Shown in pieces: positions 1 to 64,000 of a DNA stretch of 64,000 nucleotides. Source of the stretch: Paraburkholderia acidisoli (GTDB lineage Bacteria > Pseudomonadota > Gammaproteobacteria > Burkholderiales > Burkholderiaceae); contig NZ_CP046913.1 in NCBI RefSeq assembly GCF_009789675.1, forward strand, positions 496,001 to 560,000, read 5' to 3'. Below the pieces are notes generated by a model. The model worked only from the letters and a program-made list of their open reading frames with translations. It was not told the origin of the DNA and made no database searches. Within the stretch, counting starts at the first letter, position 1. Every line of letters begins with the position of its first letter. A program made the translations under genes and the position numbers.

Positions 1-2
1 TG

Positions 3-44
3 GCGATCGCCGCGCAGAGCTTCGCGCATCTCGTCGGGCATTGA
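3..44 (+). CDS. C-terminal end of an upstream gene, possibly oxyR (partial)
   Basis: The first bases read in frame 3 as a short C-terminal peptide ending in QSFAHLVGH and a TGA at 42-44. Only 13 residues are in the window, so identity cannot be read from them. The peroxide regulator gene oxyR often lies near dps in related bacteria, which makes oxyR a guess from context only. It could equally be chance reading frame. Confidence 0.3.
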   Translation, partial: AIAAQSFAHLVGH

Positions 45-235
45 GCGTGCTCAGGGTGTTGCCCGCGTAACGAAGCGACTCACGCGCGGGTATCGACAAA
101 GGCGCGCGCGCGGCGTCGCGAAGCAGGGCCGGATGAAGCGGTTCTTTCGTATTTCCAGGCTACACTGACGGCCGATCGGGCGTTCGCGCCACGTCGTCGC
201 GAACGCATAGTCTCACTGCTACAAAAGGAGTCGTC

Positions 236-730
236 ATGGCGAAAAAAGCAAACCCCGTGGTGCAGCACGTGAATATCGGCATCAGCGACAAGGATCGCAA
301 GAAGATCGCGGACGGCCTCTCGCGCCTGCTCGCCGACACCTACACGCTGTATCTCAAGACGCACAACTTCCACTGGAACGTCACGGGCCCGATGTTCAAC
401 ACGCTGCACCTGATGTTCGAAGGTCAGTACAACGAACTCGCGCTGGCCGTGGACGCGATCGCCGAGCGCATTCGCGCGCTGGGCGTGCACGCGCCGGGCA
501 GCTACAAGGACTTCGCGAAGCTCTCGTCGATTCCCGAAGCCGATGGCGTGCCCTCGGCCGAAGACATGATCCGCCAGCTCGTGGAAGGTCAGGAAGCCGT
601 GGTGCGCACCGCGCGCGCGATTTTCCCGTCGACGGAAGCCGCCAACGACGAACCGACGGCCGACCTGCTCACGCAGCGCATGCAGACGCACGAAAAGACC
701 GCGTGGATGCTGCGTTCGCTGCTCGCGTAA
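236..730 (+). CDS. dps: Dps family DNA-protecting ferritin-like protein
   Basis: The 164-residue product has the usual Dps length. Dps dodecamers bind DNA and oxidise and store iron with hydrogen peroxide in the cytoplasm, protecting DNA in stationary phase and oxidative stress. The ferroxidase pattern is visible: H46 in [10 protein letters not shown]58, E62, D73 and E77, with the same spacing as the H51/H63/D67/D78/E82 set of E. coli Dps (Glu replaces Asp at the third position, as in several family members). The ATG is preceded by AAAAGGAG at a good distance. A strong intrinsic terminator follows, so it is probably monocistronic. Peroxide control by OxyR is plausible but no operator was identified. 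Confidence 0.95.
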
Positions 731-767
731 GCGCAGCGCTCCTCGCGCGACACGCGTGACGATGAAG

Positions 768-800
768 GCCCGCCGGGTTGCCCGGCGGGCTTTTTGTTTT
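768..800 (+). terminator. Rho-independent terminator of dps
   Basis: A perfect 10-bp stem (GCCCGCCGGG with CCCGGCGGGC, 3-nt loop TTG) is followed by TTTTTGTTTT. It begins about 38 nt behind the dps stop codon and points rightward. Confidence 0.9.
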
Positions 801-930
801 TGGCGCGGGGTTGCGTGCGGCTTGATGGCGATGTGATGGCGAGGTCGTGCCTGGCAACGCTGGCGGCGCCGCGAAACGCGCGTGGCCTACAATAGTGCCA
901 TCGCCTCATCCTGCTCCCGCCGCACCGATC

Positions 931-1794
931 ATGTTCGCCCGACTCCCGCTTTATCTGCGGCTCGTCCGCATGGACAAGCCGATCGGCAGCCTGCTGCTGC
1001 TCTGGCCCACGCTCAACGCGCTGTGGATCGCCTCGGGCGGTCATCCGCCGCTTTCGCTGCTCGTGATCTTCACGATCGGCACCGTGCTGATGCGCTCGGC
1101 GGGCTGCGCCATCAACGATTACGCCGACCGCGACTTCGACCGCCACGTGAAGCGCACCGCCGAACGGCCGATCACCTCGGGCCGCATTCGCGCGTGGGAA
1201 GCCGTGGCGATCGCCGTGGCGCTCGCGCTGGTCTCGTTCCTGCTGATCCTGCCGCTCAACGCGCTCACCAGGCAGCTTTCGGTGGTGGCGCTGTTCGTGG
1301 CGGCCTCGTATCCGTTCACCAAGCGCTTTTTCGCGATTCCGCAGGCGTACCTGGGCATCGCGTTCGGCTTCGGCATTCCCATGGCGTTCGCCGCCGTGCA
1401 GGACCACGTGCCCGCGCTCGCGTGGATCATGCTCGTGGCCAACGTGTTCTGGTCGGTGGCCTACGACACCGAATACGCGATGGTCGACCGCGACGACGAC
1501 ATCAAGATCGGCATTCGCACTTCCGCGCTCACGTTCGGCCGCTTCGACGTGCTCGCGATCATGCTCTGCTACGCGGTCACGCTCGGCATTTACGTCTGGG
1601 TGGGCGTGACGCTCGCGTTCGGCTGGCTCTACTGGCTCGGCTGGGCCGCCGCCGTGGGCTGCGCGATCTACCACTACACGCTCATCAAGAATCGCGACCG
1701 CATGGCGTGCTTCGCCGCGTTCCGCCACAACAACTGGCTGGGCGGCGCGGTGTTCGTGGGCATCGCCGCGCATTACGCCGTGGCGCAGTTCTAG
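931..1794 (+). CDS. ubiA: 4-hydroxybenzoate octaprenyltransferase
   Basis: UbiA attaches the polyprenyl tail to 4-hydroxybenzoate in the inner membrane, an early step of ubiquinone synthesis. The 287-residue product is very hydrophobic with about eight to nine membrane segments. It has both Asp-rich prenyl-diphosphate/Mg2+ motifs: NDYADRDFD at residues 62-70 and [12 protein letters not shown] around 179-190. The start [19 protein letters not shown] matches the normal beginning of the family. A GTG start at 847 would add 28 residues of unlikely sequence. A TACAAT hexamer at 888-893 could be a -10 element, but no convincing -35 was seen. Confidence 0.95.
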
Positions 1795-1832
1795 GCCGCA
1801 GCCACCTGCGATCGCCGTTTCTGCCGATAAAA

Positions 1833-1867
1833 AAGCGCCGGGAGAGGTCACTCACCGGCGCTTTTTT
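1833..1867. terminator. Bidirectional terminator between ubiA and proC
   Basis: Stem AAGCGCCGG / CCGGCGCTT flanked by an A-run on the left and a T-run on the right. It can end transcription of both convergent genes, ubiA (+) and proC (-). Confidence 0.9.
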
Positions 1868-1914
1868 TCGCGCGTTCAGACTGGAACCGGCTGGAACCGG
1901 CCGATAAAACCGCG

Positions 1915-2730
1915 TTACTGCTTGCCGAACTCCTCGCCCATTTCCTTCGCGCGTGCGTCGGCGGCCAGCGCGCCCTTGACGATAGCGGCCTTCACGCCGG
2001 AGGCGTCGAACGACGCGAGCGCGGCGGCTGTCGTACCGCCCTTGGAGGTAACGCGCTCGCGCAGCACGGCGGGCGGCTCGTCCGATTGCAGCGCCAGTTG
2101 CGCCGCGCCCGTGAAGGTGGCGATGGCGAGCGCGCGGCCTTGCTGCTCGTCCATGCCGAGCTGGCGCGCGGCTTCTTCGAGCGCTTCGATGAAATAGAAC
2201 ACGTAGGCCGGACCGCTGCCCGAAATGCCGGTGACGGCGTCGATCTTCGCTTCGTCGTCGAACCAGACGGTCTGGCCGACGGCGCCCAGCGTGTCCGAGG
2301 CGAGCTGGCGGCCCGCTTCGTCCACGCCCCGGCTCGCGACGAGACCGGTTGCGCCCATGCCGATCAGCGCGGGCGTGTTCGGCATCGTGCGCACGACGCG
2401 CGCGTGGCCGTTGAGCCAGCGCGAGAGGTCGTCGATACGAATGCCGGCCATGATGCTGATGACCACCTGATGCGCGGCGAGGTGCGGTGCGAGGCCTTCC
2501 GCGACCGCCTTGGCGATTTGCGGTTTCACGGCGATCAGCACGGCGTCGTAGCCGGCCAGGGCCGCGTCGGCGGCCGCGCCGGTGCGCACGCCGAATTGCT
2601 CCGCGTTGCGCTTGCGCGCGTCTTCGTTCGGATCGATCGCGTAGAGATGGTCGGCCGGCACGCCCTTGCGAATGAGACCGCCGATGAGTGCGGCGGCCAT
2701 GTTGCCGCCGCCGATGAAGGCAATTTTCAT
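1915..2730 (-). CDS. proC: Pyrroline-5-carboxylate reductase
   Basis: ProC reduces 1-pyrroline-5-carboxylate to L-proline with NAD(P)H, the last step of proline synthesis. The 271-residue protein starts with the dinucleotide-binding fold (MKIAFIGGGNMAAALIGGL, residues 1-19). It carries the family signature near the C-terminus (TSKGGTTAAAL followed by a short helix), and its length is typical. It lies 53 bp downstream of the yggS gene on the same strand, a very common bacterial pairing, and probably shares its transcript. A bidirectional terminator follows. Confidence 0.96.
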   Translation of the reverse strand: MKIAFIGGGNMAAALIGGLIRKGVPADHLYAIDPNEDARKRNAEQFGVRTGAAADAALAGYDAVLIAVKPQIAKAVAEGLAPHLAAHQVVISIMAGIRIDDLSRWLNGHARVVRTMPNTPALIGMGATGLVASRGVDEAGRQLASDTLGAVGQTVWFDDEAKIDAVTGISGSGPAYVFYFIEALEEAARQLGMDEQQGRALAIATFTGAAQLALQSDEPPAVLRERVTSKGGTTAAALASFDASGVKAAIVKGALAADARAKEMGEEFGKQ

Positions 2731-2783
2731 GGTGATGGTGGGTTCGGTGAAACGGTGGAGTCGGTGCGGTGGAATCGTTGGAA

Positions 2784-3482
2784 TCAGTGCGCGTAGTCGC
2801 GCGCGCCGAAGATGGCCGTGCCGACGCGCACGATGGTCGCGCCTTCGAGCACCGCCGCCTCGAGATCCGCCGACATGCCCATGGAGAGCGTGTCGAGCGC
2901 GAAACCTTGCGCGTTTAGCGCGTCGAACAGCGCGCGCAATTCGCGGTGCGGCGCGCGTTGCGCCTCGAGCGTGTCCTGCGGCTCGGGAATCGACATGAGC
3001 CCGCGCAGCCGCAAGCGAGGCAACGCCGCGATCGCGCGCGCGACTTCGGGCGCTTCTTGCGTCGTGACACCGCTCTTGCTGGCTTCACCGCTCACGTTCA
3101 CCTGCAGGCAGACGTTGAGCGGCGCCATGCCCGCGGGGCGCTGCGCCGACAATCGCTCCGCGATCTTGAGCCGGTCGACCGAATGCACCCAGTCGAAGCG
3201 CTCGGCCACGAGGCGCGTCTTGTTCGATTGCAGCGGCCCGATGAAATGCCACTCGAGACTCGCGCGCAGGTCGTCGAGCGCCTCGATCTTGTCGACGGAT
3301 TCCTGCACGTAGTTCTCGCCGAACGCGCGCTGGCCGGCGGCGTGCGCGGCGCGCACGTCCTCGGCGGGGAACGTTTTCGACACGGCGAGCAGGGCGACGC
3401 TGTGCGGATCGCGGCCGGCGTTGCGAGCCGCGGCGGCCATGCGTTCGTGCACGGCCTGGAGGTGCTGGGCGAAATCTGTCAT
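2784..3482 (-). CDS. yggS: PLP-binding homeostasis protein, YggS family
   Basis: Members bind pyridoxal 5'-phosphate on a TIM-barrel fold and buffer the cellular PLP pool, with effects on amino-acid metabolism. The 232-residue product shows the PLP-lysine motif LLAVSKTFP (K36), FGENYVQE just after it, and SMGMSADLEAAV near the C-terminus, all standard for the family. The ATG at 3482 (MTDFAQHL) gives the usual N-terminus. A longer reading from 3551 would overlap the likely -10 element, so I reject it. It is the first gene of a probable yggS-proC unit. Confidence 0.93.
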   Translation of the reverse strand: MTDFAQHLQAVHERMAAAARNAGRDPHSVALLAVSKTFPAEDVRAAHAAGQRAFGENYVQESVDKIEALDDLRASLEWHFIGPLQSNKTRLVAERFDWVHSVDRLKIAERLSAQRPAGMAPLNVCLQVNVSGEASKSGVTTQEAPEVARAIAALPRLRLRGLMSIPEPQDTLEAQRAPHRELRALFDALNAQGFALDTLSMGMSADLEAAVLEGATIVRVGTAIFGARDYAH

Positions 3483-3549
3483 CGGGCTCGATGCGGCGCA
3501 TGAGACGACCGGCGCCGCTTTTTGGATCCAAAACGGTCGGAACGTGGCC

Positions 3550-3578
3550 ATTATACGGACTGCGTCGCGCGCGAAACA
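3550..3578 (-). promoter_or_regulatory. Candidate sigma-70 promoter of yggS-proC
   Basis: On the minus strand TGTTTC and a perfect TATAAT are separated by 17 nt. Transcription would start near 3543, about 60 nt ahead of the yggS ATG at 3482. The -35 hexamer is weak and the -10 is perfect. Confidence 0.55.
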
Positions 3579-3686
3579 CTGGCCAAATGGTCTATGACGA
3601 ATGGCCGACTGTTGGCGCGAGCGACGAAGGCCTACGCTGATCCCGTTCCCCGAGGCGCGTGCGCCCCGGGCCTGGTTTTCCGCGTT

Positions 3687-4916
3687 CTAGTTGGCCGCCA
3701 GCATATGTTCCACCAGTTCGATCCAGTGCGTGACCGGAATCGCCGTGCCGCTTTGCAGGTGCGCGATGCAGCCGATATTGGCCGAGACGATCAGTTGCGG
3801 CTCCAGTGCCTTCAGGCGATCCACCTTCTGGTTGCGCAGCGTGTACGAGAGGCGCGGCTGCGTGATGGAATAGGTGCCCGCCGAACCGCAGCACAGGTGA
3901 CTGTCCACGGGCAGGCGCACGTCCAGGCCGAGCGCCGCCAGCAGCTTTTCCACGCCGCCGCGCAATTGCTGGCCGTGCTGGAGCGTGCAGGGCGGGTGCC
4001 ACGCCACGGTCTGGATGCCGCGCCGCCGTGTGGCCGCCACGAGCTGATCCTGGAACGCGGGCAGCCATTCGGAGAGGTCGCGGGTGAGCGCGACCACGCG
4101 GCGCGCTTTCTCGGCGTAGGCGGGGTCGTCGCGCAACAGGTGCGCGTATTCCTTCACCGTCGCGCCGCAGCCGGAAGCGTTCATCACGATCGCTTCCACG
4201 CCGGCTTCGATATGCGGCCACCAGGCGTCGATATTCGCGCGCACGTCGGCGAGCGCGTCGTCGGTATAGCCGAGATGCAGGCGGATCGCGCCGCAGCAGC
4301 CCGCTTGCGGCGCCACCACGGTTTCGATGCCGAGCGCGTCCAGCACGCGCGCCGTCGCCGTGTTGATGTTCGGCATCATCGAAGGCTGCACGCAGCCTTG
4401 CAGCATCAGCACCTTGCGCGCGTGCTTGGCGGCGGGCCAGGCGAGCGGGCGTTGGCGCAACGGCACCTTGTCGCGCAGGCGTTTGGGCAACAGCGGCCGC
4501 ATCTGCTGGCCGAGCCGCATGGCGGGCGTGAAGAGCGCGCGGCGCGGCAGAATACCCGCGAGCAATCTGCGCAGCAGGCGCTGGCGCAGCGGGCGCCGCA
4601 CCATCTGCTCGGCGTGCTTGCGGCCCACTTCCACGAGCCGGCCGTATTGCACGCCCGAAGGGCAGGTGCTTTCGCAACTGCGGCAGGTGAGGCAGCGGTC
4701 CAGGTGCGTGAGCGTGCTCTTCGTGACCGGCGCGCCTTCCACCATCTGCTTCATCAGATAGATGCGGCCACGCGGGCCGTCGAGTTCGTCGCCGAGCAGC
4801 TGGTAGGTCGGGCAGGTCGCGGTGCAGAAGCCGCAATGCACGCATTTGCGCAGGATCGCGTCGGCTTCGTCGCCGTCGGGAGTGTTGCGAATGAAGTCCG
4901 CGAGGTTCGTCTGCAT
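3687..4916 (-). CDS. glcF: Glycolate oxidase iron-sulfur subunit GlcF
   Basis: GlcF is the electron-transfer subunit of the membrane-associated glycolate oxidase that converts glycolate to glyoxylate. The 409-residue protein has two 4Fe-4S motifs near the N-terminus: CVHCGFCTATCP (Cys25, 28, 31, 35) and CLTCRSCESTCP (Cys75, 78, 81, 85). Two cysteine-rich CCG domains follow (CCGAIRLHLGY in the middle, LCCGSAGTY near the end). It is the last gene of the minus-strand glcD-glcE-glcF series and starts 18 bp after the glcE stop, so the two are co-transcribed. Confidence 0.95.
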   Translation of the reverse strand: MQTNLADFIRNTPDGDEADAILRKCVHCGFCTATCPTYQLLGDELDGPRGRIYLMKQMVEGAPVTKSTLTHLDRCLTCRSCESTCPSGVQYGRLVEVGRKHAEQMVRRPLRQRLLRRLLAGILPRRALFTPAMRLGQQMRPLLPKRLRDKVPLRQRPLAWPAAKHARKVLMLQGCVQPSMMPNINTATARVLDALGIETVVAPQAGCCGAIRLHLGYTDDALADVRANIDAWWPHIEAGVEAIVMNASGCGATVKEYAHLLRDDPAYAEKARRVVALTRDLSEWLPAFQDQLVAATRRRGIQTVAWHPPCTLQHGQQLRGGVEKLLAALGLDVRLPVDSHLCCGSAGTYSITQPRLSYTLRNQKVDRLKALEPQLIVSANIGCIAHLQSGTAIPVTHWIELVEHMLAAN

Positions 4917-4934
4917 CGCCGCGTGTGGGTGAGA

Positions 4935-6023
4935 TCAGAAGTCGGAATAGAGCCGGCCGCGGTTGAAGATGCGCGCCGGGTCGAAGGCCGCCTTGAGGCC
5001 GCGATGAATCTTCATGAGCGGCGCGGGCAGCGGGGTGAACACGCCCGCGCTGCGGTCGTAGTCGCGGCCCGTGCGGAAGATCGTGGCGTGGCCGCCCGCC
5101 TGCTTCGCGCTGATGCGTACCGTTTGCGCGTCGGTTTCGGTGATCCACCAGCGTTGCGCGCCACCCCATTCCATCAGTTGCGCGCCAGGCAGTTGCAAAG
5201 GCTCCGCGATCGACGGCAGCGCGAGACGCCAGAGCGCCGCATCGGGCGCGATCGCCGCGAAAAACGGATCGGTCTGCTCGCGCAGGCCGGCCCAGAAACG
5301 CTCGGCCTCGACCGCATCGACCACCTCGCCGCCCAGCGAGGTGCGCGCCGACTTCACGGCGGCTTCCGCGCCTGCGAGCCGCACGGCCAGCGTGCCGTTG
5401 CGCCAGGCGCTCGCCGTCATCGGCAGCGGGCGGCCGCCCCATTCGTTGAGCTTGCGCACGGCGTCGGTGCCGTTCATGTCGAACTTGAGCGTGGCCTCGG
5501 CCTGCGGCACGGGCAGTACTTTCACGGAGAGTTCGAGCATCAGGCCGAGCGTGCCGAGCGAGCCCGCCATGAGCCGCGAGACGTCGTAGCCCGCCACGTT
5601 CTTCACCACCTGGCCGCCAAAGTGCAGCACCTCGCCGCGCCCGTTCATCACGACCGCGCCGAGCACGAAGTCGCGCGGCGCGCCGGCGCTCGCCCGGCGC
5701 GGTCCCGCAATGCCCGCCGCAACGCAGCCGCCGAGCGTGGCCTGCGCGCCGAAGTGCGGCGGCTCGAATGGCAGCATCTGGTCGTGCGCCGCGAGCGTGG
5801 CCTCGATGGCCGCAAGCGGCGTACCGGCGCGTGCCGTGATGACGAGTTCGGCGGGGTCGTACGCGATGATGCCGCGGTGCGCGCGCGTGTCGAGAATCTC
5901 GCCTTCGAGCGCCTGGCCGTACCAGTCCTTGGTGCCGCCGCCGCGTATGCGCAGCGGCCGGCCTTCGGCGCTGGCGATGCGGATGCGTTCGGACCAGTCC
6001 GAGACGATGTCGTCCTCTTCCAT
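4935..6023 (-). CDS. glcE: Glycolate oxidase FAD-binding subunit GlcE
   Basis: GlcE is the smaller flavoprotein-like subunit of glycolate oxidase. The 362-residue product holds an FAD-binding type 4 (PCMH) domain over roughly the first half, including ATLGGCVAAGIAGP and KNVAGYDVSRLMAGSLGTLG. The ATG at 6023 (MEEDDIVSDWSERI) is chosen because the residues upstream are Arg/Asn-rich and unlike the family. About 220 bp separate it from the glcD stop. That gap holds a 15-bp tandem repeat and no obvious promoter. Confidence 0.93.
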   Translation of the reverse strand: MEEDDIVSDWSERIRIASAEGRPLRIRGGGTKDWYGQALEGEILDTRAHRGIIAYDPAELVITARAGTPLAAIEATLAAHDQMLPFEPPHFGAQATLGGCVAAGIAGPRRASAGAPRDFVLGAVVMNGRGEVLHFGGQVVKNVAGYDVSRLMAGSLGTLGLMLELSVKVLPVPQAEATLKFDMNGTDAVRKLNEWGGRPLPMTASAWRNGTLAVRLAGAEAAVKSARTSLGGEVVDAVEAERFWAGLREQTDPFFAAIAPDAALWRLALPSIAEPLQLPGAQLMEWGGAQRWWITETDAQTVRISAKQAGGHATIFRTGRDYDRSAGVFTPLPAPLMKIHRGLKAAFDPARIFNRGRLYSDF

Positions 6024-6187
6024 GTCGTGCGGTTCGCGCCTGTTCTTGTTCGGGTTCGTTCCGGGGTTCGTTCGATTGTACTGAGCGAGCCCGCGCCGAC
6101 AACCCCGCACGGACCCGCATGCGCTTCACGCGAAACGCATAGCGGGCGGAGCGTCGCCCGCGCAAAGGCGCGGCGGCTCAGGGAATG

Positions 6188-6232
6188 GCGGCGAGAGGCA
6201 GCGCGGCGAGAGGCATCGCGGCAAGAGCCGCC
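6188..6232. repeat. 15-bp tandem repeat, three copies
   Basis: Three head-to-tail units close to GCGGCGAGAGGCAKC (6188-6202, 6203-6217, 6218-6232), the third diverged. It sits just behind the glcD stop codon in the glcD-glcE gap. Confidence 0.8.
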
Positions 6233-6242
6233 GAACGCGCGT

Positions 6243-7748
6243 CTAGAAGCGCGGCAGCTCGGGATGCGGCAGCAGATTGCCGCGCACGTGCATGCGCCCG
6301 TACTCGGCGCAGCGCGCGCGCGTGGGGATGCCCTTGTCGGGATTGAGCAGCGCGGCCGGATCGAACGCGCGCTTGACGGCATGGAACGCGTCGCGCTCCT
6401 GCGGCGAGAACTGCACGCACATCGAATTGATCTTTTCGATGCCCACGCCGTGCTCGCCCGTGACCGTGCCGCCCAGTTCGACGCAGGTTTCGAGGATGTC
6501 GGAGCCGAATGCCTCGGCGCGGTGCCATTCGTCGAGATCGTTGCCGTTGAAGAGAATCAGCGGATGCATGTTGCCGTCGCCGGCATGGAACACGTTGATG
6601 CAGCGCAGCCCGTATTGCGCCTCCATTTCATGGATGCGCGCGAGCAGCGGCCCGATCGCGCGGCGCGGCACGGTGCCGTCCATGCAGTAGTAGTCGGGGG
6701 AGATGCGGCCCGCCGCCGGGAACGCGTTCTTGCGGCCCGACCAGAAACGCAGGCGCTCTTCCTCGCTGCGCGAAATGGCAATGCGGGTTGCGCCGTGCTC
6801 GCGCAGCACGGCCGTCGTGCGCGCGATTTCGTCGGCCACTTCCTCGGGCGTGCCGTCGGATTCGCACAGCAGGATTGCGGCAGCGTCGAGGTCGTAGCCC
6901 GCGTTCACGAACTCTTCCACGGCGCGCGTGGCGGGTTTGTCCATCATTTCGAGGCCGGCGGGAATGATGCCCGAGGCGATGATGCCGGCCACGGCGTCGC
7001 CGCCTTTCACGACGTCGTCGAAGCTCGCCATGATCACCTGCGCCATTTGCGGGCGCGGAATCAGCTTGACGGTGACCTCGGTGACGATCGCGAACATGCC
7101 TTCGCTGCCGATCATCACGGCGAGCAGATCGAGGCCCGGCGCGTCGGGGCCGAGCGAACCGAATTCGACGATCTCGCCGTCCATCGTCACGGCGCGCACG
7201 CGCAGCACGTTATGCACGGTGAGGCCGTATTTGAGGCAGTGCACGCCGCCCGAATTCTCCGAAACGTTGCCGCCGATCGTGCAGGCGATCTGCGAGGAGG
7301 GATCGGGCGCGTAATAGAGCCCGAACGGCGCGGCCGCTTCCGAGACGGCGAGATTGCGCACGCCGGGTTGCACCGTGGCCGTGCGCGCGTAGGGGTCCAC
7401 TTCGAGAATGCGCCGGAAGCGCGCGAGCGACAGCACGATGCCGTGCCGGATCGGCATGGCGCCGCCCGAGAGGCCGGTGCCCGCGCCGCGCGGCACGATC
7501 GGCACTTCGAGACGCCGGCAGATCTGCACGATGCGCTGTACCTGCGACTCGGTTTCCGGCAGCGCCACCGCGAGCGGCAGACGCCGGTAAGCGGCGAGCC
7601 CGTCGCACTCGTAGGCGACCGTGTCTTCCTCGCGGTGCAGCAGGCAATGCGCCGGCAGTACCGCCATCAGCGCCTGCACGACTTCGCGCTGGCGCTGCGC
7701 GAGCGCTTCCGCGCTCAATTCGGGCACATTCGCTTCCGGTGCGTTCAT
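6243..7748 (-). CDS. glcD: Glycolate oxidase FAD-linked subunit GlcD
   Basis: GlcD is the catalytic FAD subunit oxidising glycolate (and often D-lactate). The 501-residue product has the FAD-binding type 4 domain (PRGAGTGLSGGAMPIRHG, then CTIGGNVSENSGG and IGSEGMFAIVTEVTVKL). The C-terminal oxidase domain contains the substrate/metal region NVFHAGDGNMHPLI and GEHGVGIEKI. The ATG at 7748 (MNAPEANVPELSAEAL) has a GGAG-type site just upstream. Earlier codons read through a small GATCC/GCTCGA repeat and are unlikely coding. It heads the glcDEF series, with another oxidase gene immediately upstream on the same strand. Confidence 0.95.
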   Translation of the reverse strand: MNAPEANVPELSAEALAQRQREVVQALMAVLPAHCLLHREEDTVAYECDGLAAYRRLPLAVALPETESQVQRIVQICRRLEVPIVPRGAGTGLSGGAMPIRHGIVLSLARFRRILEVDPYARTATVQPGVRNLAVSEAAAPFGLYYAPDPSSQIACTIGGNVSENSGGVHCLKYGLTVHNVLRVRAVTMDGEIVEFGSLGPDAPGLDLLAVMIGSEGMFAIVTEVTVKLIPRPQMAQVIMASFDDVVKGGDAVAGIIASGIIPAGLEMMDKPATRAVEEFVNAGYDLDAAAILLCESDGTPEEVADEIARTTAVLREHGATRIAISRSEEERLRFWSGRKNAFPAAGRISPDYYCMDGTVPRRAIGPLLARIHEMEAQYGLRCINVFHAGDGNMHPLILFNGNDLDEWHRAEAFGSDILETCVELGGTVTGEHGVGIEKINSMCVQFSPQERDAFHAVKRAFDPAALLNPDKGIPTRARCAEYGRMHVRGNLLPHPELPRF

Positions 7749-7925
7749 GTCTCCTCCCGCGTGCCTGGCGGCATGCCGCCGGGTTCGCTCGAATGGATCG
7801 ATCCGCTCGATCCGCTCGAGCCAGTTAAACCGCTCGCCGCGCACGAAGCCGCGACTCATCACCGCGCGCCGCCCGGCGCATCTCGCGTGCGCTCCGGCGG
7901 CGTGAAGAATCCGGCGCGAGCCGGA

Positions 7926-9350
7926 CTACGCCGCCCAGCTGAAAATCTTGCCCGGATTCATGAGGTTGTGCGGATCGAGCGCGTGCTTGATCGCGCGCAT
8001 GGTGTCGATGGTGTCCGCGCCGTGCTCCTCCACGAGGAAGTCCATTTTATGCAGACCCACGCCGTGCTCGCCCGTGCAGGTGCCGTCCATCGCGATCGCG
8101 CGCTGCACGATGCGGTGGTTCAGGCGCTCGGCTTCGTCGATCTCCTCGGGCTTGTCCGGGTCGATCAGGATCGCCACGTGGAAGTTGCCGTCGCCCACAT
8201 GACCCACGATCGGGCAGGGCAGCGGCGAAGCCTTGAGGTCGTTTTCCGTTTCGAGCACGCATTCGGCAAGGCGCGAGATCGGCACGCACACGTCGGTGGT
8301 CACGGCGCGGCAGCCCGGGCGCAGTTGCAGCATCGCGAAGTAGGCGCTGTGGCGCGCGTTCCAGAGGCGGCTGCGGTCTTCGGGGCGCGTGGCCCATTCG
8401 AAGCCTTCGCCGCCGTGCTGAGCAGCCAGTTCCTGCACGAGTTGCGCCTGCTCCTCCACGCCCGCGGGCGTGCCGTGGAATTCGAAGAACAGCGTGTGCT
8501 TCTCGCGCAGCGTGAGATTCGAATGCTTGTTGATCGCGCGCACGGCGAGCGAGTCGATGAATTCCACGCGCGCGATCGGCACGCCCAACTGGATCGTTTC
8601 GATCACCGTGTTGACGGCCTCGGCCATCGACGGAAACGCGCACACCGCCGCCGAAACCGCCTCGGGCTGCGGGTACAGCTTCACGGTGATTTCGGTAATG
8701 ACGCCGAGCGTGCCTTCCGAGCCCACGAAGAGGCGCGTGAGGTCGTAGCCCGCCGAAGACTTGCGCGCGCGCGAACCGGTCTTGATCACGCGGCCGTCGG
8801 CGAGCACGGCGGTCAGGCCGAGCACGTTCTCGCGCATCGTGCCGTAGCGCACGGCGTTGGTGCCCGAGGCGCGCGTGGCCGACATGCCGCCAATGCTCGC
8901 GTCCGCGCCCGGGTCGATCGGGAAGAACAGGCCGGTGTCGCGCAGCGCCTCGTTCAGTTGCTTGCGCGAGATACCCGGCTCGACCGTGACCGTGAGGTCT
9001 TCGGCGTTGATGGCGAGCACGCGGTTCATCTGCGAAAGGTCGATGGACACGCCGCCCTGCACGGCCAGCAAGTGGCCTTCCAGCGAGGAGCCATTGCCGT
9101 AGGGAATGATCGGCACGCCGAATTGCGCGCAGAGTCTGACGATGCGCTGGACGTCTTCGGTGCTCTGCGCGAACACCACGGCGTCGGGCAGTTGCGGGTC
9201 GAAGCGCGATTCGTCGCGGCCATGATGGGCGCGCACCGCTTCGGAAACGGACACGCGTTCGCCAAAGGCGCTGCGCAGCTGGTCGAGGAGTTCGGCGGGG
9301 AACGGGCGGCGTGCGGATTCGGCAATCGCCGGCGGCGCGGGATGATTCAC
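7926..9350 (-). CDS. FAD-linked oxidase, D-lactate dehydrogenase (cytochrome) type
   Basis: This 474-residue flavoprotein belongs to the same FAD-binding type 4 / FAD-oxidase C family as GlcD but is closer to the Dld1/LDHD branch. Visible motifs are PYGNGSSLEGHLLA, FPIDPGADASIGGMSATRASGTNAVRYG and VGSEGTLGVITEITVKLYP in the FAD domain, then VGHVGDGNFHV and GEHGVGLHKMDFL in the catalytic half. It probably oxidises D-lactate or another D-2-hydroxyacid and feeds electrons to cytochrome c or quinone. It is divergent from the adenosyltransferase gene and lies upstream of glcD, so the four genes may form one 2-hydroxyacid operon. Exact substrate is not readable. Confidence 0.88.
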   Translation of the reverse strand: MNHPAPPAIAESARRPFPAELLDQLRSAFGERVSVSEAVRAHHGRDESRFDPQLPDAVVFAQSTEDVQRIVRLCAQFGVPIIPYGNGSSLEGHLLAVQGGVSIDLSQMNRVLAINAEDLTVTVEPGISRKQLNEALRDTGLFFPIDPGADASIGGMSATRASGTNAVRYGTMRENVLGLTAVLADGRVIKTGSRARKSSAGYDLTRLFVGSEGTLGVITEITVKLYPQPEAVSAAVCAFPSMAEAVNTVIETIQLGVPIARVEFIDSLAVRAINKHSNLTLREKHTLFFEFHGTPAGVEEQAQLVQELAAQHGGEGFEWATRPEDRSRLWNARHSAYFAMLQLRPGCRAVTTDVCVPISRLAECVLETENDLKASPLPCPIVGHVGDGNFHVAILIDPDKPEEIDEAERLNHRIVQRAIAMDGTCTGEHGVGLHKMDFLVEEHGADTIDTMRAIKHALDPHNLMNPGKIFSWAA

Positions 9351-9670
9351 GCGGGTGTCTCCTTCGTGGGATTGTGTGTCTGGCGCACGGCCGGCGCGTG
9401 GCAGGCAATGCTGCGGGTACGTCGTGCGCGAGCGAATCGGCTCATTTTACGCCGAGGTTCGCGCGGGCGGGCCCTGGCGCTCGGGGCGCGCGGGAGCGTG
9501 GGCGGTATGGTGGTTTTACTGATGTCATCGCAGCGATATCGGCGTGGTTATCACGGCAATTGTGCGGCGCACGAAACCTATAATGACCGCCGCGCCGCCC
9601 GTCGTATTCCGGTGCGAGGCATGGGGCGCGGCGCATGCGCACGACAACACGACGCCACGGAGAACACATC
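9351..9670. other. Divergent intergenic region with -10 element
   Basis: This 320-bp gap separates the D-lactate dehydrogenase-type gene (-) from the adenosyltransferase gene (+). A perfect TATAAT at 9579-9584 would place a rightward start near 9591, about 80 nt before the ATG at 9671. A matching -35 is poor. I looked for a cobalamin riboswitch and saw none. Confidence 0.45.
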
Positions 9671-10300
9671 ATGGGCAATCGCCTGAGCAAGATCGCAACC
9701 CGTACCGGCGACGACGGCTCGACCGGTCTCGGCGACGGCAGCCGCGTGCGCAAGGACAGCGCGCGCATCGCGGCTATCGGCGACGTCGACGAACTCAATT
9801 CGCAGATCGGCGTGCTGCTGTGCGAGACGTTGCCCGACGACGTGCGCGCGGCGCTGGTCGCGATCCAGCACGATCTGTTCGACCTGGGCGGCGAACTGGC
9901 CGTGCCGGGCTACACACTCGTGACCGATGCGCATCTCGCGCGGCTCGACGACTGGCTCGCGCATTACAACGCGACCTTGCCGCCGCTCAAGGAGTTCATT
10001 CTGCCGGGCGGCTCGCGCGCGGCGGCGCACGCGCACGTGTGCCGCACCGTGTGCCGGCGCGCGGAGCGGTCGGTGGTGGCGCTGGGGGCATCGGTTTGCG
10101 GCGAAGCCTCGGAGGCGCAGACCTCGCCGGTCGCTCCCGTCGCCGACACGCCGCGCCGCTACGTGAACCGGCTCTCCGATCTGCTGTTCGTGCTCGCGCG
10201 CGTGCTGAACCGCGCGGCGGGCGGCAGCGACGTGCTGTGGCGCCACGATCGCGGCACGGCCACGAATTCGGAAGACGACGGAGCGAACGACAAAGCGTAA
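9671..10300 (+). CDS. ATP:cob(I)alamin adenosyltransferase, PduO type
   Basis: The enzyme transfers the adenosyl group of ATP to cob(I)alamin or cobyrinate diamide, giving the adenosylcobalamin cofactor. The 209-residue product opens with the PduO signature (KIATRTGDDGSTGLGDGSRVRKDSARIAAIGDVDELNSQIG in several blocks, residues 6-46). It has the conserved RTVCRRAER helix and the C-terminal NRLSDLLFVLARVLNR. The ATG at 9671 is preceded by CGGAGAACACATC. No other cobalamin gene is adjacent, so this may serve salvage of the cofactor. Confidence 0.92.
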   Translation: MGNRLSKIATRTGDDGSTGLGDGSRVRKDSARIAAIGDVDELNSQIGVLLCETLPDDVRAALVAIQHDLFDLGGELAVPGYTLVTDAHLARLDDWLAHYNATLPPLKEFILPGGSRAAAHAHVCRTVCRRAERSVVALGASVCGEASEAQTSPVAPVADTPRRYVNRLSDLLFVLARVLNRAAGGSDVLWRHDRGTATNSEDDGANDKA

Positions 10301-10484
10301 AAGGGCGCGATCGTCGCATTGTCGAATCCGGCCTTTCACCGCGAACGACCCGCCAAATTCAAGCCGGGACAATCAAAACTCGCCGCGCCGCCGCAACGCA
10401 AGCCCACCCGCCGCGCCCACGTCCCGGCCGCCATCGGATCCATGCTGAGGTGCGACAAAATGCCCGCGCAAGGCTAAGCCTTAA

Positions 10485-10507
10485 AAGATGTATTGTTTGT
10501 GCATCTT
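10485..10507 (+). promoter_or_regulatory. Putative NsrR operator of hmp
   Basis: Two 11-bp half sites, AAGATGTATTG and (in reverse complement) AAGATGCACAA, face each other across one base. The half site resembles the known NsrR consensus AAGATGCATTT for the nitric-oxide-sensing Rrf2 repressor. It lies 17 bp upstream of the hmp start, where binding would block transcription until NO destroys the repressor's iron-sulfur cluster. No nsrR gene is in the window. Confidence 0.8.
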
Positions 10508-10524
10508 TAAAGGAGAAGCCGCAC

Positions 10525-11727
10525 ATGACTGCGCTCACCGTCGACCAGATGGCCCTCGTGAAGGCCACCGCGCCCGTTTTCGCCGAGCACGGCGCCACCA
10601 TCACGAAGCATTTTTATCAGCGCATGTTCGCCGCGCATCCGGAGCTGAAAAACGTCTTCAACCAGACGCATCAGAAGAGCGGCAGCCAGCCCGAAACGCT
10701 CGCGCGCGCCGTCTACGCATACGCGGCCAACATCGACAATCTCGGCGTGCTGGGCGGCGCGGTCACCCATATCGCGCACAAGCACGCGAGCCTGAACATT
10801 CGCCCCGAGCACTATCCGATCGTCGGGCGTCACCTGCTCGGTGCGGTCGTCGACGTGCTCGGCGAGGCCGTCGATCAACCCACGCTCGACGCCTGGACCG
10901 TGGCCTACGAACAGCTCGCGAATCTCATGATCGGCGTGGAGGCGAAGCTTTACGAGAGCGCGTCGTGGAGCGGTTTCCGGCCGTTCAAGGTGATCCGCAA
11001 ACACGTGGAAAGCGACGAGATCACCTCGTTCTATCTCGCGCCCGCCGACGGTTCGTCCGCGGGTGGCTTCCAGCCGGGCCAGTACGTGAGCGTCACGCGT
11101 TTCGTGGATCGGCTGGGCGTCGATCAGCCGCGTCAGTACAGCCTCTCCGACGCACCGCACGGCAAGTGGCTGCGCATTTCGGTAAAGCGCGAGGCCGCGC
11201 GCGGCGAGGCCGAGCCGGGTCACGTCTCGAACCTCATGCACGATGGCGTCGGAGCGGGCACGGTCGTGCACGTGAGCGCGCCGATGGGCGAATTCACGCT
11301 CGACCGCACGCCATCGACGCCCGTGGTGCTCGTGAGCGGCGGCGTGGGGATCACGCCCATGGCATCGATGCTCGCGACGCTCGTCGCGGAACGCAGCGAT
11401 CGCGCGATCACCTTCGTGCACGCATGCCGCAACACGCGCGTGCATGCGTTTCGCGACTGGCTGCAAGGCATCGCGGCCGGGCATCCCAACGTGCGGCGCG
11501 CGGTGTTCTACGAGCAGGTGAGCCCGCAGGATCGTTGCGGCATCGACTACGACCACGAAGGCCGCATCGACCTCGCCCGCATCGAGTCCATCGCGCTGCA
11601 ACCCAATGCCGATTACTACCTCTGCGGTCCCGTCGCGTTCATGCGCGAGCAGCGCGACGCGTTGATCGCTCGCGGTGTCGACGCGGCGCGCATTCATACC
11701 GAGATCTTCGGCTCGGGCATGCTGTAA
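10525..11727 (+). CDS. hmp: Flavohaemoglobin (nitric oxide dioxygenase)
   Basis: Hmp converts nitric oxide and oxygen to nitrate using NAD(P)H and protects against nitrosative stress in the cytoplasm. The 400-residue protein has the expected three parts. The globin domain (about 1-138) has Tyr31 (KHFYQRMF) and the proximal His87 (AHKHASL), equivalent to Y29 and H85 of E. coli Hmp. The FAD part has RQYSLSDAPH, and the NAD part has GGVGITPMASML and YYLCGPVAFM. The ATG at 10525 is preceded by AAAGGAGAAG. An NsrR-type operator covers the promoter region, which fits NO-inducible expression. Confidence 0.96.
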   Translation: MTALTVDQMALVKATAPVFAEHGATITKHFYQRMFAAHPELKNVFNQTHQKSGSQPETLARAVYAYAANIDNLGVLGGAVTHIAHKHASLNIRPEHYPIVGRHLLGAVVDVLGEAVDQPTLDAWTVAYEQLANLMIGVEAKLYESASWSGFRPFKVIRKHVESDEITSFYLAPADGSSAGGFQPGQYVSVTRFVDRLGVDQPRQYSLSDAPHGKWLRISVKREAARGEAEPGHVSNLMHDGVGAGTVVHVSAPMGEFTLDRTPSTPVVLVSGGVGITPMASMLATLVAERSDRAITFVHACRNTRVHAFRDWLQGIAAGHPNVRRAVFYEQVSPQDRCGIDYDHEGRIDLARIESIALQPNADYYLCGPVAFMREQRDALIARGVDAARIHTEIFGSGML

Positions 11728-11741
11728 GGCCCATCGCCGAT

Positions 11742-11772
11742 AAAAAACGCCGCGCATCGAGCGCGGCGTTTT
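11742..11772. terminator. Bidirectional terminator between hmp and an AraC-type gene
   Basis: A 12-bp perfect stem (AAAACGCCGCGC / GCGCGGCGTTTT, 5-nt loop) starts in an A-run and ends in a T-run. It serves convergent genes on both sides. Confidence 0.9.
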
Positions 11773-11797
11773 GCATTGACGGCATCGAACCGCAAAC

Positions 11798-12802
11798 TCA
11801 CTCGTTGGACGCGCGCCGGTTCACCGCGCGATAACCGGAAGGCGAGATCGAGAGCCGGCGCCGGAAAATGCGCGCGAGCCGTTCGCCGCGCGGCACGCCG
11901 CAGCGCTGCGCGATTTCGTCGATGGGCAGGTTGGTTTGCGCGAGCAAGAGGCAACTCGCGTCGAGCCGCGCGCGCAGCAAGTACTCGCTGGGCGTGAGGC
12001 CGGTTTGCGTCTTGAAGTGGCGCAGGAAGTTGCGCATGCTCATCTGCGCGACGCGCGCCGCATCGGCGACCGAAATTGGCTGGTGATAGTTCTCGCGCAG
12101 CCAGTGCGCGGCCGAGTTGATCTTCACGTTGGCGCTGTCGGTTTCGCCGTCGTCGAGCATCGCGCCCATGCGTTCCCACGAGCCCGGCATCGAGCCCTCG
12201 GACACGCGCTGCGCGAGCGCCACGCCGTGATTGCGCTTGACGACCTTGAGCGCGGCCACCAGCGCCTCGGGTGGCGCGACCACGGAAGCGCTCGCGTTGC
12301 GCGCCTCGAGCGCGCGCCGCAACTGTTGCGCCGAGGCCGCCGTGTTGAGTCCGCCGCGCAGGAACGAGACGTCCGCGGCCGCGAGCACCGTGCGCCCTTC
12401 GCCGAGCGCGCGAATGATGCGCACTTTCGGCGCGAGCGCCTGGAGCCGCGCGAGCAGGCGTTCGTTGTCGCGCGCAAGGGCGGCACCCGGGCCGCCCGCG
12501 ATGAAGAGCGTGTCGAAGCCGCTCAGCAGCGGGCCGTGCAGGCTGTCGGTCCAGACGCGCAGGCCGCAACTGCTGGCCACGCTGCCGCCGGTTTCGGAGA
12601 GCATAGCGAGCGAGTAGGCGGGAAGCGTGTCCGCGCCCGCGTCGTTGGCGAGCCGAAACACGTCCGCGAGCAGACTCACGTCCCCGAGCGGGAAGCCTTC
12701 GAAAACGAGTATGCCGATGCGTTTGGCCACGGTTCCGAACTTGTAGTGAGCGCCGCGCGGCCGAAAAACGGCTGGCCGGCTGATCACCCGATCGATGTGC
12801 AT
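11798..12802 (-). CDS. DJ-1/PfpI-AraC (GlxA-type) transcriptional regulator
   Basis: The 334-residue product combines an N-terminal DJ-1/PfpI-like domain (starting KRIGILVFEGFPLGDVSLLADVF, with FDTLFIAGGPGAA) and a C-terminal double helix-turn-helix AraC domain (SVADAARVAQMSMRNFLRHFKTQTGLTPSEYLL ... GERLARIFRRRLSISPSGYR in blocks). Such proteins are DNA-binding regulators; the N-terminal domain probably senses a ligand or has lost enzyme activity. It is clearly paralogous to the regulator at 17512-18507. It is transcribed divergently from galU. The ATG at 12802 (MHIDRVISRP) is likely but earlier starts are possible. Its targets are unknown; EPS genes are the obvious candidates. Confidence 0.85.
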   Translation of the reverse strand: MHIDRVISRPAVFRPRGAHYKFGTVAKRIGILVFEGFPLGDVSLLADVFRLANDAGADTLPAYSLAMLSETGGSVASSCGLRVWTDSLHGPLLSGFDTLFIAGGPGAALARDNERLLARLQALAPKVRIIRALGEGRTVLAAADVSFLRGGLNTAASAQQLRRALEARNASASVVAPPEALVAALKVVKRNHGVALAQRVSEGSMPGSWERMGAMLDDGETDSANVKINSAAHWLRENYHQPISVADAARVAQMSMRNFLRHFKTQTGLTPSEYLLRARLDASCLLLAQTNLPIDEIAQRCGVPRGERLARIFRRRLSISPSGYRAVNRRASNE

Positions 12803-13106
12803 GGCCGGTTCCCTCGCGCAGGAAAATTCGCAGGAGTGCGTTGCGAGTACGTTGCTTTCAAGCCTCCGCGTGACGCGCGACCCCTCGAATCGCGTCACGC
12901 CGACTCGACTTCATGATAGGCCGCATGCCATGCCCAGCGGGCGTCGCAGTCGGAAAATGCCGAGAAGTTGGCAGAATGGCTCGATATGCGCTGGTTAATC
13001 TGAGCCCGCGTCCCTCGCTTTCATCCCGATAGCCAGGCCCCGGCGGCAACGCGGCGGCCGTCATGCACGGGGCGCGCCACCGAACCCTGCGAGAGACGAG
13101 ACGATC
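12803..13106. other. Divergent intergenic region, regulator / galU
   Basis: This 304-bp stretch should hold promoters for both flanking genes. It contains TGCC-N8-GGCA (12958-12973), a small inverted repeat around GAGAAGTT. The reading GAAGTTGGC recurs in the other divergent EPS promoter region near 33750. No clear -35/-10 pair was found. Confidence 0.4.
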
Positions 13107-14069
13107 ATGATAAAAGTGCGCAAGGCTGTCTTTCCGGTTGCCGGTCTCGGCACGCGTTTCCTGCCCGCCACCAAGGCGAGCCCCAAGGAAATGCTGCCCG
13201 TGGTCGACAAGCCGCTCATCCAGTACGCGGTCGAGGAGGCGGTGGCGGCGGGCATCACCGAGCTGATCTTCGTGACGGGGCGCGGCAAGCGCGCGATCGA
13301 GGATCACTTCGACAAGTCCTACGAGATCGAGTGCGAGCTCGAGGCGCGCGGCAAGGCGGCGCTGCTCGCGACCGTGCGCAGCATCAAGCCCGCGCATGTC
13401 GAATGCTTTTTCGTGCGGCAGGCGGAGCCGCTCGGTCTCGGCCACGCGGTGCTGTGCGCGCAGAAGATCATCGGCGACGAACCGTTCGCAGTCCTGCTCG
13501 CCGACGATCTCATCGATGCCGATCCGCCCGTGCTCTCGCAAATGCTCGAACGCTTCAATCACTATCACTGCTCGCTCGTGGCGGTCGAGAACATCGAGCG
13601 CGCGGACTCGCGCTCGTACGGCATCGTCACGGGCAAGGCGTGGGACGATCACGTGTTCCGCATGTCGGGCATCGTGGAGAAGCCCGAACCGGCGCTCGCG
13701 CTATCCACGCTCGGCGTGGTGGGGCGCTACGTGCTGATGCCGCGTATCTTCGAGCATCTGCGCCGCCTCACACCGGTGCGCGGCGAAGAGTGGCAGTTGA
13801 GCGACGCGATCCAGTCGCTGCTCGCCAACGAGCAGGTGCTCGCGTATCGCTACGACGGCCGGCGCTTCGATTGCGGCAGCAAGCTCGGCTATGTGAAGGC
13901 GACGGTCGAATACGCGCTGCGTCATCCCGAAGTGCGCGACGCGTTTGGCGAATGGCTGCGTATGCGTGACGCGAAGCATGCGCCCTCGCCGTTGCACGAC
14001 GCGGCCGCGACCGGCACCGTTGACCTCAACATCGACATCGAGGAAGAAGCCGCGCCGCTCGCCGGCTGA
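13107..14069 (+). CDS. galU: UTP-glucose-1-phosphate uridylyltransferase
   Basis: GalU makes UDP-glucose from UTP and glucose 1-phosphate, a precursor for EPS, LPS and capsule. The 320-residue product starts with the nucleotidyltransferase signature [29 protein letters not shown] (in two blocks, residues 8-36). It shows the GalU-type LADDLID, the VEKPEP segment and FDCGSKLGY near the C-terminus. SD-like GAGAGACGAGACG precedes the ATG. It sits between the two paralogous regulators at the edge of the EPS locus, so a role in supplying this polymer is likely, although it may also be the cell's general GalU. Confidence 0.95.
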
Positions 14070-14107
14070 GCGATCTCACGAAGTGTTTCGACCCGACGAA
14101 CACGCAC

Positions 14108-14132
14108 GGCGCCGGAACGAGCATCCGGCGCC
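14108..14132. terminator. Hairpin between convergent galU and gmm
   Basis: Perfect 9-bp stem GGCGCCGGA / TCCGGCGCC with a 7-nt loop, between two convergent genes. There is no T-run on either side, so termination activity is uncertain. Confidence 0.45.
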
Positions 14133-14151
14133 ACGCATTGTTACGGCATCC

Positions 14152-14604
14152 TCAGCAAAAATACGCTTTCGTATTCGGATGCACGTCGTCGCGCGCCACG
14201 AGATCTTCGGGCGCGAGCCACGCGTACTGGCTGTGCTGATCGAAGCGTCCGACCGGCACCGCGCTGTCCAGCGTGAACGCATAGGCGAGCACGATGTAGT
14301 GCGTGCCAATGCCGTTCTCCGCCGCGAAGTTGTCGGGGTAGAGGTGCTCGTACACGCCGCCGAAGCGCGCGGTGATCCGCTGCATGCCAATGATCCCCAA
14401 TTCCGTATCGACGATGCGCGTGAACGCGGCGTCGAGCCGTTCGTCCTTGCGGATACGTCCGCCTGGCACGAACCACGTGCCGCGCGCCGGGCGATTGCGC
14501 CGTTGGCCCACCAGCACGCGGCCGTCGGCATCGCCGACGATCAGGTCGATCGCGACGAGGGGCGCGAGGCGCACGACGTCGAGGAATTCGGTTGGCGACA
14601 GCAT
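14152..14604 (-). CDS. gmm: GDP-mannose mannosyl hydrolase (Nudix family)
   Basis: The 150-residue protein matches the Gmm/WcaH subgroup, which hydrolyses GDP-mannose (and GDP-glucose) to GDP and the free sugar. It has the deviating Nudix box of this group, GRIRKDERLDAAFTRIVDTELG (residues about 49-70 in two blocks), in which the canonical REUXEE core is altered. GTWFVPGG precedes the box and EHLYPDNF is the typical GDPMH segment. In E. coli the same gene lies in the colanic acid cluster next to gmd and fcl. Here it is about 9.5 kb from them on the other strand, with a small intergenic region holding a palindrome upstream. Confidence 0.9.
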   Translation of the reverse strand: MLSPTEFLDVVRLAPLVAIDLIVGDADGRVLVGQRRNRPARGTWFVPGGRIRKDERLDAAFTRIVDTELGIIGMQRITARFGGVYEHLYPDNFAAENGIGTHYIVLAYAFTLDSAVPVGRFDQHSQYAWLAPEDLVARDDVHPNTKAYFC

Positions 14605-14667
14605 GGGCGGTGTTTCCCTGTCGTAGCGTGGTTGGCGTGGTTTTGACGTCTGGTTTTACGTCATCGC

Positions 14668-14694
14668 CAGCGCGATCGCGTGACGATCGCGCTG
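14668..14694. terminator. Strong hairpin downstream of the glycoside hydrolase gene
   Basis: Perfect 11-bp stem CAGCGCGATCG / CGATCGCGCTG with a 5-nt loop. It lies 140 bp behind the glycoside hydrolase stop codon and 64 bp ahead of gmm (both minus strand). There is no T-run, so it may be a terminator-like or processing hairpin. Confidence 0.4.
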
Positions 14695-14710
14695 ATCTTT
14701 GTTGTCGTCC

Positions 14711-14731
14711 GAATACGAAATATTCGTGTTC
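14711..14731. promoter_or_regulatory. Operator-like palindrome upstream of gmm
   Basis: An AT-rich near-palindrome: GAATACGAA, ATA, TTCGTGTTC, with eight of nine arm positions paired. It lies about 107 bp upstream of the gmm start. It stands out from the GC-rich surroundings and looks like a repressor or activator site; the binding protein is unknown. Confidence 0.4.
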
Positions 14732-14834
14732 AGCTGTTCAGTCTAGGCGCAGGTGTTTTGTGTCGCACTGTCCTCTGCCGCCTAAGTCTCGTCATCGTGG
14801 GCCAAGATGCGCCGCGCATCGCGGTGCGTGCCCG

Positions 14835-16736
14835 TCATGGCGCGACATAACCGGCCGGCGTGATCGCGCGCTGCTTCATGGCGGCGAGGTTGTCCGAGAC
14901 CACGTACACGGGCGACGCGGTAAGACTCAGCGGCAGCACGCCGTCCTTATAGGGCATTGTCGTGGCGTTGCCCATCATGTCGAACACGGTCACGTTGCCC
15001 GCGCGGCCGCTCGCGTCCACGGGCAGGCTCCAGTTCGTCGCGCGTGCGGCGTCGAAGCCGGTCTTCGCGTTCCAGCGCGCATTGTCGTGGCTCCAGAGCG
15101 CGGTGATGACCTTGCCGTTGGGCCGCGCGAACGCGTACGCGTAGACGCCGGCGGGCGTATCGCGCAACGGCCCGAGCGTGTAGGTGCCGTCGACGATGCG
15201 TGTCATCGCGGCCACCGCGAGCGCGGCGGGCTTCGGGCTGATGTCGGTCGCGCCGTACATGCCCTGCGCGTGGTCGAGCTCGAAGAACACGCCATAGCCG
15301 GCCGCGCTCTCGGGCATGTCCTGGGTATAGAACACGAAGGTGGTGTTCGCGCCTTCGCCCAGCAGGATCAGATGCGTGCGCGCGACCACGGCGCCTTGCG
15401 CGTAGAGCGTATTCGCGTCGGGATATTGCGGGCCGTATTTCGTGCCGATGTCGTAGCTGATGCCCGTTTCGGTCACGAAGAGCGGCGCGCCGGGCTTGAG
15501 CACGTCGCGCATCGTCGCGCGCAGCGCGCGCATTGCCACGGGCAGCGAGGTCGTGCCCTTCTCGTTGGTGTCGCCGAGCCGTTCCGGCGGATGCGACGGG
15601 CTCGTGCCGAAGTCGTAGTAGCCGTGTATCGTCACGCCGTCGAGATACTTCGCGATGCCTAGTTGTGCGAATTTTTTCAGCCACTTCGTGTTGCCGTCCA
15701 CGCCCGCATAAGTCGGGCCCATCACGATTGCCGTGGGGTCGGTCGAATGCACGCCTTCGTACACGGCTTTATAAAGATCGACGAAATGCGCGTCGGTGTC
15801 TTTCCAGGGCAAGCCGCCGTCGGCGTCCGGTTCCCACGTCACCTGATAGTAGTTGTGCGCCTGGCGCGGGAAATAGCGGGCGCGCACCCGTGCCGACTCG
15901 GTCCCCACGCGCGCCATGTAGTCCTTCTGGTCCGCGCTCGAAGTGGGCGCGAAGCTGTGCGTCTCCTTGCCGTCGGGGCTCGCCCACGCGGGAATGCCGT
16001 CGAGCAGGATCAGGCGCATGATGTCGCCCTGGCGGAAATACGGCGCGAGTTCGTTGGTGTTCGGATTGAAGGTGTCGCGCGCCTTCGGCTCCATCGTGTA
16101 CCAGCGGCGCTCGTCGTTGGCCCAGCTGAGACCGAGGTCGGTGTAAAGCGGACGAAAGCCGTCGCCGCCACAGCAATGCTGGCCTGGCGCGAGATACGCC
16201 GTACCCTGCGCGCCGAAGCGATGCAGATCCTGGTGCGCGAAGGTCGGCGCGGGCAGCGCGGCGCTCACGTCGGGCAGCACGCCAAACGTCGTGATGCCGG
16301 CGGGCCGCGTGCCGCGCTGCGGCAACGCGGCGCTGGGCTGCGAGGCGAGCGTGGCCGTGAACGCGTAATAGCCCGCGCGCGGCAGCGTGCAGGTGAGGGC
16401 CGTCACGCGTGCGCCTGCGGTCACGCCGAAGTCGCCGCTCGCCTGCGGACGATTCCAGGCATCCGCGAGTTGCCATTGCACCTTGTCGTCGCGCGCGGCT
16501 TTCGTCGTCACGTCGATACGCACGCTGCGTCCGTGCGGGAACAACCGCGTGCCGTCGCTGCCGGGGGTATCGGCGGCAATGGGCGTGTCGTCGGCGGCTT
16601 GCGCCGGGCTGGCGGTGCTCGCAGCCGTCTTGCAGACAGGGGCGTCGGCGCTGGGCGCCGCAGCATGGGCGAGCCCAGGCGCCGCGAGCAACGGCAGCAG
16701 CAGCCACGCCATGGCATGGCGTCGCGCGAGGTTCAC
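14835..16736 (-). CDS. Secreted clan-A glycoside hydrolase
   Basis: The product (633 residues from a GTG at 16736) begins with a signal peptide: NLARRH, then AMAWLLLPLLAAPGL, then AHA as a likely cleavage site. A beta-rich region of about 150 residues follows, then a TIM-barrel-type catalytic part. Two segments look like clan GH-A catalytic sites: VTWEPD (acid/base Glu302) and LFVTETGISYD (nucleophile Glu423). GH39-type enzymes such as PslG of Pseudomonas cut the polysaccharide of their own locus, and a similar role on this EPS is my inference. Start codon is uncertain: ATG at 16712 also gives a signal peptide, and 16844 gives an odd long leader. It may act in the periplasm or outside. Confidence 0.75.
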   Translation of the reverse strand: MNLARRHAMAWLLLPLLAAPGLAHAAAPSADAPVCKTAASTASPAQAADDTPIAADTPGSDGTRLFPHGRSVRIDVTTKAARDDKVQWQLADAWNRPQASGDFGVTAGARVTALTCTLPRAGYYAFTATLASQPSAALPQRGTRPAGITTFGVLPDVSAALPAPTFAHQDLHRFGAQGTAYLAPGQHCCGGDGFRPLYTDLGLSWANDERRWYTMEPKARDTFNPNTNELAPYFRQGDIMRLILLDGIPAWASPDGKETHSFAPTSSADQKDYMARVGTESARVRARYFPRQAHNYYQVTWEPDADGGLPWKDTDAHFVDLYKAVYEGVHSTDPTAIVMGPTYAGVDGNTKWLKKFAQLGIAKYLDGVTIHGYYDFGTSPSHPPERLGDTNEKGTTSLPVAMRALRATMRDVLKPGAPLFVTETGISYDIGTKYGPQYPDANTLYAQGAVVARTHLILLGEGANTTFVFYTQDMPESAAGYGVFFELDHAQGMYGATDISPKPAALAVAAMTRIVDGTYTLGPLRDTPAGVYAYAFARPNGKVITALWSHDNARWNAKTGFDAARATNWSLPVDASGRAGNVTVFDMMGNATTMPYKDGVLPLSLTASPVYVVSDNLAAMKQRAITPAGYVAP

Positions 16737-17062
16737 GAACGTCGTGTACAACGTAGCGCTCGCGTTCGGTTGGCCGACATGACGGCGCGAGGCGTGTGAG
16801 CAGGCGGAAAACGGCAGGCCGGCGAGTCGCACAAGGAATGGCATCGGGCGGCACCCTATCGGAGGCGGTCGAAGGTTGTCGAAGGTTTGTCGACATGTGT
16901 GCCAAGCCTAGTGGCAAGCGCGTGCCGCTCGCCGCCAGGGTCCAGGCTTTTCACGCAATCGCGCGCTTGCCACCCGGCGCGTATCGGCCGCGCGCCAGGC
17001 TATGTGCGCCAACGCACGCACCGGAGAATCAAGTAAATGCCCGCTGGATTTATCTGCTATTG

Positions 17063-17071
17063 TGCAGTGCA
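17063..17071. promoter_or_regulatory. TGCAGTGCA palindrome 1
   Basis: TGCAGTGCA within TTGTGCAGTGCAAA. It is related to the elements at 17196 and 17445 in front of the same regulator gene. Candidate operator; the protein is unknown. Confidence 0.35.
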
Positions 17072-17195
17072 AACGGGAATAAAAGGTTTAATATCCCGAC
17101 TGCGCGAACTTTAAAGGGCGTTTAAAGCTTATATAACATCCTTAAATCAGACGAATTAGTGCGCTGTCTTTTGCATTACTCAGACCATTCCATCC

Positions 17196-17209
17196 TGCAC
17201 TGAAGTGCA
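17196..17209. promoter_or_regulatory. TGCACT-GA-AGTGCA palindrome 2
   Basis: Perfect 6-bp arms around a 2-bp centre. The 10-mer TGCACTGAAG occurs again, inverted, at 18513-18522 between the regulator gene and manC, which supports a shared operator. Confidence 0.4.
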
Positions 17210-17319
17210 TTGATCGGAAGTTTCCCACGGTTTTATCGTACCAAAGGCGAAAATTCCGCCCGGACCAAACGGGGCGGCAGTTTTGGCGTCTCCATGTATT
17301 CGAACAAATCAGTTTAAAG

Positions 17320-17344
17320 CGGCTTGAAAAGGCTTTTCAAGCCG
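17320..17344. repeat. 25-bp perfect inverted repeat
   Basis: Arms CGGCTTGAAAA and TTTTCAAGCCG around GGC. No T-run follows, so it is either a large operator or a hairpin in a transcript leader. It lies 167 bp upstream of the regulator start codon. Confidence 0.6.
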
Positions 17345-17444
17345 TGATGCGCATGCTTCAAAACGGTCCGCGACCGGACTCAATGCGCCAATGTCTCGCT
17401 AGTTTCGGTCAGTCGTGGTTGCGTCTATTTTTATCTGTCTATGA

Positions 17445-17453
17445 TGCACTGCA
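17445..17453. promoter_or_regulatory. TGCACTGCA palindrome 3
   Basis: TGCACTGCA overlaps the end of a possible -10 hexamer (TATGAT, 17440-17445), a position fit for repression of the regulator gene that starts at 17512. The -35 partner (TTGCGT, spacer 15) is poor. Confidence 0.35.
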
Positions 17454-17511
17454 CACGGAATGCTATTACCACGACTTTTCACTTTGGACGGGGGATGTTT
17501 AGGGGAAAAGC

Positions 17512-18507
17512 ATGGCGTACGCAAGTCTGGATTTACCGTCGTATACCCGTCCGCATTTCGTTACCGCGGGCGTCAGTCGGGAAGTGCGTCATATCGCAAT
17601 ACTGCTGTTCGATGGTTGTTCATTGCTCGGCGCCGGCATCGTGGCCGAAGTGTTTCATGTGGCGAATGAACTCTCTTCCGATACCTCTCGCAGTTCGCCT
17701 TACGACGTCAGCATTCTTTCAGCCGATGGCGGCAACGTAACCTGCTCGTCTTCGGTACGGGTCTGGACCGATGGACTCGACGCGCGTCACTTCGTCGGCT
17801 TCGACGCGCTCTTCGTGGCAGGCGGCAAAGGTGCATTCGCGGCCGCCAACGACGAGCGTCTCACCGCCTGGCTTCGTCATGTGCATGCGAATACCGGAAC
17901 CATTCGTCCGATCGGCGAAGGCCGCGCCTTGCTCGAAGCCGCCAATCTGTGCGGCCAGCGCACGCAGCGCGAGTTCGGTTCGTATGCGATGCAGACCACG
18001 CGCGAGGACAACGGCGGCGACGCCGGCGATCGTCTGGAGTCGATGAAAAGCGCGCTCACGCTCGTCAAGCGCGATCTTGGCGTGGATGTCGCGCGCGCCG
18101 TGACGGAGCGTCTCATGCCCGATTCCGGGGGCAACCTCATGCCGTTCCTCGGCGACGCGCTCGGCAGCGCGCCCGCCGACAAGGTGCGCGCAGCGGCACG
18201 CTGGCTGCAGGAAAACTGCCAGCGCGCCATTTCGATCGCGGACGCCGCACAGGTGGCCGCGATGAGCGAGCGCAACTTCCTGCGCCGCTTCAAGCTTGAG
18301 ATGGGCATCACGCCATCGGATTACCTTTTGCATGCGCGGCTGGCGATCACCTGCAGCCTGCTCACCGATTCGGAGTTGCCGGTCGACAAGATCGCGCGCC
18401 GGACCGGCATGGGCAACGGGGACCGTCTCGCCAAGATTTTCCGCAAGCGCATGATGATTTCACCCACTGAATATCGCGAGCAAAGCCGCCGCGAAGCGGG
18501 CGCATAA
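17512..18507 (+). CDS. DJ-1/PfpI-AraC (GlxA-type) regulator next to manC
   Basis: The 331-residue product has the same architecture as the protein at 11798-12802. The N-terminal DJ-1/PfpI-like domain contains RHIAILLFDGCSLLGAGIVAEVF and FDALFVAGGKGAF. The C-terminal AraC helix-turn-helix domain contains SIADAAQVAAMSERNFLRRFK, ITPSDYLLHARL and GDRLAKIFRKRMMISPTEYR. The two share segments such as VRVWTD-L and GEGR-L, so they are paralogs. The ATG is preceded by TAGGGGAAAAG. It is the first gene before manC-wcaJ-wzc in the same direction, separated by a hairpin and a TGCACT element. Control of the EPS genes is likely by position only. No DJ-1 nucleophile elbow cysteine is obvious. Confidence 0.87.
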   Translation: MAYASLDLPSYTRPHFVTAGVSREVRHIAILLFDGCSLLGAGIVAEVFHVANELSSDTSRSSPYDVSILSADGGNVTCSSSVRVWTDGLDARHFVGFDALFVAGGKGAFAAANDERLTAWLRHVHANTGTIRPIGEGRALLEAANLCGQRTQREFGSYAMQTTREDNGGDAGDRLESMKSALTLVKRDLGVDVARAVTERLMPDSGGNLMPFLGDALGSAPADKVRAAARWLQENCQRAISIADAAQVAAMSERNFLRRFKLEMGITPSDYLLHARLAITCSLLTDSELPVDKIARRTGMGNGDRLAKIFRKRMMISPTEYREQSRREAGA

Positions 18508-18536
18508 GGCCGCTTCAGTGCAGCTTTCGACACGCC

Positions 18537-18561
18537 GGGCCGGTTCGCGGGGAACCGGCCC
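18537..18561 (+). terminator. Hairpin between regulator gene and manC
   Basis: Stem GGGCCGGTT / AACCGGCCC with a 7-nt loop, 30 bp behind the regulator stop. It lacks a T-run. It may separate the regulator transcript from manC or stabilise an mRNA end. Confidence 0.4.
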
Positions 18562-18620
18562 CAAGGTATCGCACGTCGCGAGACGGGGCGATCCTGCACT
18601 ATTGTCTAGGAGTCCGAAAC

Positions 18621-20168
18621 ATGATTGAAAGATCAGCAGGCGGCCCGGATCAGGAACAGATGCGCGCACCGCAGGAACCGGCAACGACGCAGGGGCAGGA
18701 TCAGGAACAGGCCACGCCGTGCACGCGCATCGTGCCGGTGGTGCTCGCGGGCGGCTCGGGCACGCGGCTGTGGCCGATGTCGCGCGAGCAGTTTCCGAAG
18801 CAGTTGATCGGCGTGGTCGGCAGCGACACGCTGTTGCAGGCGACGGTGCACCGGCTCGACGGTTTCGCGCCCGAATGGCAGGTCGCGAAGGACCCGATCG
18901 TCGTGTGCGGCGAAGAGCATCGCTTCGTGATCGTCGAGCAATTGCACGCCTGCGGTCTGGACGCGCGGCTCGTGGTGGAACCGGCGCGCCGCGACACGGC
19001 GCCCGCGCTCACGCTGGCGGCGGCAGTCGCCTGCGCCGAAGGCGAGGACGCGATCCTCGTGGTGATGCCGTCCGACCACGCGATTGCCGACACGCCCGCA
19101 TTGCAGCAAGCGCTCGCGAGCGCCGCGCGTCACGCGCAACGCGGCGCGATCGTCACGCTCGGCGTGCCGCCGCGCTCGCCCGAAACGGGCTTCGGCTATA
19201 TCCGCATCGGCGAGGCGATCGACGACGGCGCGCATCGCATCGACGGCTTCGTGGAAAAGCCCGCGCCCGAACTCGCGACGCAATACGTGGCGCAAGGCGG
19301 CTACTGGTGGAACAGCGGCATCTTCGTGATGCGCGCGAGCGTGTGGCTCGACGCGTTGCGCGCGCTGCAACCCGACATGCACGCGGCCTGCCTCGCGTCG
19401 TTTGTCGAAGGCAAGCTCGACGGCGGCACGTTCCGCCCGGGCAAGGACGCGTTCACGAACACGCCCGCCGACTCCATCGACTATGCCGTGATGGAGCGTC
19501 TTTCCAAGAGCAGCGGCTGGGCGCCCGAGGGCGTGGTGATCGCGCTCGACGCGGGCTGGTCCGACCTCGGCTCGTGGGACGCCGTGTGGGCCGCGCTCGA
19601 CAAGGACGAAGACGGCAACGTGGGGCGCGGGCGCGTGGAGTTCGAAGGCGCCGTCGCGACCTATGCGCATTCGGAAGGCCGGCTCGTGGCCTGCGTGGGC
19701 ACCTCGAATCTCGTGGTGGTCGAAACCGCCGACGCCGTGCTCGTGGCCGATCGCTCGAAAGTGCAGGACGTGAAGGGGCTCGTCACGCGCATCAAGGCGC
19801 AGCGCGCGCCGGAGGCGGACGCGCACCGCAAGGTGCAGCGCCCGTGGGGCTTCTACGATTCGATCGATCAGGGCGAGCGGTTCCAGGTCAAGCGCATCGT
19901 CGTCACGCCGGGCGCGCGGCTCTCGCTGCAACTGCATCATCATCGCGCCGAACACTGGACGGTCGTGCGCGGCACGGCGCTCGTCACGCGCGGTGAGGAG
20001 ACCTTCCTGTTGAGCGAGAACGAATCGACGTATATCCCGCTCGGTGTGCGTCACCGGCTCGAAAACCCCGGCAAGATGCCGCTCGAAATCATCGAAGTGC
20101 AGTCGGGCGCGTATCTCGGCGAGGACGACATCGTCCGCTTCGACGACACCTACGGCCGTTGCGGCTGA
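18621..20168 (+). CDS. manC: Mannose-1-phosphate guanylyltransferase / mannose-6-phosphate isomerase
   Basis: This bifunctional enzyme makes GDP-mannose from mannose 1-phosphate and GTP, and isomerises fructose 6-phosphate to mannose 6-phosphate. The 515-residue protein has about 35 extra residues before the guanylyltransferase motif LAGGSGTRLWPMSREQFPKQL (residues about 43-63, read as two blocks). FVEKP and WNSGIFV follow, and the type II isomerase cupin lies at the end (RPWGFYDSID, RLSLQLHHHRAEHW, EIIEVQSG). GDP-mannose feeds gmd and fcl downstream. No phosphomannomutase (manB) is in the window, so that step must come from elsewhere. Same function as bceA in cepacian clusters. Confidence 0.96.
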   Translation: MIERSAGGPDQEQMRAPQEPATTQGQDQEQATPCTRIVPVVLAGGSGTRLWPMSREQFPKQLIGVVGSDTLLQATVHRLDGFAPEWQVAKDPIVVCGEEHRFVIVEQLHACGLDARLVVEPARRDTAPALTLAAAVACAEGEDAILVVMPSDHAIADTPALQQALASAARHAQRGAIVTLGVPPRSPETGFGYIRIGEAIDDGAHRIDGFVEKPAPELATQYVAQGGYWWNSGIFVMRASVWLDALRALQPDMHAACLASFVEGKLDGGTFRPGKDAFTNTPADSIDYAVMERLSKSSGWAPEGVVIALDAGWSDLGSWDAVWAALDKDEDGNVGRGRVEFEGAVATYAHSEGRLVACVGTSNLVVVETADAVLVADRSKVQDVKGLVTRIKAQRAPEADAHRKVQRPWGFYDSIDQGERFQVKRIVVTPGARLSLQLHHHRAEHWTVVRGTALVTRGEETFLLSENESTYIPLGVRHRLENPGKMPLEIIEVQSGAYLGEDDIVRFDDTYGRCG

Positions 20169-20196
20169 GCCGCCACGCACCTCCAGGGTTACCGAT

Positions 20197-21585
20197 ATGC
20201 GCGAGCTTCAAAACCTGATGGCGAGAGTGCTGGACGTCTCCGCGGTCCTGCTCGGCGCGAGCCTGGCCTCGGAGATCCGTTTCGACGACGTCGCGCCGCG
20301 CGGCGTGAACGAAGCGTTCGTCTTGCTCGCGGCCGCCTTCGCACTCGTGATCTTTCCGGCGTTCGAGCTGTATCAGTCGTGGCGCGGCCGTTCCAAGGTG
20401 CTGCTCGCGAGCCAGGTGTCGCTGGCCTGGCTTGTCGTGCAGGGCTGCGCGTTGCTGGCCATGTACTCGACGATGCACCACGTGGATGCGGTGTCGCGCT
20501 TGTGGTTCGCCTACTGGACCGCGCTCGCGGGCGGTTTGCTGATCACGTGGCGCGTGGCCGCGCACGGCGTGCTCGCGCACGTGCGGCGCGCGGGTCACAA
20601 CCTGCACCAGGTGGCGATCGCCGGTTCGGCTTCGCAGTGCGACGAGATCGTGCGCCGGATCGGCAAGGAACCCAGTTCGGGTTTCCGTGCCAGCGCGATG
20701 CTCAACACGGTGCCGAACGGCACGCCGATCAACGGCAACGGCGCGGCCGTGTGCAATACCGTCGAGGCGTTCGCGCAGTTCATCCGCGAACACGACGTGC
20801 ATGAGTTGTGGCTCGCGCTCTCGCTCGCCGAGGAGCGAACGGTCGCGCGGCTCGTCACCGAGTTTCGCAACGACCTCGTGAACATCCGCTTCATTCCCGA
20901 CGTGCGCTCGCTCGCGCTGTTCGAGACCAGTAGCGTGATCGAGCTGCTCGGCGTGCCCGCCATCAATCTCGTGGCCTCGCCCCTGCCGGCTAGCGCGCAG
21001 TTCAAGAAGGCGCTGTTCGACCGGCTGTTCGCGAGCGCGGCGATCCTCACGCTGCTGCCCTTGCTGATCGCCATTGCCATTGCCGTGAAGCTCTCGTCGC
21101 GCGGGCCGGTGCTGTTCAAGCAACGCCGCAAGGGCGCCGACGGCCGCGTGTTCACCATCTACAAGTTCCGCTCGATGCGCGTGCACACGGAGGCCGCGGG
21201 CACGGTGAGCCAGGCGACCCGCGACGATCCGCGCGTGACGAAGCTGGGCGCGTTCCTGCGCCGCACGAGCCTCGACGAGTTGCCGCAGTTCTTCAACGTG
21301 CTGCGTGGCGACATGTCGGTGGTCGGGCCGCGGCCGCATGCGCTCGAACACGACGATCTCTATCGCGGCGTGGTGGCGGGCTACATCCACCGCTATCGCA
21401 TCAAGCCGGGCATCACGGGCTGGGCGCAGGTCAACGGCTTTCGCGGCGAGACCGACCGCCTCGAAAAGATGGAACTGCGCGTGGCACACGATCTGTACTA
21501 CCTCGGGCACTGGTCGTTCTGGCTCGACATGCGCATCATCGCGGCGACCATCGTGCGCGGCTTCTTCAACCCGAATGCGTACTGA
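20197..21585 (+). CDS. wcaJ: Undecaprenyl-phosphate glucose-1-phosphate transferase, WcaJ type
   Basis: It starts each EPS repeat unit by moving a sugar phosphate, probably glucose, from UDP-sugar to undecaprenyl phosphate in the inner membrane. The 462-residue product has four hydrophobic N-terminal segments, a cytoplasmic CoA-binding-like middle region, and the C-terminal bacterial sugar transferase domain: FKQRRKGADGRVFTIYKFRSM, TSLDELPQFFNVLRGDMSVVGPRPH and GITGWAQVNGFRGET in separate blocks. The ATG at 20197, 28 bp after manC, gives the normal N-terminus. Sugar specificity is assumed from the WcaJ subfamily; galactose-type (WbaP) specificity is possible. Confidence 0.92.
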   Translation: MRELQNLMARVLDVSAVLLGASLASEIRFDDVAPRGVNEAFVLLAAAFALVIFPAFELYQSWRGRSKVLLASQVSLAWLVVQGCALLAMYSTMHHVDAVSRLWFAYWTALAGGLLITWRVAAHGVLAHVRRAGHNLHQVAIAGSASQCDEIVRRIGKEPSSGFRASAMLNTVPNGTPINGNGAAVCNTVEAFAQFIREHDVHELWLALSLAEERTVARLVTEFRNDLVNIRFIPDVRSLALFETSSVIELLGVPAINLVASPLPASAQFKKALFDRLFASAAILTLLPLLIAIAIAVKLSSRGPVLFKQRRKGADGRVFTIYKFRSMRVHTEAAGTVSQATRDDPRVTKLGAFLRRTSLDELPQFFNVLRGDMSVVGPRPHALEHDDLYRGVVAGYIHRYRIKPGITGWAQVNGFRGETDRLEKMELRVAHDLYYLGHWSFWLDMRIIAATIVRGFFNPNAY

Positions 21586-21753
21586 GAAACGTAAGGCCTG
21601 CTAACTGGCGGAGCGCGGCAGGCAGGAAAGCACTGGCAAAAACAGGCAAAAACAGGCAGGCGAACAACAACACCAACGACGCGCGCGAGCAGGCGTTACG
21701 GCGCGCGGGGGCTCACTGGACTCACCAGGTTCACCCGTATCGGGAGAGGGAAG

Positions 21754-23985
21754 ATGGCGATGAACTATGACGGCGGCTATGGCTATGCCATGGCCGGCAC
21801 GGAGGAGCGGTACCTGGGCGACTACCTGCAGACGCTCGCGGCGAACTGGCGCGTCATTGCGCTCGTGACGCTCGCGGTCACGCTGCTCGGTACGGCCTAT
21901 GCATTCATCGCGCAGCCGACGTATCGCGCCGACGTGATGTTCCATCTCGTCGACAAATCGGACGACGGCAAGAAGAACGCGACGCTGCCGCCGCTCACGG
22001 GCATGTTCGACGAAAAGACTTCGGCGAACGGCCAGATCGAAATGCTCAAGTCGCGTCTCGTCACCGAGGAAACGGTGCGGCGCCTGCACCTCGACATCGG
22101 CGCGCATCCGCGTGAAATGCCGGTGCTCGGCGGCGTGCTGCAAGGGCTCATGAACGGCAAGTGGGGCTTCAAGCCGCCCGCGTTCCTCGAGTCGTCGAAC
22201 TATGCGTGGGGCCGCGGCGCGATCGGCGTGTCGCGCTTCGACACGCCCGACGCGCTGTTCGATCGTCCGTTCACGCTCGTGGCGGGCGAGAACGGCACCT
22301 ACGTGCTGCGCGACCCCGACGGCATTCCGCTGTTCGACGGTCACGTGGGGCAGGACGTCAAGGCCAATACCGCCGACGGCCCCATCGCCCTGCGCGTGGA
22401 CAGCTTGAGCGGCCCGGCCGGCACGCCTTTCGTGCTCACGCGCGCCTCGACGCTCACCACGGTGGAGCGCCTGCAAAAGTCGCTCGACGTGGGCGAAGTG
22501 GGGCTGCAATCGGGCGTGATCCGCGCGAGCCTCGAAGGCCACGACAGCAAGCTCACGGCCGCGATCCTCAACAGCATGGCCAACGAATTCATCGAGCAGG
22601 ACGTGGAAAGCCGCTCGGCCGAAGCCGAACACATGCTCGCGTTCCTCGACCAGCAACTGCCGCAACTGCGCGCCCAGGTGGATGCCGCCGAGCAGAAGTA
22701 CAACAACTTCCGCAACGCGCACGGCACCGTCGATCTCGGCGAGGAAAGCCGCCTGCTGCTGCAACAGGTGGTGGACAACAAGACGCGCCTCGTCGATCTC
22801 CAGCAGCAACGCGCCGAACTCGTGCAGCGCTTCACCGAGCATCACCCCGCCGTGGCCGCGCTCGACGCGCAGATCGCCACGCTGCAGGGCGCGCAATCCA
22901 CGCTCACCAAGCACGTGCAAACGCTGCCCGATACCGAGCAGACGGCCGTGCGTCTTCTGCGCGACGTGCATGTGAACACCGAGCTGTACACGAACCTGCT
23001 CAACAGCGCGCAGCAGCTGCGCGTGGCGAAGGCGGGTCAGGTGGGCGACGTGCGCGTGGTCGACTACGCGCAGGCACCCGACGATCCCGTGCGGCCGAAG
23101 CGCCTCCTCATCATCATCGTGTCGATCGGTGTTGGCCTGATTCTCGGCATGCTGATCGCGTTCGTGCGCAAGTCGCTCTACGGCGGCGTGGAGCGTCCCG
23201 ACGAACTCGAAGCGGCGCTTGGCGTGCCGGTGTTCGCGGTGGTGCCGCGCAGCCCGAAGCAGTTGCGCCTGCAACATCACGTCTCCACGCGCCGCCGCGG
23301 CCTGCACGTGCTCGCGCAGCAGTCGCCCCAGGACGTGGCCGTGGAAGGCGTGCGCAGCCTGCGCACCACGCTGCAACTGTCGCTCGCGGAGGCGGGCAAC
23401 AACATCGTCATGCTCACGGGCTCGCGGCCCGACGTCGGCAAGTCGTTCCTTTCGGTCAATCTCTCGGCGCTGGTCGCTTCGGTGAACAAGCGCGTGTTGA
23501 TCGTCGATGGCGACATGCGGCGCGGCGACGTGCATTCGCACTTCGGCATCGCGCATCAGCCGGGTTTGTCGGACGTGCTGCTCGGCGCCGATCTCGCCGC
23601 GTCGATCCAGCGCGACGTGCTGCCGGGTCTCGACGTGCTCGCGAAGGGCTCGCTGCATTCGCATCCGTCCGAATTGCTGATGAGCGGACGCTTCGAGACG
23701 CTGCTCGAAGAGCTCAAGGCGAAGTACGACCTCGTGATCATCGACACGCCGCCCGTGCTCGCGGTGACGGACTCGACCGTGATCGGCCGCTACGCGGGCA
23801 CGACGCTGCTGGCGATTCGCCATGGCCGCCATCCGCTTTCCGAGCTGGAGGAAACGGTCAAGCGTCTGCGCATCGGCGGCGTGAATTTGCGCGGCGTGCT
23901 GCTCACCGACGTGCCGAAGACGGGCGCGTTCATCGGCGGCGGTTATCGCGGCGGTTACTACGGTTACGAAAGCATCGCCGGTTGA
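21754..23985 (+). CDS. wzc: Wzc-type polysaccharide co-polymerase / tyrosine autokinase
   Basis: Wzc controls chain length and export of Wzy-made polysaccharide through cycles of tyrosine autophosphorylation. The 743-residue protein has an N-terminal Wzz domain with a first membrane segment near residues 30-50, a long periplasmic part with coiled-coil stretches (about 285-400), and a second membrane segment near 450-470. The BY-kinase domain has Walker A GSRPDVGKS (K563), Walker A' VLIVDGDMRR (D585) and Walker B LVIIDTPP (D664). The C-terminus is a tyrosine cluster (YRGGYYGYES), the usual phosphorylation tail. The partner phosphatase Wzb is not found in the window. SD GGGAGAGGG precedes the ATG. 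Confidence 0.95.
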   Translation: MAMNYDGGYGYAMAGTEERYLGDYLQTLAANWRVIALVTLAVTLLGTAYAFIAQPTYRADVMFHLVDKSDDGKKNATLPPLTGMFDEKTSANGQIEMLKSRLVTEETVRRLHLDIGAHPREMPVLGGVLQGLMNGKWGFKPPAFLESSNYAWGRGAIGVSRFDTPDALFDRPFTLVAGENGTYVLRDPDGIPLFDGHVGQDVKANTADGPIALRVDSLSGPAGTPFVLTRASTLTTVERLQKSLDVGEVGLQSGVIRASLEGHDSKLTAAILNSMANEFIEQDVESRSAEAEHMLAFLDQQLPQLRAQVDAAEQKYNNFRNAHGTVDLGEESRLLLQQVVDNKTRLVDLQQQRAELVQRFTEHHPAVAALDAQIATLQGAQSTLTKHVQTLPDTEQTAVRLLRDVHVNTELYTNLLNSAQQLRVAKAGQVGDVRVVDYAQAPDDPVRPKRLLIIIVSIGVGLILGMLIAFVRKSLYGGVERPDELEAALGVPVFAVVPRSPKQLRLQHHVSTRRRGLHVLAQQSPQDVAVEGVRSLRTTLQLSLAEAGNNIVMLTGSRPDVGKSFLSVNLSALVASVNKRVLIVDGDMRRGDVHSHFGIAHQPGLSDVLLGADLAASIQRDVLPGLDVLAKGSLHSHPSELLMSGRFETLLEELKAKYDLVIIDTPPVLAVTDSTVIGRYAGTTLLAIRHGRHPLSELEETVKRLRIGGVNLRGVLLTDVPKTGAFIGGGYRGGYYGYESIAG

Positions 23986-24113
23986 GACGGGCCGGAAGCA
24001 CTGTTTGATAGCGCGCCTCGCATCGACGAGGTCTTGCAGATGGAATCCGCCACCGTTCGCGGCGGCGGCAAACCACACACCCAATTCGCACGAAAGCGAG
24101 GGAGGAAGTCACG

Positions 24114-25232
24114 ATGTCACGTAAGGTTGCGTTGATCACCGGCATCACCGGTCAGGACGGCTCCTATCTGGCCGAATTGCTGCTCGCCAAGGGCTACGAA
24201 GTGCACGGCATCAAGCGTCGCTCGTCGCTCTTCAACACGGACCGCATCGATCACCTGTATCGCGACGTGCACGATCCGGAGCAGGGCATCCAGCTCCATC
24301 ACGGCGAACTCACGGATTCGACGGCGCTGCTGCGCGTGATCCAGCGCGTGGGCCCCGACGAGATCTACAACCTCGCGGCGCAGAGCCACGTGGCCGTTTC
24401 GTTCGAGGAACCCGAATACACGGCCAATGCCGACGGTCTGGGCACGCTGCGTATTCTGGAAGCGATCCGCATTCTCGGCATGACGAAGAAGACGCGCTTC
24501 TATCAGGCGTCCACCTCGGAACTCTACGGCCTCGTGCAGGAAGTGCCGCAACGCGAGACCACGCCGTTCTACCCGCGCAGCCCGTATGCGGTCGCGAAGC
24601 TGTTCGCGTACTGGACCACGGTGAACTACCGCGAGGCGCACGGCATCTACGCGTGCAACGGCATTCTGTTCAATCACGAGTCGCCGCAACGTGGCGAGAC
24701 TTTCGTCACGCGCAAGATCACGCGCGCGATCGCCCGCATTTCCGTCGGCCTGCAAAAGGTGCTCTATCTGGGCAATCTTTCGGCGATGCGCGACTGGGGT
24801 CACGCGCGCGATTACGTGGACATGCAATGGCGCATGCTCCAGCAGAACGAGCCGGAAGACTACGTGATCGCCACGGGCGTGCAGTACAGCGTGCGCGATT
24901 TCGTGCGCTACGCCGCCGAGGAACTGGGCGTGACGGTGCGCTTCGAAGGCGAAGGCGTGGATGAAGTGGGGATCGTCGACAAGGTGGAAGGCCGCGAGAC
25001 GCGCCTCGAACCCGGCGACGTGATCGTGCGCGTCGACCCGCGCTACTTCCGCCCGACCGAAGTGGAAACGCTGCTCGGCGACGCCAGCAAGGCGCAGCAA
25101 AAGCTCGGCTGGCGTCCCACCACGACCTTCGAGCAACTCGTGAAGGAAATGGTGCGTTCCGACTTCCAGATCGCCCGGCGCGACGCGCTCGTCACGCTGG
25201 CCGGCTTCCGGGCTCTCGAACATCACGAGTGA
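24114..25232 (+). CDS. gmd: GDP-mannose 4,6-dehydratase
   Basis: Gmd converts GDP-D-mannose to GDP-4-keto-6-deoxymannose, the first step towards GDP-L-fucose (or GDP-rhamnose). The 372-residue SDR protein has the NAD(P) fold [17 protein letters not shown] (residues 9-25), the catalytic TSELYG and [10 protein letters not shown] (YxxxK), and [17 protein letters not shown]. Length is as in E. coli Gmd. A strong site AGGGAGGAAG precedes the ATG. The fcl start codon lies 3 bp after its stop, so the two are translationally linked and make GDP-L-fucose. Confidence 0.97.
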
Positions 25233-25235
25233 CGC

Positions 25236-26291
25236 ATGGACAAGAACTCCCGCATCTTCGTGGCCGGTCATCGCGGCATGGTGGGCTCGGCGCTCGTGCG
25301 CGCGTTGCAGGCGCACGGCTACTGGAATCTCGTCACGCGCACGCACGCGCAGCTCGATCTCACCGATCAGCGCGCGGTGAACGCGTTCTTCGAAAGCGAG
25401 AACATCAATGCCGTGCTGCTCGCGGCCGCGAAAGTGGGCGGCATTCTCGCCAACTCCACGCAGCCCGCGCAGTTCGCCTACGACAATCTCGCGATCGAGA
25501 CCAACGTGATTCGCGCGGCCCACGACACGGGCGTGGAGCGGCTCGTGTTCTTCGGCTCGTCGTGCATTTATCCGCGCGACTGTCCGCAGCCGATTCGCGA
25601 GGCGTATCTGCTCACCTCGCCGCTCGAACCCACCAACGAGGCCTATGCGATCGCCAAGATCGCGGGCCTCAAGCTGTGCGCGGCGTACAACCAGCAGTAC
25701 GGCACGCATTTCGTCTCGCTGATGCCGACCAACCTCTACGGTCCCAACGACAACTACGACCTGAAGAGCAGCCACGTGCTGCCCGCGCTGATCCGCAAGG
25801 CGCATGAAGCGCGCGTGAGCGGCGCGCCCGCGTTGTCGGTGTGGGGCTCGGGCACGCCGCGCCGCGAGTTCCTGCACGTGGACGATCTCGCCGACGCGAC
25901 GATCTTCGTGCTCGAACACGACACCGACGACGGCGTCTACAACGTGGGCGTGGGCGAGGATCTGTCGATTCGCGAACTCGCGCAGCGCATCTGCGAGGTC
26001 GTCGGCTTCGAGGGCGAACTCGTGTTCGACGCGAGCAAACCCGACGGCACGCCGCGCAAGCTGCTCGACGTCTCGCGGCTGGGCGGTCTGGGCTGGCACG
26101 CGCGCATCGGGCTCGAAGAAGGGCTCGCGCGCACCTATAGCGACTTCCTGCAGACGCAGGAGGCGGGTTCGACCCGTGAGGCGCACGCCGCCGCGCCGCT
26201 CGACACGCCGGTCGCCGCGCCCTCTGCATCCGCCCCGCAGGCGCAGGTCAACGTCAGCGCGCCTGCCTTCGCCGCGGTGGCGCGCGCCTGA
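25236..26291 (+). CDS. fcl: GDP-L-fucose synthase
   Basis: Fcl is the epimerase/reductase that turns GDP-4-keto-6-deoxymannose into GDP-L-fucose with NADPH. The SDR motifs are present: [17 protein letters not shown] (residues 8-24), FGSSCIYPR, and [10 protein letters not shown] (YxxxK). [10 protein letters not shown] and [13 protein letters not shown] are also standard. At 351 residues it is about 30 longer than E. coli Fcl, owing to an Ala/Pro/Ser-rich tail after residue 310 ([16 protein letters not shown]) that looks disordered and is probably not needed for catalysis. The gene follows gmd with a 3-bp gap and ends directly before a strong terminator. Confidence 0.96.
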
Positions 26292-26312
26292 GCGCGACGG
26301 TCAGCCGGTTAT

Positions 26313-26357
26313 GGCGGACGTCGTGTTGGGACCGGATATCGACGTCCGCCTTTTTTA
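26313..26357 (+). terminator. Intrinsic terminator behind fcl
   Basis: Perfect 11-bp stem GGCGGACGTCG / CGACGTCCGCC with a 16-nt loop, followed directly by six T. It lies 21 bp behind the fcl stop, yet the next gene runs in the same direction. Transcription beyond it needs read-through, antitermination or a separate promoter. None is obvious in the remaining 70 bp. Confidence 0.85.
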
Positions 26358-26426
26358 CGTCCGGCGCCGTCTGCGCCCGCGCGCGCCGGCCGTGCGCCCG
26401 AACACTCGGAGCAGGAAGCCGAAGCA

Positions 26427-27785
26427 ATGAGAATCCTGATCTACGGACTGAACTACGCGCCCGAAGTGACCGGCGTGGGCAAGTACACGGCCGAGATGGC
26501 CGAAGGGCTCGCCGCGCGGGGCCACGACGTGCGGGTGGTGTGCGCGCCGCCGTACTACCCGCAGTGGCAGGTGCACGAGGGCTGGCGCGCATGGCAGTAC
26601 CGGCGTGAAAGCGCGCACGGCGTGAGCGTGCGGCGCGCGCCCCTGTGGGTGCCGAAGCGGCCAGGCGGCGCGAAGCGCATCCTGCATCTCGCGAGCTTCG
26701 CGCTCGCCTCGCTGCCGCTGCTGCTGCGCGAGGCGTTCTGGCGTCCGCACATCGTCATGCCGATCGCGCCCACGCTGTTGTGCGCGCCCGGCGCGCTCAT
26801 GCTCGCGCGCGCCAGCGGCGCGAAAGCATGGCTGCATATTCAGGATTTCGAAGTGGATGCCGCGTTCGAGCTCGGTCTGCTCGAAGGCGGCGATCAGGCG
26901 TTCGCGGCGCGTGCCGCGCGCGGTTTCGAGCGCACGCTGTTGCGCCGCTTCGACGTGGTGTCGTCGATTTCGCCGCGCATGGTCGAGCGCGTGGTCGACA
27001 AGGGCGTGGAAGCGGCCCGCGCCGAGTGTCTGCCGAACTGGGTCGACACCAACGCGATCTATCCGCTGCCGCAGCCGAGCGTGTTCCGCCAGCGCCTCGG
27101 CATCCCGCCCGGCAATGCCGTGGTGCTGTACTCGGGCAACATGGGCGCGAAGCAGGGCATCGACATTCTCGCGGATGTCGCCACGGCGCTCGCCGCGCGG
27201 CGCGACATCAGCTTCGTGTTTTGCGGCGATGGCGCGGCGAAGCACGAACTCGCCGCGCGCTGCGCCGCGTTGCCCAACTGCCACTTGCTGCCGCTGCAAC
27301 CGGTGACGCTGCTCAACGAGCTGCTCAATGTCGCCGACATTCACGTGCTGCCGCAACGCGCCGACGCCGCCGATCTCGTGATGCCCTCCAAGCTCACCGG
27401 CATGCTCGCGAGCGGGCGCGCCGTGGTGGCCATGGCGCGGCCCGGCACGAGTCTCTTCAACGTGGTGACGGATCTGGGCGTGGTCGTTCCGCCCGAGGAC
27501 GGCGACGCGCTCGCCGGGGCGATCGCCGCGCTGGCCGGCGATGCCGCGCGGCGCGCGGCGCTCGGCCGTGCCGCGCGCCGTTACGCGCAGCAATGGCTCT
27601 CGCCGGACGCGATTTTCGGAGCGCTCGAAGCGCGCATGGCGGCGCTCGCGGGCGTGAGCGCGGGCTCGGCCGCGCCAGCAACGGTGCGGGTCCAGACGCC
27701 CGAACCGGCGCGGGTTCCGCATCCGGCCGACGCGCTCCACGCCAGCCGCCCGACGCTGCCCGAAGTCGAACGCACCGACGTTTGA
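26427..27785 (+). CDS. wcaI: Glycosyltransferase, WcaI family (GT4)
   Basis: The 452-residue product begins MRILIYGLNYAPEVTGVGKY and continues with CAPPYYPQW, closely recalling the colanic acid fucosyl/glycosyltransferase WcaI. The GT-B fold shows the nucleotide-binding half with VVLYSGNMGAKQGIDIL and the C-terminal ADLVMPSKLTGMLASGRAVVAM. It acts on the cytoplasmic side of the inner membrane and adds one sugar to the undecaprenyl-linked repeat unit. Donor and acceptor cannot be read; GDP-fucose is a reasonable guess given gmd and fcl just upstream. The last 40 residues are a Pro/Ala-rich tail. SD GGAGCAGGAAG precedes the ATG. Confidence 0.88.
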   Translation: MRILIYGLNYAPEVTGVGKYTAEMAEGLAARGHDVRVVCAPPYYPQWQVHEGWRAWQYRRESAHGVSVRRAPLWVPKRPGGAKRILHLASFALASLPLLLREAFWRPHIVMPIAPTLLCAPGALMLARASGAKAWLHIQDFEVDAAFELGLLEGGDQAFAARAARGFERTLLRRFDVVSSISPRMVERVVDKGVEAARAECLPNWVDTNAIYPLPQPSVFRQRLGIPPGNAVVLYSGNMGAKQGIDILADVATALAARRDISFVFCGDGAAKHELAARCAALPNCHLLPLQPVTLLNELLNVADIHVLPQRADAADLVMPSKLTGMLASGRAVVAMARPGTSLFNVVTDLGVVVPPEDGDALAGAIAALAGDAARRAALGRAARRYAQQWLSPDAIFGALEARMAALAGVSAGSAAPATVRVQTPEPARVPHPADALHASRPTLPEVERTDV

Positions 27786-27858
27786 CGCGGCGGCGCGTGC
27801 CTCGCGCCCCGCGCTGTCACGGCGTCATCGACGCGCGCTTGTCACGCGCAGCCGCCGC

Positions 27859-28494
27859 TCACCAGGGCGACTTGTACAACTGTCCCGCCGACTGCCGCTG
27901 CGACGCATACGGGCTGCCGTAGAGCTGCGCGGCGGGCGACGTCTGGCTCGCGCCGTAGTCGTACGCGGCCTTGCCGTTGCCCGCGGCCGTGCCGCTGTAT
28001 TTCGAGCCCGCCTGGCCAATGCGCTTGCGAATGTTGCTGTCGCCGCTGCGCGTGGGACTCGCGGCCGAGGCGCTGCTCGCCGCGTAGAAGTCCGACGGGT
28101 TCATGACCGTCATGCGCGACTCGCTCGTGAGCTTGTGCTCGGCGGCGGCGGGCGAGGCGCCGTCGGTGGTGTACGGGTCGGCGGCGTAGGGGTTGTCCTG
28201 GGAGGTCGACGGGCCGCCCATCAGGCGCTGCTCGTCGGCTTTGGAACGGCGGATCGCGCTCGACAGATCGTTGCCCGACGCGCCCGAGGTATCGCCCGAG
28301 GTATCGCCACTCGAACTCGCCGACGATGTCGATGACGACGACCCTCCGCCGCGCTGCTGCGCCTGCGCGGCAAACGGCCAGGCGAGGCACACGGCGCACG
28401 CGCTCGCCAACGCGCAGCCACGCGCCAACGCCGCGAGCCGCGGGGCCTTGCGCATTGCCGCGGGCGACGAAACGGAACCGCTCGATGAAGCCAT
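27859..28494 (-). CDS. Secreted Ser/Ala-rich protein of unknown function
   Basis: I do not recognise this 211-residue protein. It has a signal peptide with an extended positive n-region and hydrophobic ALASACAVCLAWPFAAQA (cleavage after AQA, about residue 45). A Gly/Ser-rich stretch (GGGSSSSTSSASSSGDTSGD) and a mostly polar, likely disordered body follow. Near the end are two related segments, AQLYGSPYASQ and GQLYKSPW, the latter ending the protein. It is convergent with wcaI and divergent from the acetyltransferase gene, thus fully inside the EPS locus. GC content and codon use look like the neighbours'. It could be a matrix or cell-surface component. An unusual GTG/ATG choice is not needed: the ATG at 28494 has CAGGAGGAC upstream. 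Confidence 0.7.
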   Translation of the reverse strand: MASSSGSVSSPAAMRKAPRLAALARGCALASACAVCLAWPFAAQAQQRGGGSSSSTSSASSSGDTSGDTSGASGNDLSSAIRRSKADEQRLMGGPSTSQDNPYAADPYTTDGASPAAAEHKLTSESRMTVMNPSDFYAASSASAASPTRSGDSNIRKRIGQAGSKYSGTAAGNGKAAYDYGASQTSPAAQLYGSPYASQRQSAGQLYKSPW

Positions 28495-28666
28495 GTACGT
28501 CCTCCTGCCTGCCGCGCGTGGGCGGCGTCATTCCGGCATGGTGCGCGCGGCGGCTCGCGCGGCCGCGCCAAAACCCCGGCGGTCTCGGCCAGGCGCGCGA
28601 AGCGGCGCGGGCGCGGCCCGATAATCGACCTGACATTCGCAACGCCAACACCCCGAAGGAGGGCGC

Positions 28667-29341
28667 ATGACGCAAGCGGTGGACCGGCTCGACGGCCTCG
28701 ATCGACGCACGCGCGCACCGCGCGCCGATGCCGCGCGCGTGGCCGCCACGGCTTCGCCCGCGGCCACCGCCGCCACCGGAGCGCAGGCGCCGCGCGTGAT
28801 CGACCTGAGTCTTGCGGGCAAGGGCAACTACGTCGCGCGGCGCGGCAAGCTCGTGCAGGCCGCGTGGTACGTCGTCGAGACCTGCGTGCTCGACAACCGG
28901 CTGCTGCCGTTCTCGGGCCTGCGCGCGGGCTTGCTGCGCCTGTTCGGCGCGAAGATCGGCCGTGGCTGCCGGCTCGTGCATCCCATGCGCGTGAAGGCGC
29001 CGTGGAATCTCGAACTCGGCGAGAACTGCTGGGTGGGCGTGGACGTGTGGATCTACAACCAGGCGCCCATCCGCATTGGCGCGAACGTGTGTCTTTCGCA
29101 GGGCGCGTTCTTGAGCGCGGGCTCGCACGACATGCGCACGAACATGGACCTGCGCGTGGCGCCCATCGTCATCGAGGACGGCGTGTGGATCTCGTCCAAA
29201 TGCGTCGTGCAGATGGGCGTGACGATCGGGCGCTCGGCCGTGGTCACGCCGCTTTCGGTGGTGCACCGTTCGCTGGAAGCGGGCGGCGTGTACGGCGGCA
29301 ATCCGTGCCGCTTCATTCGCTGGCGTTTCGACGATCGCTGA
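28667..29341 (+). CDS. wcaF: EPS O-acetyltransferase, WcaF type (left-handed beta-helix)
   Basis: The 224-residue product resembles the WcaF/colanic acid acetyltransferase family, which adds acetyl groups from acetyl-CoA to sugars of the repeat unit. A 40-residue Ala-rich N-terminal extension precedes the conserved part (NYVARRGKLVQAAWYVVE). Hexapeptide repeats follow (IGRGCRLVHPMRVKAPWNLELGENCWVGVD in blocks, then QAPIRIGANVCLSQGAFLSAGSHD). The catalytic-type His is in GSHD, and GNPCRFIRWRF ends it. A site AAGGAGGGC lies 5-6 nt before the ATG. It is isolated between two minus-strand genes, so it needs its own promoter. Confidence 0.88.
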   Translation: MTQAVDRLDGLDRRTRAPRADAARVAATASPAATAATGAQAPRVIDLSLAGKGNYVARRGKLVQAAWYVVETCVLDNRLLPFSGLRAGLLRLFGAKIGRGCRLVHPMRVKAPWNLELGENCWVGVDVWIYNQAPIRIGANVCLSQGAFLSAGSHDMRTNMDLRVAPIVIEDGVWISSKCVVQMGVTIGRSAVVTPLSVVHRSLEAGGVYGGNPCRFIRWRFDDR

Positions 29342-29381
29342 ACGCCGCGCACCACAAACACACGCTTTTCGTCGATCACAC

Positions 29382-29403
29382 GAGCGGGCCGTTCGGCCCG
29401 CTC
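29382..29403. terminator. Hairpin between convergent wcaF and wza
   Basis: Perfect 10-bp arms GAGCGGGCCG / CGGCCCGCTC around TT. There is no clear T-run, but its place between convergent stop codons suggests a terminator for both. Confidence 0.5.
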
Positions 29404-29446
29404 GCTTCGCTTCGACACCTCACATCGACACACTCGCATCGAGCGC

Positions 29447-30685
29447 TCAATACCCCGCGCCCACGTAGCGCCCGGCGGAAGCGGCCTGCGTGCTCGGCAG
29501 GATCAGGTTGACGACGCGGCTCCACTTCACGAGCGACGACGCGTCCACGAACACCACGTCGCTCGGCTTCAGCTCGAACTCGTCGGCGGTGGCCATGGCT
29601 TCGGGCGTCGAGGCGTCGAGGTGGAACACCGTGCGCTTGCCTTCCTTCTGCCCGCGCACCACGTAGACCTGCGAAGCGTCGCCCGAACCCTGGCTGATGC
29701 CGCCCGCGTTGCCGAGCGCTTCGTTGAGCGTGAGACGGCCGTTGTCGAGCGGCAGGCTGCCGGGCCGGCCGACTTCGCCGAGCACATAGACCTTGGTGTC
29801 GTTCGACGAATACACGCGGATCAGGTCGCCGTTCTGCAGGATGATGTTGTCGGGGTTCACGCCCTTGCGGATCATGTCGGGGATATTCACCATGATCGTC
29901 TGCTTGCCGCGCGTGATGCTCACGCGCGAGCGGTCGCCCGAGCCGGTGAAGCCGCCCGCGCGGTTGATCGCCTCGGGCAGCGACATCGTCATGTCGTTGA
30001 GCACCATGAGGCCCGGCGTGCGCACTTCGCCGTCCACGTACACGCGGCGGCTGCGATACGCCTCGATACGCAGCGTCACCTGCGGATTCTGCAGGTAGTA
30101 CGCGAGCTTCTTCGCGACGAGATTGCGCGCTTCGAGTTCGGTGAGACCGGCCACGTGGATCGGCCCGACATAGGCGACCTGGATCGTGCCCGACGAGTCG
30201 ACGGTATAGCCCGACACCACCTGGCTCGTGCTCTGATCCTGCTGGCCCGTGCTGCCGCTCGAGGTGGTCGGCAGGTTCATTTCGGGGTGATCCCACACGA
30301 CGATGCTGAGCACGTCGCCGGGGCCGAGCGTGTAGGGCTTGGGCGTGCCGAACAGTTTTTCGACGTCGGTGGGCACCGTGGTCGTGCGCGCGGCCGCTTC
30401 CTGCGCGACCAGCTGGCTGTTGATCTCGACGAGCGCGTTCGGCGGCGGCGCGTCGTTGTTCGCGCCGCCCGAGGTGCGTGCCGCTTCGGTCGCGGCCTTC
30501 GCCTGCGTGACGCTCGTGGGCGCGGTCATGCCGGGCGACATGCCGCAGCCGGACAGCACGGCGAGCGCCGTGGCCAGCGTCGTCGTCGCGGCCAGCGCGT
30601 GGATTCTTGTGCTGATTGCTCTGAGTGCCGCGAACCGGTTACGGGGGCGAACGTCCGCGCCCGAACAAACCTCTATTTTTAACAT
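29447..30685 (-). CDS. wza: Polysaccharide export outer-membrane lipoprotein, Wza type
   Basis: Wza forms the outer-membrane channel through which the polymer leaves the cell. The 412-residue precursor starts at the ATG at 30685 (preceded by TTGAGGGAC). It has a long n-region, a hydrophobic stretch TTTLATALAVLSG and a lipobox ending at Cys in LSGCGMSPG (about residue 45). The export domain has YTLGPGDVLSIVVWDHPEMNLP, followed by SLBB domains (VYVDGEVRTPGLMVL, VYVLGEVGRPGSLPLDNGRLTL). The C-terminus WSRVVNLILPSTQAAS is in line with the outer-membrane helix of Wza. Equivalent to BceE of cepacian clusters. It lies opposite in strand to wzc, its functional partner. Confidence 0.93.
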   Translation of the reverse strand: MLKIEVCSGADVRPRNRFAALRAISTRIHALAATTTLATALAVLSGCGMSPGMTAPTSVTQAKAATEAARTSGGANNDAPPPNALVEINSQLVAQEAAARTTTVPTDVEKLFGTPKPYTLGPGDVLSIVVWDHPEMNLPTTSSGSTGQQDQSTSQVVSGYTVDSSGTIQVAYVGPIHVAGLTELEARNLVAKKLAYYLQNPQVTLRIEAYRSRRVYVDGEVRTPGLMVLNDMTMSLPEAINRAGGFTGSGDRSRVSITRGKQTIMVNIPDMIRKGVNPDNIILQNGDLIRVYSSNDTKVYVLGEVGRPGSLPLDNGRLTLNEALGNAGGISQGSGDASQVYVVRGQKEGKRTVFHLDASTPEAMATADEFELKPSDVVFVDASSLVKWSRVVNLILPSTQAASAGRYVGAGY

Positions 30686-30932
30686 GGCTGTGTCCCTCAA
30701 GTTTCTGGATACGCTCCCCCCGGCCGCGAACCGGCGCTCACCTGCGCGCGCCGTTCCACGTGCTTGTCGCCGCGCGGGTCGGGCAACGCTCCCTGCCTGC
30801 CCGCGCGGCGTTTCTTCGCTCATCCACTGCAATTCACTGCCACTACCCGTCGCCCGCTTGACTCCATGCGATGCCATGCCGATGCCGTGTCGATGTCATG
30901 CCGACGATGCCGCATCGACGCGGTATCGACCG
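30686..30932. other. Gap between a glycosyltransferase gene and wza
   Basis: 247 bp on the 5' side of wza. The part 30871-30930 is a low-complexity run of GATGCC/CGATG-type words. At 30828-30842 the minus strand reads TGGCAGTGAATTGCA, which resembles a sigma-54 promoter but with a one-base-short spacer (see rejected list). No sigma-70 promoter was recognised. Confidence 0.35.
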
Positions 30933-32141
30933 CTAATCCACCGTCTCCACGCGTAACGCCTGTTGCGCGGGCGCGCGCGCCGTGGCGTTCGACGGATGCT
31001 CGTGCAGGAGCGCGAGCAGCGAACGCACCATGCCGTCCATCGCGAAACGCGCCTCGAAGGTGCGCTTCGCCTGCGCGCGCATCACGTTGCGCGTGGGTTC
31101 GTCGAGATTGCGCCACGCCGCGAGCAGGCCTTGGGTGCCCGCGATCGTGTCGGGCGCGACGAAGCCCGCGCCGTCCTGCTCGATCTCGCGCCACACGTTG
31201 ACCTTGTCCGAGACCAGCACGGGCACGCCGCACGCGAGCGCCTCGGCCACGGACACGCCAAAGTTCTCCTGATGCGAAGGCAGCACGAACGCCTCGCTCG
31301 CGTGGAACGCGCCCCACTTGAGGTTGCCTTGCAGCATGCCGGGCCAGCTGATGCGATGCGCGATGCCGTGCGTCTGCGCGATCGCGTGCAGCGCCGGTTG
31401 CCATTGCGCCTTGTCGGGGCCGGCCATCAACAGATGCGCGTCGGGCGTCTCGCGCGCGTGCTCGGCGAACGCGTGCACGAGCATGTCGCAGCCCTTCTTC
31501 GGATGCAGACGGCCGAGGAACAGGATGATGCGTTTGCCGCGCAGATGCGGATGCGCCTGCAGGAATTCCTCGCGCAGCGTTTCGGCGTCCAGCTCCGGCG
31601 CGTTGGTGCCGAACGGCACGACGCGCTCGTTCGCGCGATAGAGCCAGAACGATTCGCGCGCGAGCACGCGCTCTTCCTCGGTCGTGAAGATCACCGAAGT
31701 GGCGTCGCGCAGCACGCGGTATTCGCCCCACGGCCAATAGGCCCACTTCTTCATGTGCTTCATGGGGTACGTCACGCGAAACCACGGGTCGAGCATGCCG
31801 TGCGTGTAGACGTAATACGGCACGCGCGAATGCCGCAGCGCGCGCCACGCGCCGAAGCCGTGGTACTGCCAGAGTCCGTGCACGAACGCGGCGTTGAAGC
31901 GCCCGGCGTTTTCGCGCAGCCACGGCACGTAGCCCGCGCAATAGCCGTAGTGACCGCGCGCGGGGCCGAGCGCGTGCAGCGGCAGCGGGAAATCGCGCAC
32001 ATAGGGCGCATCGATCGGATCGAGCGACGCGACTTCGACCCGGTGGCCGAGCGCCGCCATCGCCAGGCCGCTTTGGCGCACGCCTTCGATCGGACCGCCA
32101 GAACGCGGATCGACGGTGGACACGAGATGCAGGATTTTCAT
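30933..32141 (-). CDS. Glycosyltransferase family 4 (EPS locus)
   Basis: The 402-residue protein begins MKILHLVSTVDPRSGGPIEGVRQ, a typical GT4 N-terminus with a glycine-rich loop. It has the donor-binding half with ILFLGRLHPKKGCDMLVHAF and the EX7E-type element SHQENFGVSVAEALACGVPVLVSD. It should add a sugar to the lipid-linked EPS repeat on the cytoplasmic face of the membrane. The sugar is not predictable by reading. The gene starts 29 bp after the polymerase stop codon on the same strand, so polymerase, glycosyltransferase and perhaps wza form one unit. Confidence 0.9.
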   Translation of the reverse strand: MKILHLVSTVDPRSGGPIEGVRQSGLAMAALGHRVEVASLDPIDAPYVRDFPLPLHALGPARGHYGYCAGYVPWLRENAGRFNAAFVHGLWQYHGFGAWRALRHSRVPYYVYTHGMLDPWFRVTYPMKHMKKWAYWPWGEYRVLRDATSVIFTTEEERVLARESFWLYRANERVVPFGTNAPELDAETLREEFLQAHPHLRGKRIILFLGRLHPKKGCDMLVHAFAEHARETPDAHLLMAGPDKAQWQPALHAIAQTHGIAHRISWPGMLQGNLKWGAFHASEAFVLPSHQENFGVSVAEALACGVPVLVSDKVNVWREIEQDGAGFVAPDTIAGTQGLLAAWRNLDEPTRNVMRAQAKRTFEARFAMDGMVRSLLALLHEHPSNATARAPAQQALRVETVD

Positions 32142-32170
32142 CGGGGCTCCGGTGGCGCTTAGGGGCGAGC

Positions 32171-33550
32171 CTAAGTGTTGAGCGGCGCGGCGGGCGCCGG
32201 CGGACGGTAGGTCGGCTCGACGCTGGGGTACGGCCGGAAGGCGGGTCTCGCGCGGTGGCGTGCGCGCACCACGTCGAGCCGGTAATGGAGCTGCGAGTAC
32301 AGCGAGACGAGCAGGCCGAGCGCGATGCCGTAGACGAGCCCGGAGAAGCGCGGCCCGAGCGGATTGCCGCCGATCGAGGTGGCGGGCAGCGCCGCGAGCA
32401 GCAGGATCGACATGGAAAGCGGCATCAGCAGCGGGTCGCGCGGCGCGATGCGATGCCAGCGCCGGAAGCCGAAGCTGCCCACCACGATCGCGACGAGCAC
32501 GGCGACAGGCATCAGCAAACCGAACACGATGCCTTCGGCGTAGAACTGATAGACCCAGAAGTTGTGGCCCGCCACCCAGTCTTTGGTGTCGAAGTAGTCG
32601 GCCTTGCTGAAGGTTTCGCGCACGTACGGGTAGTAGATGGGCGAATAGCGATACCAGTGGCCGAAGCCCTTGCCGAACAGCAGCGATTCCGCCGACGACG
32701 TGACCTGGTCGTACTGGTCGCGCATTTCGGCGATCCGCGTGATGGTGGTCGGGTCGCGGTCGGAGTCGGAGTTTTGCGCGGCGGTCACGCGCTGCGTCCA
32801 GTGCTCGGTGACCGACGGGAAGAAGTACGAGGCGCCGAGCCCGAGTCCCGCGACGAGCAGCAGCGCCGCCACGGTGCGCACGATCGAGCGCAGCAGATGC
32901 CGGAAGCTCGGCGCGGCCAGCCACGCGGCGAACAGCGCGAGCAGCACCGTGGCCACCAGCAGGCTGCGCGTCACGCTCAGCAGTTCGACCACGAGCGAGG
33001 CGAGGAACACGAGCACCATCGCCAGATTGAAGCGGCGCGCGACGATGAACTGATGCAGCAGGATCGCCTGCAAGCCGAGCATGGTCGGCGAGACGATCCG
33101 GAAGCGAATGTCGGAAAGCGGTCCGCCCACGGCGAGCAGGCCGAACACGAACGTGAACACCATGCCGCACACGTTGGCGTAATAGAGAATGCGCTGCATC
33201 TGCGCGAGCCGCAGCGGATGCCACGGCCGGCACATCGCCGCATAACCGAGGCCGAACAGCAGGAACGGCAGGATCACGCGCAGGTAATTGCCGATGGCGT
33301 TGTGCTGCAGCACCTGCGCGACGAGGCTGCCGATCAGGCTGAACGCGAGCGCGCGCGTGACGAACGTGCGCAGCCGCGAGGGACGCGTGAAGCGCGGCCC
33401 GATCATGGCGAGGATGGTCGCGCCCGCGAGCGCGGGAAACACGGCCAGCCATTGCGCGCCATGGCCGAACTGCGCGTCGGGCGCCTTGTAGTCGAAGGCG
33501 AGCGGCACGAAGCACATCCAGATCCACAGCTCGACGTTTTTGTTTCGCAT
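32171..33550 (-). CDS. O-antigen ligase-like / Wzy-type EPS polymerase
   Basis: The 459-residue product is an integral membrane protein with around ten to twelve hydrophobic segments and a large hydrophilic loop in the second half (about residues 260-340). That loop contains LLFGKGFGHWYRYSPIYYPY and WVAGHNFWVYQFYAEG, typical of the Wzy_C/O-antigen ligase fold. As the only such protein in the locus, and with Wzx and Wzc present, it most likely is the EPS polymerase. A ligase function cannot be excluded from sequence alone. The ATG at 33550 (MRNKNVELWIWMCFVPLAF) starts right at the first membrane segment. Confidence 0.82.
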   Translation of the reverse strand: MRNKNVELWIWMCFVPLAFDYKAPDAQFGHGAQWLAVFPALAGATILAMIGPRFTRPSRLRTFVTRALAFSLIGSLVAQVLQHNAIGNYLRVILPFLLFGLGYAAMCRPWHPLRLAQMQRILYYANVCGMVFTFVFGLLAVGGPLSDIRFRIVSPTMLGLQAILLHQFIVARRFNLAMVLVFLASLVVELLSVTRSLLVATVLLALFAAWLAAPSFRHLLRSIVRTVAALLLVAGLGLGASYFFPSVTEHWTQRVTAAQNSDSDRDPTTITRIAEMRDQYDQVTSSAESLLFGKGFGHWYRYSPIYYPYVRETFSKADYFDTKDWVAGHNFWVYQFYAEGIVFGLLMPVAVLVAIVVGSFGFRRWHRIAPRDPLLMPLSMSILLLAALPATSIGGNPLGPRFSGLVYGIALGLLVSLYSQLHYRLDVVRARHRARPAFRPYPSVEPTYRPPAPAAPLNT

Positions 33551-33848
33551 CGGCCCATCTCCCGGTGCGGGGCATGAATGCGCAAAACGGCACGGCGCCG
33601 CATGCGAGGTTTCCCCAATATAAGGCGGCGCGGGCGCGAAGCCACATGCGTGGCGCGAAGCGACTGAATTGTGGCGGGCGCGCAATTCCTGCGATCCGGC
33701 ACCGTAAAAATGCTGCAATGTTTTCCGTGCGCTGGCCGACAGTGGCAGGAAGTTGGCGCGCAGTGCCAGGCGCGCATGCGCATGATGGGGTGGGCCGCAA
33801 TGCGCGGCGCGTGGATCCGGCCGTGTGCGGAATGGAGAGAAAGCCATC
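33551..33848. other. Divergent promoter region, polymerase / acyltransferase
   Basis: 298 bp between two divergent EPS genes. TTATAT on the minus strand (near 33620) could be a -10 for the polymerase gene. On the plus strand a sigma-54-like element lies at 33743-33757. Confidence 0.4.
33743..33757 (+). promoter_or_regulatory. Possible sigma-54 promoter of the acyltransferase gene
   Basis: TGGCAGGAAGTTGGC has the invariant GG and GC separated by 10 nt and keeps most of the consensus TGGCAC-N5-TTGC. It deviates at the sixth and thirteenth positions. It lies about 90 nt upstream of the acyltransferase start. RpoN-dependent EPS genes are known in Burkholderia, so the idea is plausible but unproven. 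Confidence 0.3.
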
Positions 33849-35054
33849 ATGAAACTATTGGGCGGTGCGCCGCCGGCGGCGCGCGGACGACTGATCGAAC
33901 TCGACTTCGTGCGCGGCATCGCGATTCTTGCCGTGATGGGCTTTCACTTCCATACGGTGCACACGGGCTATACGTTCGTCGAATTCATCGAATATCCGCT
34001 CAAGAGTTTCGGCACCGAAGGCGTGAACCTGTTCTTCACGCTGAGCGGCTTTCTCGTGGGCGGTTTGCTGCTGCGCCAGTACGCGCAAACGGGCCGCATC
34101 CAGGCGCGCCGCTTTATCGTGCGACGCATCTTCAAGATCTGGCCTGCCTACTACGCGCTGATCCTGTTTCATGTGCTCGCGGGACGGCACCCGCGCGACA
34201 CGTTTCTGTGGCAGAACCTCACGCATCTGCAGAATTACTTCGGCACTTCGATCGCGCAAACGTGGAGTCTCGCGGTCGAGGAGCACTTCTATCTGTTCCT
34301 GCCCGCGTTGCTGATCGTGCTCGCGCACTGGCGGCTGCGCGCCAATGCGCTGATCGGCGTGATGGCCGTGATCTGCGCGCTCGTGCTCGGCGCGCGCTGC
34401 GCCGTGGTGCTCTCGGGCGATCTGAACGCCGCGTTCAACTTCACGCAATACCGCATCGACAGTTTGCTGTTAGGCGTGATGCTCGCCGCCGTGTACTGGA
34501 TGAAGCCCGAGGTGTGGCGCACGCTCGCCGCGCGCAAGGCGTGGCTGTGGAGCGCGGTCGTGCTGCTGGTGGGCTGGCTCACGCTCGCCACGCCGCACGT
34601 CGTGCTCGACGAAAGTATTGGCTATACGCTGCAGGCGCTCGGCTTTTGCGCGCTGATCGTGCTCGTGCTCGAACACTCGGGCGGTATCAGCGGCTCGTGG
34701 TTTTATCGCGCGATCGCGTGGCTCGGCGTGTACTCGTACGGCATCTACCTCTGGCATTCGCTCGCGCTCGCGCCCGGCGACCTGTTGATCCGCAAGCTCG
34801 CCGCGCTGCACGTGCCCGCGCTCGCCGCGTGGCCCGTGGTGCTCGGCGCGCAGTTCGCGATCGCCATTCTGCTCGGCTGGGTGACCACGCGCGCGATCGA
34901 GTTTCCCTTCCTGCGGATCCGCGACGCGCTGTTTCCGGACCGGCGTCGCGACGTGCCGGCGCCGGGCGGACTGGAGATGGGTTTGGCGATACCGGTGCCG
35001 GCCGCGGTGGAAACGCCCGCGCCGGTGGACGGGAAGATGGGCGGCGTGGCTTGA
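33849..35054 (+). CDS. Acyltransferase family 3 (OafA/YrhL type), EPS locus
   Basis: The 401-residue membrane protein has about ten membrane segments and the family markers IELDFVRGIAILAVMGFHFH (catalytic-type His in the first segment) and NLFFTLSGFLVGGLLLRQY. WSLAVEEHFYLFLPALL follows near residue 140. Such enzymes O-acetylate or otherwise acylate periplasmic or lipid-linked sugars. The ATG at 33849 is preceded by GGAGAGAAAG; a start 24 nt upstream lacks that site. It runs divergently from the polymerase gene. Together with WcaF it suggests a multiply acylated polymer. Confidence 0.9.
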   Translation: MKLLGGAPPAARGRLIELDFVRGIAILAVMGFHFHTVHTGYTFVEFIEYPLKSFGTEGVNLFFTLSGFLVGGLLLRQYAQTGRIQARRFIVRRIFKIWPAYYALILFHVLAGRHPRDTFLWQNLTHLQNYFGTSIAQTWSLAVEEHFYLFLPALLIVLAHWRLRANALIGVMAVICALVLGARCAVVLSGDLNAAFNFTQYRIDSLLLGVMLAAVYWMKPEVWRTLAARKAWLWSAVVLLVGWLTLATPHVVLDESIGYTLQALGFCALIVLVLEHSGGISGSWFYRAIAWLGVYSYGIYLWHSLALAPGDLLIRKLAALHVPALAAWPVVLGAQFAIAILLGWVTTRAIEFPFLRIRDALFPDRRRDVPAPGGLEMGLAIPVPAAVETPAPVDGKMGGVA

Positions 35055-35071
35055 GCTTTTTCGATCGAGCG

Positions 35072-35099
35072 GCGCTTCGCCTCGCGTCAGGCGAAGCGC
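35072..35099. terminator. Hairpin between convergent acyltransferase and glycosyltransferase genes
   Basis: Perfect 11-bp arms GCGCTTCGCCT / AGGCGAAGCGC around a 6-nt loop, between two convergent stop codons. There is no T-run adjacent. Confidence 0.5.
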
Positions 35100-35117
35100 G
35101 CCGCCGTGAAGCGGGGA

Positions 35118-36476
35118 TCAAGCCATCGCGCTTTGCAGCGTGCGCTTGAATTCGTCGAGCGTGTTGCGAGCTAGCAGGTGGTTGGCGTCGGGAGTACCGG
35201 CGTCGGGCATACCGGCAGCGGGCGTACCGGCAGCGAGTCGGGAATCCACGTTTTCGTGATCGCGCCAATAAGCCGGCAGCGCGGCGAGCGCGCGCGCGAT
35301 CGTCGCCGGTTCGAGATCGTCGAGCTGCGGGCCGAGCGAGCCGTCGCGGCAGAACCAGCCGATCAGACCGTCGGCGCTCGCGAGCACCGGCACGTTGAAG
35401 CGGTACGCCTGCACCAGCACGCCGCTCATGCCGTAGTGCTTGAGATAGCCGAGCCACACGGCGTCGCACGCCGAGAACAGATCGCGCTCCATCGCATCCG
35501 AAACGAACTGGTCGAAGATCACCGGCGCGGGCGTGATGCGCGGCGCGTGCGCGTTGATGAACGCGCGCGTTTCGTCGTCCTGCTGACCGGCGATCACGAG
35601 GCGCGGCGCGTCGTGTCCCGCGCCGAGCTGGATCAGCGCCCGCATCAATTCGCGGATGCCCTTGCGTTCGCCGATCGCGCCATACACGAGCAGATAGCGC
35701 GTGTTCGTGTCGAGTCCCAGCCGCGCGCGCGCTTCCTGCCGATCGGCCGCGGGCGTCTCGGGAAACGGATCGGCGACATAGGCGAGCCTGGCGCCCTGCG
35801 CGGGTTTCGTCGCGGCGTACCAGTCGGGCAGCGTGGGGTCGATCGTGAACAGCGTGCGCAGGCCGCGCACGCGCATGCCACGGCGAAACAGCAGCGATTT
35901 CGCGAGATCGACGACCGGGCGGCGCGGCGTGCGCAAACCCGCGCCCGCGTGATGGAAGGTCATGCCCATCACGATGGCGATCCACGGCGTCTCGCCGAAC
36001 GGCGAGCCGAGCGGCGCGAGCGTGTAGAAGAAGTAATCGGCGTAGGGCGCCACCACGAGCCGCACGGGCATCGTGCGTTGCACTTCGACGAGCGCGCGCG
36101 CGTAGAAGTCGCGAAAGCGCATGTAGACGCTGGCCGCGTAGAGCACGCCGCGCGGCACCGTGTGCAGGTCGAGCAGCACGAGACGCAGGTCGGGGCGGGC
36201 CTCGCGCACGATGCGCTGCGCGAGCGGATGCTGCGCGTACCCGGCGTCCGTGATGACGAGGCAGCGGTGGCCCGCTTCCACGCAGGCCTGCGCGATCCAC
36301 TCCACGTAACGCCAGCGATGGCCCGTGAAATTCGGCTCGATGATCGCGATCCAGTCGTCGCTCGCCTGCGCGCGCGTGGCGCTCGTCTGCCCGGCATCGC
36401 CGGGATCGGTCAGGCCGGTGCTGTCGGGAGCGTTGGGGTCGGCACGGCGGTAGGTGGCGATCGACGCGGATTCCAT
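35118..36476 (-). CDS. Glycosyltransferase (GT-B fold) in the EPS locus
   Basis: The 452-residue protein has an extra N-terminal 40 residues, then DDWIAIIEPNFTGHRWRYVEWIAQACVEAGH, a GT-B-like first Rossmann half. YLLVYGAIGERKGIRELMRAL follows in the second half, and CDAVWLGYLKHYGMSGVLVQAYRFNVPVLAS is in the place of the usual donor-binding helix. This is a remote GT4-like arrangement. Near the C-terminus a 5-residue repeat (AAGTP AAGMP DAGTP DAN) is encoded by a 15-bp tandem repeat, suggesting replication slippage inside the gene. Sugar specificity is unknown. It is divergent from the flippase gene. Confidence 0.8.
   Translation of the reverse strand: MESASIATYRRADPNAPDSTGLTDPGDAGQTSATRAQASDDWIAIIEPNFTGHRWRYVEWIAQACVEAGHRCLVITDAGYAQHPLAQRIVREARPDLRLVLLDLHTVPRGVLYAASVYMRFRDFYARALVEVQRTMPVRLVVAPYADYFFYTLAPLGSPFGETPWIAIVMGMTFHHAGAGLRTPRRPVVDLAKSLLFRRGMRVRGLRTLFTIDPTLPDWYAATKPAQGARLAYVADPFPETPAADRQEARARLGLDTNTRYLLVYGAIGERKGIRELMRALIQLGAGHDAPRLVIAGQQDDETRAFINAHAPRITPAPVIFDQFVSDAMERDLFSACDAVWLGYLKHYGMSGVLVQAYRFNVPVLASADGLIGWFCRDGSLGPQLDDLEPATIARALAALPAYWRDHENVDSRLAAGTPAAGMPDAGTPDANHLLARNTLDEFKRTLQSAMA
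35185..35237. repeat. 15-bp tandem repeat within a glycosyltransferase gene
   Basis: Three and a half units of about GCGTCGGGMRTACCG (35185-35199, 35200-35214, 35215-35229 and a partial copy). Being a multiple of three, copy-number changes would keep the reading frame and vary the protein tail. Confidence 0.8.
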
Positions 36477-36780
36477 GCAGGTAGCCTGACGAAGGACGTT
36501 CCGAGCACATTAGCAGCGCCAACCGTAAGACAAGCGACAAATTGCGGTGCCGGATGGCCGATTTTGCCTGGCCTCGCCCGAGCCGCGCGCGTGGCGTATG
36601 CGGCGGTGCAGTATCGTCCGATTCCGCCTGGTAGATGGCGCTTGAGCGCATGCGCCGCGCGGTAACGTCCACCCTGCGCGCTTAAAAAAGCGCGGCGTGG
36701 GCTGGCGCGTGCCGCTTGTACGTACGAAGCGCGTGAGCCATGTCGTAGATGTGGAAAGTTGCAATGACAGGAGGTGAGTT
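36477..36780. other. Divergent intergenic region, glycosyltransferase / flippase
   Basis: 304 bp holding the 5' ends of both genes. Near the right end the transcript carries an almost perfect Shine-Dalgarno. I saw no clear promoter, palindrome or small gene. Confidence 0.4.
36769..36777 (+). promoter_or_regulatory. Strong Shine-Dalgarno deciding a TTG start for the flippase
   Basis: AGGAGGTGA is a nine-base match to the anti-SD. Its AGGAGG core ends 6 nt before TTG at 36781 but 15 nt before the in-frame ATG at 36790, so TTG is the better start. Confidence 0.65.
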
Positions 36781-38058
36781 TTGCGCGCGATGCGGCTCCC
36801 GGCGTGGCCGGTGAAGGCGGGGTTCGGTCCCGGCGCGGCCACGTGGGTGCTGCTGCAGCAGGTGTGCGTGCGCGGTCTCGTGGCCGTCAAATTTCTCGTG
36901 ATCGGGCGCATTCTCGGTCCCTCGGCGATCGGGCTCGCGAGCGTCGCGCTGCTCGCCGTCGCCATTGCCGAGGCGCTCTCCGACACCGGTCTCGCGCAAG
37001 CCGTGATTCAGGGCCCCGTGCCGCCCACGCGCGATCAAACGGGCGCCGTCTGGACCACGCTCGCCACGCGCGGCTTGCTGATTGCGTTGCTGCTGGTCGC
37101 CTGCGCGCCGCTCATGGACGCGCAGTTTCATCTGGGCGGCGCGCTCGCGCTCGTGCAGATCGCCGCATTGCTGCCGCTGTTGCGCGGCCTCGCTTCGCCC
37201 GCGTATTTCATCGCGCAACGCGAGCGGCATTTTCAGCACATCGCGGCGCTCGAAATCTCGGCGGGCGCGATCGACTGCATCATCGGCATCGGGCTCGCGC
37301 TCGCGGGCATGGGACCGTATTCGCTGCTGATCGGCATGATGATCGGCGAGGCGTTCAAGAGCGTGCTCACGTGGACCACGCTCGCGCCGCGGCCGCCCAT
37401 CCGGCTGCGCTGGTCCGGTATCGGCCATTACGTGGGCTTCAGCCGCTGGATCTGGGCCAGCAGCGTGATCATTCTGATTACTAACCAGTTCGACAAGGTC
37501 GTGGTCGGCAAGCTGCTCGGGCCGACGCAACTGGGTGCGTGGCAGATGTCGTCGAAACTCGCGCAGATGCTGCTCGCCGACGCCGCGCTCGCCATGTCGC
37601 AATACCTCTTCCCGACTTTCGCCGCGCATCATCGCGGCGGCGCGCACGCGGCCGCGCGGCTGTTTCGCCTCTATCTCGGCGTGGCCGCGCTCGGGCTCGC
37701 GGCCGTGGTGATCCTGCTGCGCTTCGCCGCGGAGCCGCTGTTCTCGATCGTGCTCGGCGCCGCGTGGCTGCCGGCCGTGCCGCTGTTTCGCATCTTCGTC
37801 ATCAACATGGCGATCAGCGCGTTGAACTCGGTGCTCGCGTCGTATCTGCGTGCCGTGGGCGATGCGCGCGCGGTGACCGTCGCCTCGCTGATCCAGGTGG
37901 GCGCGCTGATCGTGAGCGTGCCGCCCGCGACGCACTTCTACGGCGTGACGGGCATTGCCTGGTCGATGACGTTCGGGCTCGCCACCGGTGCGGCATGGAT
38001 GCTGTGGCGCGTGTCGCGGCACGGCGCGGCGCACGCGCCCGCGGAGACGGTGGAGTGA
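36781..38058 (+). CDS. Wzx-type lipopolysaccharide/EPS flippase
   Basis: The 425-residue protein is an integral membrane protein of the MATE/Wzx-like (MOP) superfamily with about twelve to fourteen segments. RFLGP-like ILGPSAIGLASVALLAVAIAEALSDTGLAQAVIQ near residues 40-80 recalls the colanic acid exporter WzxC, and FDKVVVGKLLGPTQLGAWQMSSKLAQ follows in the middle. It turns undecaprenyl-linked repeat units to the periplasmic side for polymerisation. Start is a TTG favoured by the strong Shine-Dalgarno; ATG at 36790 would drop three residues. A 9-bp tandem repeat lies right behind the stop codon. Confidence 0.9.
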   Translation: MRAMRLPAWPVKAGFGPGAATWVLLQQVCVRGLVAVKFLVIGRILGPSAIGLASVALLAVAIAEALSDTGLAQAVIQGPVPPTRDQTGAVWTTLATRGLLIALLLVACAPLMDAQFHLGGALALVQIAALLPLLRGLASPAYFIAQRERHFQHIAALEISAGAIDCIIGIGLALAGMGPYSLLIGMMIGEAFKSVLTWTTLAPRPPIRLRWSGIGHYVGFSRWIWASSVIILITNQFDKVVVGKLLGPTQLGAWQMSSKLAQMLLADAALAMSQYLFPTFAAHHRGGAHAAARLFRLYLGVAALGLAAVVILLRFAAEPLFSIVLGAAWLPAVPLFRIFVINMAISALNSVLASYLRAVGDARAVTVASLIQVGALIVSVPPATHFYGVTGIAWSMTFGLATGAAWMLWRVSRHGAAHAPAETVE

Positions 38059-38062
38059 GTTC

Positions 38063-38096
38063 GCGTGAGTTGCGTGAGTTGCGTGAGTTGCGTGAA
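38063..38096. repeat. 9-bp tandem repeat behind the flippase gene
   Basis: Three perfect copies of GCGTGAGTT plus a partial fourth, beginning 5 bp after the flippase stop codon. Confidence 0.85.
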
Positions 38097-38329
38097 TCCG
38101 GCCGGTGGCGAGCGCTGTGCGCGGTGCCGCACCGAGCCGCACCGTGTGCATCACGCGGCATTCATCAAACCCCGGTAAACAAGGGCTGAACGCGTTGCGG
38201 GCGTGGTGCCCGCAGCGGAATTCAGTCGTTGCCTAGACCGTTTCGGACAACCTGAAGCGGTCCCCACATGACGCGCGCGACCCGCGTGCTAATCTCGATT
38301 CATCGTTCTGCATGGACGAGGAGAAACCG

Positions 38330-39256
38330 ATGACCCCGCTCGCCACCGATGATCTCCCGTCATCCGCCACGGACGCCGCGCGCTTGCGCGTGGCCGTGGT
38401 GATCGCCACGAAAGGGCGCGCCGCCGCCACGGGTTGGGCCGTGCGCCTGCTCGCGCGGCAAACGCAGCGCCCCGATCAGGTTCTGCTCTCCGCCACCTGC
38501 AAGGCGGACCTCGGTCCGTACGACGCCGAAGGCCTGCGTGTGGACGTGATCTTCGGCAGCGCGGGGTCGAGCATCCAACGCAATCGCGCGCTCGACGCGC
38601 TCGCGCCCGGCATCGACATCGTCATTTTTCTCGACGACGACTTCGCGCCTGAACGTCATTGGGTCCAGCAATGCGCGGCGCTGTTCGCGAGCCAGCCGTC
38701 GCTGGTGGGCGTGTCGGGGCGCACGCTGCGCGACGGCGCGACGGGCAAGCCGGTGGTGTGGGAAGACGCGCTCGCGCTCGTCGACGGCGCGCAGGACGAA
38801 GCATTGCAACGCCCGCCACTGCGCCCGTGCGTGGAACTGTACGGCTGCAACATGGCGTGCCGCGCACAGGCCATCGACGGCTTGCGCTTCGACGAACGGC
38901 TCGTGCTCTACGGCTGGCTCGAAGATAAAGACTTTTCGCGGCGCCTCTCGCGCAGCGGCGGTCTGGCGTATTGCGACTGGCTGATCGGCGTGCATCTCGG
39001 CCTGCAGGGCGGGCGCGTCTCGGGCCGCCGCTTCGGCTACTCGCAGGTCGTCAACGCGATGTATCTGTGCCGCAAGGGCGTGATGTCGCGAAAGGAAGCC
39101 GCGAGCAATATCGTGCGCGCGATCGGCATGAACTGCGTGAAGTCGGTGCGCCCGGAAGCGCACCTCGACCGGCGCGGCCGCCTGATCGGCAACGTGATCG
39201 GCATCGCCGAAATGTGCATGGGCTCGGTGAAGCCCGAGCGCGCCTTGCTCCTGTGA
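38330..39256 (+). CDS. Glycosyltransferase family 2 (EPS locus)
   Basis: The 308-residue protein has the GT-A signature of family 2: RVAVVIATKGRAAATGWAVRLLARQTQRP at the start, then VDVIFGSAGSSIQRNRALD and the DXD-like IDIVIFLDDDFAPERHW (Asp cluster near residue 100). It should transfer a sugar from a nucleotide donor to the repeat unit or a side chain. The ATG at 38330 is favoured because GAGGAGAAACCG precedes it; the ATG at 38312 lacks a site. It is the last EPS gene before aroG and is convergent with it. Substrate unknown. Confidence 0.88.
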   Translation: MTPLATDDLPSSATDAARLRVAVVIATKGRAAATGWAVRLLARQTQRPDQVLLSATCKADLGPYDAEGLRVDVIFGSAGSSIQRNRALDALAPGIDIVIFLDDDFAPERHWVQQCAALFASQPSLVGVSGRTLRDGATGKPVVWEDALALVDGAQDEALQRPPLRPCVELYGCNMACRAQAIDGLRFDERLVLYGWLEDKDFSRRLSRSGGLAYCDWLIGVHLGLQGGRVSGRRFGYSQVVNAMYLCRKGVMSRKEAASNIVRAIGMNCVKSVRPEAHLDRRGRLIGNVIGIAEMCMGSVKPERALLL

Positions 39257-39262
39257 CGGTGC

Positions 39263-39276
39263 ACGGGCGCGCCCGT
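39263..39276. terminator. Small palindrome between GT2 gene and aroG
   Basis: ACGGGCGCGCCCGT is a perfect 14-bp palindrome in the 40-bp gap between two convergent genes. It is short and has no T-run, so it is only a weak terminator candidate. Confidence 0.3.
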
Positions 39277-39296
39277 TGTTGCCGCGCCTCGAGTCG

Positions 39297-40370
39297 TTAG
39301 TTGCCGCTGCCGCGCGCGACGCGGCGCTGCTTGACGCTTTCGGCGAGACCTTCGAGCACGTTCACGCTCTCGTCCCAGCCGATGCACGCGTCGGTGATGC
39401 TCTGGCCGTAGGTGAGTTCGCAGCCTTCCTTCAGGTCCTGGCGGCCCGCCACGAGATGCGACTCCACCATCACGCCCACAATACGCTCGTCGCCCGCCGC
39501 GATCTGGCGGCCGATGTCGGCGCACACGGGAATCTGGTTCTCGTGCTTCTTCGAACTGTTCGCGTGGCTCGCGTCGATCATGAGGCGCGCGGCGAGACCC
39601 GCCTTGCCGATGTCGGCGCACGCGGCGTTCACGCTTTCGGCGTCGTAGTTCGGCGCCTTGCCGCCGCGCAGGATCACGTGGCAGTCCTCGTTACCGGCCG
39701 TGGAGACGATGGCCGAATGGCCGCCCTTGGTGACCGAGAGGAAATGGTGCGGCTGCGAGGCGGCCTTGATCGCGTCCACGGCGATCTTCACGTTGCCGTC
39801 CGTGCCGTTCTTGAAACCGACCGGGCACGACAGGCCCGAAGCCAGTTCGCGGTGCACCTGCGACTCGGTCGTGCGCGCACCGATCGCGCCCCACGAAACC
39901 AGATCGGCGATGTACTGCGGGCTGATCATGTCGAGGTATTCGGTGCCCGCGGGCAGACCCAGTTCGTTGATCGAGACGAGCAGTTCGCGCGCGGTGCGCA
40001 GGCCGTCGTTGATCTTGAAGCTGTTGTCCATGTACGGGTCGTTGATGAGCCCCTTCCAGCCCACGGTGGTGCGCGGCTTTTCGAAGTACACGCGCATCAC
40101 GATCTCGAGTTCGTTCTTGAAGCGCTTGCGTTGCTCGACGAGGCGATTCGCGTATTCGATGGCGGCCTTGGTGTCGTGAATCGAGCACGGCCCGACGATC
40201 ACGATCAGGCGGTCGTCCATGCCGTGCAGGATGCGGTGCATGGCGCGGCGCGACTCGAAGATCAGCGTGGAAGCGGCTTCCGAGCACGGGAATTCGCGGA
40301 TCAGGTGAGCGGGCGGCGTGAGTTCCTTGAGTTCGCGAATGCGGACATCGTCGGTGTTGTGCGGGGGCAT
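39297..40370 (-). CDS. aroG: 3-deoxy-7-phosphoheptulonate (DAHP) synthase
   Basis: DAHP synthase condenses phosphoenolpyruvate with erythrose 4-phosphate, the first committed step to Phe, Tyr, Trp and chorismate. The 357-residue product is a class I AroF/G/H-type enzyme: GPCSIHD for phosphate binding, KPRTTVGWKGLINDP, GAIGARTTESQVHRELASGLSCPVGFKNGTDG (read in blocks), and DASHANSSKKH with the metal-binding His. The ATG at 40370 is preceded by AGGAGAACAACC. A 270-nt leader carries an aromatic-rich leader peptide and an attenuator hairpin. Expression should therefore fall when aromatic aminoacyl-tRNAs are plentiful. Which amino acid also inhibits the enzyme allosterically cannot be read safely. 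Confidence 0.96.
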   Translation of the reverse strand: MPPHNTDDVRIRELKELTPPAHLIREFPCSEAASTLIFESRRAMHRILHGMDDRLIVIVGPCSIHDTKAAIEYANRLVEQRKRFKNELEIVMRVYFEKPRTTVGWKGLINDPYMDNSFKINDGLRTARELLVSINELGLPAGTEYLDMISPQYIADLVSWGAIGARTTESQVHRELASGLSCPVGFKNGTDGNVKIAVDAIKAASQPHHFLSVTKGGHSAIVSTAGNEDCHVILRGGKAPNYDAESVNAACADIGKAGLAARLMIDASHANSSKKHENQIPVCADIGRQIAAGDERIVGVMVESHLVAGRQDLKEGCELTYGQSITDACIGWDESVNVLEGLAESVKQRRVARGSGN

Positions 40371-40444
40371 GGTTGTTCTCCTGATCCGGTGCTTGGCGTG
40401 CGTTCGGTGTTGCGTTGGCTTGCGTCGCGATAAAACGTTGGGCG

Positions 40445-40477
40445 AAAAAAAACCGCCAGGCTGGGCTGGCGGTTTTT
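40445..40477 (-). terminator. Attenuator (leader terminator) of aroG
   Basis: On the minus strand CCGCCAG and CTGGCGG pair around a 6-nt loop (extended by A-T pairs) and are followed by eight U. It stands about 30 nt behind the leader-peptide stop and about 75 nt before the aroG start, so it would stop transcription before the gene. Its 5' arm CCGCCAGC (40465-40472) is perfectly complementary to GCTGGCGG inside the leader-peptide coding region (40519-40526), giving an 8-bp antiterminator that excludes the terminator. Confidence 0.85.
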
Positions 40478-40504
40478 CGTGTATTCGGGTTCCTGCGCGT
40501 ACTA

Positions 40505-40573
40505 TCAACCCTCTCGATCCGCCAGCGGTCTGAGATACCAAAAAAAGTAAAAATAAAACTGGCTGGCGAACAT
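40505..40573 (-). CDS. Aromatic-rich leader peptide of aroG
   Basis: A 22-codon ORF reads MFASQ, then FYFYFFWY (four Phe, three Tyr, one Trp in a row), then LRPLADREG and TGA. Such a run is the hallmark of amino-acid attenuation leaders (compare pheA and trp leaders). Here all three end products of the aromatic pathway are represented. Stalling in the aromatic run would leave the downstream GCTGGCGG segment free to form the antiterminator. Translation to the stop codon would cover it and let the terminator form. No good Shine-Dalgarno is visible before the ATG (CACACCGTC), which is the one weak point. Confidence 0.85.
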   Translation of the reverse strand: MFASQFYFYFFWYLRPLADREG

Positions 40574-40642
40574 GACGGTGTGCGTTGTTTGTGCGGTCGC
40601 TAGTGCGTTTGCGCTTGCGTACGTCGAAAAGGGTGATTGCCT

Positions 40643-40671
40643 TTATAACCCGGCACGCTTCACGCTGACAA
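40643..40671 (-). promoter_or_regulatory. Sigma-70 promoter of the aroG leader
   Basis: On the minus strand TTGTCA and TTATAA are separated by exactly 17 nt. Transcription would start near 40636, about 63 nt ahead of the leader-peptide ATG. This fits the attenuator model. Confidence 0.75.
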
Positions 40672-40788
40672 GCGTGGCGGCGTGAAAAAGCGGAACATCC
40701 GCGCAAATTCCGCAACTCATGCAAAAAAATAGCGCAACGGTGCGGGAATTCCGCATCGTCGCGCATCGGGGGCGGATCACCGCCGCAT

Positions 40789-41793
40789 TCAGGCGGCGGC
40801 TTGCTGGCTGCCTACCGTCACGCCGTTGACCACCGGTTCGTCGCGGGCGGCGCGGCGGCGCAGGAGGTGCCGCAGGCGAATCACGCGTTTTTCGACCAGT
40901 TCGTAGGAGACCCACGAGAGCGCGAACGAGGTACCCAGCAGCGCGGCCAGGTAGGTGGCGGGATGCGCGGGCGACTCGCGAAAGCCCATCACCTGAAACG
41001 CCCAGATGAGCGCGAAGTGGTTGAGGAACATGCCGTAGCTCAGGTTGCCGGCCAGTTCGTCGATGCGGCCGAACTTCGTTTTCGTGAGCGCGGTCACGAC
41101 CGGAAAACCGATCACGACGCCGATCAACACGTCGAAAACGGAGTCGGCGGGGCGGGCGAGCGAGGCGACGGCCGCCAGCGCGACCGCGCCATAGGTCGCG
41201 CGCAGCAACCACGGGTGATCGCGCGTGCGCAGCAGACTGCCCATGAGGAATACGAACAGCGTGCCGGGCAGCATGCGATAGCCCCACGTGTCGGGCGTGA
41301 CGAGATGAAAATACGGCAGCACGAAGAACAGCAGCGAGAGCACCAGCGCGAGCACGCGGGCGCGAAACACGATGATGAATGGAATCGCCAGATAGAACTG
41401 CGCCTCGAGCCCGAGCGACCACGCCTGCGGGATCGTCTGCGCGTGCGGGAAGAAGTGGAAGAAGTTGAGCGGCACCATCGTCATGTTGAGGGCCGCTGTC
41501 CACGGCGTGATCTCCGCAAGAAACCACGACTGCGGATGAAACCGGAAGATCAGCACGAGCGAGATCGCGCTGTAGAACAGGAACTGCGGAAAGAGCCGCA
41601 TGACCCGGTCGAGATAGAACGGCAGGAGCTGATCGAGGCTCGCATAGTGACGCTCGATGAGCGCCGTCATGACGTAGCCGCTCAGCAGGAAAAACGACGC
41701 CACGGCGATCACGCCGGGATTGTGGCCGTGATAGTTCACGCCGATGTGCGACAGCATGACGGCAACAGCAAGCAGCAGCCGGTAAGTGCCCAT
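40789..41793 (-). CDS. Acyltransferase family 3 (OafA/YrhL type), beyond aroG
   Basis: The 334-residue membrane protein starts at MGTYRLLLAVAVMLSHIGVNYHGHNPG, where the His in the first membrane segment and FFLLSGYVMTALIERHY are family markers. WSLGLEAQFYLAIPFII is the conserved third element. About ten membrane segments follow. It would acylate a sugar in the cytoplasmic membrane. It is a distant relative of the enzyme at 33849-35054. Whether it acts on the EPS, on lipid A or on another glycan is unknown. The upstream reading to 41919 lacks family features. ATG at 41793 follows GGGGACAAAA. Confidence 0.88.
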   Translation of the reverse strand: MGTYRLLLAVAVMLSHIGVNYHGHNPGVIAVASFFLLSGYVMTALIERHYASLDQLLPFYLDRVMRLFPQFLFYSAISLVLIFRFHPQSWFLAEITPWTAALNMTMVPLNFFHFFPHAQTIPQAWSLGLEAQFYLAIPFIIVFRARVLALVLSLLFFVLPYFHLVTPDTWGYRMLPGTLFVFLMGSLLRTRDHPWLLRATYGAVALAAVASLARPADSVFDVLIGVVIGFPVVTALTKTKFGRIDELAGNLSYGMFLNHFALIWAFQVMGFRESPAHPATYLAALLGTSFALSWVSYELVEKRVIRLRHLLRRRAARDEPVVNGVTVGSQQAAA

Positions 41794-42141
41794 TTTTGTC
41801 CCCGATGGGTGTTGTTGTTCGTTGGCCTTTGGCCAGATATTTCCAAACGAATGGCGCGATGGTAACCGGCCAGATCTCGCCGCAAAGTGCGACTTGTGCG
41901 CGAGCGTGCGCTCGTCCACTCAGCGTGTCTGGTGTCTGAAAGGAATGGCCCGCGTAGGCTTGCGCGGAGCGCGGCGCGGCGGAGGGGAACCGTGCGGTGG
42001 GCCGCACGCCACGTCACGTCGCATGGCAGGGCACAAAGAAAATCGGCCGTGAACCGTCTTGCGACGAATCACGGCCGACCTGGGATGCAGCGAGGAGCGG
42101 GGCGCGCCTGGCGTTGAGTGCTGGCGTCCGGCGTGGGTGTT
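41794..42141. other. Intergenic region tldD / acyltransferase
   Basis: 348 bp. The right part holds the tldD terminator (42037-42079). The left part must hold the acyltransferase promoter. I could not point to a clear -35/-10 pair, and no small gene is evident. Confidence 0.4.
42037..42079 (-). terminator. Terminator of tldD
   Basis: On the minus strand TCGGCCGTGA pairs with TCACGGCCGA over a 16-nt loop and is followed by TTTTCTTT. It begins about 63 bp behind the tldD stop. Confidence 0.75.
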
Positions 42142-43608
42142 TTAGACCGTGCCGCCCACCGTCATGCGGTCGATACGCAACGTGGGCTGACCCACGCCCA
42201 CGGGCACGCTCTGGCCTTCCTTGCCGCACACGCCCACGCCCGAGTCGAGCTTCATGTCGTTGCCGATCATGCTCACGTACTTGAGCGATTCCGGGCCGCT
42301 GCCGATCAGCGTCGCGCCCTTCACCGGGTAGGTGATCTTGCCGTTTTCGATCATGTACGCCTCGGAGGCCGAGAACACGAACTTGCCGTTCGTGATGTCG
42401 ACCTGGCCGCCGCCGAAGTTCACGGCGTAGAGGCCGTTCTTCACCGAGCCGATGATCTCCTGCGGGTCTTTGTCGCCGTTGAGCATGTAGGTGTTGGTCA
42501 TGCGCGGCATGGGCAGCGCGGCGTACGACTCGCGGCGCGCGTTGCCGGTGACCGGCATCTTCATGAGACGCGCGTTGAGCGAGTCCTGAATGTAACCCTT
42601 CAGAATGCCGTCCTCGATCAGCGTGGTGCACTGCGTCGGGTTGCCTTCGTCGTCGATATTGAGCGAGCCGCGGCGGTTCGGCAGCGTGCCGTCGTCGACC
42701 ACCGTCACGCCCTTGGCCGCGACCTGTTCGCCGATCCGGCCCGCGAACGCCGACGAGCCCTTGCGGTTGAAGTCGCCTTCGAGACCGTGGCCGATGGCTT
42801 CGTGCAGCAGCACGCCGGGCCAGCCCGGTCCGAGCACGACCGTCATCGCGCCGGCCGGCGCGGGACGCGCTTCGAGATTCACGAGCGCGGCGTGCACGGC
42901 GTCATCCACGTACTTGCTGAGCACGTCGTCGCTGAAATAGGCGTAGTCGAAGCGACCGCCGCCGCCGCCGTTGCCGATCTCGCGGCGGCCGTTCTGTTCG
43001 GCGATCACCGTGACGGACACGCGCACGAGCGGGCGGATGTCGGCGGCGAGCGCGCCGTCGCTGCGCGCCACCAGCACGACGTCGTACTCGCCGGCGAGCG
43101 CGGCCATGACCTGCGTGATGCGCGGATCGCGCCCGCGCGCCATCTGCTCGACGCGTTCGAGCAGCTTCACTTTTTCCGTGGCGTCGAGCGACGAAAGCGG
43201 ATCGGACGGCAGATAGAGATCGCGGCCCGTCACGCCCGTGAGCGACTTCGCGACCTGGATCTTCTGCTTGCCGCCGCCCGCCCTGGCGATCGAGCGCGTG
43301 GCGATGGCCGCCTGGCGGATCGCTTCGGGCGAGAGGTCGTCCGAGTAGGCGAATGCGGTGCGCTCGCCCGAGACGGCGCGCACGCCCACGCCCTGGTCGA
43401 TGCTGAAGCTGCCCGACTTGACGATGCCTTCTTCGAGACTCCACGCCTCGCTGCGCGTGGTCTGGAAGTAGAGGTCGGCGTAGTCGACGCGATGCGTGAA
43501 GATCTCGCCGAGCGTGCGCGTGAGCACTGCTTCGTCGAGGCCGTAGGGCGTAAGGAGCAGGTCCTTCGCGGTCGCCAGATTGCGGATGCCGGGTTCGATG
43601 ATGTTCAT
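42142..43608 (-). CDS. tldD: Metalloprotease TldD
   Basis: TldD, with TldE/PmbA, forms a heterodimeric zinc protease that trims unfolded peptides and matures microcin-type peptides. The 488-residue protein has length and motifs of the family: [18 protein letters not shown] with the HExxxH zinc site, [32 protein letters not shown], and [23 protein letters not shown] near the end. It lies downstream of the nitrilase and yhdP genes on the same strand, as in many Burkholderiaceae. No pmbA is in the window. Confidence 0.95.
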
Positions 43609-43685
43609 GCGCTTGGGGTGAAAGCTAACGATGAGTCTGTGAAGGGAGATTCGGGCGCGTCACTGCGAAATCAAGGCCCGTAATC

Positions 43686-43721
43686 GGTATGTTCGGTAGG
43701 TTCGGTGTGTTCGGGGTGTTC
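43686..43721. repeat. 9-bp degenerate tandem repeat, four copies
   Basis: Units GGTATGTTC, GGTAGGTTC, GGTGTGTTC and GGGGTGTTC follow each other in the gap between the amidase and tldD genes. Confidence 0.75.
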
Positions 43722-43747
43722 GTTATCGGGGCGTGCTCGCCGCGCGC

Positions 43748-44614
43748 TCAGGCGCAGTCGAGCACGCGATGCCGCCACGCGGGCAGGCTCGCGCGCACGC
43801 TCGCCATGCGCGCGAGGTCGATGTCGCCCGCCACCACGCCCGGGCCTTCGTCGCGCACCGCGACGATCTCGCCCCACGGGTCGATCAGCACGCTGTGGCC
43901 CCACGTACGGCGGCCGTTTTCGTGCTTGCCGCCTTGCGCCGCCGCGAGCACATAGCACTGGTTTTCGATCGCGCGGGCGCGCAGCAAAATCTCCCAGTGC
44001 GCCTCGCCCGTGGTGTAGGTGAACGCGGAAGGCACCACCATCAGCGCGCAATCGCCCATGCGGCGGTACAGCTCGGGAAAGCGCAAATCGTAGCAGACCG
44101 ACAGGCCGACCCGGCCGAACGGCGCTTCGAAGGTGCGAACCTCGTCGCCGGGGCGGATCGTGCGCGCTTCGTCGAACGATTCGGTGCCTTTTTCGAAGTT
44201 GAACAGATGGATCTTGTCGTAGCGCGCGCGCTCCGTGCCGCTTGGATCGAACACGAGCGTGGTGTTGAGCACGCGGTTCTCCTCGGGCGCCGGGTTGGGC
44301 GCGAGCAGCGGCAAGGTTCCGCCGATGATCCACACGCCGTGGCGCTTCGCGGCATCGGCGAGAAAACGCTGGATCGGGCCGTCGCCGTAGGGTTCGCGGA
44401 TCGCGAGCTTGTCCGTGTCCTTGTGGCCCATGAAGCAGAAATATTCGGGCAGCAACACGAGGCGCGCGCCGGAGGCGGCGGCTTCGGCGATCAGACGGTC
44501 GGCATCGGCGAGATTGCGGTCGCGGTCTGGCGTGCTGACCATCTGCAGCGCGGCGACACGGAAGGGCGCTCGGGACGCTTCGGACGATTCAGGCGATTCG
44601 GGAGTGGCGCTCAT
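43748..44614 (-). CDS. Nitrilase-superfamily carbon-nitrogen hydrolase
   Basis: The 288-residue product is a Nit1/omega-amidase-like enzyme; some relatives repair deaminated glutathione or hydrolyse 2-oxoglutaramate. The Glu-Lys-Cys triad is visible: E in LVLLPEYFCFMG, K in RARYDKIHLFNF, and C in VGLSVCYDLRFPELYR. HSVLIDPWGEIVA follows near the end. The ATG at 44614 (MSATPESPESSE) is preferred over an upstream TTG. The short Ser/Glu/Pro-rich start is probably unstructured. It lies between yhdP and tldD, all on the minus strand, a gene order seen in relatives. Substrate not readable. Confidence 0.92.
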   Translation of the reverse strand: MSATPESPESSEASRAPFRVAALQMVSTPDRDRNLADADRLIAEAAASGARLVLLPEYFCFMGHKDTDKLAIREPYGDGPIQRFLADAAKRHGVWIIGGTLPLLAPNPAPEENRVLNTTLVFDPSGTERARYDKIHLFNFEKGTESFDEARTIRPGDEVRTFEAPFGRVGLSVCYDLRFPELYRRMGDCALMVVPSAFTYTTGEAHWEILLRARAIENQCYVLAAAQGGKHENGRRTWGHSVLIDPWGEIVAVRDEGPGVVAGDIDLARMASVRASLPAWRHRVLDCA

Positions 44615-44773
44615 CGGCAAATATCGAGGCTCTCGTAACTGGGGGAGGCGCTGGCGCGGTGCGGTCTCAGTGCCGGGCGATGCGCGTCGTTACATTCGTG
44701 GCGCGGCGCATCGGTCGTGCCTGTAGTCCGCCGGTTTCCGTCCGCTTTCAGCCGCTACGCGGTTTCCAGCACG

Positions 44774-44871
44774 AACTCAGGGCGCAACTCAGGACGCCAA
44801 CTCGGGACGCCAACTCGGGACGCCAACTCGGGACGCCAACTCGGGACGCCAACTCGGGACGCCAACTCAGG
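44774..44871. repeat. 13-bp minisatellite at the end of yhdP
   Basis: Five identical units AACTCGGGACGCC (44799-44863) are flanked by diverged copies (44774-44798 and from 44864). The last copy contains the yhdP stop codon (44867-44869). Copy number is likely to vary between strains. There are no spacers, so it is not a CRISPR array. Confidence 0.9.
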
Positions 44872-47800
44872 GCGCGGCAGCCGGCACCTGCGCGTCCATC
44901 TTACCCTGATCGCTGTGCAGCCGCTCGACGTGGGGTTTGGACCACGATCCGGTGATGGCGTAGGTCATCGCGAACGCCGACTCGACTGTGTGCGAGAGCG
45001 CGAAGTCGGCGACCAGCGCGCCCAGGCCGAACAGCGGATTGACCACGGCCGCGGCGATCACGCCCGCGCCCGCGCTCACTGTCGGCACCACATGCACGCG
45101 CAGGTCCTGGGTGCGGCGCGCGACGTCGATGCTGCCCGTCATGGTCGCGCGCGCGGGCGCGGTCACGAGCTTGACGTCGTTGGTCTGGCCGAGGCCGTTC
45201 TGGATTTGCGCCGTGCCCGTCACGCTCGTGAACGGCAAGCCCTGGCCGATCACGTCGCGGAAGTCCATCTGCGCGTAGCGCGAGACGCTTTGCAGGCTCA
45301 GCACGCCGAGCAGCTTGGCCACGCCCGGATTGACCTTGAGAATCTGGCCGTGGCGCAGGTCGAGCGCGAGATTGCCGTCGAGCGATGGATAGTCGATACG
45401 AGTGGGGCCGCCGCGCCACGCGAGCCGTCCCGAGAGCGAACCGGCGCCGCCCTTGAGCGTGTGCTCGAGGCCGGCGCGGTCGAGCAGCGCGCCCGCGTCC
45501 AGAATGTCGAGATGGAAGTCGAGCGCGGTGCGGCGCGGCGTCTGCATGCCGGCGGCGGCGGAGTCGTCGGTCACGGCCGTGTCGCCGATCGCGCGCCAGT
45601 TTTCCGTGGCCGTGAGATGCGCGGCCGGATTGCTGATGTCGAGCGTATCGAGCTGCCAGACCGGCACGCCGTTCTCGTCGTAGTTGTGCGCGTTGACCTG
45701 CAGGCGGCCGAGGTCGCGGTCGCGCACGATCAGCTGGTTCACCACGAGGTCGATCGACGGCATGTTCTGCGCGGGCTGCGACATCGCCTGACCGAGCAGG
45801 TCGTTTTCCGTGGCGGCGGGCACGACGAGGCGCGCGAGCCGTGCTTCGAGCGTGCCCGGGGCGCCCGGCACCGCGCCCGGCTTCCACGAGACGTGACCCG
45901 AGACCTGGTTCGACGCCACGTTGGCCTGCCATTCGTTGCCGCGCTCGCCGCTGCGCGACGCGCCCACGACCACGTTTTCCCAGTGGCGCTTGAGCAGCGT
46001 GAGCATGCCGACGTGGACCGCGAAGCGCGACGGCAAATACTGCGCGAACGCGCTGGCGGTGAGCGGCGTGGGTTGAGCGGCGCTGGCGGCGTTCGTGGCG
46101 CTCGCGGCCTGCGCCGCGGCAGGCGAAGTCGACGCCATCACGGGCGAGGCGTTTTGCGCCGCCGCGTTCGCTGTGACCGCCGATGCCGCGCCAGGAGCGG
46201 TGGCCGCCGCCGCACTCGCCGCCGCCGGCCCGCGCATTTGCTGCACCACCGCGCGCCACGCATCGGCATCGAACGTAGGCAGTTCGACCGCCGCCGTCAC
46301 GCCTTGCGAAGGCAGATCCGCCGGACGATTCATGCCGATCGCGCCGCGCAGCACCTCCGGCACGTGGCCCGGATTGCGGCGCAGCACGTAGCGCGCGGCG
46401 AGCGGCCCGAGCGTCAGATCGGCGTGCTGGTAGTCGCGCTCGTAGTCGGCCTGACGGGTGGCGGCGTCGCCCGGCTGGGCGGCGTTGGGGGCATTGGCGG
46501 GATCGTCGCCGAGGCCCGGCTGCAACTCGAAATGCAGCGGCATGGGCGCGCCGGCCGCTTTGCCGAACGGCGCGGGCAGGTCCAGGCCGAGGCCGGTGAG
46601 ATCGGCATTCGCGGTGATGTCGGGCAAATGGCCGCGCGCGCCCGCCACCTGGAGCGAGTAGGGCGCCGCACCCGAGAGCCGCCCGAGCACCGCCGCCGCC
46701 GTGCCGCGCAGATTCAGCCCGCGCGCCGCGTCCACGGCCACGTCGCCGGCCACGTTCACGGTGTAGCGGCCGTCCTCGCGCAGGCCGCCGCTCGCGCGCA
46801 CGTCGCCGCCCAGGAAGCGCGCCGTGAGTTGATCGACGCTCGCGCTGCGGTTCGTGAAGCGCACCTTGCCGTTGAGATTCGAGACCGGCGGCACGTTGTC
46901 GGCGCTGAGCGTGTCGTTTTCGAAACCGATCGCGCCGCCGAGCTTCACCTTCGGCTGCGGCACGCGCGGGATCGTGAGCGTGAGCGCGAGCGTGGCCGGC
47001 CCTTGCGCGTTCACCTTGCGCGTGGCGTGTTTCGCGATCAGGCCGATCGAGCTGTTGTCGGCGTAATCGAGCAGATCGGCGAGCGGCCCGCGCCCCGCGC
47101 CGCTGATCACGAGATCCGAGCCCTTGATGCCGAGTTCGTCGATTCGCCCGCTCACGTCGTGCAGCACGAAGTTGCGGTAGTGGCCGTGCGCCACGTCGAA
47201 GCGCAGCTTGTTCTCGTGCATGCGGAATACGCCGTCGATGCCGTCGAACGCGGGCCACACGCTCGGCACGCCGTTGCGCATGCGCTTGGGCGGGAACGGC
47301 GACGGGTCGAAGCGCCCGCCCGTGAACGGCGCGACGATGCGGAACTGGCCCGCGTCCGGCGCGCGCGAATAGGGGAATTGCGCGAGATCGCCGTGAATCT
47401 CGATCGTCGCGCCCTTCGAGATGCCCGCCTGCAAGCCGTGGCCGAGATAGACGCGGGTTTTTTCGGTGATGCTGGTGGGCAGGTAACGCGGGATCGCCTT
47501 GACCTGCGCGCGGTCGAAATGCGCGACCAGATCGAGCGCGCCGCGCCCGCTGCCGGGATTCGTGTAGTGCGCGTTCATGGTCGCGTGCACGTCGGCGTTG
47601 CGCACGCCGAGCTGGTTCACGTCGACGGTAAACGCCTTGAGCTTGTTGCCCGGCAGGCGCTCGTCGGCCACGGTCCACTTCAGCGCGCCGTTGAGGCGGT
47701 CGAAGGTGAGACGCGGATTGTCGAACACGCCGGGGATGGTGATCGCGGCGTTGGCCGTGTCGAGATCGAGCGAGCCGTGCTTTTCGTCGGCGTCGATATG

Positions 47801-49297
47801 CCCCCAGAGATTCTCGACGCCCGGCAGGCCCGCACGCGGATGGCCGCGCGGCGTGAGGCCGGGCCCCGGCTCCTGGGCCGCCACGCTGATGCCTTGCAGA
47901 TCGCCCTTGAAGCGGTAGTGCGTGACCGGTTCGGCGCCGGGAACGCTGCGCTGCTCCGCGGCGGCCTCGCCGTTGTCCGGCTTCGCGCGCTCGAGCCCGA
48001 GGTCGTAGTTCGCCACGAGGCCGCGCGGATTGAAGCGCACCAAAGCCGTCTGCACGCGCGGCGGCAGCGGCAGCGCGCGCATGAATTCGGCGAGGATGCC
48101 CAGATCGATGCGGTCGCCCTGCACCGACACCAGTTGACCGTGTTGCAACGTTTGCTGACGAAAGCGCGCGTCGAGCGTGGAGAGCGCGAGCGTGCGCGTG
48201 AGCGGGGTGCCGTCGTCGAGCGGCGGCTGGCCGAGTTCGGCGTGGAAGTCGCGCAGCTTGAGCGCGTAATCGCCGGGCTCGAGGCCCACGCTCCAGTGAA
48301 AGTTCGCGACCGGCATATCCAGCACCGGCTGCGTGGGCTTCACGCGCAGCGCGATGTTGGCGCCTTCGAGCGCGCCGCTCGCGGCCAGCAGCCGCCCTTG
48401 GGCGAAATGCGCCCAGATGGCGTTGTCGATGCGGCCCGCGCGCGTCTCGATCGGCAGGTTGATGTAGCGCGCGAGCGTGGGCAGATCGACGGGACCGGTC
48501 GAGAGGTAGGCGTCGCCGGTCCAGCCGAGCGGCTTGCCCGCCTGCGAGAAGCGCGCGTGCGTGAAATGCGCGCGGAAGTCGAGCGGGCCGTGCAGCACCG
48601 TGCCCTCGGCGGGCGCCTGCAACGCCACGCGATGGTCGTAGCCGTTGTTGAGGATCGCGAAGCGGATATGCGAGAGCGCGAGGTCGGGCGCGTCGTGCAG
48701 GGCGTCGTGCCAGCGCAGCGTGCCGCCGCGCAGCACGATGGCTTCCTGGCGCAGGAGCCAGGTCGAGAAGGTGGCGTTGCCCGTGTGCGTGGTCGGCATC
48801 GGCACGCCCGCGACCGTGATCGTGCCGTCGTCCTCGCGCGCGATATGCACGTCGGGTTCCTCGACGATCACGCTGGAGAGCAGCGGTTCGAGCAGCACGA
48901 TGGAGCGCCACGAGACCGAGGCCATGGCGTGCGGCACGCGCAGGGCGAGGTTGCCGTCGCGGTCGCGAATGGTCAGATCGCTGACGTCGATGCCGGGCTG
49001 GAAGCCCGACCAGTGCGGCGCGAGCTTGCCGATGCGGAACTGCGCGTGGATCTTGTCGGAGACGAGCTTTTCGATGCGCGGACGGAAGTCGTCCACGTGC
49101 GGCAGCACCACGTAGCGCAGCCCGAGCAGCAGCACCGCGACGATGAAGTAAAGGACGAGCGCGATGACGGCCAGCACGCGCAGCGTGTGGCGCAGAACCG
49201 GGTGATGGTGATGCGGGGACGCGCCCTCGGCAGGCCGGCTGTCCGCTCCGGCATGTGCGGATTGCGGCGGGCCGGCGGGATCGTTTCGCTCGGACAT
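44867..49297 (-). CDS. yhdP: YhdP family AsmA-like envelope protein
   Basis: YhdP-type proteins form long beta-taco bridges thought to carry phospholipids from the inner to the outer membrane. The 1476-residue product has a His-rich cytoplasmic N-terminus, one membrane segment (LRVLAVIALVLYFIVAVLLLG, about 37-57, read in blocks) and a very long periplasmic part with repeating beta-strand patterns typical of the DUF3971/AsmA-like family. It is longer than E. coli YhdP (about 1266 residues). Part of the excess is an Ala/Ser/Thr-rich low-complexity insertion encoded around 46060-46240. The gene lies divergently from glnE and upstream of the amidase gene. A minisatellite covers its stop codon. 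Confidence 0.9.
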   Translation of the reverse strand: MSERNDPAGPPQSAHAGADSRPAEGASPHHHHPVLRHTLRVLAVIALVLYFIVAVLLLGLRYVVLPHVDDFRPRIEKLVSDKIHAQFRIGKLAPHWSGFQPGIDVSDLTIRDRDGNLALRVPHAMASVSWRSIVLLEPLLSSVIVEEPDVHIAREDDGTITVAGVPMPTTHTGNATFSTWLLRQEAIVLRGGTLRWHDALHDAPDLALSHIRFAILNNGYDHRVALQAPAEGTVLHGPLDFRAHFTHARFSQAGKPLGWTGDAYLSTGPVDLPTLARYINLPIETRAGRIDNAIWAHFAQGRLLAASGALEGANIALRVKPTQPVLDMPVANFHWSVGLEPGDYALKLRDFHAELGQPPLDDGTPLTRTLALSTLDARFRQQTLQHGQLVSVQGDRIDLGILAEFMRALPLPPRVQTALVRFNPRGLVANYDLGLERAKPDNGEAAAEQRSVPGAEPVTHYRFKGDLQGISVAAQEPGPGLTPRGHPRAGLPGVENLWGHIDADEKHGSLDLDTANAAITIPGVFDNPRLTFDRLNGALKWTVADERLPGNKLKAFTVDVNQLGVRNADVHATMNAHYTNPGSGRGALDLVAHFDRAQVKAIPRYLPTSITEKTRVYLGHGLQAGISKGATIEIHGDLAQFPYSRAPDAGQFRIVAPFTGGRFDPSPFPPKRMRNGVPSVWPAFDGIDGVFRMHENKLRFDVAHGHYRNFVLHDVSGRIDELGIKGSDLVISGAGRGPLADLLDYADNSSIGLIAKHATRKVNAQGPATLALTLTIPRVPQPKVKLGGAIGFENDTLSADNVPPVSNLNGKVRFTNRSASVDQLTARFLGGDVRASGGLREDGRYTVNVAGDVAVDAARGLNLRGTAAAVLGRLSGAAPYSLQVAGARGHLPDITANADLTGLGLDLPAPFGKAAGAPMPLHFELQPGLGDDPANAPNAAQPGDAATRQADYERDYQHADLTLGPLAARYVLRRNPGHVPEVLRGAIGMNRPADLPSQGVTAAVELPTFDADAWRAVVQQMRGPAAASAAAATAPGAASAVTANAAAQNASPVMASTSPAAAQAASATNAASAAQPTPLTASAFAQYLPSRFAVHVGMLTLLKRHWENVVVGASRSGERGNEWQANVASNQVSGHVSWKPGAVPGAPGTLEARLARLVVPAATENDLLGQAMSQPAQNMPSIDLVVNQLIVRDRDLGRLQVNAHNYDENGVPVWQLDTLDISNPAAHLTATENWRAIGDTAVTDDSAAAGMQTPRRTALDFHLDILDAGALLDRAGLEHTLKGGAGSLSGRLAWRGGPTRIDYPSLDGNLALDLRHGQILKVNPGVAKLLGVLSLQSVSRYAQMDFRDVIGQGLPFTSVTGTAQIQNGLGQTNDVKLVTAPARATMTGSIDVARRTQDLRVHVVPTVSAGAGVIAAAVVNPLFGLGALVADFALSHTVESAFAMTYAITGSWSKPHVERLHSDQGKMDAQVPAAAP

Positions 49298-49512
49298 GCT
49301 GCGGCGGGTGCGGTATGGTAGCGTTGCGTTCTAACCACGAAATGTATCACAGAGGGCCGTCAGAACGGACTTAGGCGTCTCCCGTAAGTGTCGGAAGTCC
49401 CTTACCTCGGACCTTACCGCGCGACACGTGTTTCGCCGATCAAAAACGCACGACGCTTGACGGGCCGCCCCTGTGATCGAGACATCGGACCTCTCCGGCC
49501 AGGCAGGCCTTC

Positions 49513-52329
49513 ATGACCGACATTCCTCTCCTGAGTTCCAGCTATTCCCGTTACGCGGCGCGTGTGTACGCGGCGCGTCCCGAACTGGCCGCGCAAGTCG
49601 AAGCGCTGGCGGCGGCGCCGCTCACGCGCGAAGCCATCGTCGCGCGGCTCGACGCCCTGAGCGACCAGATCCGTGCTCAAGCAAACGCCGCACCCGGCGC
49701 GCCGCTCTCCGACGAGCAGCTGAAAAAAGCGCTGCGCCAGTTGCGCACCGAGGTCATCTGCACGGTCATGGAGCGCGATCTGGGCGGCGTGGCCGACGTG
49801 GCCGAAGTCACGGGCAGCATGACCGATCTCGCCGAAGTGGCGATCCAGCGCGCCATCGACACGGTGAGCGCCGACCTCGAAGCGCTGTTCGGCGAGCCGC
49901 GCGGCCCCAACGGCGAGCGCCTCACGCTCGGCGTCGTCGGCATGGGCAAGCTCGGCGGGCGCGAACTGAACGTGTCGTCGGACATCGACCTGATCTTCGT
50001 CTACGAGGACGACGGCGAAACCACCGGCGGCCAGCGCTCGCCCATCGCCACGCAGGATTACTTCACGCGCATGGGCAAGCGGCTGATCGGCGCGCTTTCC
50101 GACGTGACCGCCGACGGTTTCGTGTTTCGCGTGGACATGCGGCTGCGCCCGAACGGCGACTCGGGGCCGCTCGTGTGCAGCCTCGGTATGCTGGAGGAAT
50201 ATTTTTACGTGCAGGGCCGCGAGTGGGAGCGCTACGCGTGGATCAAGGGGCGGCTCGTGTCCGAAGAGGACAGCGAGAGCGCGCTGCGGCTCGCGCGCCA
50301 GCTCGACGCGCTGGTCAAGCCGTTCGTGTACCGGCGTTATCTCGACTTTGGCGTGATCAGCGCGATCCGCTCGCTGCACGTGCAGATTCGCCAGGAGGCG
50401 CAGCGCCGCGCCACCATGCGCCCCGACAAGGCCGACGACATCAAGCTCGGGCGCGGCGGTATCCGCGAAATCGAATTCAGCGCCCAGGTGTTTCAGCTCA
50501 TACGCGGCGGCCAGGACGCCGGTTTCCGGGTGCGCCCGACGCTCGCCGTGCTCGGCTACGCGAACGCGCGCGGGCTGATCGCGCCGGACATCTGCGGCGA
50601 CCTCACGCGCGCCTATAACTTTCTGCGCACGCTCGAACATCGCCTGCAATATCGCGACGACGCGCAGACGCACGCCATGCCCGTGGACGACGCCGAACGC
50701 GTGGCGCTGGCCGCGAGCATGGGCTTTACCGACTATTCCGCGCTGATGCTCGTGCTCGACGCGCATCGCGAGAAGGTCGAACGCCAGTTCGCCGAAATTT
50801 TCTCCGACAAGGCCAACGGCGCGAATGGCGAAGGCGGCGCGGCGGGCGACGGCGCGGCCGCGTGGGTCTGGAGCAGCGCGCTGGCGGAAGAAGGCGCCGA
50901 CGCCGACCTGCTCGCGCGCCTCACCGAACTCGGCATCGACGATCCCGCGCCGCTGCTCGCGCGCCTGCGCGGCCTCTGGCAGTCGGCGCGCTACACCGGT
51001 CTGCCGGAGAAAAGCCGTGAACGTTTCGACGTGGTCGCGCAGCGCGCGCTCGACGCGGCAGCCACGCTGGAGCCGCGCGCGCGCCGCGGCGACACGCTCG
51101 CGCGCATGTTCGACCTGCTCGAAGCCGTGATCCGGCGCGGCGCGTATCTCGCGCTGCTCACCGAATACCCGGACGCGCTCAACCGCGTGCTCAAGGTGCT
51201 GGGCGCCTCGCGCTGGGGCGCGGGCTATCTGATCCGCCATCCGCAACTGCTGGACGAACTGCTCGACGACGAGGCCGTGTTCACGCCGTTCGACTGGCCG
51301 CAGTTCTCGCGTCTGCTGCGCGCGCGCCTCGCCACCGCCACCGACATGGAGCAGCAGATGGACCTGCTGCGCCACGCGCACCAGGCCGAGGTGTTCCGCA
51401 TTCTGCTGAACGATCTGGGTGGCCGGCTCTCGGTCGAGCACGTGAGCGACCGGCTCTCCGAACTCGCCGACGCCGTGCTCGACGTCACCATCGAAACGGT
51501 CTGGAAGCAGTACGCCAAACGCCACCGCGAGGTGCCGCGCTTCGCGGCCATCGCTTACGGCAAGCTGGGCGGCAAGGAACTCGGCTACGCGTCGGATCTC
51601 GACATCATCTTTCTGTACGACGACGAGGACGAGCGCGCCGCGGAGATCTACGCGACGTTCGCGCGCCGCCTCATCACCTGGCTCACCACGGCAACGGGCG
51701 CGGGCACGCTGTTCGACATCGACCTGCGCCTGCGGCCCAACGGCGAGTCGGGTCTGCTCGTCACCGACCTCGACTCGTTCCGCCGTTATCAGCTGCGCGA
51801 AGGCGACGCGGCCAACACGGCGTGGGTCTGGGAGCACCAGGCGCTCACGCGCGCGCGCTTTTCGGCGGGCGACGCGGCCATCGGCAATACCTTCGAGGCG
51901 ATTCGCGTGCAGGTGCTCACCACGCCGCGTGACGCCGCGCCGCTCGCGAAGGAAATCGTGGAAATGCGCCAGCGCGTGGAGGACGGCCATCCGAATCGCA
52001 CGGCGCTGTTCGACCTCAAACACGATCGCGGCGGCATGGTCGACATCGAGTTTCTGGTGCAGTACTGGGTGTTGCTGCACGCGGCGCAGGACCCCGAGCT
52101 GATCCGCAACACGGGCAATATCGCGCTGCTGCGCGAGGTGTCGCGTTTCGGGCTGATGAGCGAGGATGAGGCGGAGACGATCGGCTCGGCGTACCGGCTG
52201 TATCGCAAGCTCCAGCATCAGTTGCGGCTCGACGGCATGGAGACGGCGCGCGTCGAGCCCGCACGCGTGGAAGCCGAGCGCGTCGCGGTGCTGGCGTTGT
52301 GGAAGCGGGTGTTTGGGGAGCGCGGGTAG
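49513..52329 (+). CDS. glnE: Glutamine synthetase adenylyltransferase / adenylyl-removing enzyme
   Basis: GlnE adds and removes AMP on a tyrosine of glutamine synthetase in answer to PII and glutamine, tuning nitrogen assimilation. The 938-residue protein has both nucleotidyltransferase halves. The adenylyl-removase half has GVVGMGKLGGRELNVSSDIDLIFVYE (read in blocks, residues about 137-165). The adenylyltransferase half has AIAYGKLGGKELGYASDLDIIFLYDD at about 675-700. The C-terminal region ends in RLYRKLQHQLRL. Length is as expected for the family. No ntrC-type site was seen in the divergent 215-bp gap to yhdP. Confidence 0.96.
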   Translation: MTDIPLLSSSYSRYAARVYAARPELAAQVEALAAAPLTREAIVARLDALSDQIRAQANAAPGAPLSDEQLKKALRQLRTEVICTVMERDLGGVADVAEVTGSMTDLAEVAIQRAIDTVSADLEALFGEPRGPNGERLTLGVVGMGKLGGRELNVSSDIDLIFVYEDDGETTGGQRSPIATQDYFTRMGKRLIGALSDVTADGFVFRVDMRLRPNGDSGPLVCSLGMLEEYFYVQGREWERYAWIKGRLVSEEDSESALRLARQLDALVKPFVYRRYLDFGVISAIRSLHVQIRQEAQRRATMRPDKADDIKLGRGGIREIEFSAQVFQLIRGGQDAGFRVRPTLAVLGYANARGLIAPDICGDLTRAYNFLRTLEHRLQYRDDAQTHAMPVDDAERVALAASMGFTDYSALMLVLDAHREKVERQFAEIFSDKANGANGEGGAAGDGAAAWVWSSALAEEGADADLLARLTELGIDDPAPLLARLRGLWQSARYTGLPEKSRERFDVVAQRALDAAATLEPRARRGDTLARMFDLLEAVIRRGAYLALLTEYPDALNRVLKVLGASRWGAGYLIRHPQLLDELLDDEAVFTPFDWPQFSRLLRARLATATDMEQQMDLLRHAHQAEVFRILLNDLGGRLSVEHVSDRLSELADAVLDVTIETVWKQYAKRHREVPRFAAIAYGKLGGKELGYASDLDIIFLYDDEDERAAEIYATFARRLITWLTTATGAGTLFDIDLRLRPNGESGLLVTDLDSFRRYQLREGDAANTAWVWEHQALTRARFSAGDAAIGNTFEAIRVQVLTTPRDAAPLAKEIVEMRQRVEDGHPNRTALFDLKHDRGGMVDIEFLVQYWVLLHAAQDPELIRNTGNIALLREVSRFGLMSEDEAETIGSAYRLYRKLQHQLRLDGMETARVEPARVEAERVAVLALWKRVFGERG

Positions 52330-52411
52330 TTTTTTCGGCTAGCGATCCGCCGTTGGGCGCGCGAAGCGCGGCGCGCCTTTACTCACTTAGGGAAGCGCGA
52401 GCGCCAAACCC

Positions 52412-54085
52412 TCACGCCGCCAGCATTTCCTTCGCGTGCCGGCGCGTGGTTGCCGTGATTTCCAGCCCGCCGAGCATGCGCGCGACTTCTTCCACGCGGC
52501 CGGTCTTGTCGAGCGGCGTGACCGCCGAAACCGTGCCGCCTTGCCCATCGCTCGACTTCGCCACCTGGAAATGGTGATCGCCGCGCGCCGCGACCTGCGG
52601 CAAGTGCGTGACGCACAGCACCTGACGCGCGCCGCCGAGTTGATGCAGCAAACGCCCGACGACTTCGGCCACGCCGCCGCCAATGCCGGTGTCCACTTCG
52701 TCGAAGATCAGCGTGGGCGTGGGGCTCGCCGCGCTCGCGATCACGGCGAGCGCGAGGCTGATCCGCGCGAGTTCGCCGCCCGAGGCGATCTTTGCGAGCG
52801 GCCGCAGCGGCACGCCTTCATGCCCCGCGACGCGAAACTCGATCTGCTCCAGCCCGTGCGCGCCGCCGCTTTCCTTGTTGCCGATGGGCACCAGCGCGAC
52901 CTCGAAGCTGCCGCCCGCCATCGACAATTCCTGCATGCCTTGCGTGACCGCCGCGCCGAGTGCCTTCGCGGCCTTCGCGCGCGCTTTGGACAGTTGCTTC
53001 GCTTCCACGAGATACGCCTCGTGCGCCTTTTCGGCGGCGGCGCGCAGGCCGTCGAGATCGGCGGCGGCGTCGAGCGCGGCCAGTTGCTCGCGGCGCGCCG
53101 CGTGTTCCTCGGGCAGCGTTTCGGCTTGCAAGCGGAACTTGCGCGCCGCCGAATGCAGCGCGTCCAGGCGGCGTTCGACCTGCGCGAGCCGCTGCGGGTC
53201 GAGTTCGAGGCGCTGCGCGTAGTGCGACAGCGAGTACGCGGCTTCCTGTAACTGGATGGACGCGGGTTCGAGCGCCGCGAGCGCGTCGTTGAGCGCCGGG
53301 TCGATTTCGGCGAGATCGCGCACCTTGGAGACGATCGAATTCAGATGCGAGAGCATCGCCTCGTCCGATTCGGAGAGCGCCGCGAGCGCGCCTTGCACGC
53401 CGTCGATCAGATTGGCCGAGTGGGAGAGCCGCAGGTGCTCCGCGTTGACCTCTTCCCACTCGCCGGGCTGCGGCGCGAGCTTGTCGAGTTCCGCGAGCTG
53501 CCACGCGAGACGCTCGCGTTCGAGCTGCAGTTCGCGATCGCGCGCCTGCGCCGCTTCCACCGCCTGACGCGCGTCGCGCGCGCCGCGCCACTGGCGCGTG
53601 ACGGCGGCGGCGAGTTCGGTCAAACCCGCGTGCGTGTCGAAGAGTTCGCGCTGCGCGTCGGGGCGCATGAGCAATTGATGCGCGTGCTGGCCGTGAATGT
53701 CGACCAGCATTTCGCCGATCTCGCGCAACTGGGCGAGCGTGGCCGGCGTGCCGTTGATGAACGCGCGCGAGCGCCCGCCGCTATCGACCACGCGCCGCAT
53801 CATGACCGTGTGCTGGCCGTCGTCGTCGTGATTCGCGAGCGCGTGCTCGTCGAGCCACTGCGCCGCGTAGGAGGGCACGTCGAATTCGGCGGTGATGTCG
53901 GCGCGCGATGCGCCGGTGCGCACGACGGAGGCGTCGGCGCGCGCGCCAAGCGTGAGCGCGAGGGCGTCGATGAGAATCGACTTGCCCGCGCCCGTTTCGC
54001 CGGAAAACACGGTGAAGCCGCTGTCGAATTCGAGATCGAGCGCCGCGACGATCACGAAGTCGCGAATCGAAAGATGGCGGAGCAT
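52412..54085 (-). CDS. recN: DNA repair protein RecN
   Basis: RecN is an SMC-like ATPase that holds broken chromosome ends together during double-strand-break repair. The 557-residue product has the N-terminal head MLRHLSIRDFVIVAALDLEF with Walker A FSGETGAGKSILIDAL (residues about 28-43), and a coiled-coil middle (about 150-370, rich in Leu, Glu, Ala and Arg). The C-terminal head has ELARISLALAVIAS, TLIFDEVDTGIGGGVAEVVG (Walker B) and VLCVTHLPQVAARGDHH. It is convergent with glnE and lies downstream of nadK on the same strand. A LexA-box was not identified upstream. Confidence 0.95.
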   Translation of the reverse strand: MLRHLSIRDFVIVAALDLEFDSGFTVFSGETGAGKSILIDALALTLGARADASVVRTGASRADITAEFDVPSYAAQWLDEHALANHDDDGQHTVMMRRVVDSGGRSRAFINGTPATLAQLREIGEMLVDIHGQHAHQLLMRPDAQRELFDTHAGLTELAAAVTRQWRGARDARQAVEAAQARDRELQLERERLAWQLAELDKLAPQPGEWEEVNAEHLRLSHSANLIDGVQGALAALSESDEAMLSHLNSIVSKVRDLAEIDPALNDALAALEPASIQLQEAAYSLSHYAQRLELDPQRLAQVERRLDALHSAARKFRLQAETLPEEHAARREQLAALDAAADLDGLRAAAEKAHEAYLVEAKQLSKARAKAAKALGAAVTQGMQELSMAGGSFEVALVPIGNKESGGAHGLEQIEFRVAGHEGVPLRPLAKIASGGELARISLALAVIASAASPTPTLIFDEVDTGIGGGVAEVVGRLLHQLGGARQVLCVTHLPQVAARGDHHFQVAKSSDGQGGTVSAVTPLDKTGRVEEVARMLGGLEITATTRRHAKEMLAA

Positions 54086-54090
54086 GGTGG

Positions 54091-54108
54091 CGTGTGCGTG
54101 TGCGTGTG
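54091..54108. repeat. 6-bp microsatellite (CGTGTG)3
   Basis: Three copies of CGTGTG with a diverging continuation, directly upstream of the recN start codon in the nadK-recN gap. Copy changes could alter recN translation or spacing. Confidence 0.6.
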
Positions 54109-54235
54109 CAGGTGCGTGGAAGTCTGCGTCGGGGTGGGCGTGCGCGCCGGACGGATGGCGGTCGCGCAGGCCTCGATGCGGGCGGCGCCGCGCGAGTCGA
54201 CCGCGGCGCGGCCGCTCAGCGAAAGCGCCGCGGCC

Positions 54236-55147
54236 TCACTCTTCGGGATCGCCTTGCAGCGACGGATGTTCGTTCCAGTGCAGCTTCTTGCGCAGCGTGG
54301 CGTAGTAGCTATAGCCGACGGGATGCAGGAAGGGCACGGTATGGCGCGAGCGCCGCACCTCGATCACGTCGCCGAGTTCGAGCGCCGTGAACGACTGCAT
54401 GTCGAAGTTCACGTTGACGTCGCGACCCGCCACGATCTGGATGCTCACCTTGCTGTCGTCAGGCAGCACGATGGGCCGGTTCGAGAGCGCGTGCGGCGCG
54501 ATGGGCACGAGCACGATGCCTTGCAGTTGCGGATGCAGAATCGGCCCTTGCGACGACAGCGCGTACGCCGTCGAGCCCGTGGGCGTGGCGACGATCAGGC
54601 CGTCCGAGCGCTGGTTGTACATGAAGCGGCCGTCCACGTTCACGCGCAGTTCCGCCATGCCCGAGAAGCCGCTGCGGTTCACGACCACGTCGTTGAAGGC
54701 CAGCGCGTGATAGATCGGGTCGCCGTCGCGCGTGATGCGCGATTCGAGCAGCGAGCGTTCTTCGCGCTCGAACGAGCCGGCCAGCAGTTGCGGCACGATC
54801 TCCTGCATGTCGGCGAACGGGATGTCGGTGATGAAGCCGAGCCGGCCATGGTTGATGCCGATGAGCGGCGTGCGGTACGGCGCGAGCTGGCGGCCGATGC
54901 CGAGCATGGTGCCGTCGCCGCCGAGCACGACGGCCACGTCCGCGCGCGCGCCGATCTCGGCGGGCTGCAGCGCGGGATAGCCTTCCGCGCCGATTTCGGC
55001 CGCGGTATGCGCCTCGAACACGACGTCGAAGCCGCGTTTGGCGATAGTTTGCGCGAGCGCGAGCAACGGCTCGGCGATGCCCGGCGTATTGCTGCGCCCG
55101 ACGAGCGCAACGGTCTTGAACTGGCTCTGGATCTTCTGGATCTGCAT
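54236..55147 (-). CDS. nadK: NAD kinase
   Basis: NadK phosphorylates NAD+ to NADP+. The 303-residue product has the catalytic [14 protein letters not shown] (near residues 74-87), the [13 protein letters not shown] segment, and the conserved Gly-rich [16 protein letters not shown]. It is divergent from hrcA, the common order in beta-proteobacteria, with recN following on the same strand. The start at [20 protein letters not shown] is the family's usual N-terminus. Confidence 0.96.
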
Positions 55148-55428
55148 GCCGGCATTACACCATAGTCAGGTCGCGAAAAGAACAATCCGGGTGCGATGAA
55201 TCGACCGCCGCGCCCGCCCGCAAGCCTTGCGGGTGGCGCGTTCCAGCCCGCCGCAAGTGACATGGCGATGACAGTGCGCGCAGACGGTGCGCACCGCCTG
55301 CGCCAATCCGGGGCACCCTGTGCGTGGCAGCCCACGTGGGCGCGGCTGCTGCGCCGGCGCCCGATGGCCCGCGTGCATGGCGCGCCCGTACTCGCCGCCG
55401 ACACGGCATTAGGCTAGAATTTTCAGTC
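55148..55428. other. Divergent region nadK / hrcA
   Basis: 281 bp with the 5' ends of both genes. TAGAAT at about 55415-55420 may be a -10 for hrcA, very close to the start codon. No CIRCE element was seen. Confidence 0.35.
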
Positions 55429-56448
55429 ATGCTAGATCCCCGCGCACAAACCCTCCTCAAAACGCTGATCGAGCGCTACATCGCCGAAGGTCAGCCGGTC
55501 GGCTCGCGCACTTTGTCGCGCTATTCCGGCCTGGAGTTGAGCCCGGCAACGATCCGCAATGTCATGTCCGACCTCGAGGAACTGGGGCTCGTGTCGAGCC
55601 CGCACACCTCGGCCGGGCGGGTGCCCACGCCGCGCGGCTACCGGTTGTTCGTGGACACCATGCTCACCGTCGAGCCTTCCGGCGACGAAGACGCGCTCAC
55701 GCGCGCAGTGAAAACCACGCTGCGCCCCGGCGAGCCGCAAAAGGTGGTGGCCGCCGCCGCGAGCGTGCTCTCGAACCTTTCGCAGTTCGCGGGCGTGGTG
55801 CTCACGCCGCGCCGCAGCCACGTGTTCAAGCAGATCGAATTCATGCGCCTGTCGGACAAGCGCATTCTGCTGATCATCGTGACGCCCGAAGGCGACGTGC
55901 AGAATCGCATCATGGCCACCCAGCGCGATTTCACGCTTTCCGAACTCACCGAAGCCTCCAATTACATCAACGCGCATTTCGCGGGCCTCTCGTTCGACGA
56001 GGTGCGCGCGCGCCTGCGCGAGGAAATCGACGCGCTGCGCGGCGACATGACCTCGCTCATGCACGCGGCCGTGACCGCGAGCACCGAAGAATCCGAAACC
56101 GGCGACACCGTGCTCATTTCCGGCGAGCGCAACCTGCTCGAAGTGGCCGATCTTTCTTCGGACATGGCGCGCCTGCGCAAGCTGTTCGACGTGTTCGACC
56201 AGAAAACCAGCCTCCTGCAACTGCTCGACGTCTCGAGCCACGCGCAGGGCGTGCAGATCTTCATTGGCGGCGAGTCGCAACTCGTGCCGATCGAGGAAAT
56301 GAGCGTGGTGACCGCGCCGTACGAGGTGAACGGCAAGATCGTGGGCACGCTCGGCGTGATCGGCCCGACGCGCATGGCTTACAACCGCGTGATTCCAATT
56401 GTCGACATCACGGCGCGGCTGCTCTCGCTCACGCTCAGCCAGAACTAG
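55429..56448 (+). CDS. hrcA: Heat-inducible transcription repressor HrcA
   Basis: HrcA represses chaperonin operons by binding CIRCE operators and is itself refolded by GroEL. The 339-residue protein has the N-terminal winged helix region ([24 protein letters not shown], then [40 protein letters not shown], in blocks), the GAF-like middle, and the C-terminal [21 protein letters not shown]. The ATG at 55429 ([10 protein letters not shown]) gives the standard start; the longer frame is unlike the family. It precedes hemH and the grpE-dnaK-dnaJ group, although no CIRCE was found in this window. Confidence 0.96.
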
Positions 56449-56666
56449 GCTCCCAGCCCGCCTGCCTTGGTACCGATCATCGCCGAAAGCCGCGCCCGCG
56501 CGCCATTAGCCGAACGGCTAACGTTCGGGCCAACCGCAGGCGAAGCTCGCGCAGGCGCCGCAAAACGCCCGGCAAACCCCGCCGGGGCGGCCCGCGCAGG
56601 GCGCCCGCTATAATGTTTTCTCCTGCCACCGTTGCTGCGCCACGCGCGCGGCGTCTCTGATCGCCT

Positions 56667-57734
56667 ATGCGTTTCGACCTGGAGCGGCCTCTGCAGTCGG
56701 CTGCGGCGCACCGCGTCGCCGTGCTGCTCATCAATCTCGGCACGCCCGACGCGCCCACGCCGCGCGCCGTGCGGCGCTATCTCGCGCAGTTTCTGTCCGA
56801 TCCGCGCGTGGTCGAGATTCCCGCCGCCATCTGGCAGGTGATCCTGCGCGCGCTGATCCTGCCGCTGCGCGGTCGCTCTTCCGCGAAAAAATACGCGGCC
56901 GTCTGGACGCCCGAAGGCTCGCCGCTGCGCGTGCATACGCAAAAGCAGACCGACGCGCTGCGGCATCTCTTTCAGATCAACGACTACACCGTGCTCGTCG
57001 ATTACGCGATGCGCTACGGCACGCCCGACATCCCGGCGATGCTGAACCAGCTCAAGCTCGCGGGCGCCGAGCGCATTCTGCTCATGCCGATGTACCCGCA
57101 ATACTCGGCGTCGACCACGGCCACGGCGTTCGACGCCGCGTTCGTCGCGTTGCGGCGCATGCGCAACCAGCCCGAAATTCGCACGGTGCGCGGCTATCAC
57201 GACCATCCGGCCTATATCGGCGCGCTGGCCGCGCAGGTGCATCAATACTGGCACGCGCACGGCCGCCCCGATTTCGCGGCCGGCGACCGGCTCGTGCTGA
57301 GCTTTCATGGCGTGCCGAGCCGCACGCTCGATCTCGGCGACCCGTATCACGATCAATGTCAGCAAACGGCCTCGCTGCTCATGCACGCGCTCGAACTCAC
57401 GCCGGTCGAATGCCGCGTCACGTTCCAGTCGCGCTTCGGCAAGGCGCAGTGGCTCCAGCCGTACACGGCGCCCACGCTCAAGGAACTGGGCGCGGGCGGT
57501 GTGCGTCGCGCCGACGTGTTCTGTCCCGGTTTCACGGCCGATTGTCTCGAAACCATCGAGGAAATCGGCATGGAAGTGCGCGACGAATTCCTGCACGGCG
57601 GCGGCAAGGAGTTTCACCGCATTCCGTGCCTGAACGCCTCGCCCACGTGGATCGCGGCGCTAGGCGAGATCGTCGCGCAGCAGCTGCAGGGCTGGCCGGT
57701 GCAGGCGGTTTCGCCGGTGAGCGCGGCGGCGTAA
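56667..57734 (+). CDS. hemH: Ferrochelatase
   Basis: Ferrochelatase inserts Fe2+ into protoporphyrin IX, the last step of haem synthesis. The 355-residue protein has [23 protein letters not shown] near the N-terminus, [11 protein letters not shown], the conserved His in [22 protein letters not shown], and the C-terminal signature [22 protein letters not shown] with the acidic residues of the active site. Length agrees with beta-proteobacterial HemH. It lies between hrcA and the S4-domain gene in the heat-shock region. Confidence 0.97.
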
Positions 57735-57859
57735 GACTTGCGCGCGGTGGGGTATCGGCCTAGCGAGCTAAAGCGCGCCCAGGCCGGCAATAAGCGTGCG
57801 GGCGGCGCTGGCGTGCGTTGGCGCACCGCCGCACTCGCGTTCGCCAGGAAACAATCTCG

Positions 57860-58267
57860 ATGAACTACAAGATTTCGACGGAACCCTCGGCGCGTTTGCG
57901 CATCGACAAATGGCTGTGGAACGCGCGGTTCTTCAAGACGCGCTCACTTGCCTCGGACGCGGTGAACAAGGGCCACGTGCGCATTGCCGGCGAAGCGGTC
58001 AAGGCTTCGAAGGACGTGCGCGTGGGCGATCTCGTGCAGATCGAGATCGATCACGTGCAGTGGGAAGTCGAGGTGCTGGGGATTTGCGAGGTACGCGGCC
58101 CGGCGAGCATCGCGCAGACGCTTTATGCCGAAACCGAAGCGGGCCGCGCGAAACGCACGGCCGAGCAGGAGCGGCGCCGGCTCTTTCGCGAACCGGCGGC
58201 GGTGTTGCAGGGGCGGCCGACCAAACGCGACCGGCGCACTATCGACAAACTTTCGCGTGAGGGTTGA
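57860..58267 (+). CDS. hslR: S4-domain RNA-binding protein, Hsp15 (HslR) type
   Basis: The 135-residue protein has an N-terminal S4 domain (RLRIDKWLWNARFFKTRSLASDAVNKGHVRIAGEAVKASKDVRVGD, in blocks) and a basic C-terminal helix region (RAKRTAEQERRRLFRE, then GRPTKRDRRTIDKL). This is the layout of Hsp15, which in E. coli binds stalled 50S subunits carrying nascent chains and is heat-induced. Its place next to grpE-dnaK-dnaJ supports a heat-shock role. The ATG at 57860 follows CAGGAAACAATCTCG. Its last 29 bp overlap, on the other strand, a small ORF at 58239-58400. Confidence 0.88.
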   Translation: MNYKISTEPSARLRIDKWLWNARFFKTRSLASDAVNKGHVRIAGEAVKASKDVRVGDLVQIEIDHVQWEVEVLGICEVRGPASIAQTLYAETEAGRAKRTAEQERRRLFREPAAVLQGRPTKRDRRTIDKLSREG

Positions 58268-58400
58268 ACAGCGCTTCCATGGTGGCGTGCGCGCTGCCGT
58301 ATTCCGTCGTGTTTTCCGTGACGGCACCCGACATGCAGATGGTGGTGGTCCCCGCGATGAGTACCAGCGCGACCACCGAAATGGCAAAGGTCAGTTTCAC
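58239..58400 (-). CDS. Small membrane or secreted protein (53 aa), antisense overlap with the S4 gene
   Basis: A 53-residue frame starts at GTG (58398-58400), with CAGGGAGTACC just upstream as ribosome site. It reads MKLTFAISVVALVLIAG followed by TTTICMSGAVTENTTEY, and ends HAKVCR. The first 20 residues form one hydrophobic segment with a single Lys before it, as in a small signal peptide or membrane anchor; no lipobox is evident. It ends inside the 3' end of the convergent S4-domain gene. I do not recognise a family. The good ribosome site and hydrophobic pattern speak for a real gene, the small size against certainty. Confidence 0.5.
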   Translation of the reverse strand: MKLTFAISVVALVLIAGTTTICMSGAVTENTTEYGSAHATMEALFNPHAKVCR

Positions 58401-58819
58401 GGTACTCCCTGGACGGTTGCAACAGCGGATGGCGGTAAACCGCCGGGTTCAAGGCCTTGCGTAAGCATTTTGCTAGCAGATTCGAGGCAAAACGCAAGGC
58501 CGGTTCAGTGCGGTGCCGAACTCAGGGTAAACGTGTCGTGAGCAGCACCTGTTCCTGAGTGTAGGTCACGCTTCGAGCGGACTCAATTTCAATCTTGCGG
58601 CACTGCGGTAATGGTTGTAACCGGCGGTTTCCGCGGCTTGATCCACGTTTAAAAAAGCCGTGAAAGGCCCTTGAAACAAGCGATGCGGCACCCATGTGCT
58701 GTCGCAATGCATGAAGCGAATGTGGCGCCGGAACAACGATGCGCCGCAGGCAGTCGTCGCGCGGCGCGCAACCGACTACGCTTCGTTCCCTTTTTCACCC
58801 ATCAACGACGTTCAGCGAC
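58401..58819. other. Region between the small ORF and grpE
   Basis: 419 bp. It holds the likely promoter of the small minus-strand ORF on the left and the sigma-32-type promoter of grpE on the right (58670-58697). Nothing else could be supported. Confidence 0.5.
58670..58697 (+). promoter_or_regulatory. Sigma-32 (heat-shock) promoter of grpE
   Basis: CTTGAAA and ACCCATGT are separated by 13 nt. The known RpoH consensus is CTTGAAA and CCCCATNT with 13-15 nt between, so only one base of the -10 deviates. The start would lie near 58704, about 115 nt before grpE. Confidence 0.8.
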
Positions 58820-59383
58820 ATGGAAAACACGCAAGAGAACCCGACGAGCCAGAACCCCACGCCCGCGGACGAGGCGTCGCAGGCCAACGCCCAGCCGGAA
58901 ACGGCGGCGAACGAGCAAGCGGCCCAAGGCGGCGTGGACGCGGCGCTGGCCGAAGCCCAGGCGAAAATCGCCGAATTGCAGGACGCGTTCATTCGCGCCA
59001 AGGCCGAGACGGAAAACGTGCGCCGCCGCGCGCAGGAAGACGTCCAGAAGGCGCACAAGTTCGCGATCGAAAACTTCGCCGAGCATCTGCTGCCGGTCAT
59101 GGACAGCCTCGAAGCCGCGCTCGCGCACGGTTCCGACGACCTCGCGAAGGTCAACGAAGGCGTCGAACTCACGCTCAAGCAGCTAGTGGGCGCGCTCGAG
59201 AAGGGCAAGGTCCTCGCCATCAATCCGGTTGGCGAAAAATTCGACCCGCATCGCCATCAGGCCATTTCGATGGTGCCGTCCGAGCAGGAAGCCAACACCG
59301 TCGTCAACGTGCTCCAGAAGGGCTATGTGATCGCCGACCGCGTGCTGCGCCCGGCGCTCGTGACCGTTTCGGCACCGAAATAA
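58820..59383 (+). CDS. grpE: Nucleotide exchange factor GrpE
   Basis: GrpE releases ADP from DnaK. The 187-residue protein has an acidic, Gln/Ala-rich disordered N-terminus (about 1-40), a long helix with coiled-coil character ([34 protein letters not shown], in blocks), and the C-terminal beta-domain with [19 protein letters not shown] and [17 protein letters not shown]. The ATG at 58820 gives the normal start. It is preceded by a sigma-32 promoter, and dnaK follows in the same direction after 251 bp with a second such promoter. Confidence 0.97.
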
Positions 59384-59501
59384 GCCGGCGGCGCCGGCAG
59401 CAAGAAAGCAAGACGTAAGGTCAGCGGGGATGAGTCGGCGGAACGGGTATTCAAATCTGTCCGCCGATTGAAAAAAATGATGGAACGCATAGCTCAAACC
59501 C

Positions 59502-59529
59502 CTTGAAAACGCCGTTTCGGCGCTTATTT
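59502..59529 (+). promoter_or_regulatory. Candidate sigma-32 promoter of dnaK
   Basis: CTTGAAA, 13 nt, GCTTATTT: the -35 is perfect, the -10 keeps five of eight consensus positions, and the spacing equals that before grpE. Transcription would begin near 59536, about 100 nt before dnaK. Confidence 0.6.
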
Positions 59530-59634
59530 GAGCAGCAGTTCCGAATTCATGCGGTCGCGAGGCGCGAGCAACCCCAGGTTGTCCACGCGCAAGACGCCGC
59601 CGCACAGCGATCGAAAATTGGAGAATTGAGAAAA

Positions 59635-61593
<1,959 letters not shown>

Positions 61594-61606
61594 GTCCGGT
61601 CATGAC

Positions 61607-61642
61607 GGCCGCAACCTTACCGGGTAACCGTGGGTTGCGGCC
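61607..61642 (+). other. Strong nested hairpin between dnaK and dnaJ
   Basis: Outer arms GGCCGCAACC / GGTTGCGGCC (10 bp, perfect) enclose an inner TTAC-CGG-GTAA stem. It lies 13 bp after the dnaK stop and lacks a T-run. It may mark partial termination or an RNA processing or stability element that sets the DnaK to DnaJ ratio. Confidence 0.6.
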
Positions 61643-61882
61643 CGATTGTCTGGACCGGAGCGCGGTGGCATCGGTTACGATGCGCATCGGCATGCAGCGC
61701 CTGGCGGGCCGTTTGGCCCCCCGGGCACATTTGTTTTATAGAGGCCGTTCTGTTTCAGGGGCCCAAACGTGCGCATGAAGCGCGCGTGCGGGTAAGCAGC
61801 GGAACGGCGAACGGGTCACGCGATCCAGCATTCAAGAGGAGCCGGCGCTCGCCGTGAGGTGTGCGGCCGGCGTTGAACCGAT

Positions 61883-63019
61883 ATGGCGAAACGGGATTAC
61901 TACGAGGTTCTGGGCGTCGCGAAGAACGCGAGCGACGACGAAATCAAGAAGGCGTATCGCAAGCTGGCGATGAAGTATCACCCCGACCGCAATCCGGACA
62001 ACAAGGATGCGGAAGAGCATTTCAAGGAGGTCAAAGAGGCCTATGAAATGCTGTCGGATTCGCAAAAGCGCGCGGCATACGACCAGTACGGCCATGCGGG
62101 CGTCGATCCGAACATGGGCGGCGCCGGTGCGCAGGGCTTTGGCGGTTTTGCCGATGCCTTCGGCGATATTTTCGGCGATATCTTCGGCCAGGCCGCCGGT
62201 GCGCGCGGTGGCCAGCAGCGCAGCGGTCCGCAGGTGTATCGCGGCGCCGACTTGCGCTACAGCATGGAAATCACGCTGGAGCAGGCCGCGCACGGCTACG
62301 AAACGCAGATTCGCGTACCGGGCTGGAGCGGTTGCGAAGTGTGTCACGGTTCGGGCGCGAAGCCCGGCACCAAGCCTGAAACCTGCCCGACCTGTCACGG
62401 TTCGGGTTCGGTGCGCATGTCGCAGGGCTTTTTCAGCATTCAGCAAACCTGCCCGAAGTGCCACGGCACGGGTTCCTACATTCCCGAACCGTGCACGAAC
62501 TGCCACGGCGCGGGCAAGGTGAAGGAAACCAAGACGCTCGAAGTGAAGATTCCGGCGGGCATCGACGACGGCATGCGCATTCGCTCGGCCGGCAACGGCG
62601 AGCCGGGCATCAACGGCGGGCCGTCGGGCGACCTGTATGTGGAAATCCACATCAAGCAGCACGCGGTGTTCGAGCGCGACGGCGACGACCTGCATTGCCA
62701 GATGCCGATCCCGTTCACCACGGCGGCGCTCGGCGGCGAGATCGAAGTGCCCACGCTGGCGGGCCGCGCGACCTTCCCGGTGCCCGAAGGCACGCAGTCG
62801 GGCAAGACGTTCCGCTTGCGTGGCAAGGGCATCAAGGGTCTGCGTTCGAGCATTGCGGGCGATCTCTACGTGCACGTGCAGGTGGAAACGCCGGTCAAGC
62901 TCACCGACAACCAGCGTGAGCTGCTTCAGCAGTTCGAGAAGTCGCTCGTGGAAGGCGGCCCGCGTCACAGTCCGCAAAGCAAGAGCTGGTTCGACCGCGT
63001 GAAGAGTTTCTTCGATTAA
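61883..63019 (+). CDS. dnaJ: Co-chaperone DnaJ (Hsp40)
   Basis: DnaJ delivers substrates to DnaK and stimulates its ATPase. The 378-residue product is a full type I Hsp40. The J domain has HPD at residues 33-35. The Gly/Phe-rich region covers about 75-115 ([20 protein letters not shown]). There are four zinc-finger repeats: [24 protein letters not shown] and CTNCHGAG. The C-terminal substrate-binding domains follow and it ends [12 protein letters not shown]. It follows dnaK; whether it has its own promoter is unclear. Confidence 0.98.
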
Positions 63020-63098
63020 ACGCGCAAGGCGCGAGCGTGAGTGCAGGCTCGCGCTCGCAAGCGTTCGATCCGGCACGCAGTAGCAGGTAGTCAAAGCA

Positions 63099-64000
63099 AT
63101 GGCAGTGGAAAACAGCGGCGCGGTCTTCGCGCTGCTCGACGATGGCGATTCGACGGCCGCGCGTCGCTCGAGCCGTCTCTATACGGGTTTCGTGCGGGAA
63201 GTCGCGTGCACGCATGCGGCCGATCTCGAAGCCGTGTGCGCGCAGGTGAACGCCGAATTTCGCACGGCTGCGGGCGCCACGCGTCACGCGCTCGTGATCG
63301 GCGATTACGAGTTCGGGCGCGCGCTCGAATTCGCGCAGCAAGACATCGCCCAATCTCCCGAAACGCAGCCCGGCCATGCCGCGCTGCGTTTTTTATTGTT
63401 CGAACGTTGCGAGAAACTCTCGCGCGACGAAGCCGACGCCTGGCTCGCCGCGCAGGAAGGCCGCGAGCAGCCCGCGCCCGCAGGCGTCGCGAACCTGACG
63501 CCGGGCGTGACGCGCGAGCGCTTCGAGCGCGATATCGCCGCGGTGCAGGACGCGTTGCGCGCGGGCGAGTCGTATCAGATCAATTACACGTACCGGCTCG
63601 GTTTCGAGGCGTTCGGCGCGCCGCTCGCGTTGTACCGGCGTTTGCGCGAGCGTCAGCGCGTGCGTTACGGCGCGCTCATCGCGCTGCCCGGCGACCGCTG
63701 GGTGTTGTCGTGTTCGCCGGAACTCTTCGTCGAAAAGCGAGGCGATACCTTGCGCGCCCGCCCGATGAAGGGCACCGCCGCGCGTTCGGCCGATGCCCGC
63801 GAAGACGCGGCTGCCGCGCGCTTTCTCGCCAACGATCCCAAGAATCGCGCAGAAAACGTGATGATCGTCGACTTGCTGCGCAACGATCTCGCGCGCGTCG
63901 CCGTGACGGGATCGGTGCGCGTGCCGGCGCTGTTCAGCGTCGAGCCATATGCCTCCGTGTGGCAGATGACGTCGACGGTCGAAGCGCGCGCGCGTAAAGG
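63099..64000 (+). CDS. pabB: Aminodeoxychorismate synthase component I (3' end outside the window)
   Basis: PabB converts chorismate with ammonia to aminodeoxychorismate, the precursor of p-aminobenzoate and folate. The 300 residues present (no stop before the edge) carry the chorismate-binding fold: ERFERDIAAVQDALRAGESYQINYTYRL, LSCSPELFVEKRGDTLRARPMKGTAAR (KGT active-site lysine) and NRAENVMIVDLLRNDLARVAVTGSV, in blocks. The start at 63099 (MAVENSGAVFALLDDGD) matches PabB of the bifunctional type found in Burkholderiaceae, where a C-terminal lyase domain often follows; that part would lie beyond the window. It is 79 bp after dnaJ. Confidence 0.92.
   Translation, partial: MAVENSGAVFALLDDGDSTAARRSSRLYTGFVREVACTHAADLEAVCAQVNAEFRTAAGATRHALVIGDYEFGRALEFAQQDIAQSPETQPGHAALRFLLFERCEKLSRDEADAWLAAQEGREQPAPAGVANLTPGVTRERFERDIAAVQDALRAGESYQINYTYRLGFEAFGAPLALYRRLRERQRVRYGALIALPGDRWVLSCSPELFVEKRGDTLRARPMKGTAARSADAREDAAAARFLANDPKNRAENVMIVDLLRNDLARVAVTGSVRVPALFSVEPYASVWQMTSTVEARARK

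Follow-up and report, generated by a model that had tools for sequence, protein, structure and literature searches.

What lies between the promoter of aroG and its start codon in Paraburkholderia acidisoli, and which amino acids does it read? The question was raised by a 64,000-nucleotide stretch of the genome (contig NZ_CP046913.1, positions 496,001 to 560,000; hereafter the window). For this stretch a preliminary description had proposed an attenuator in front of a DAHP synthase gene, with a leader peptide sensing Phe, Tyr and Trp. The tests it named included conservation of the aromatic run among relatives, compensatory changes in the two alternative stems, and folding with the leader masked. 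Our comparative and folding analyses indicate that transcription of aroG is very probably governed by ribosome-mediated attenuation, with charged tRNA-Phe and tRNA-Tyr as the main signals and tRNA-Trp as a probably weak one in this species.

Architecture of the aroG locus

The minus strand of the window carries, from 40671 to 39297, a promoter, a leader ORF, a terminator and aroG, in that order (Table 1). The parts named in the preliminary description proved to be placed correctly. The promoter with its 17-nt spacer lies where it had been put, with an 18-nt spacer to TATAAA fitting as well, and the 22-codon ORF with eight consecutive aromatic codons was confirmed to the base. The element GCTGGCGG inside the ORF was likewise at the right coordinates, as was the terminator, which has eight U and a 5′ arm complementary to this element.

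Table 1. Features of the aroG leader region in the window, with the related leaders of Aquitalea type (positions of the latter refer to their own loci).
Feature	Position	Strand	Remarks
Sigma-70-type promoter	40642..40671	-	-35 TTGTCA at 40671-40666; from sequence
Promoter -10, two options	TTATAA 40648-40643; TATAAA 40647-40642	-	17-nt and 18-nt spacer, respectively
Leader ORF, 22 codons + TGA, MFASQFYFYFFWYLRPLADREG	40505..40573	-	No Shine-Dalgarno-like motif before ATG
Control codons 6-13, F Y F Y F F W Y	40535..40558	-	Eight aromatic codons in an unbroken run
Segment 1, CGCCAGC (codons 2-4), optional, upstream	40562..40568	-	From sequence and free-leader fold
Putative local protector hairpin (UCUC ... 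CCG CUGG CGG ... GAGA)	40512..40535	-	Would sequester segment 2; support mixed
Segment 2, GCTGGCGG, antiterminator 5′ side, core GGCGG	40519..40526	-	From sequence; core conserved
Segment 3, AACCGCCAG, terminator 5′ arm, alternative partner of segment 2	40466..40474	-	From sequence and covariation
Segment 4, CTGGCGGTT, with U-run (8 U, 40452-40445), intrinsic terminator	40445..40459	-	From sequence, fold and covariation
Whole terminator, AACCGCCAG-CCCAGC-CTGGCGGTT and eight U	40474-40445	-	5′ arm pairs with segment 2
aroG Shine-Dalgarno, AGGAG	40378..40382	-	From sequence
aroG, 357-aa type I DAHP synthase, regulated gene	39297..40370, ATG at 40370	-	NCBIfam NF006723, above cut-off
Aquitalea-type leaders	L232:301-384, L234:302-385	+	Model R2
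Aquitalea-type leaders	L233, L240	-	Model R2

The AroG protein scored 605 bits against the NF006723 model (cut-off 568). Its closest solved relatives were E. coli Phe-sensitive DAHP synthase entries (522 bits), a similarity of the sequence as a whole and not of single feedback residues; other DAHP synthases reached at most 514 bits, and enzymes labelled as Tyr-sensitive or Tyr-inhibited 357–381 bits. The closest named loci were those of Paraburkholderia silviterrae and P. tropica (97% identity). The 7.9 Mb genome, in five contigs, encodes a second DAHP synthase on another contig, 63% identical, and the 450 bases upstream of it held neither an aromatic-rich leader ORF (best 3/8) nor a five-T run.

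A generic consensus scan of the window reported neither the promoter nor the terminator: the former was missed because the scan demands T at position 6 of the -10 box, and the latter because it wants the T-run 3′ of the stem, which here absorbs part of the U-run. Just upstream of the promoter, a terminator-like hairpin GCGGATGTTCCGC followed by TTTTT was seen at 40690-40702 of the minus strand, perhaps the end of an upstream transcript.

Conservation of the leader ORF

Among the 591 ATG ORFs of 10–60 aa in the window, the leader alone had at least six aromatic residues within eight codons. Applied to 394,268 bases from 66 related loci (5008 ORFs of 10–60 aa), the same search gave 84 matches; none lacked FYF, so all are presumably leaders and their nested starts. 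An aromatic-rich leader ORF preceded aroG in all 80 named loci, the best 80 of at least 591 from the scan, with the leaders of L073 and L082 recognised by eye. Conservation of the run, proposed as a test, was thus found in 80/80 loci, which represent Burkholderia, Paraburkholderia, Caballeronia, Trinickia, Mycetohabitans, Robbsia, Pararobbsia, Ralstonia, Cupriavidus, Pandoraea, Herbaspirillum, Duganella, Noviherbaspirillum, Collimonas, Herminiimonas and unplaced MAGs. In codons 6–11 of 73 aligned loci, 99 of the 140 cells differing from the majority base fell at third positions (table sum), as expected if the Phe and Tyr codons are translated.

Competing stems

The core GGCGG of segment 2 was present in 165/169 loci and the core CCGCC of segment 3 in 166/169; these counts and the swap test below exclude four of the 173 loci (L137, L154, L160, L188), in which the core pattern was unmatched. 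With a permissive finder, a hairpin followed by a T-run was detected in 173/173 loci, placed wrongly in L188.

Covariation was assessed on an alignment of 48 leaders (A2). In the terminator, 97.2% of cells were paired, and 19 cells were changed on both sides compared with a mean of 4.4 in shuffled alignments, a value reached in 0/500 shuffles. In the antiterminator, 92.0% of cells were paired (16–54% in slid registers) and 9 cells were changed on both sides compared with a shuffled mean of 4.0 (1/500); its covariation score was reached by 3/500 shuffles. Two other statistics were not clearly above the shuffles in this alignment, namely the number of pairs changed on both sides (terminator, 50/500; antiterminator, 186/500) and the number of pair types (67/500 and 61/500, respectively). 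Column 151 changes together with both of its partners, from U-A to C-G in the 2:3 stem and from A-U to G-C in the 3:4 stem. It is the triple change predicted by attenuation.

Since kindred rows inflate covariation figures, representatives were used for the swap test. In 32 of them, the 2:3 flanks paired better with their own partners than in all but 1e-4 of permutations. Segments 2, 3 and 4 therefore change together, the compensatory pattern that had been set as a test of the competing stems.

A conserved stretch around CCGAATTCCC was observed between the leader stop codon and the terminator in many loci (columns 139–155 of alignment A1); it may extend the antiterminator.

Segment 2 can also be occupied from two other sides. 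Codons 2–4 can pair with it in the window and many Burkholderiaceae, this segment 1 being complementary to segment 2 in the window species and weak or absent in some relatives. A protector-like hairpin occurs in many lineages: one arm, rich in pyrimidines, lies where the aromatic run ends, and the other, rich in purines, behind GGCGG. The 5′ arm comes after the aromatic run. Own protector arms paired better than swapped ones (0.013 of permutations; 21/32 rows above their mean). In folding energy, the hairpin gained nothing over shuffled sequence (median z 0.09; z < -1 in 27/139), and registers slid by -2 and -3 scored 0.256 and 0.230 in covariation versus 0.221 for the actual register. These mixed results suggest that a protector of some form likely exists. 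The purine-rich GAGAGGG after segment 2 was also considered as a hidden ribosome binding site and set aside, since it can pair with the pyrimidine-rich end of the run.

Predicted fold switch

Folding was performed on 80 leaders, extending an earlier test on 15; L073, in which the terminator pattern was unmatched, was omitted. When a ribosome masked the run and the RNA ended before the 3′ terminator arm, the antiterminator was predicted in 80/80 leaders. With the ribosome at the stop codon, the terminator was predicted in 72/80. On the full RNA, the terminator had the lowest energy in 68/80 leaders despite a stalled ribosome, so the switch would depend on co-transcriptional timing.

The position of the switch in the window was located by scanning the ribosomal A-site along the leader. 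The antiterminator probability was 1.00 at codons 2–10, 0.44–0.56 at codons 11–13, 0.02 at codon 14 and 0.00 from codon 15, with 0.02 in the RNA without a ribosome. The masked-leader fold called for in the preliminary description thus gave the expected switch, situated at the end of the run. Across the 32 representatives, the mean antiterminator probability was 0.72 at aromatic codons, 0.41 in free RNA (versus 0.02 for the window) and 0.24 at the stop codon. Among the 13 leaders listed, five (L052, L060, L121, L162, L084) had values of 0.57–1.00 at the stop codon, where the ribosome is already past segment 2, and L131, L172 and L151 had low or patchy antiterminator values. These leaders fit attenuation less well.

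From these parts, the following course of transcription, translation, ribosome stalling and termination is inferred for the living cell. RNA polymerase would start at the promoter and a ribosome would translate the leader. When Phe- or Tyr-tRNA is scarce, the ribosome would stall in the aromatic run and hold open both the upstream and the local protector pairings of segment 2, so that segment 2 (GCTGGCGG) could pair with segment 3 (CCGCCAGC) while segment 4 is still to be transcribed. With 2:3 paired, the terminator could not form and aroG would be transcribed. When aromatic amino acids are plentiful, the ribosome would pass the aromatic codons and cover segment 2, segment 3 would pair with segment 4, and transcription would stop after the U-run. 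Without translation, segment 2 would be kept in the protector pairing, leading to termination. The attenuator reading of the preliminary description is supported by the conserved run, the covarying competing stems and the fold switch.

Predicted amino acid specificity of the leader

The preliminary description had the leader sensing all three aromatic amino acids. In a stronger form, starvation for Phe, Tyr or Trp would each relieve termination about equally. The composition of the window run, with four Phe, three Tyr and one Trp, agrees with such a three-way sensor. So does part of a wider survey of 173 loci chosen by AroG similarity or by a covariance model (R1, below), in which the window locus occurs twice (WIN, L114) and L205, L206, L208 and later loci are omitted. 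Leaders contained Phe in 173/173, Tyr in 169/173 and Trp in 100/173 cases, counts that lean towards aromatic residues because in each locus the short ORF richest in them was chosen as the leader; for L186, a GTG frame VPQSSFFSRFYPTPQAVGRR fitted better and was used in the recount. All three amino acids were encoded by 100 of the 173 leaders, and the other 73 had a run without Trp. In many Cupriavidus and Pandoraea loci, a Ser, Ala or Gly codon stands in place of the Trp codon.

In the predicted folds, a stall at Trp12 in the window gave an antiterminator probability of 0.50, at the edge of the switching window. Elsewhere, a Trp stall gave 0.97–1.00 in L019, L162 and L084, as an equal sensor would require, but at most 0.08 in L010, L043, L052 and L131. 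Over the 32 representatives, the mean was 0.58 for Trp stalls compared with 0.74 for Phe and 0.75 for Tyr. An equal response to all three amino acids is therefore unlikely. The conserved signals are Phe and Tyr, and Trp varies by lineage. The original claim that all three are sensed is supported only in part, with a stall at Trp12 of the window predicted to free the antiterminator about half of the time. A fitting name for the element is Phe/Tyr attenuator with an optional Trp input.

Alternatives to attenuation

The hairpin could instead merely terminate a short constitutive transcript, such as an sRNA or a small protein gene, with read-through into aroG not regulated by translation. The terminator alone is stable and the product of attenuation would itself be a short RNA; moreover, the Sinorhizobium rnTrpL RNA and peTrpL peptide can act in trans according to the accessible part of PMC7298713. 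However, this explanation accounts neither for aromatic codons ahead of an aromatic-synthesis gene nor for a conserved segment 2 inside the ORF that covaries with segment 3, and we consider it very unlikely.

Control at the level of translation, or a leader peptide acting in trans, instead of transcription termination, is extremely improbable: the peptide after the aromatic run is conserved across genera, but L008, L018 and L034 carry a frame shift just after the run and keep the segment 2 bases while losing the peptide, so the conservation is at the RNA level and a functional peptide is ruled out as its source, and the aroG start codon, which has its own Shine-Dalgarno sequence, lies 74 nt beyond the U-run. 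In a further locus, L047, the frame is shifted and the ORF continues through the terminator; here too the RNA segment is kept and the peptide is altered.

Promoters and translation start

The promoter pattern TTG[CT]CA-N14-22-TATAAA was found in 45 of the 50 nearest loci, with a spacer of 17 or 18 in every match. A Shine-Dalgarno-like motif preceded the leader start in 8/173 loci; with a start lacking such a motif, translation efficiency is uncertain.

Of 72 unique leaders outside the family of the window (f1) and its sister family (f164), 43 have a -10-like TANNNT box that ends 6–9 nt upstream of the start codon, other four-base bins containing 0–5; in the f1 and f164 set the same bin held 1/88 and other bins 0–14. 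The box is often TGTGCTANNNT (loci within L121–L209). This suggests that leader mRNAs in those lineages, outside the two families, are leaderless. The window leader is not leaderless: its -10 box ends 68 nt before the ATG, and 34–69 nt in its kin.

Leaderless mRNAs, immediately preceded by a TA-rich motif, are made by Burkholderia cenocepacia, according to the accessible part of PMC4603805. In S. meliloti, the rnTrpL RNA begins at the ATG of trpL, a leader ORF that likewise precedes an aromatic-pathway gene (PMC7298713, in part), and the same start is predicted for the 43/72 leaders above. The S. meliloti attenuator differs in that trpL precedes trpE(G) and encodes a 14-residue peptide (PMC7298713, same part).

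Distribution of the element

The covariance model R1 was searched against 399 Burkholderiales genomes and all matches were opened. It matched 95 genomes, once each; 92 of the matches lay directly before aroG, the exceptions being L205, L206 and L208. A second model, R2, built on 48 diverse leaders, matched 113 of the 399 genomes, and all 113 matches were opened at least in part. Of these, 107 lay directly before aroG, four (the Aquitalea type) before another gene, and two (L208 and L236) look like chance. No ORF above 3/8 aromatics was seen in L254, L260 and L261, which are R2 matches before aroG.

In a sample of the class, R2 matched 8/276 genomes. Five of these are outside Burkholderiales, one of which (L237) looks like chance. 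By these matches, two GTDB families beyond the order carry the element (f12 and f17); the AroG of the f12 genome G147 is 100% identical to one named Stenotrophomonas.

Sixteen genomes without an R1 match were inspected. A DAHP synthase match was present in 14 of them, including L209, which has a leader missed by R1; the other 13, four of which belong to the window's family and have small genomes, had no leader before the DAHP synthase. The absence of the leader in some genomes is real. In the four small genomes (L214–L217), aroG has no leader and the sequence upstream resembles, by eye, the end of a tldD-type gene.

Within the window genome, R1 at E values up to 10 gave one strong match, that of the window itself. 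The next best full-length R1 match (L142, E 0.286), a terminator that follows a tRNA-like 3′ end, was dismissed as a chance match. L205, L208, L235, L236 and L237, matched by R1 or R2, had no aroG or no leader and were likewise treated as chance. L206 first looked like chance, but a genuine leader is present there, in front of a gene other than aroG.

A related module before another gene

Four genomes of one genus, called Aquitalea from a 92% identical protein, gave R2 matches with E values of 1e-4 to 8e-4, comprising a leader (MITFSAVFNAYFYWYRSSRRLQGASLD in one), GGCGG and a terminator (Table 1). The leader precedes a gene whose product, 206 or 204 aa long, has no known function. Relatives of this protein occur in nine database clusters, the named ones being Aquitalea, Chromobacterium and Paludibacterium. 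No such leader was found at aroG in the same four genomes. Where visible, the gene is followed by a DUF4870-type ORF and then a GTPase-like ORF.

A broader view of the element can be proposed tentatively, at somewhat less than even confidence. The leader would be an ancestral, portable Phe/Tyr-sensing module, shared by Burkholderiales and some of the Xanthomonadaceae. Outside f1 and f164, the ORF of most leaders would start at the first base of the mRNA and the ribosome could load as the RNA emerges. The Aquitalea module would control the gene of unknown function, aroG there being without it, and would thereby tie that gene to the physiology of aromatic amino acids.

Comparison with known systems

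Attenuators that read amino acids of the regulated pathway are well established. The pheL leader has a Phe-rich ORF, alternative antiterminator and terminator structures and an aromatic pathway gene downstream, and single leaders can read several pathway products, as in the ilv leader (Ile/Val/Leu codons) and the thr leader (Thr/Ile codons). Vitreschak and colleagues reportedly surveyed proteobacterial attenuators in 2004.

According to Rfam, no family reached its gathering threshold in the window or six relatives. The family Phe_leader (RF01859, the enterobacterial pheA leader pheL) aligned over the whole leader region with 18.5 bits, far below its cut-off of 55 (E 0.98). It resembles the window element in its Phe-rich short ORF, its antiterminator and terminator, and the aromatic gene downstream; it differs in that pheL precedes pheA, whereas the window leader precedes aroG and has mixed Phe/Tyr(/Trp) codons. 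The multivalent ilv and thr attenuators likewise read several end products and differ in pathway and lineage, the present element being aromatic and placed before a DAHP synthase gene.

Attenuation at the same enzymatic step has been predicted in other lineages. Attenuators were predicted before the DAHP synthase genes aroF and aroH of Shewanella (PMC2659441), and attenuation or termination before aroAI-alpha-Y > tyrA of Vibrio (PMC1173090, Table 7), as given in the accessible parts of both papers; the likeness drawn here is one of description. The same parts describe no leader peptide of the window type and no Burkholderiales aroG. DAHP and COG0722 do not occur in the accessible main text of a premature-terminator survey (PMC2965389), nor do aroG, DAHP or heptonate in that of a Bordetella sRNA paper (PMC3110155), and a regulon survey (PMC5343134) deals, in its accessible part, with transcription factors. 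Among the full-text matches listed, within the accessible text, no aroG leader is described in Burkholderiales; an earlier prediction in subscription-only surveys or in Merino's attenuator web list is possible. The mechanism is classical, and the element is a new, widespread member of its kind.

Biological significance

DAHP synthase is the entry to the pathway of all aromatic amino acids, and the literature found, so far as its text was accessible, gives no account of leader control of this enzyme in Burkholderia, Cupriavidus, Ralstonia and their kin. The Aquitalea case, if true, is a clue to the role of a gene of unknown function. In the leaderless form, attenuation by ribosomes that load independently of a Shine-Dalgarno sequence could be studied. 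The element itself, if the attenuator reading is true, offers a ready-made switch for engineering Cupriavidus or Paraburkholderia. On the same condition, one RNA element would explain how flux is matched to the Phe and Tyr supply in many members of a large order that includes soil, plant-associated and clinical bacteria.
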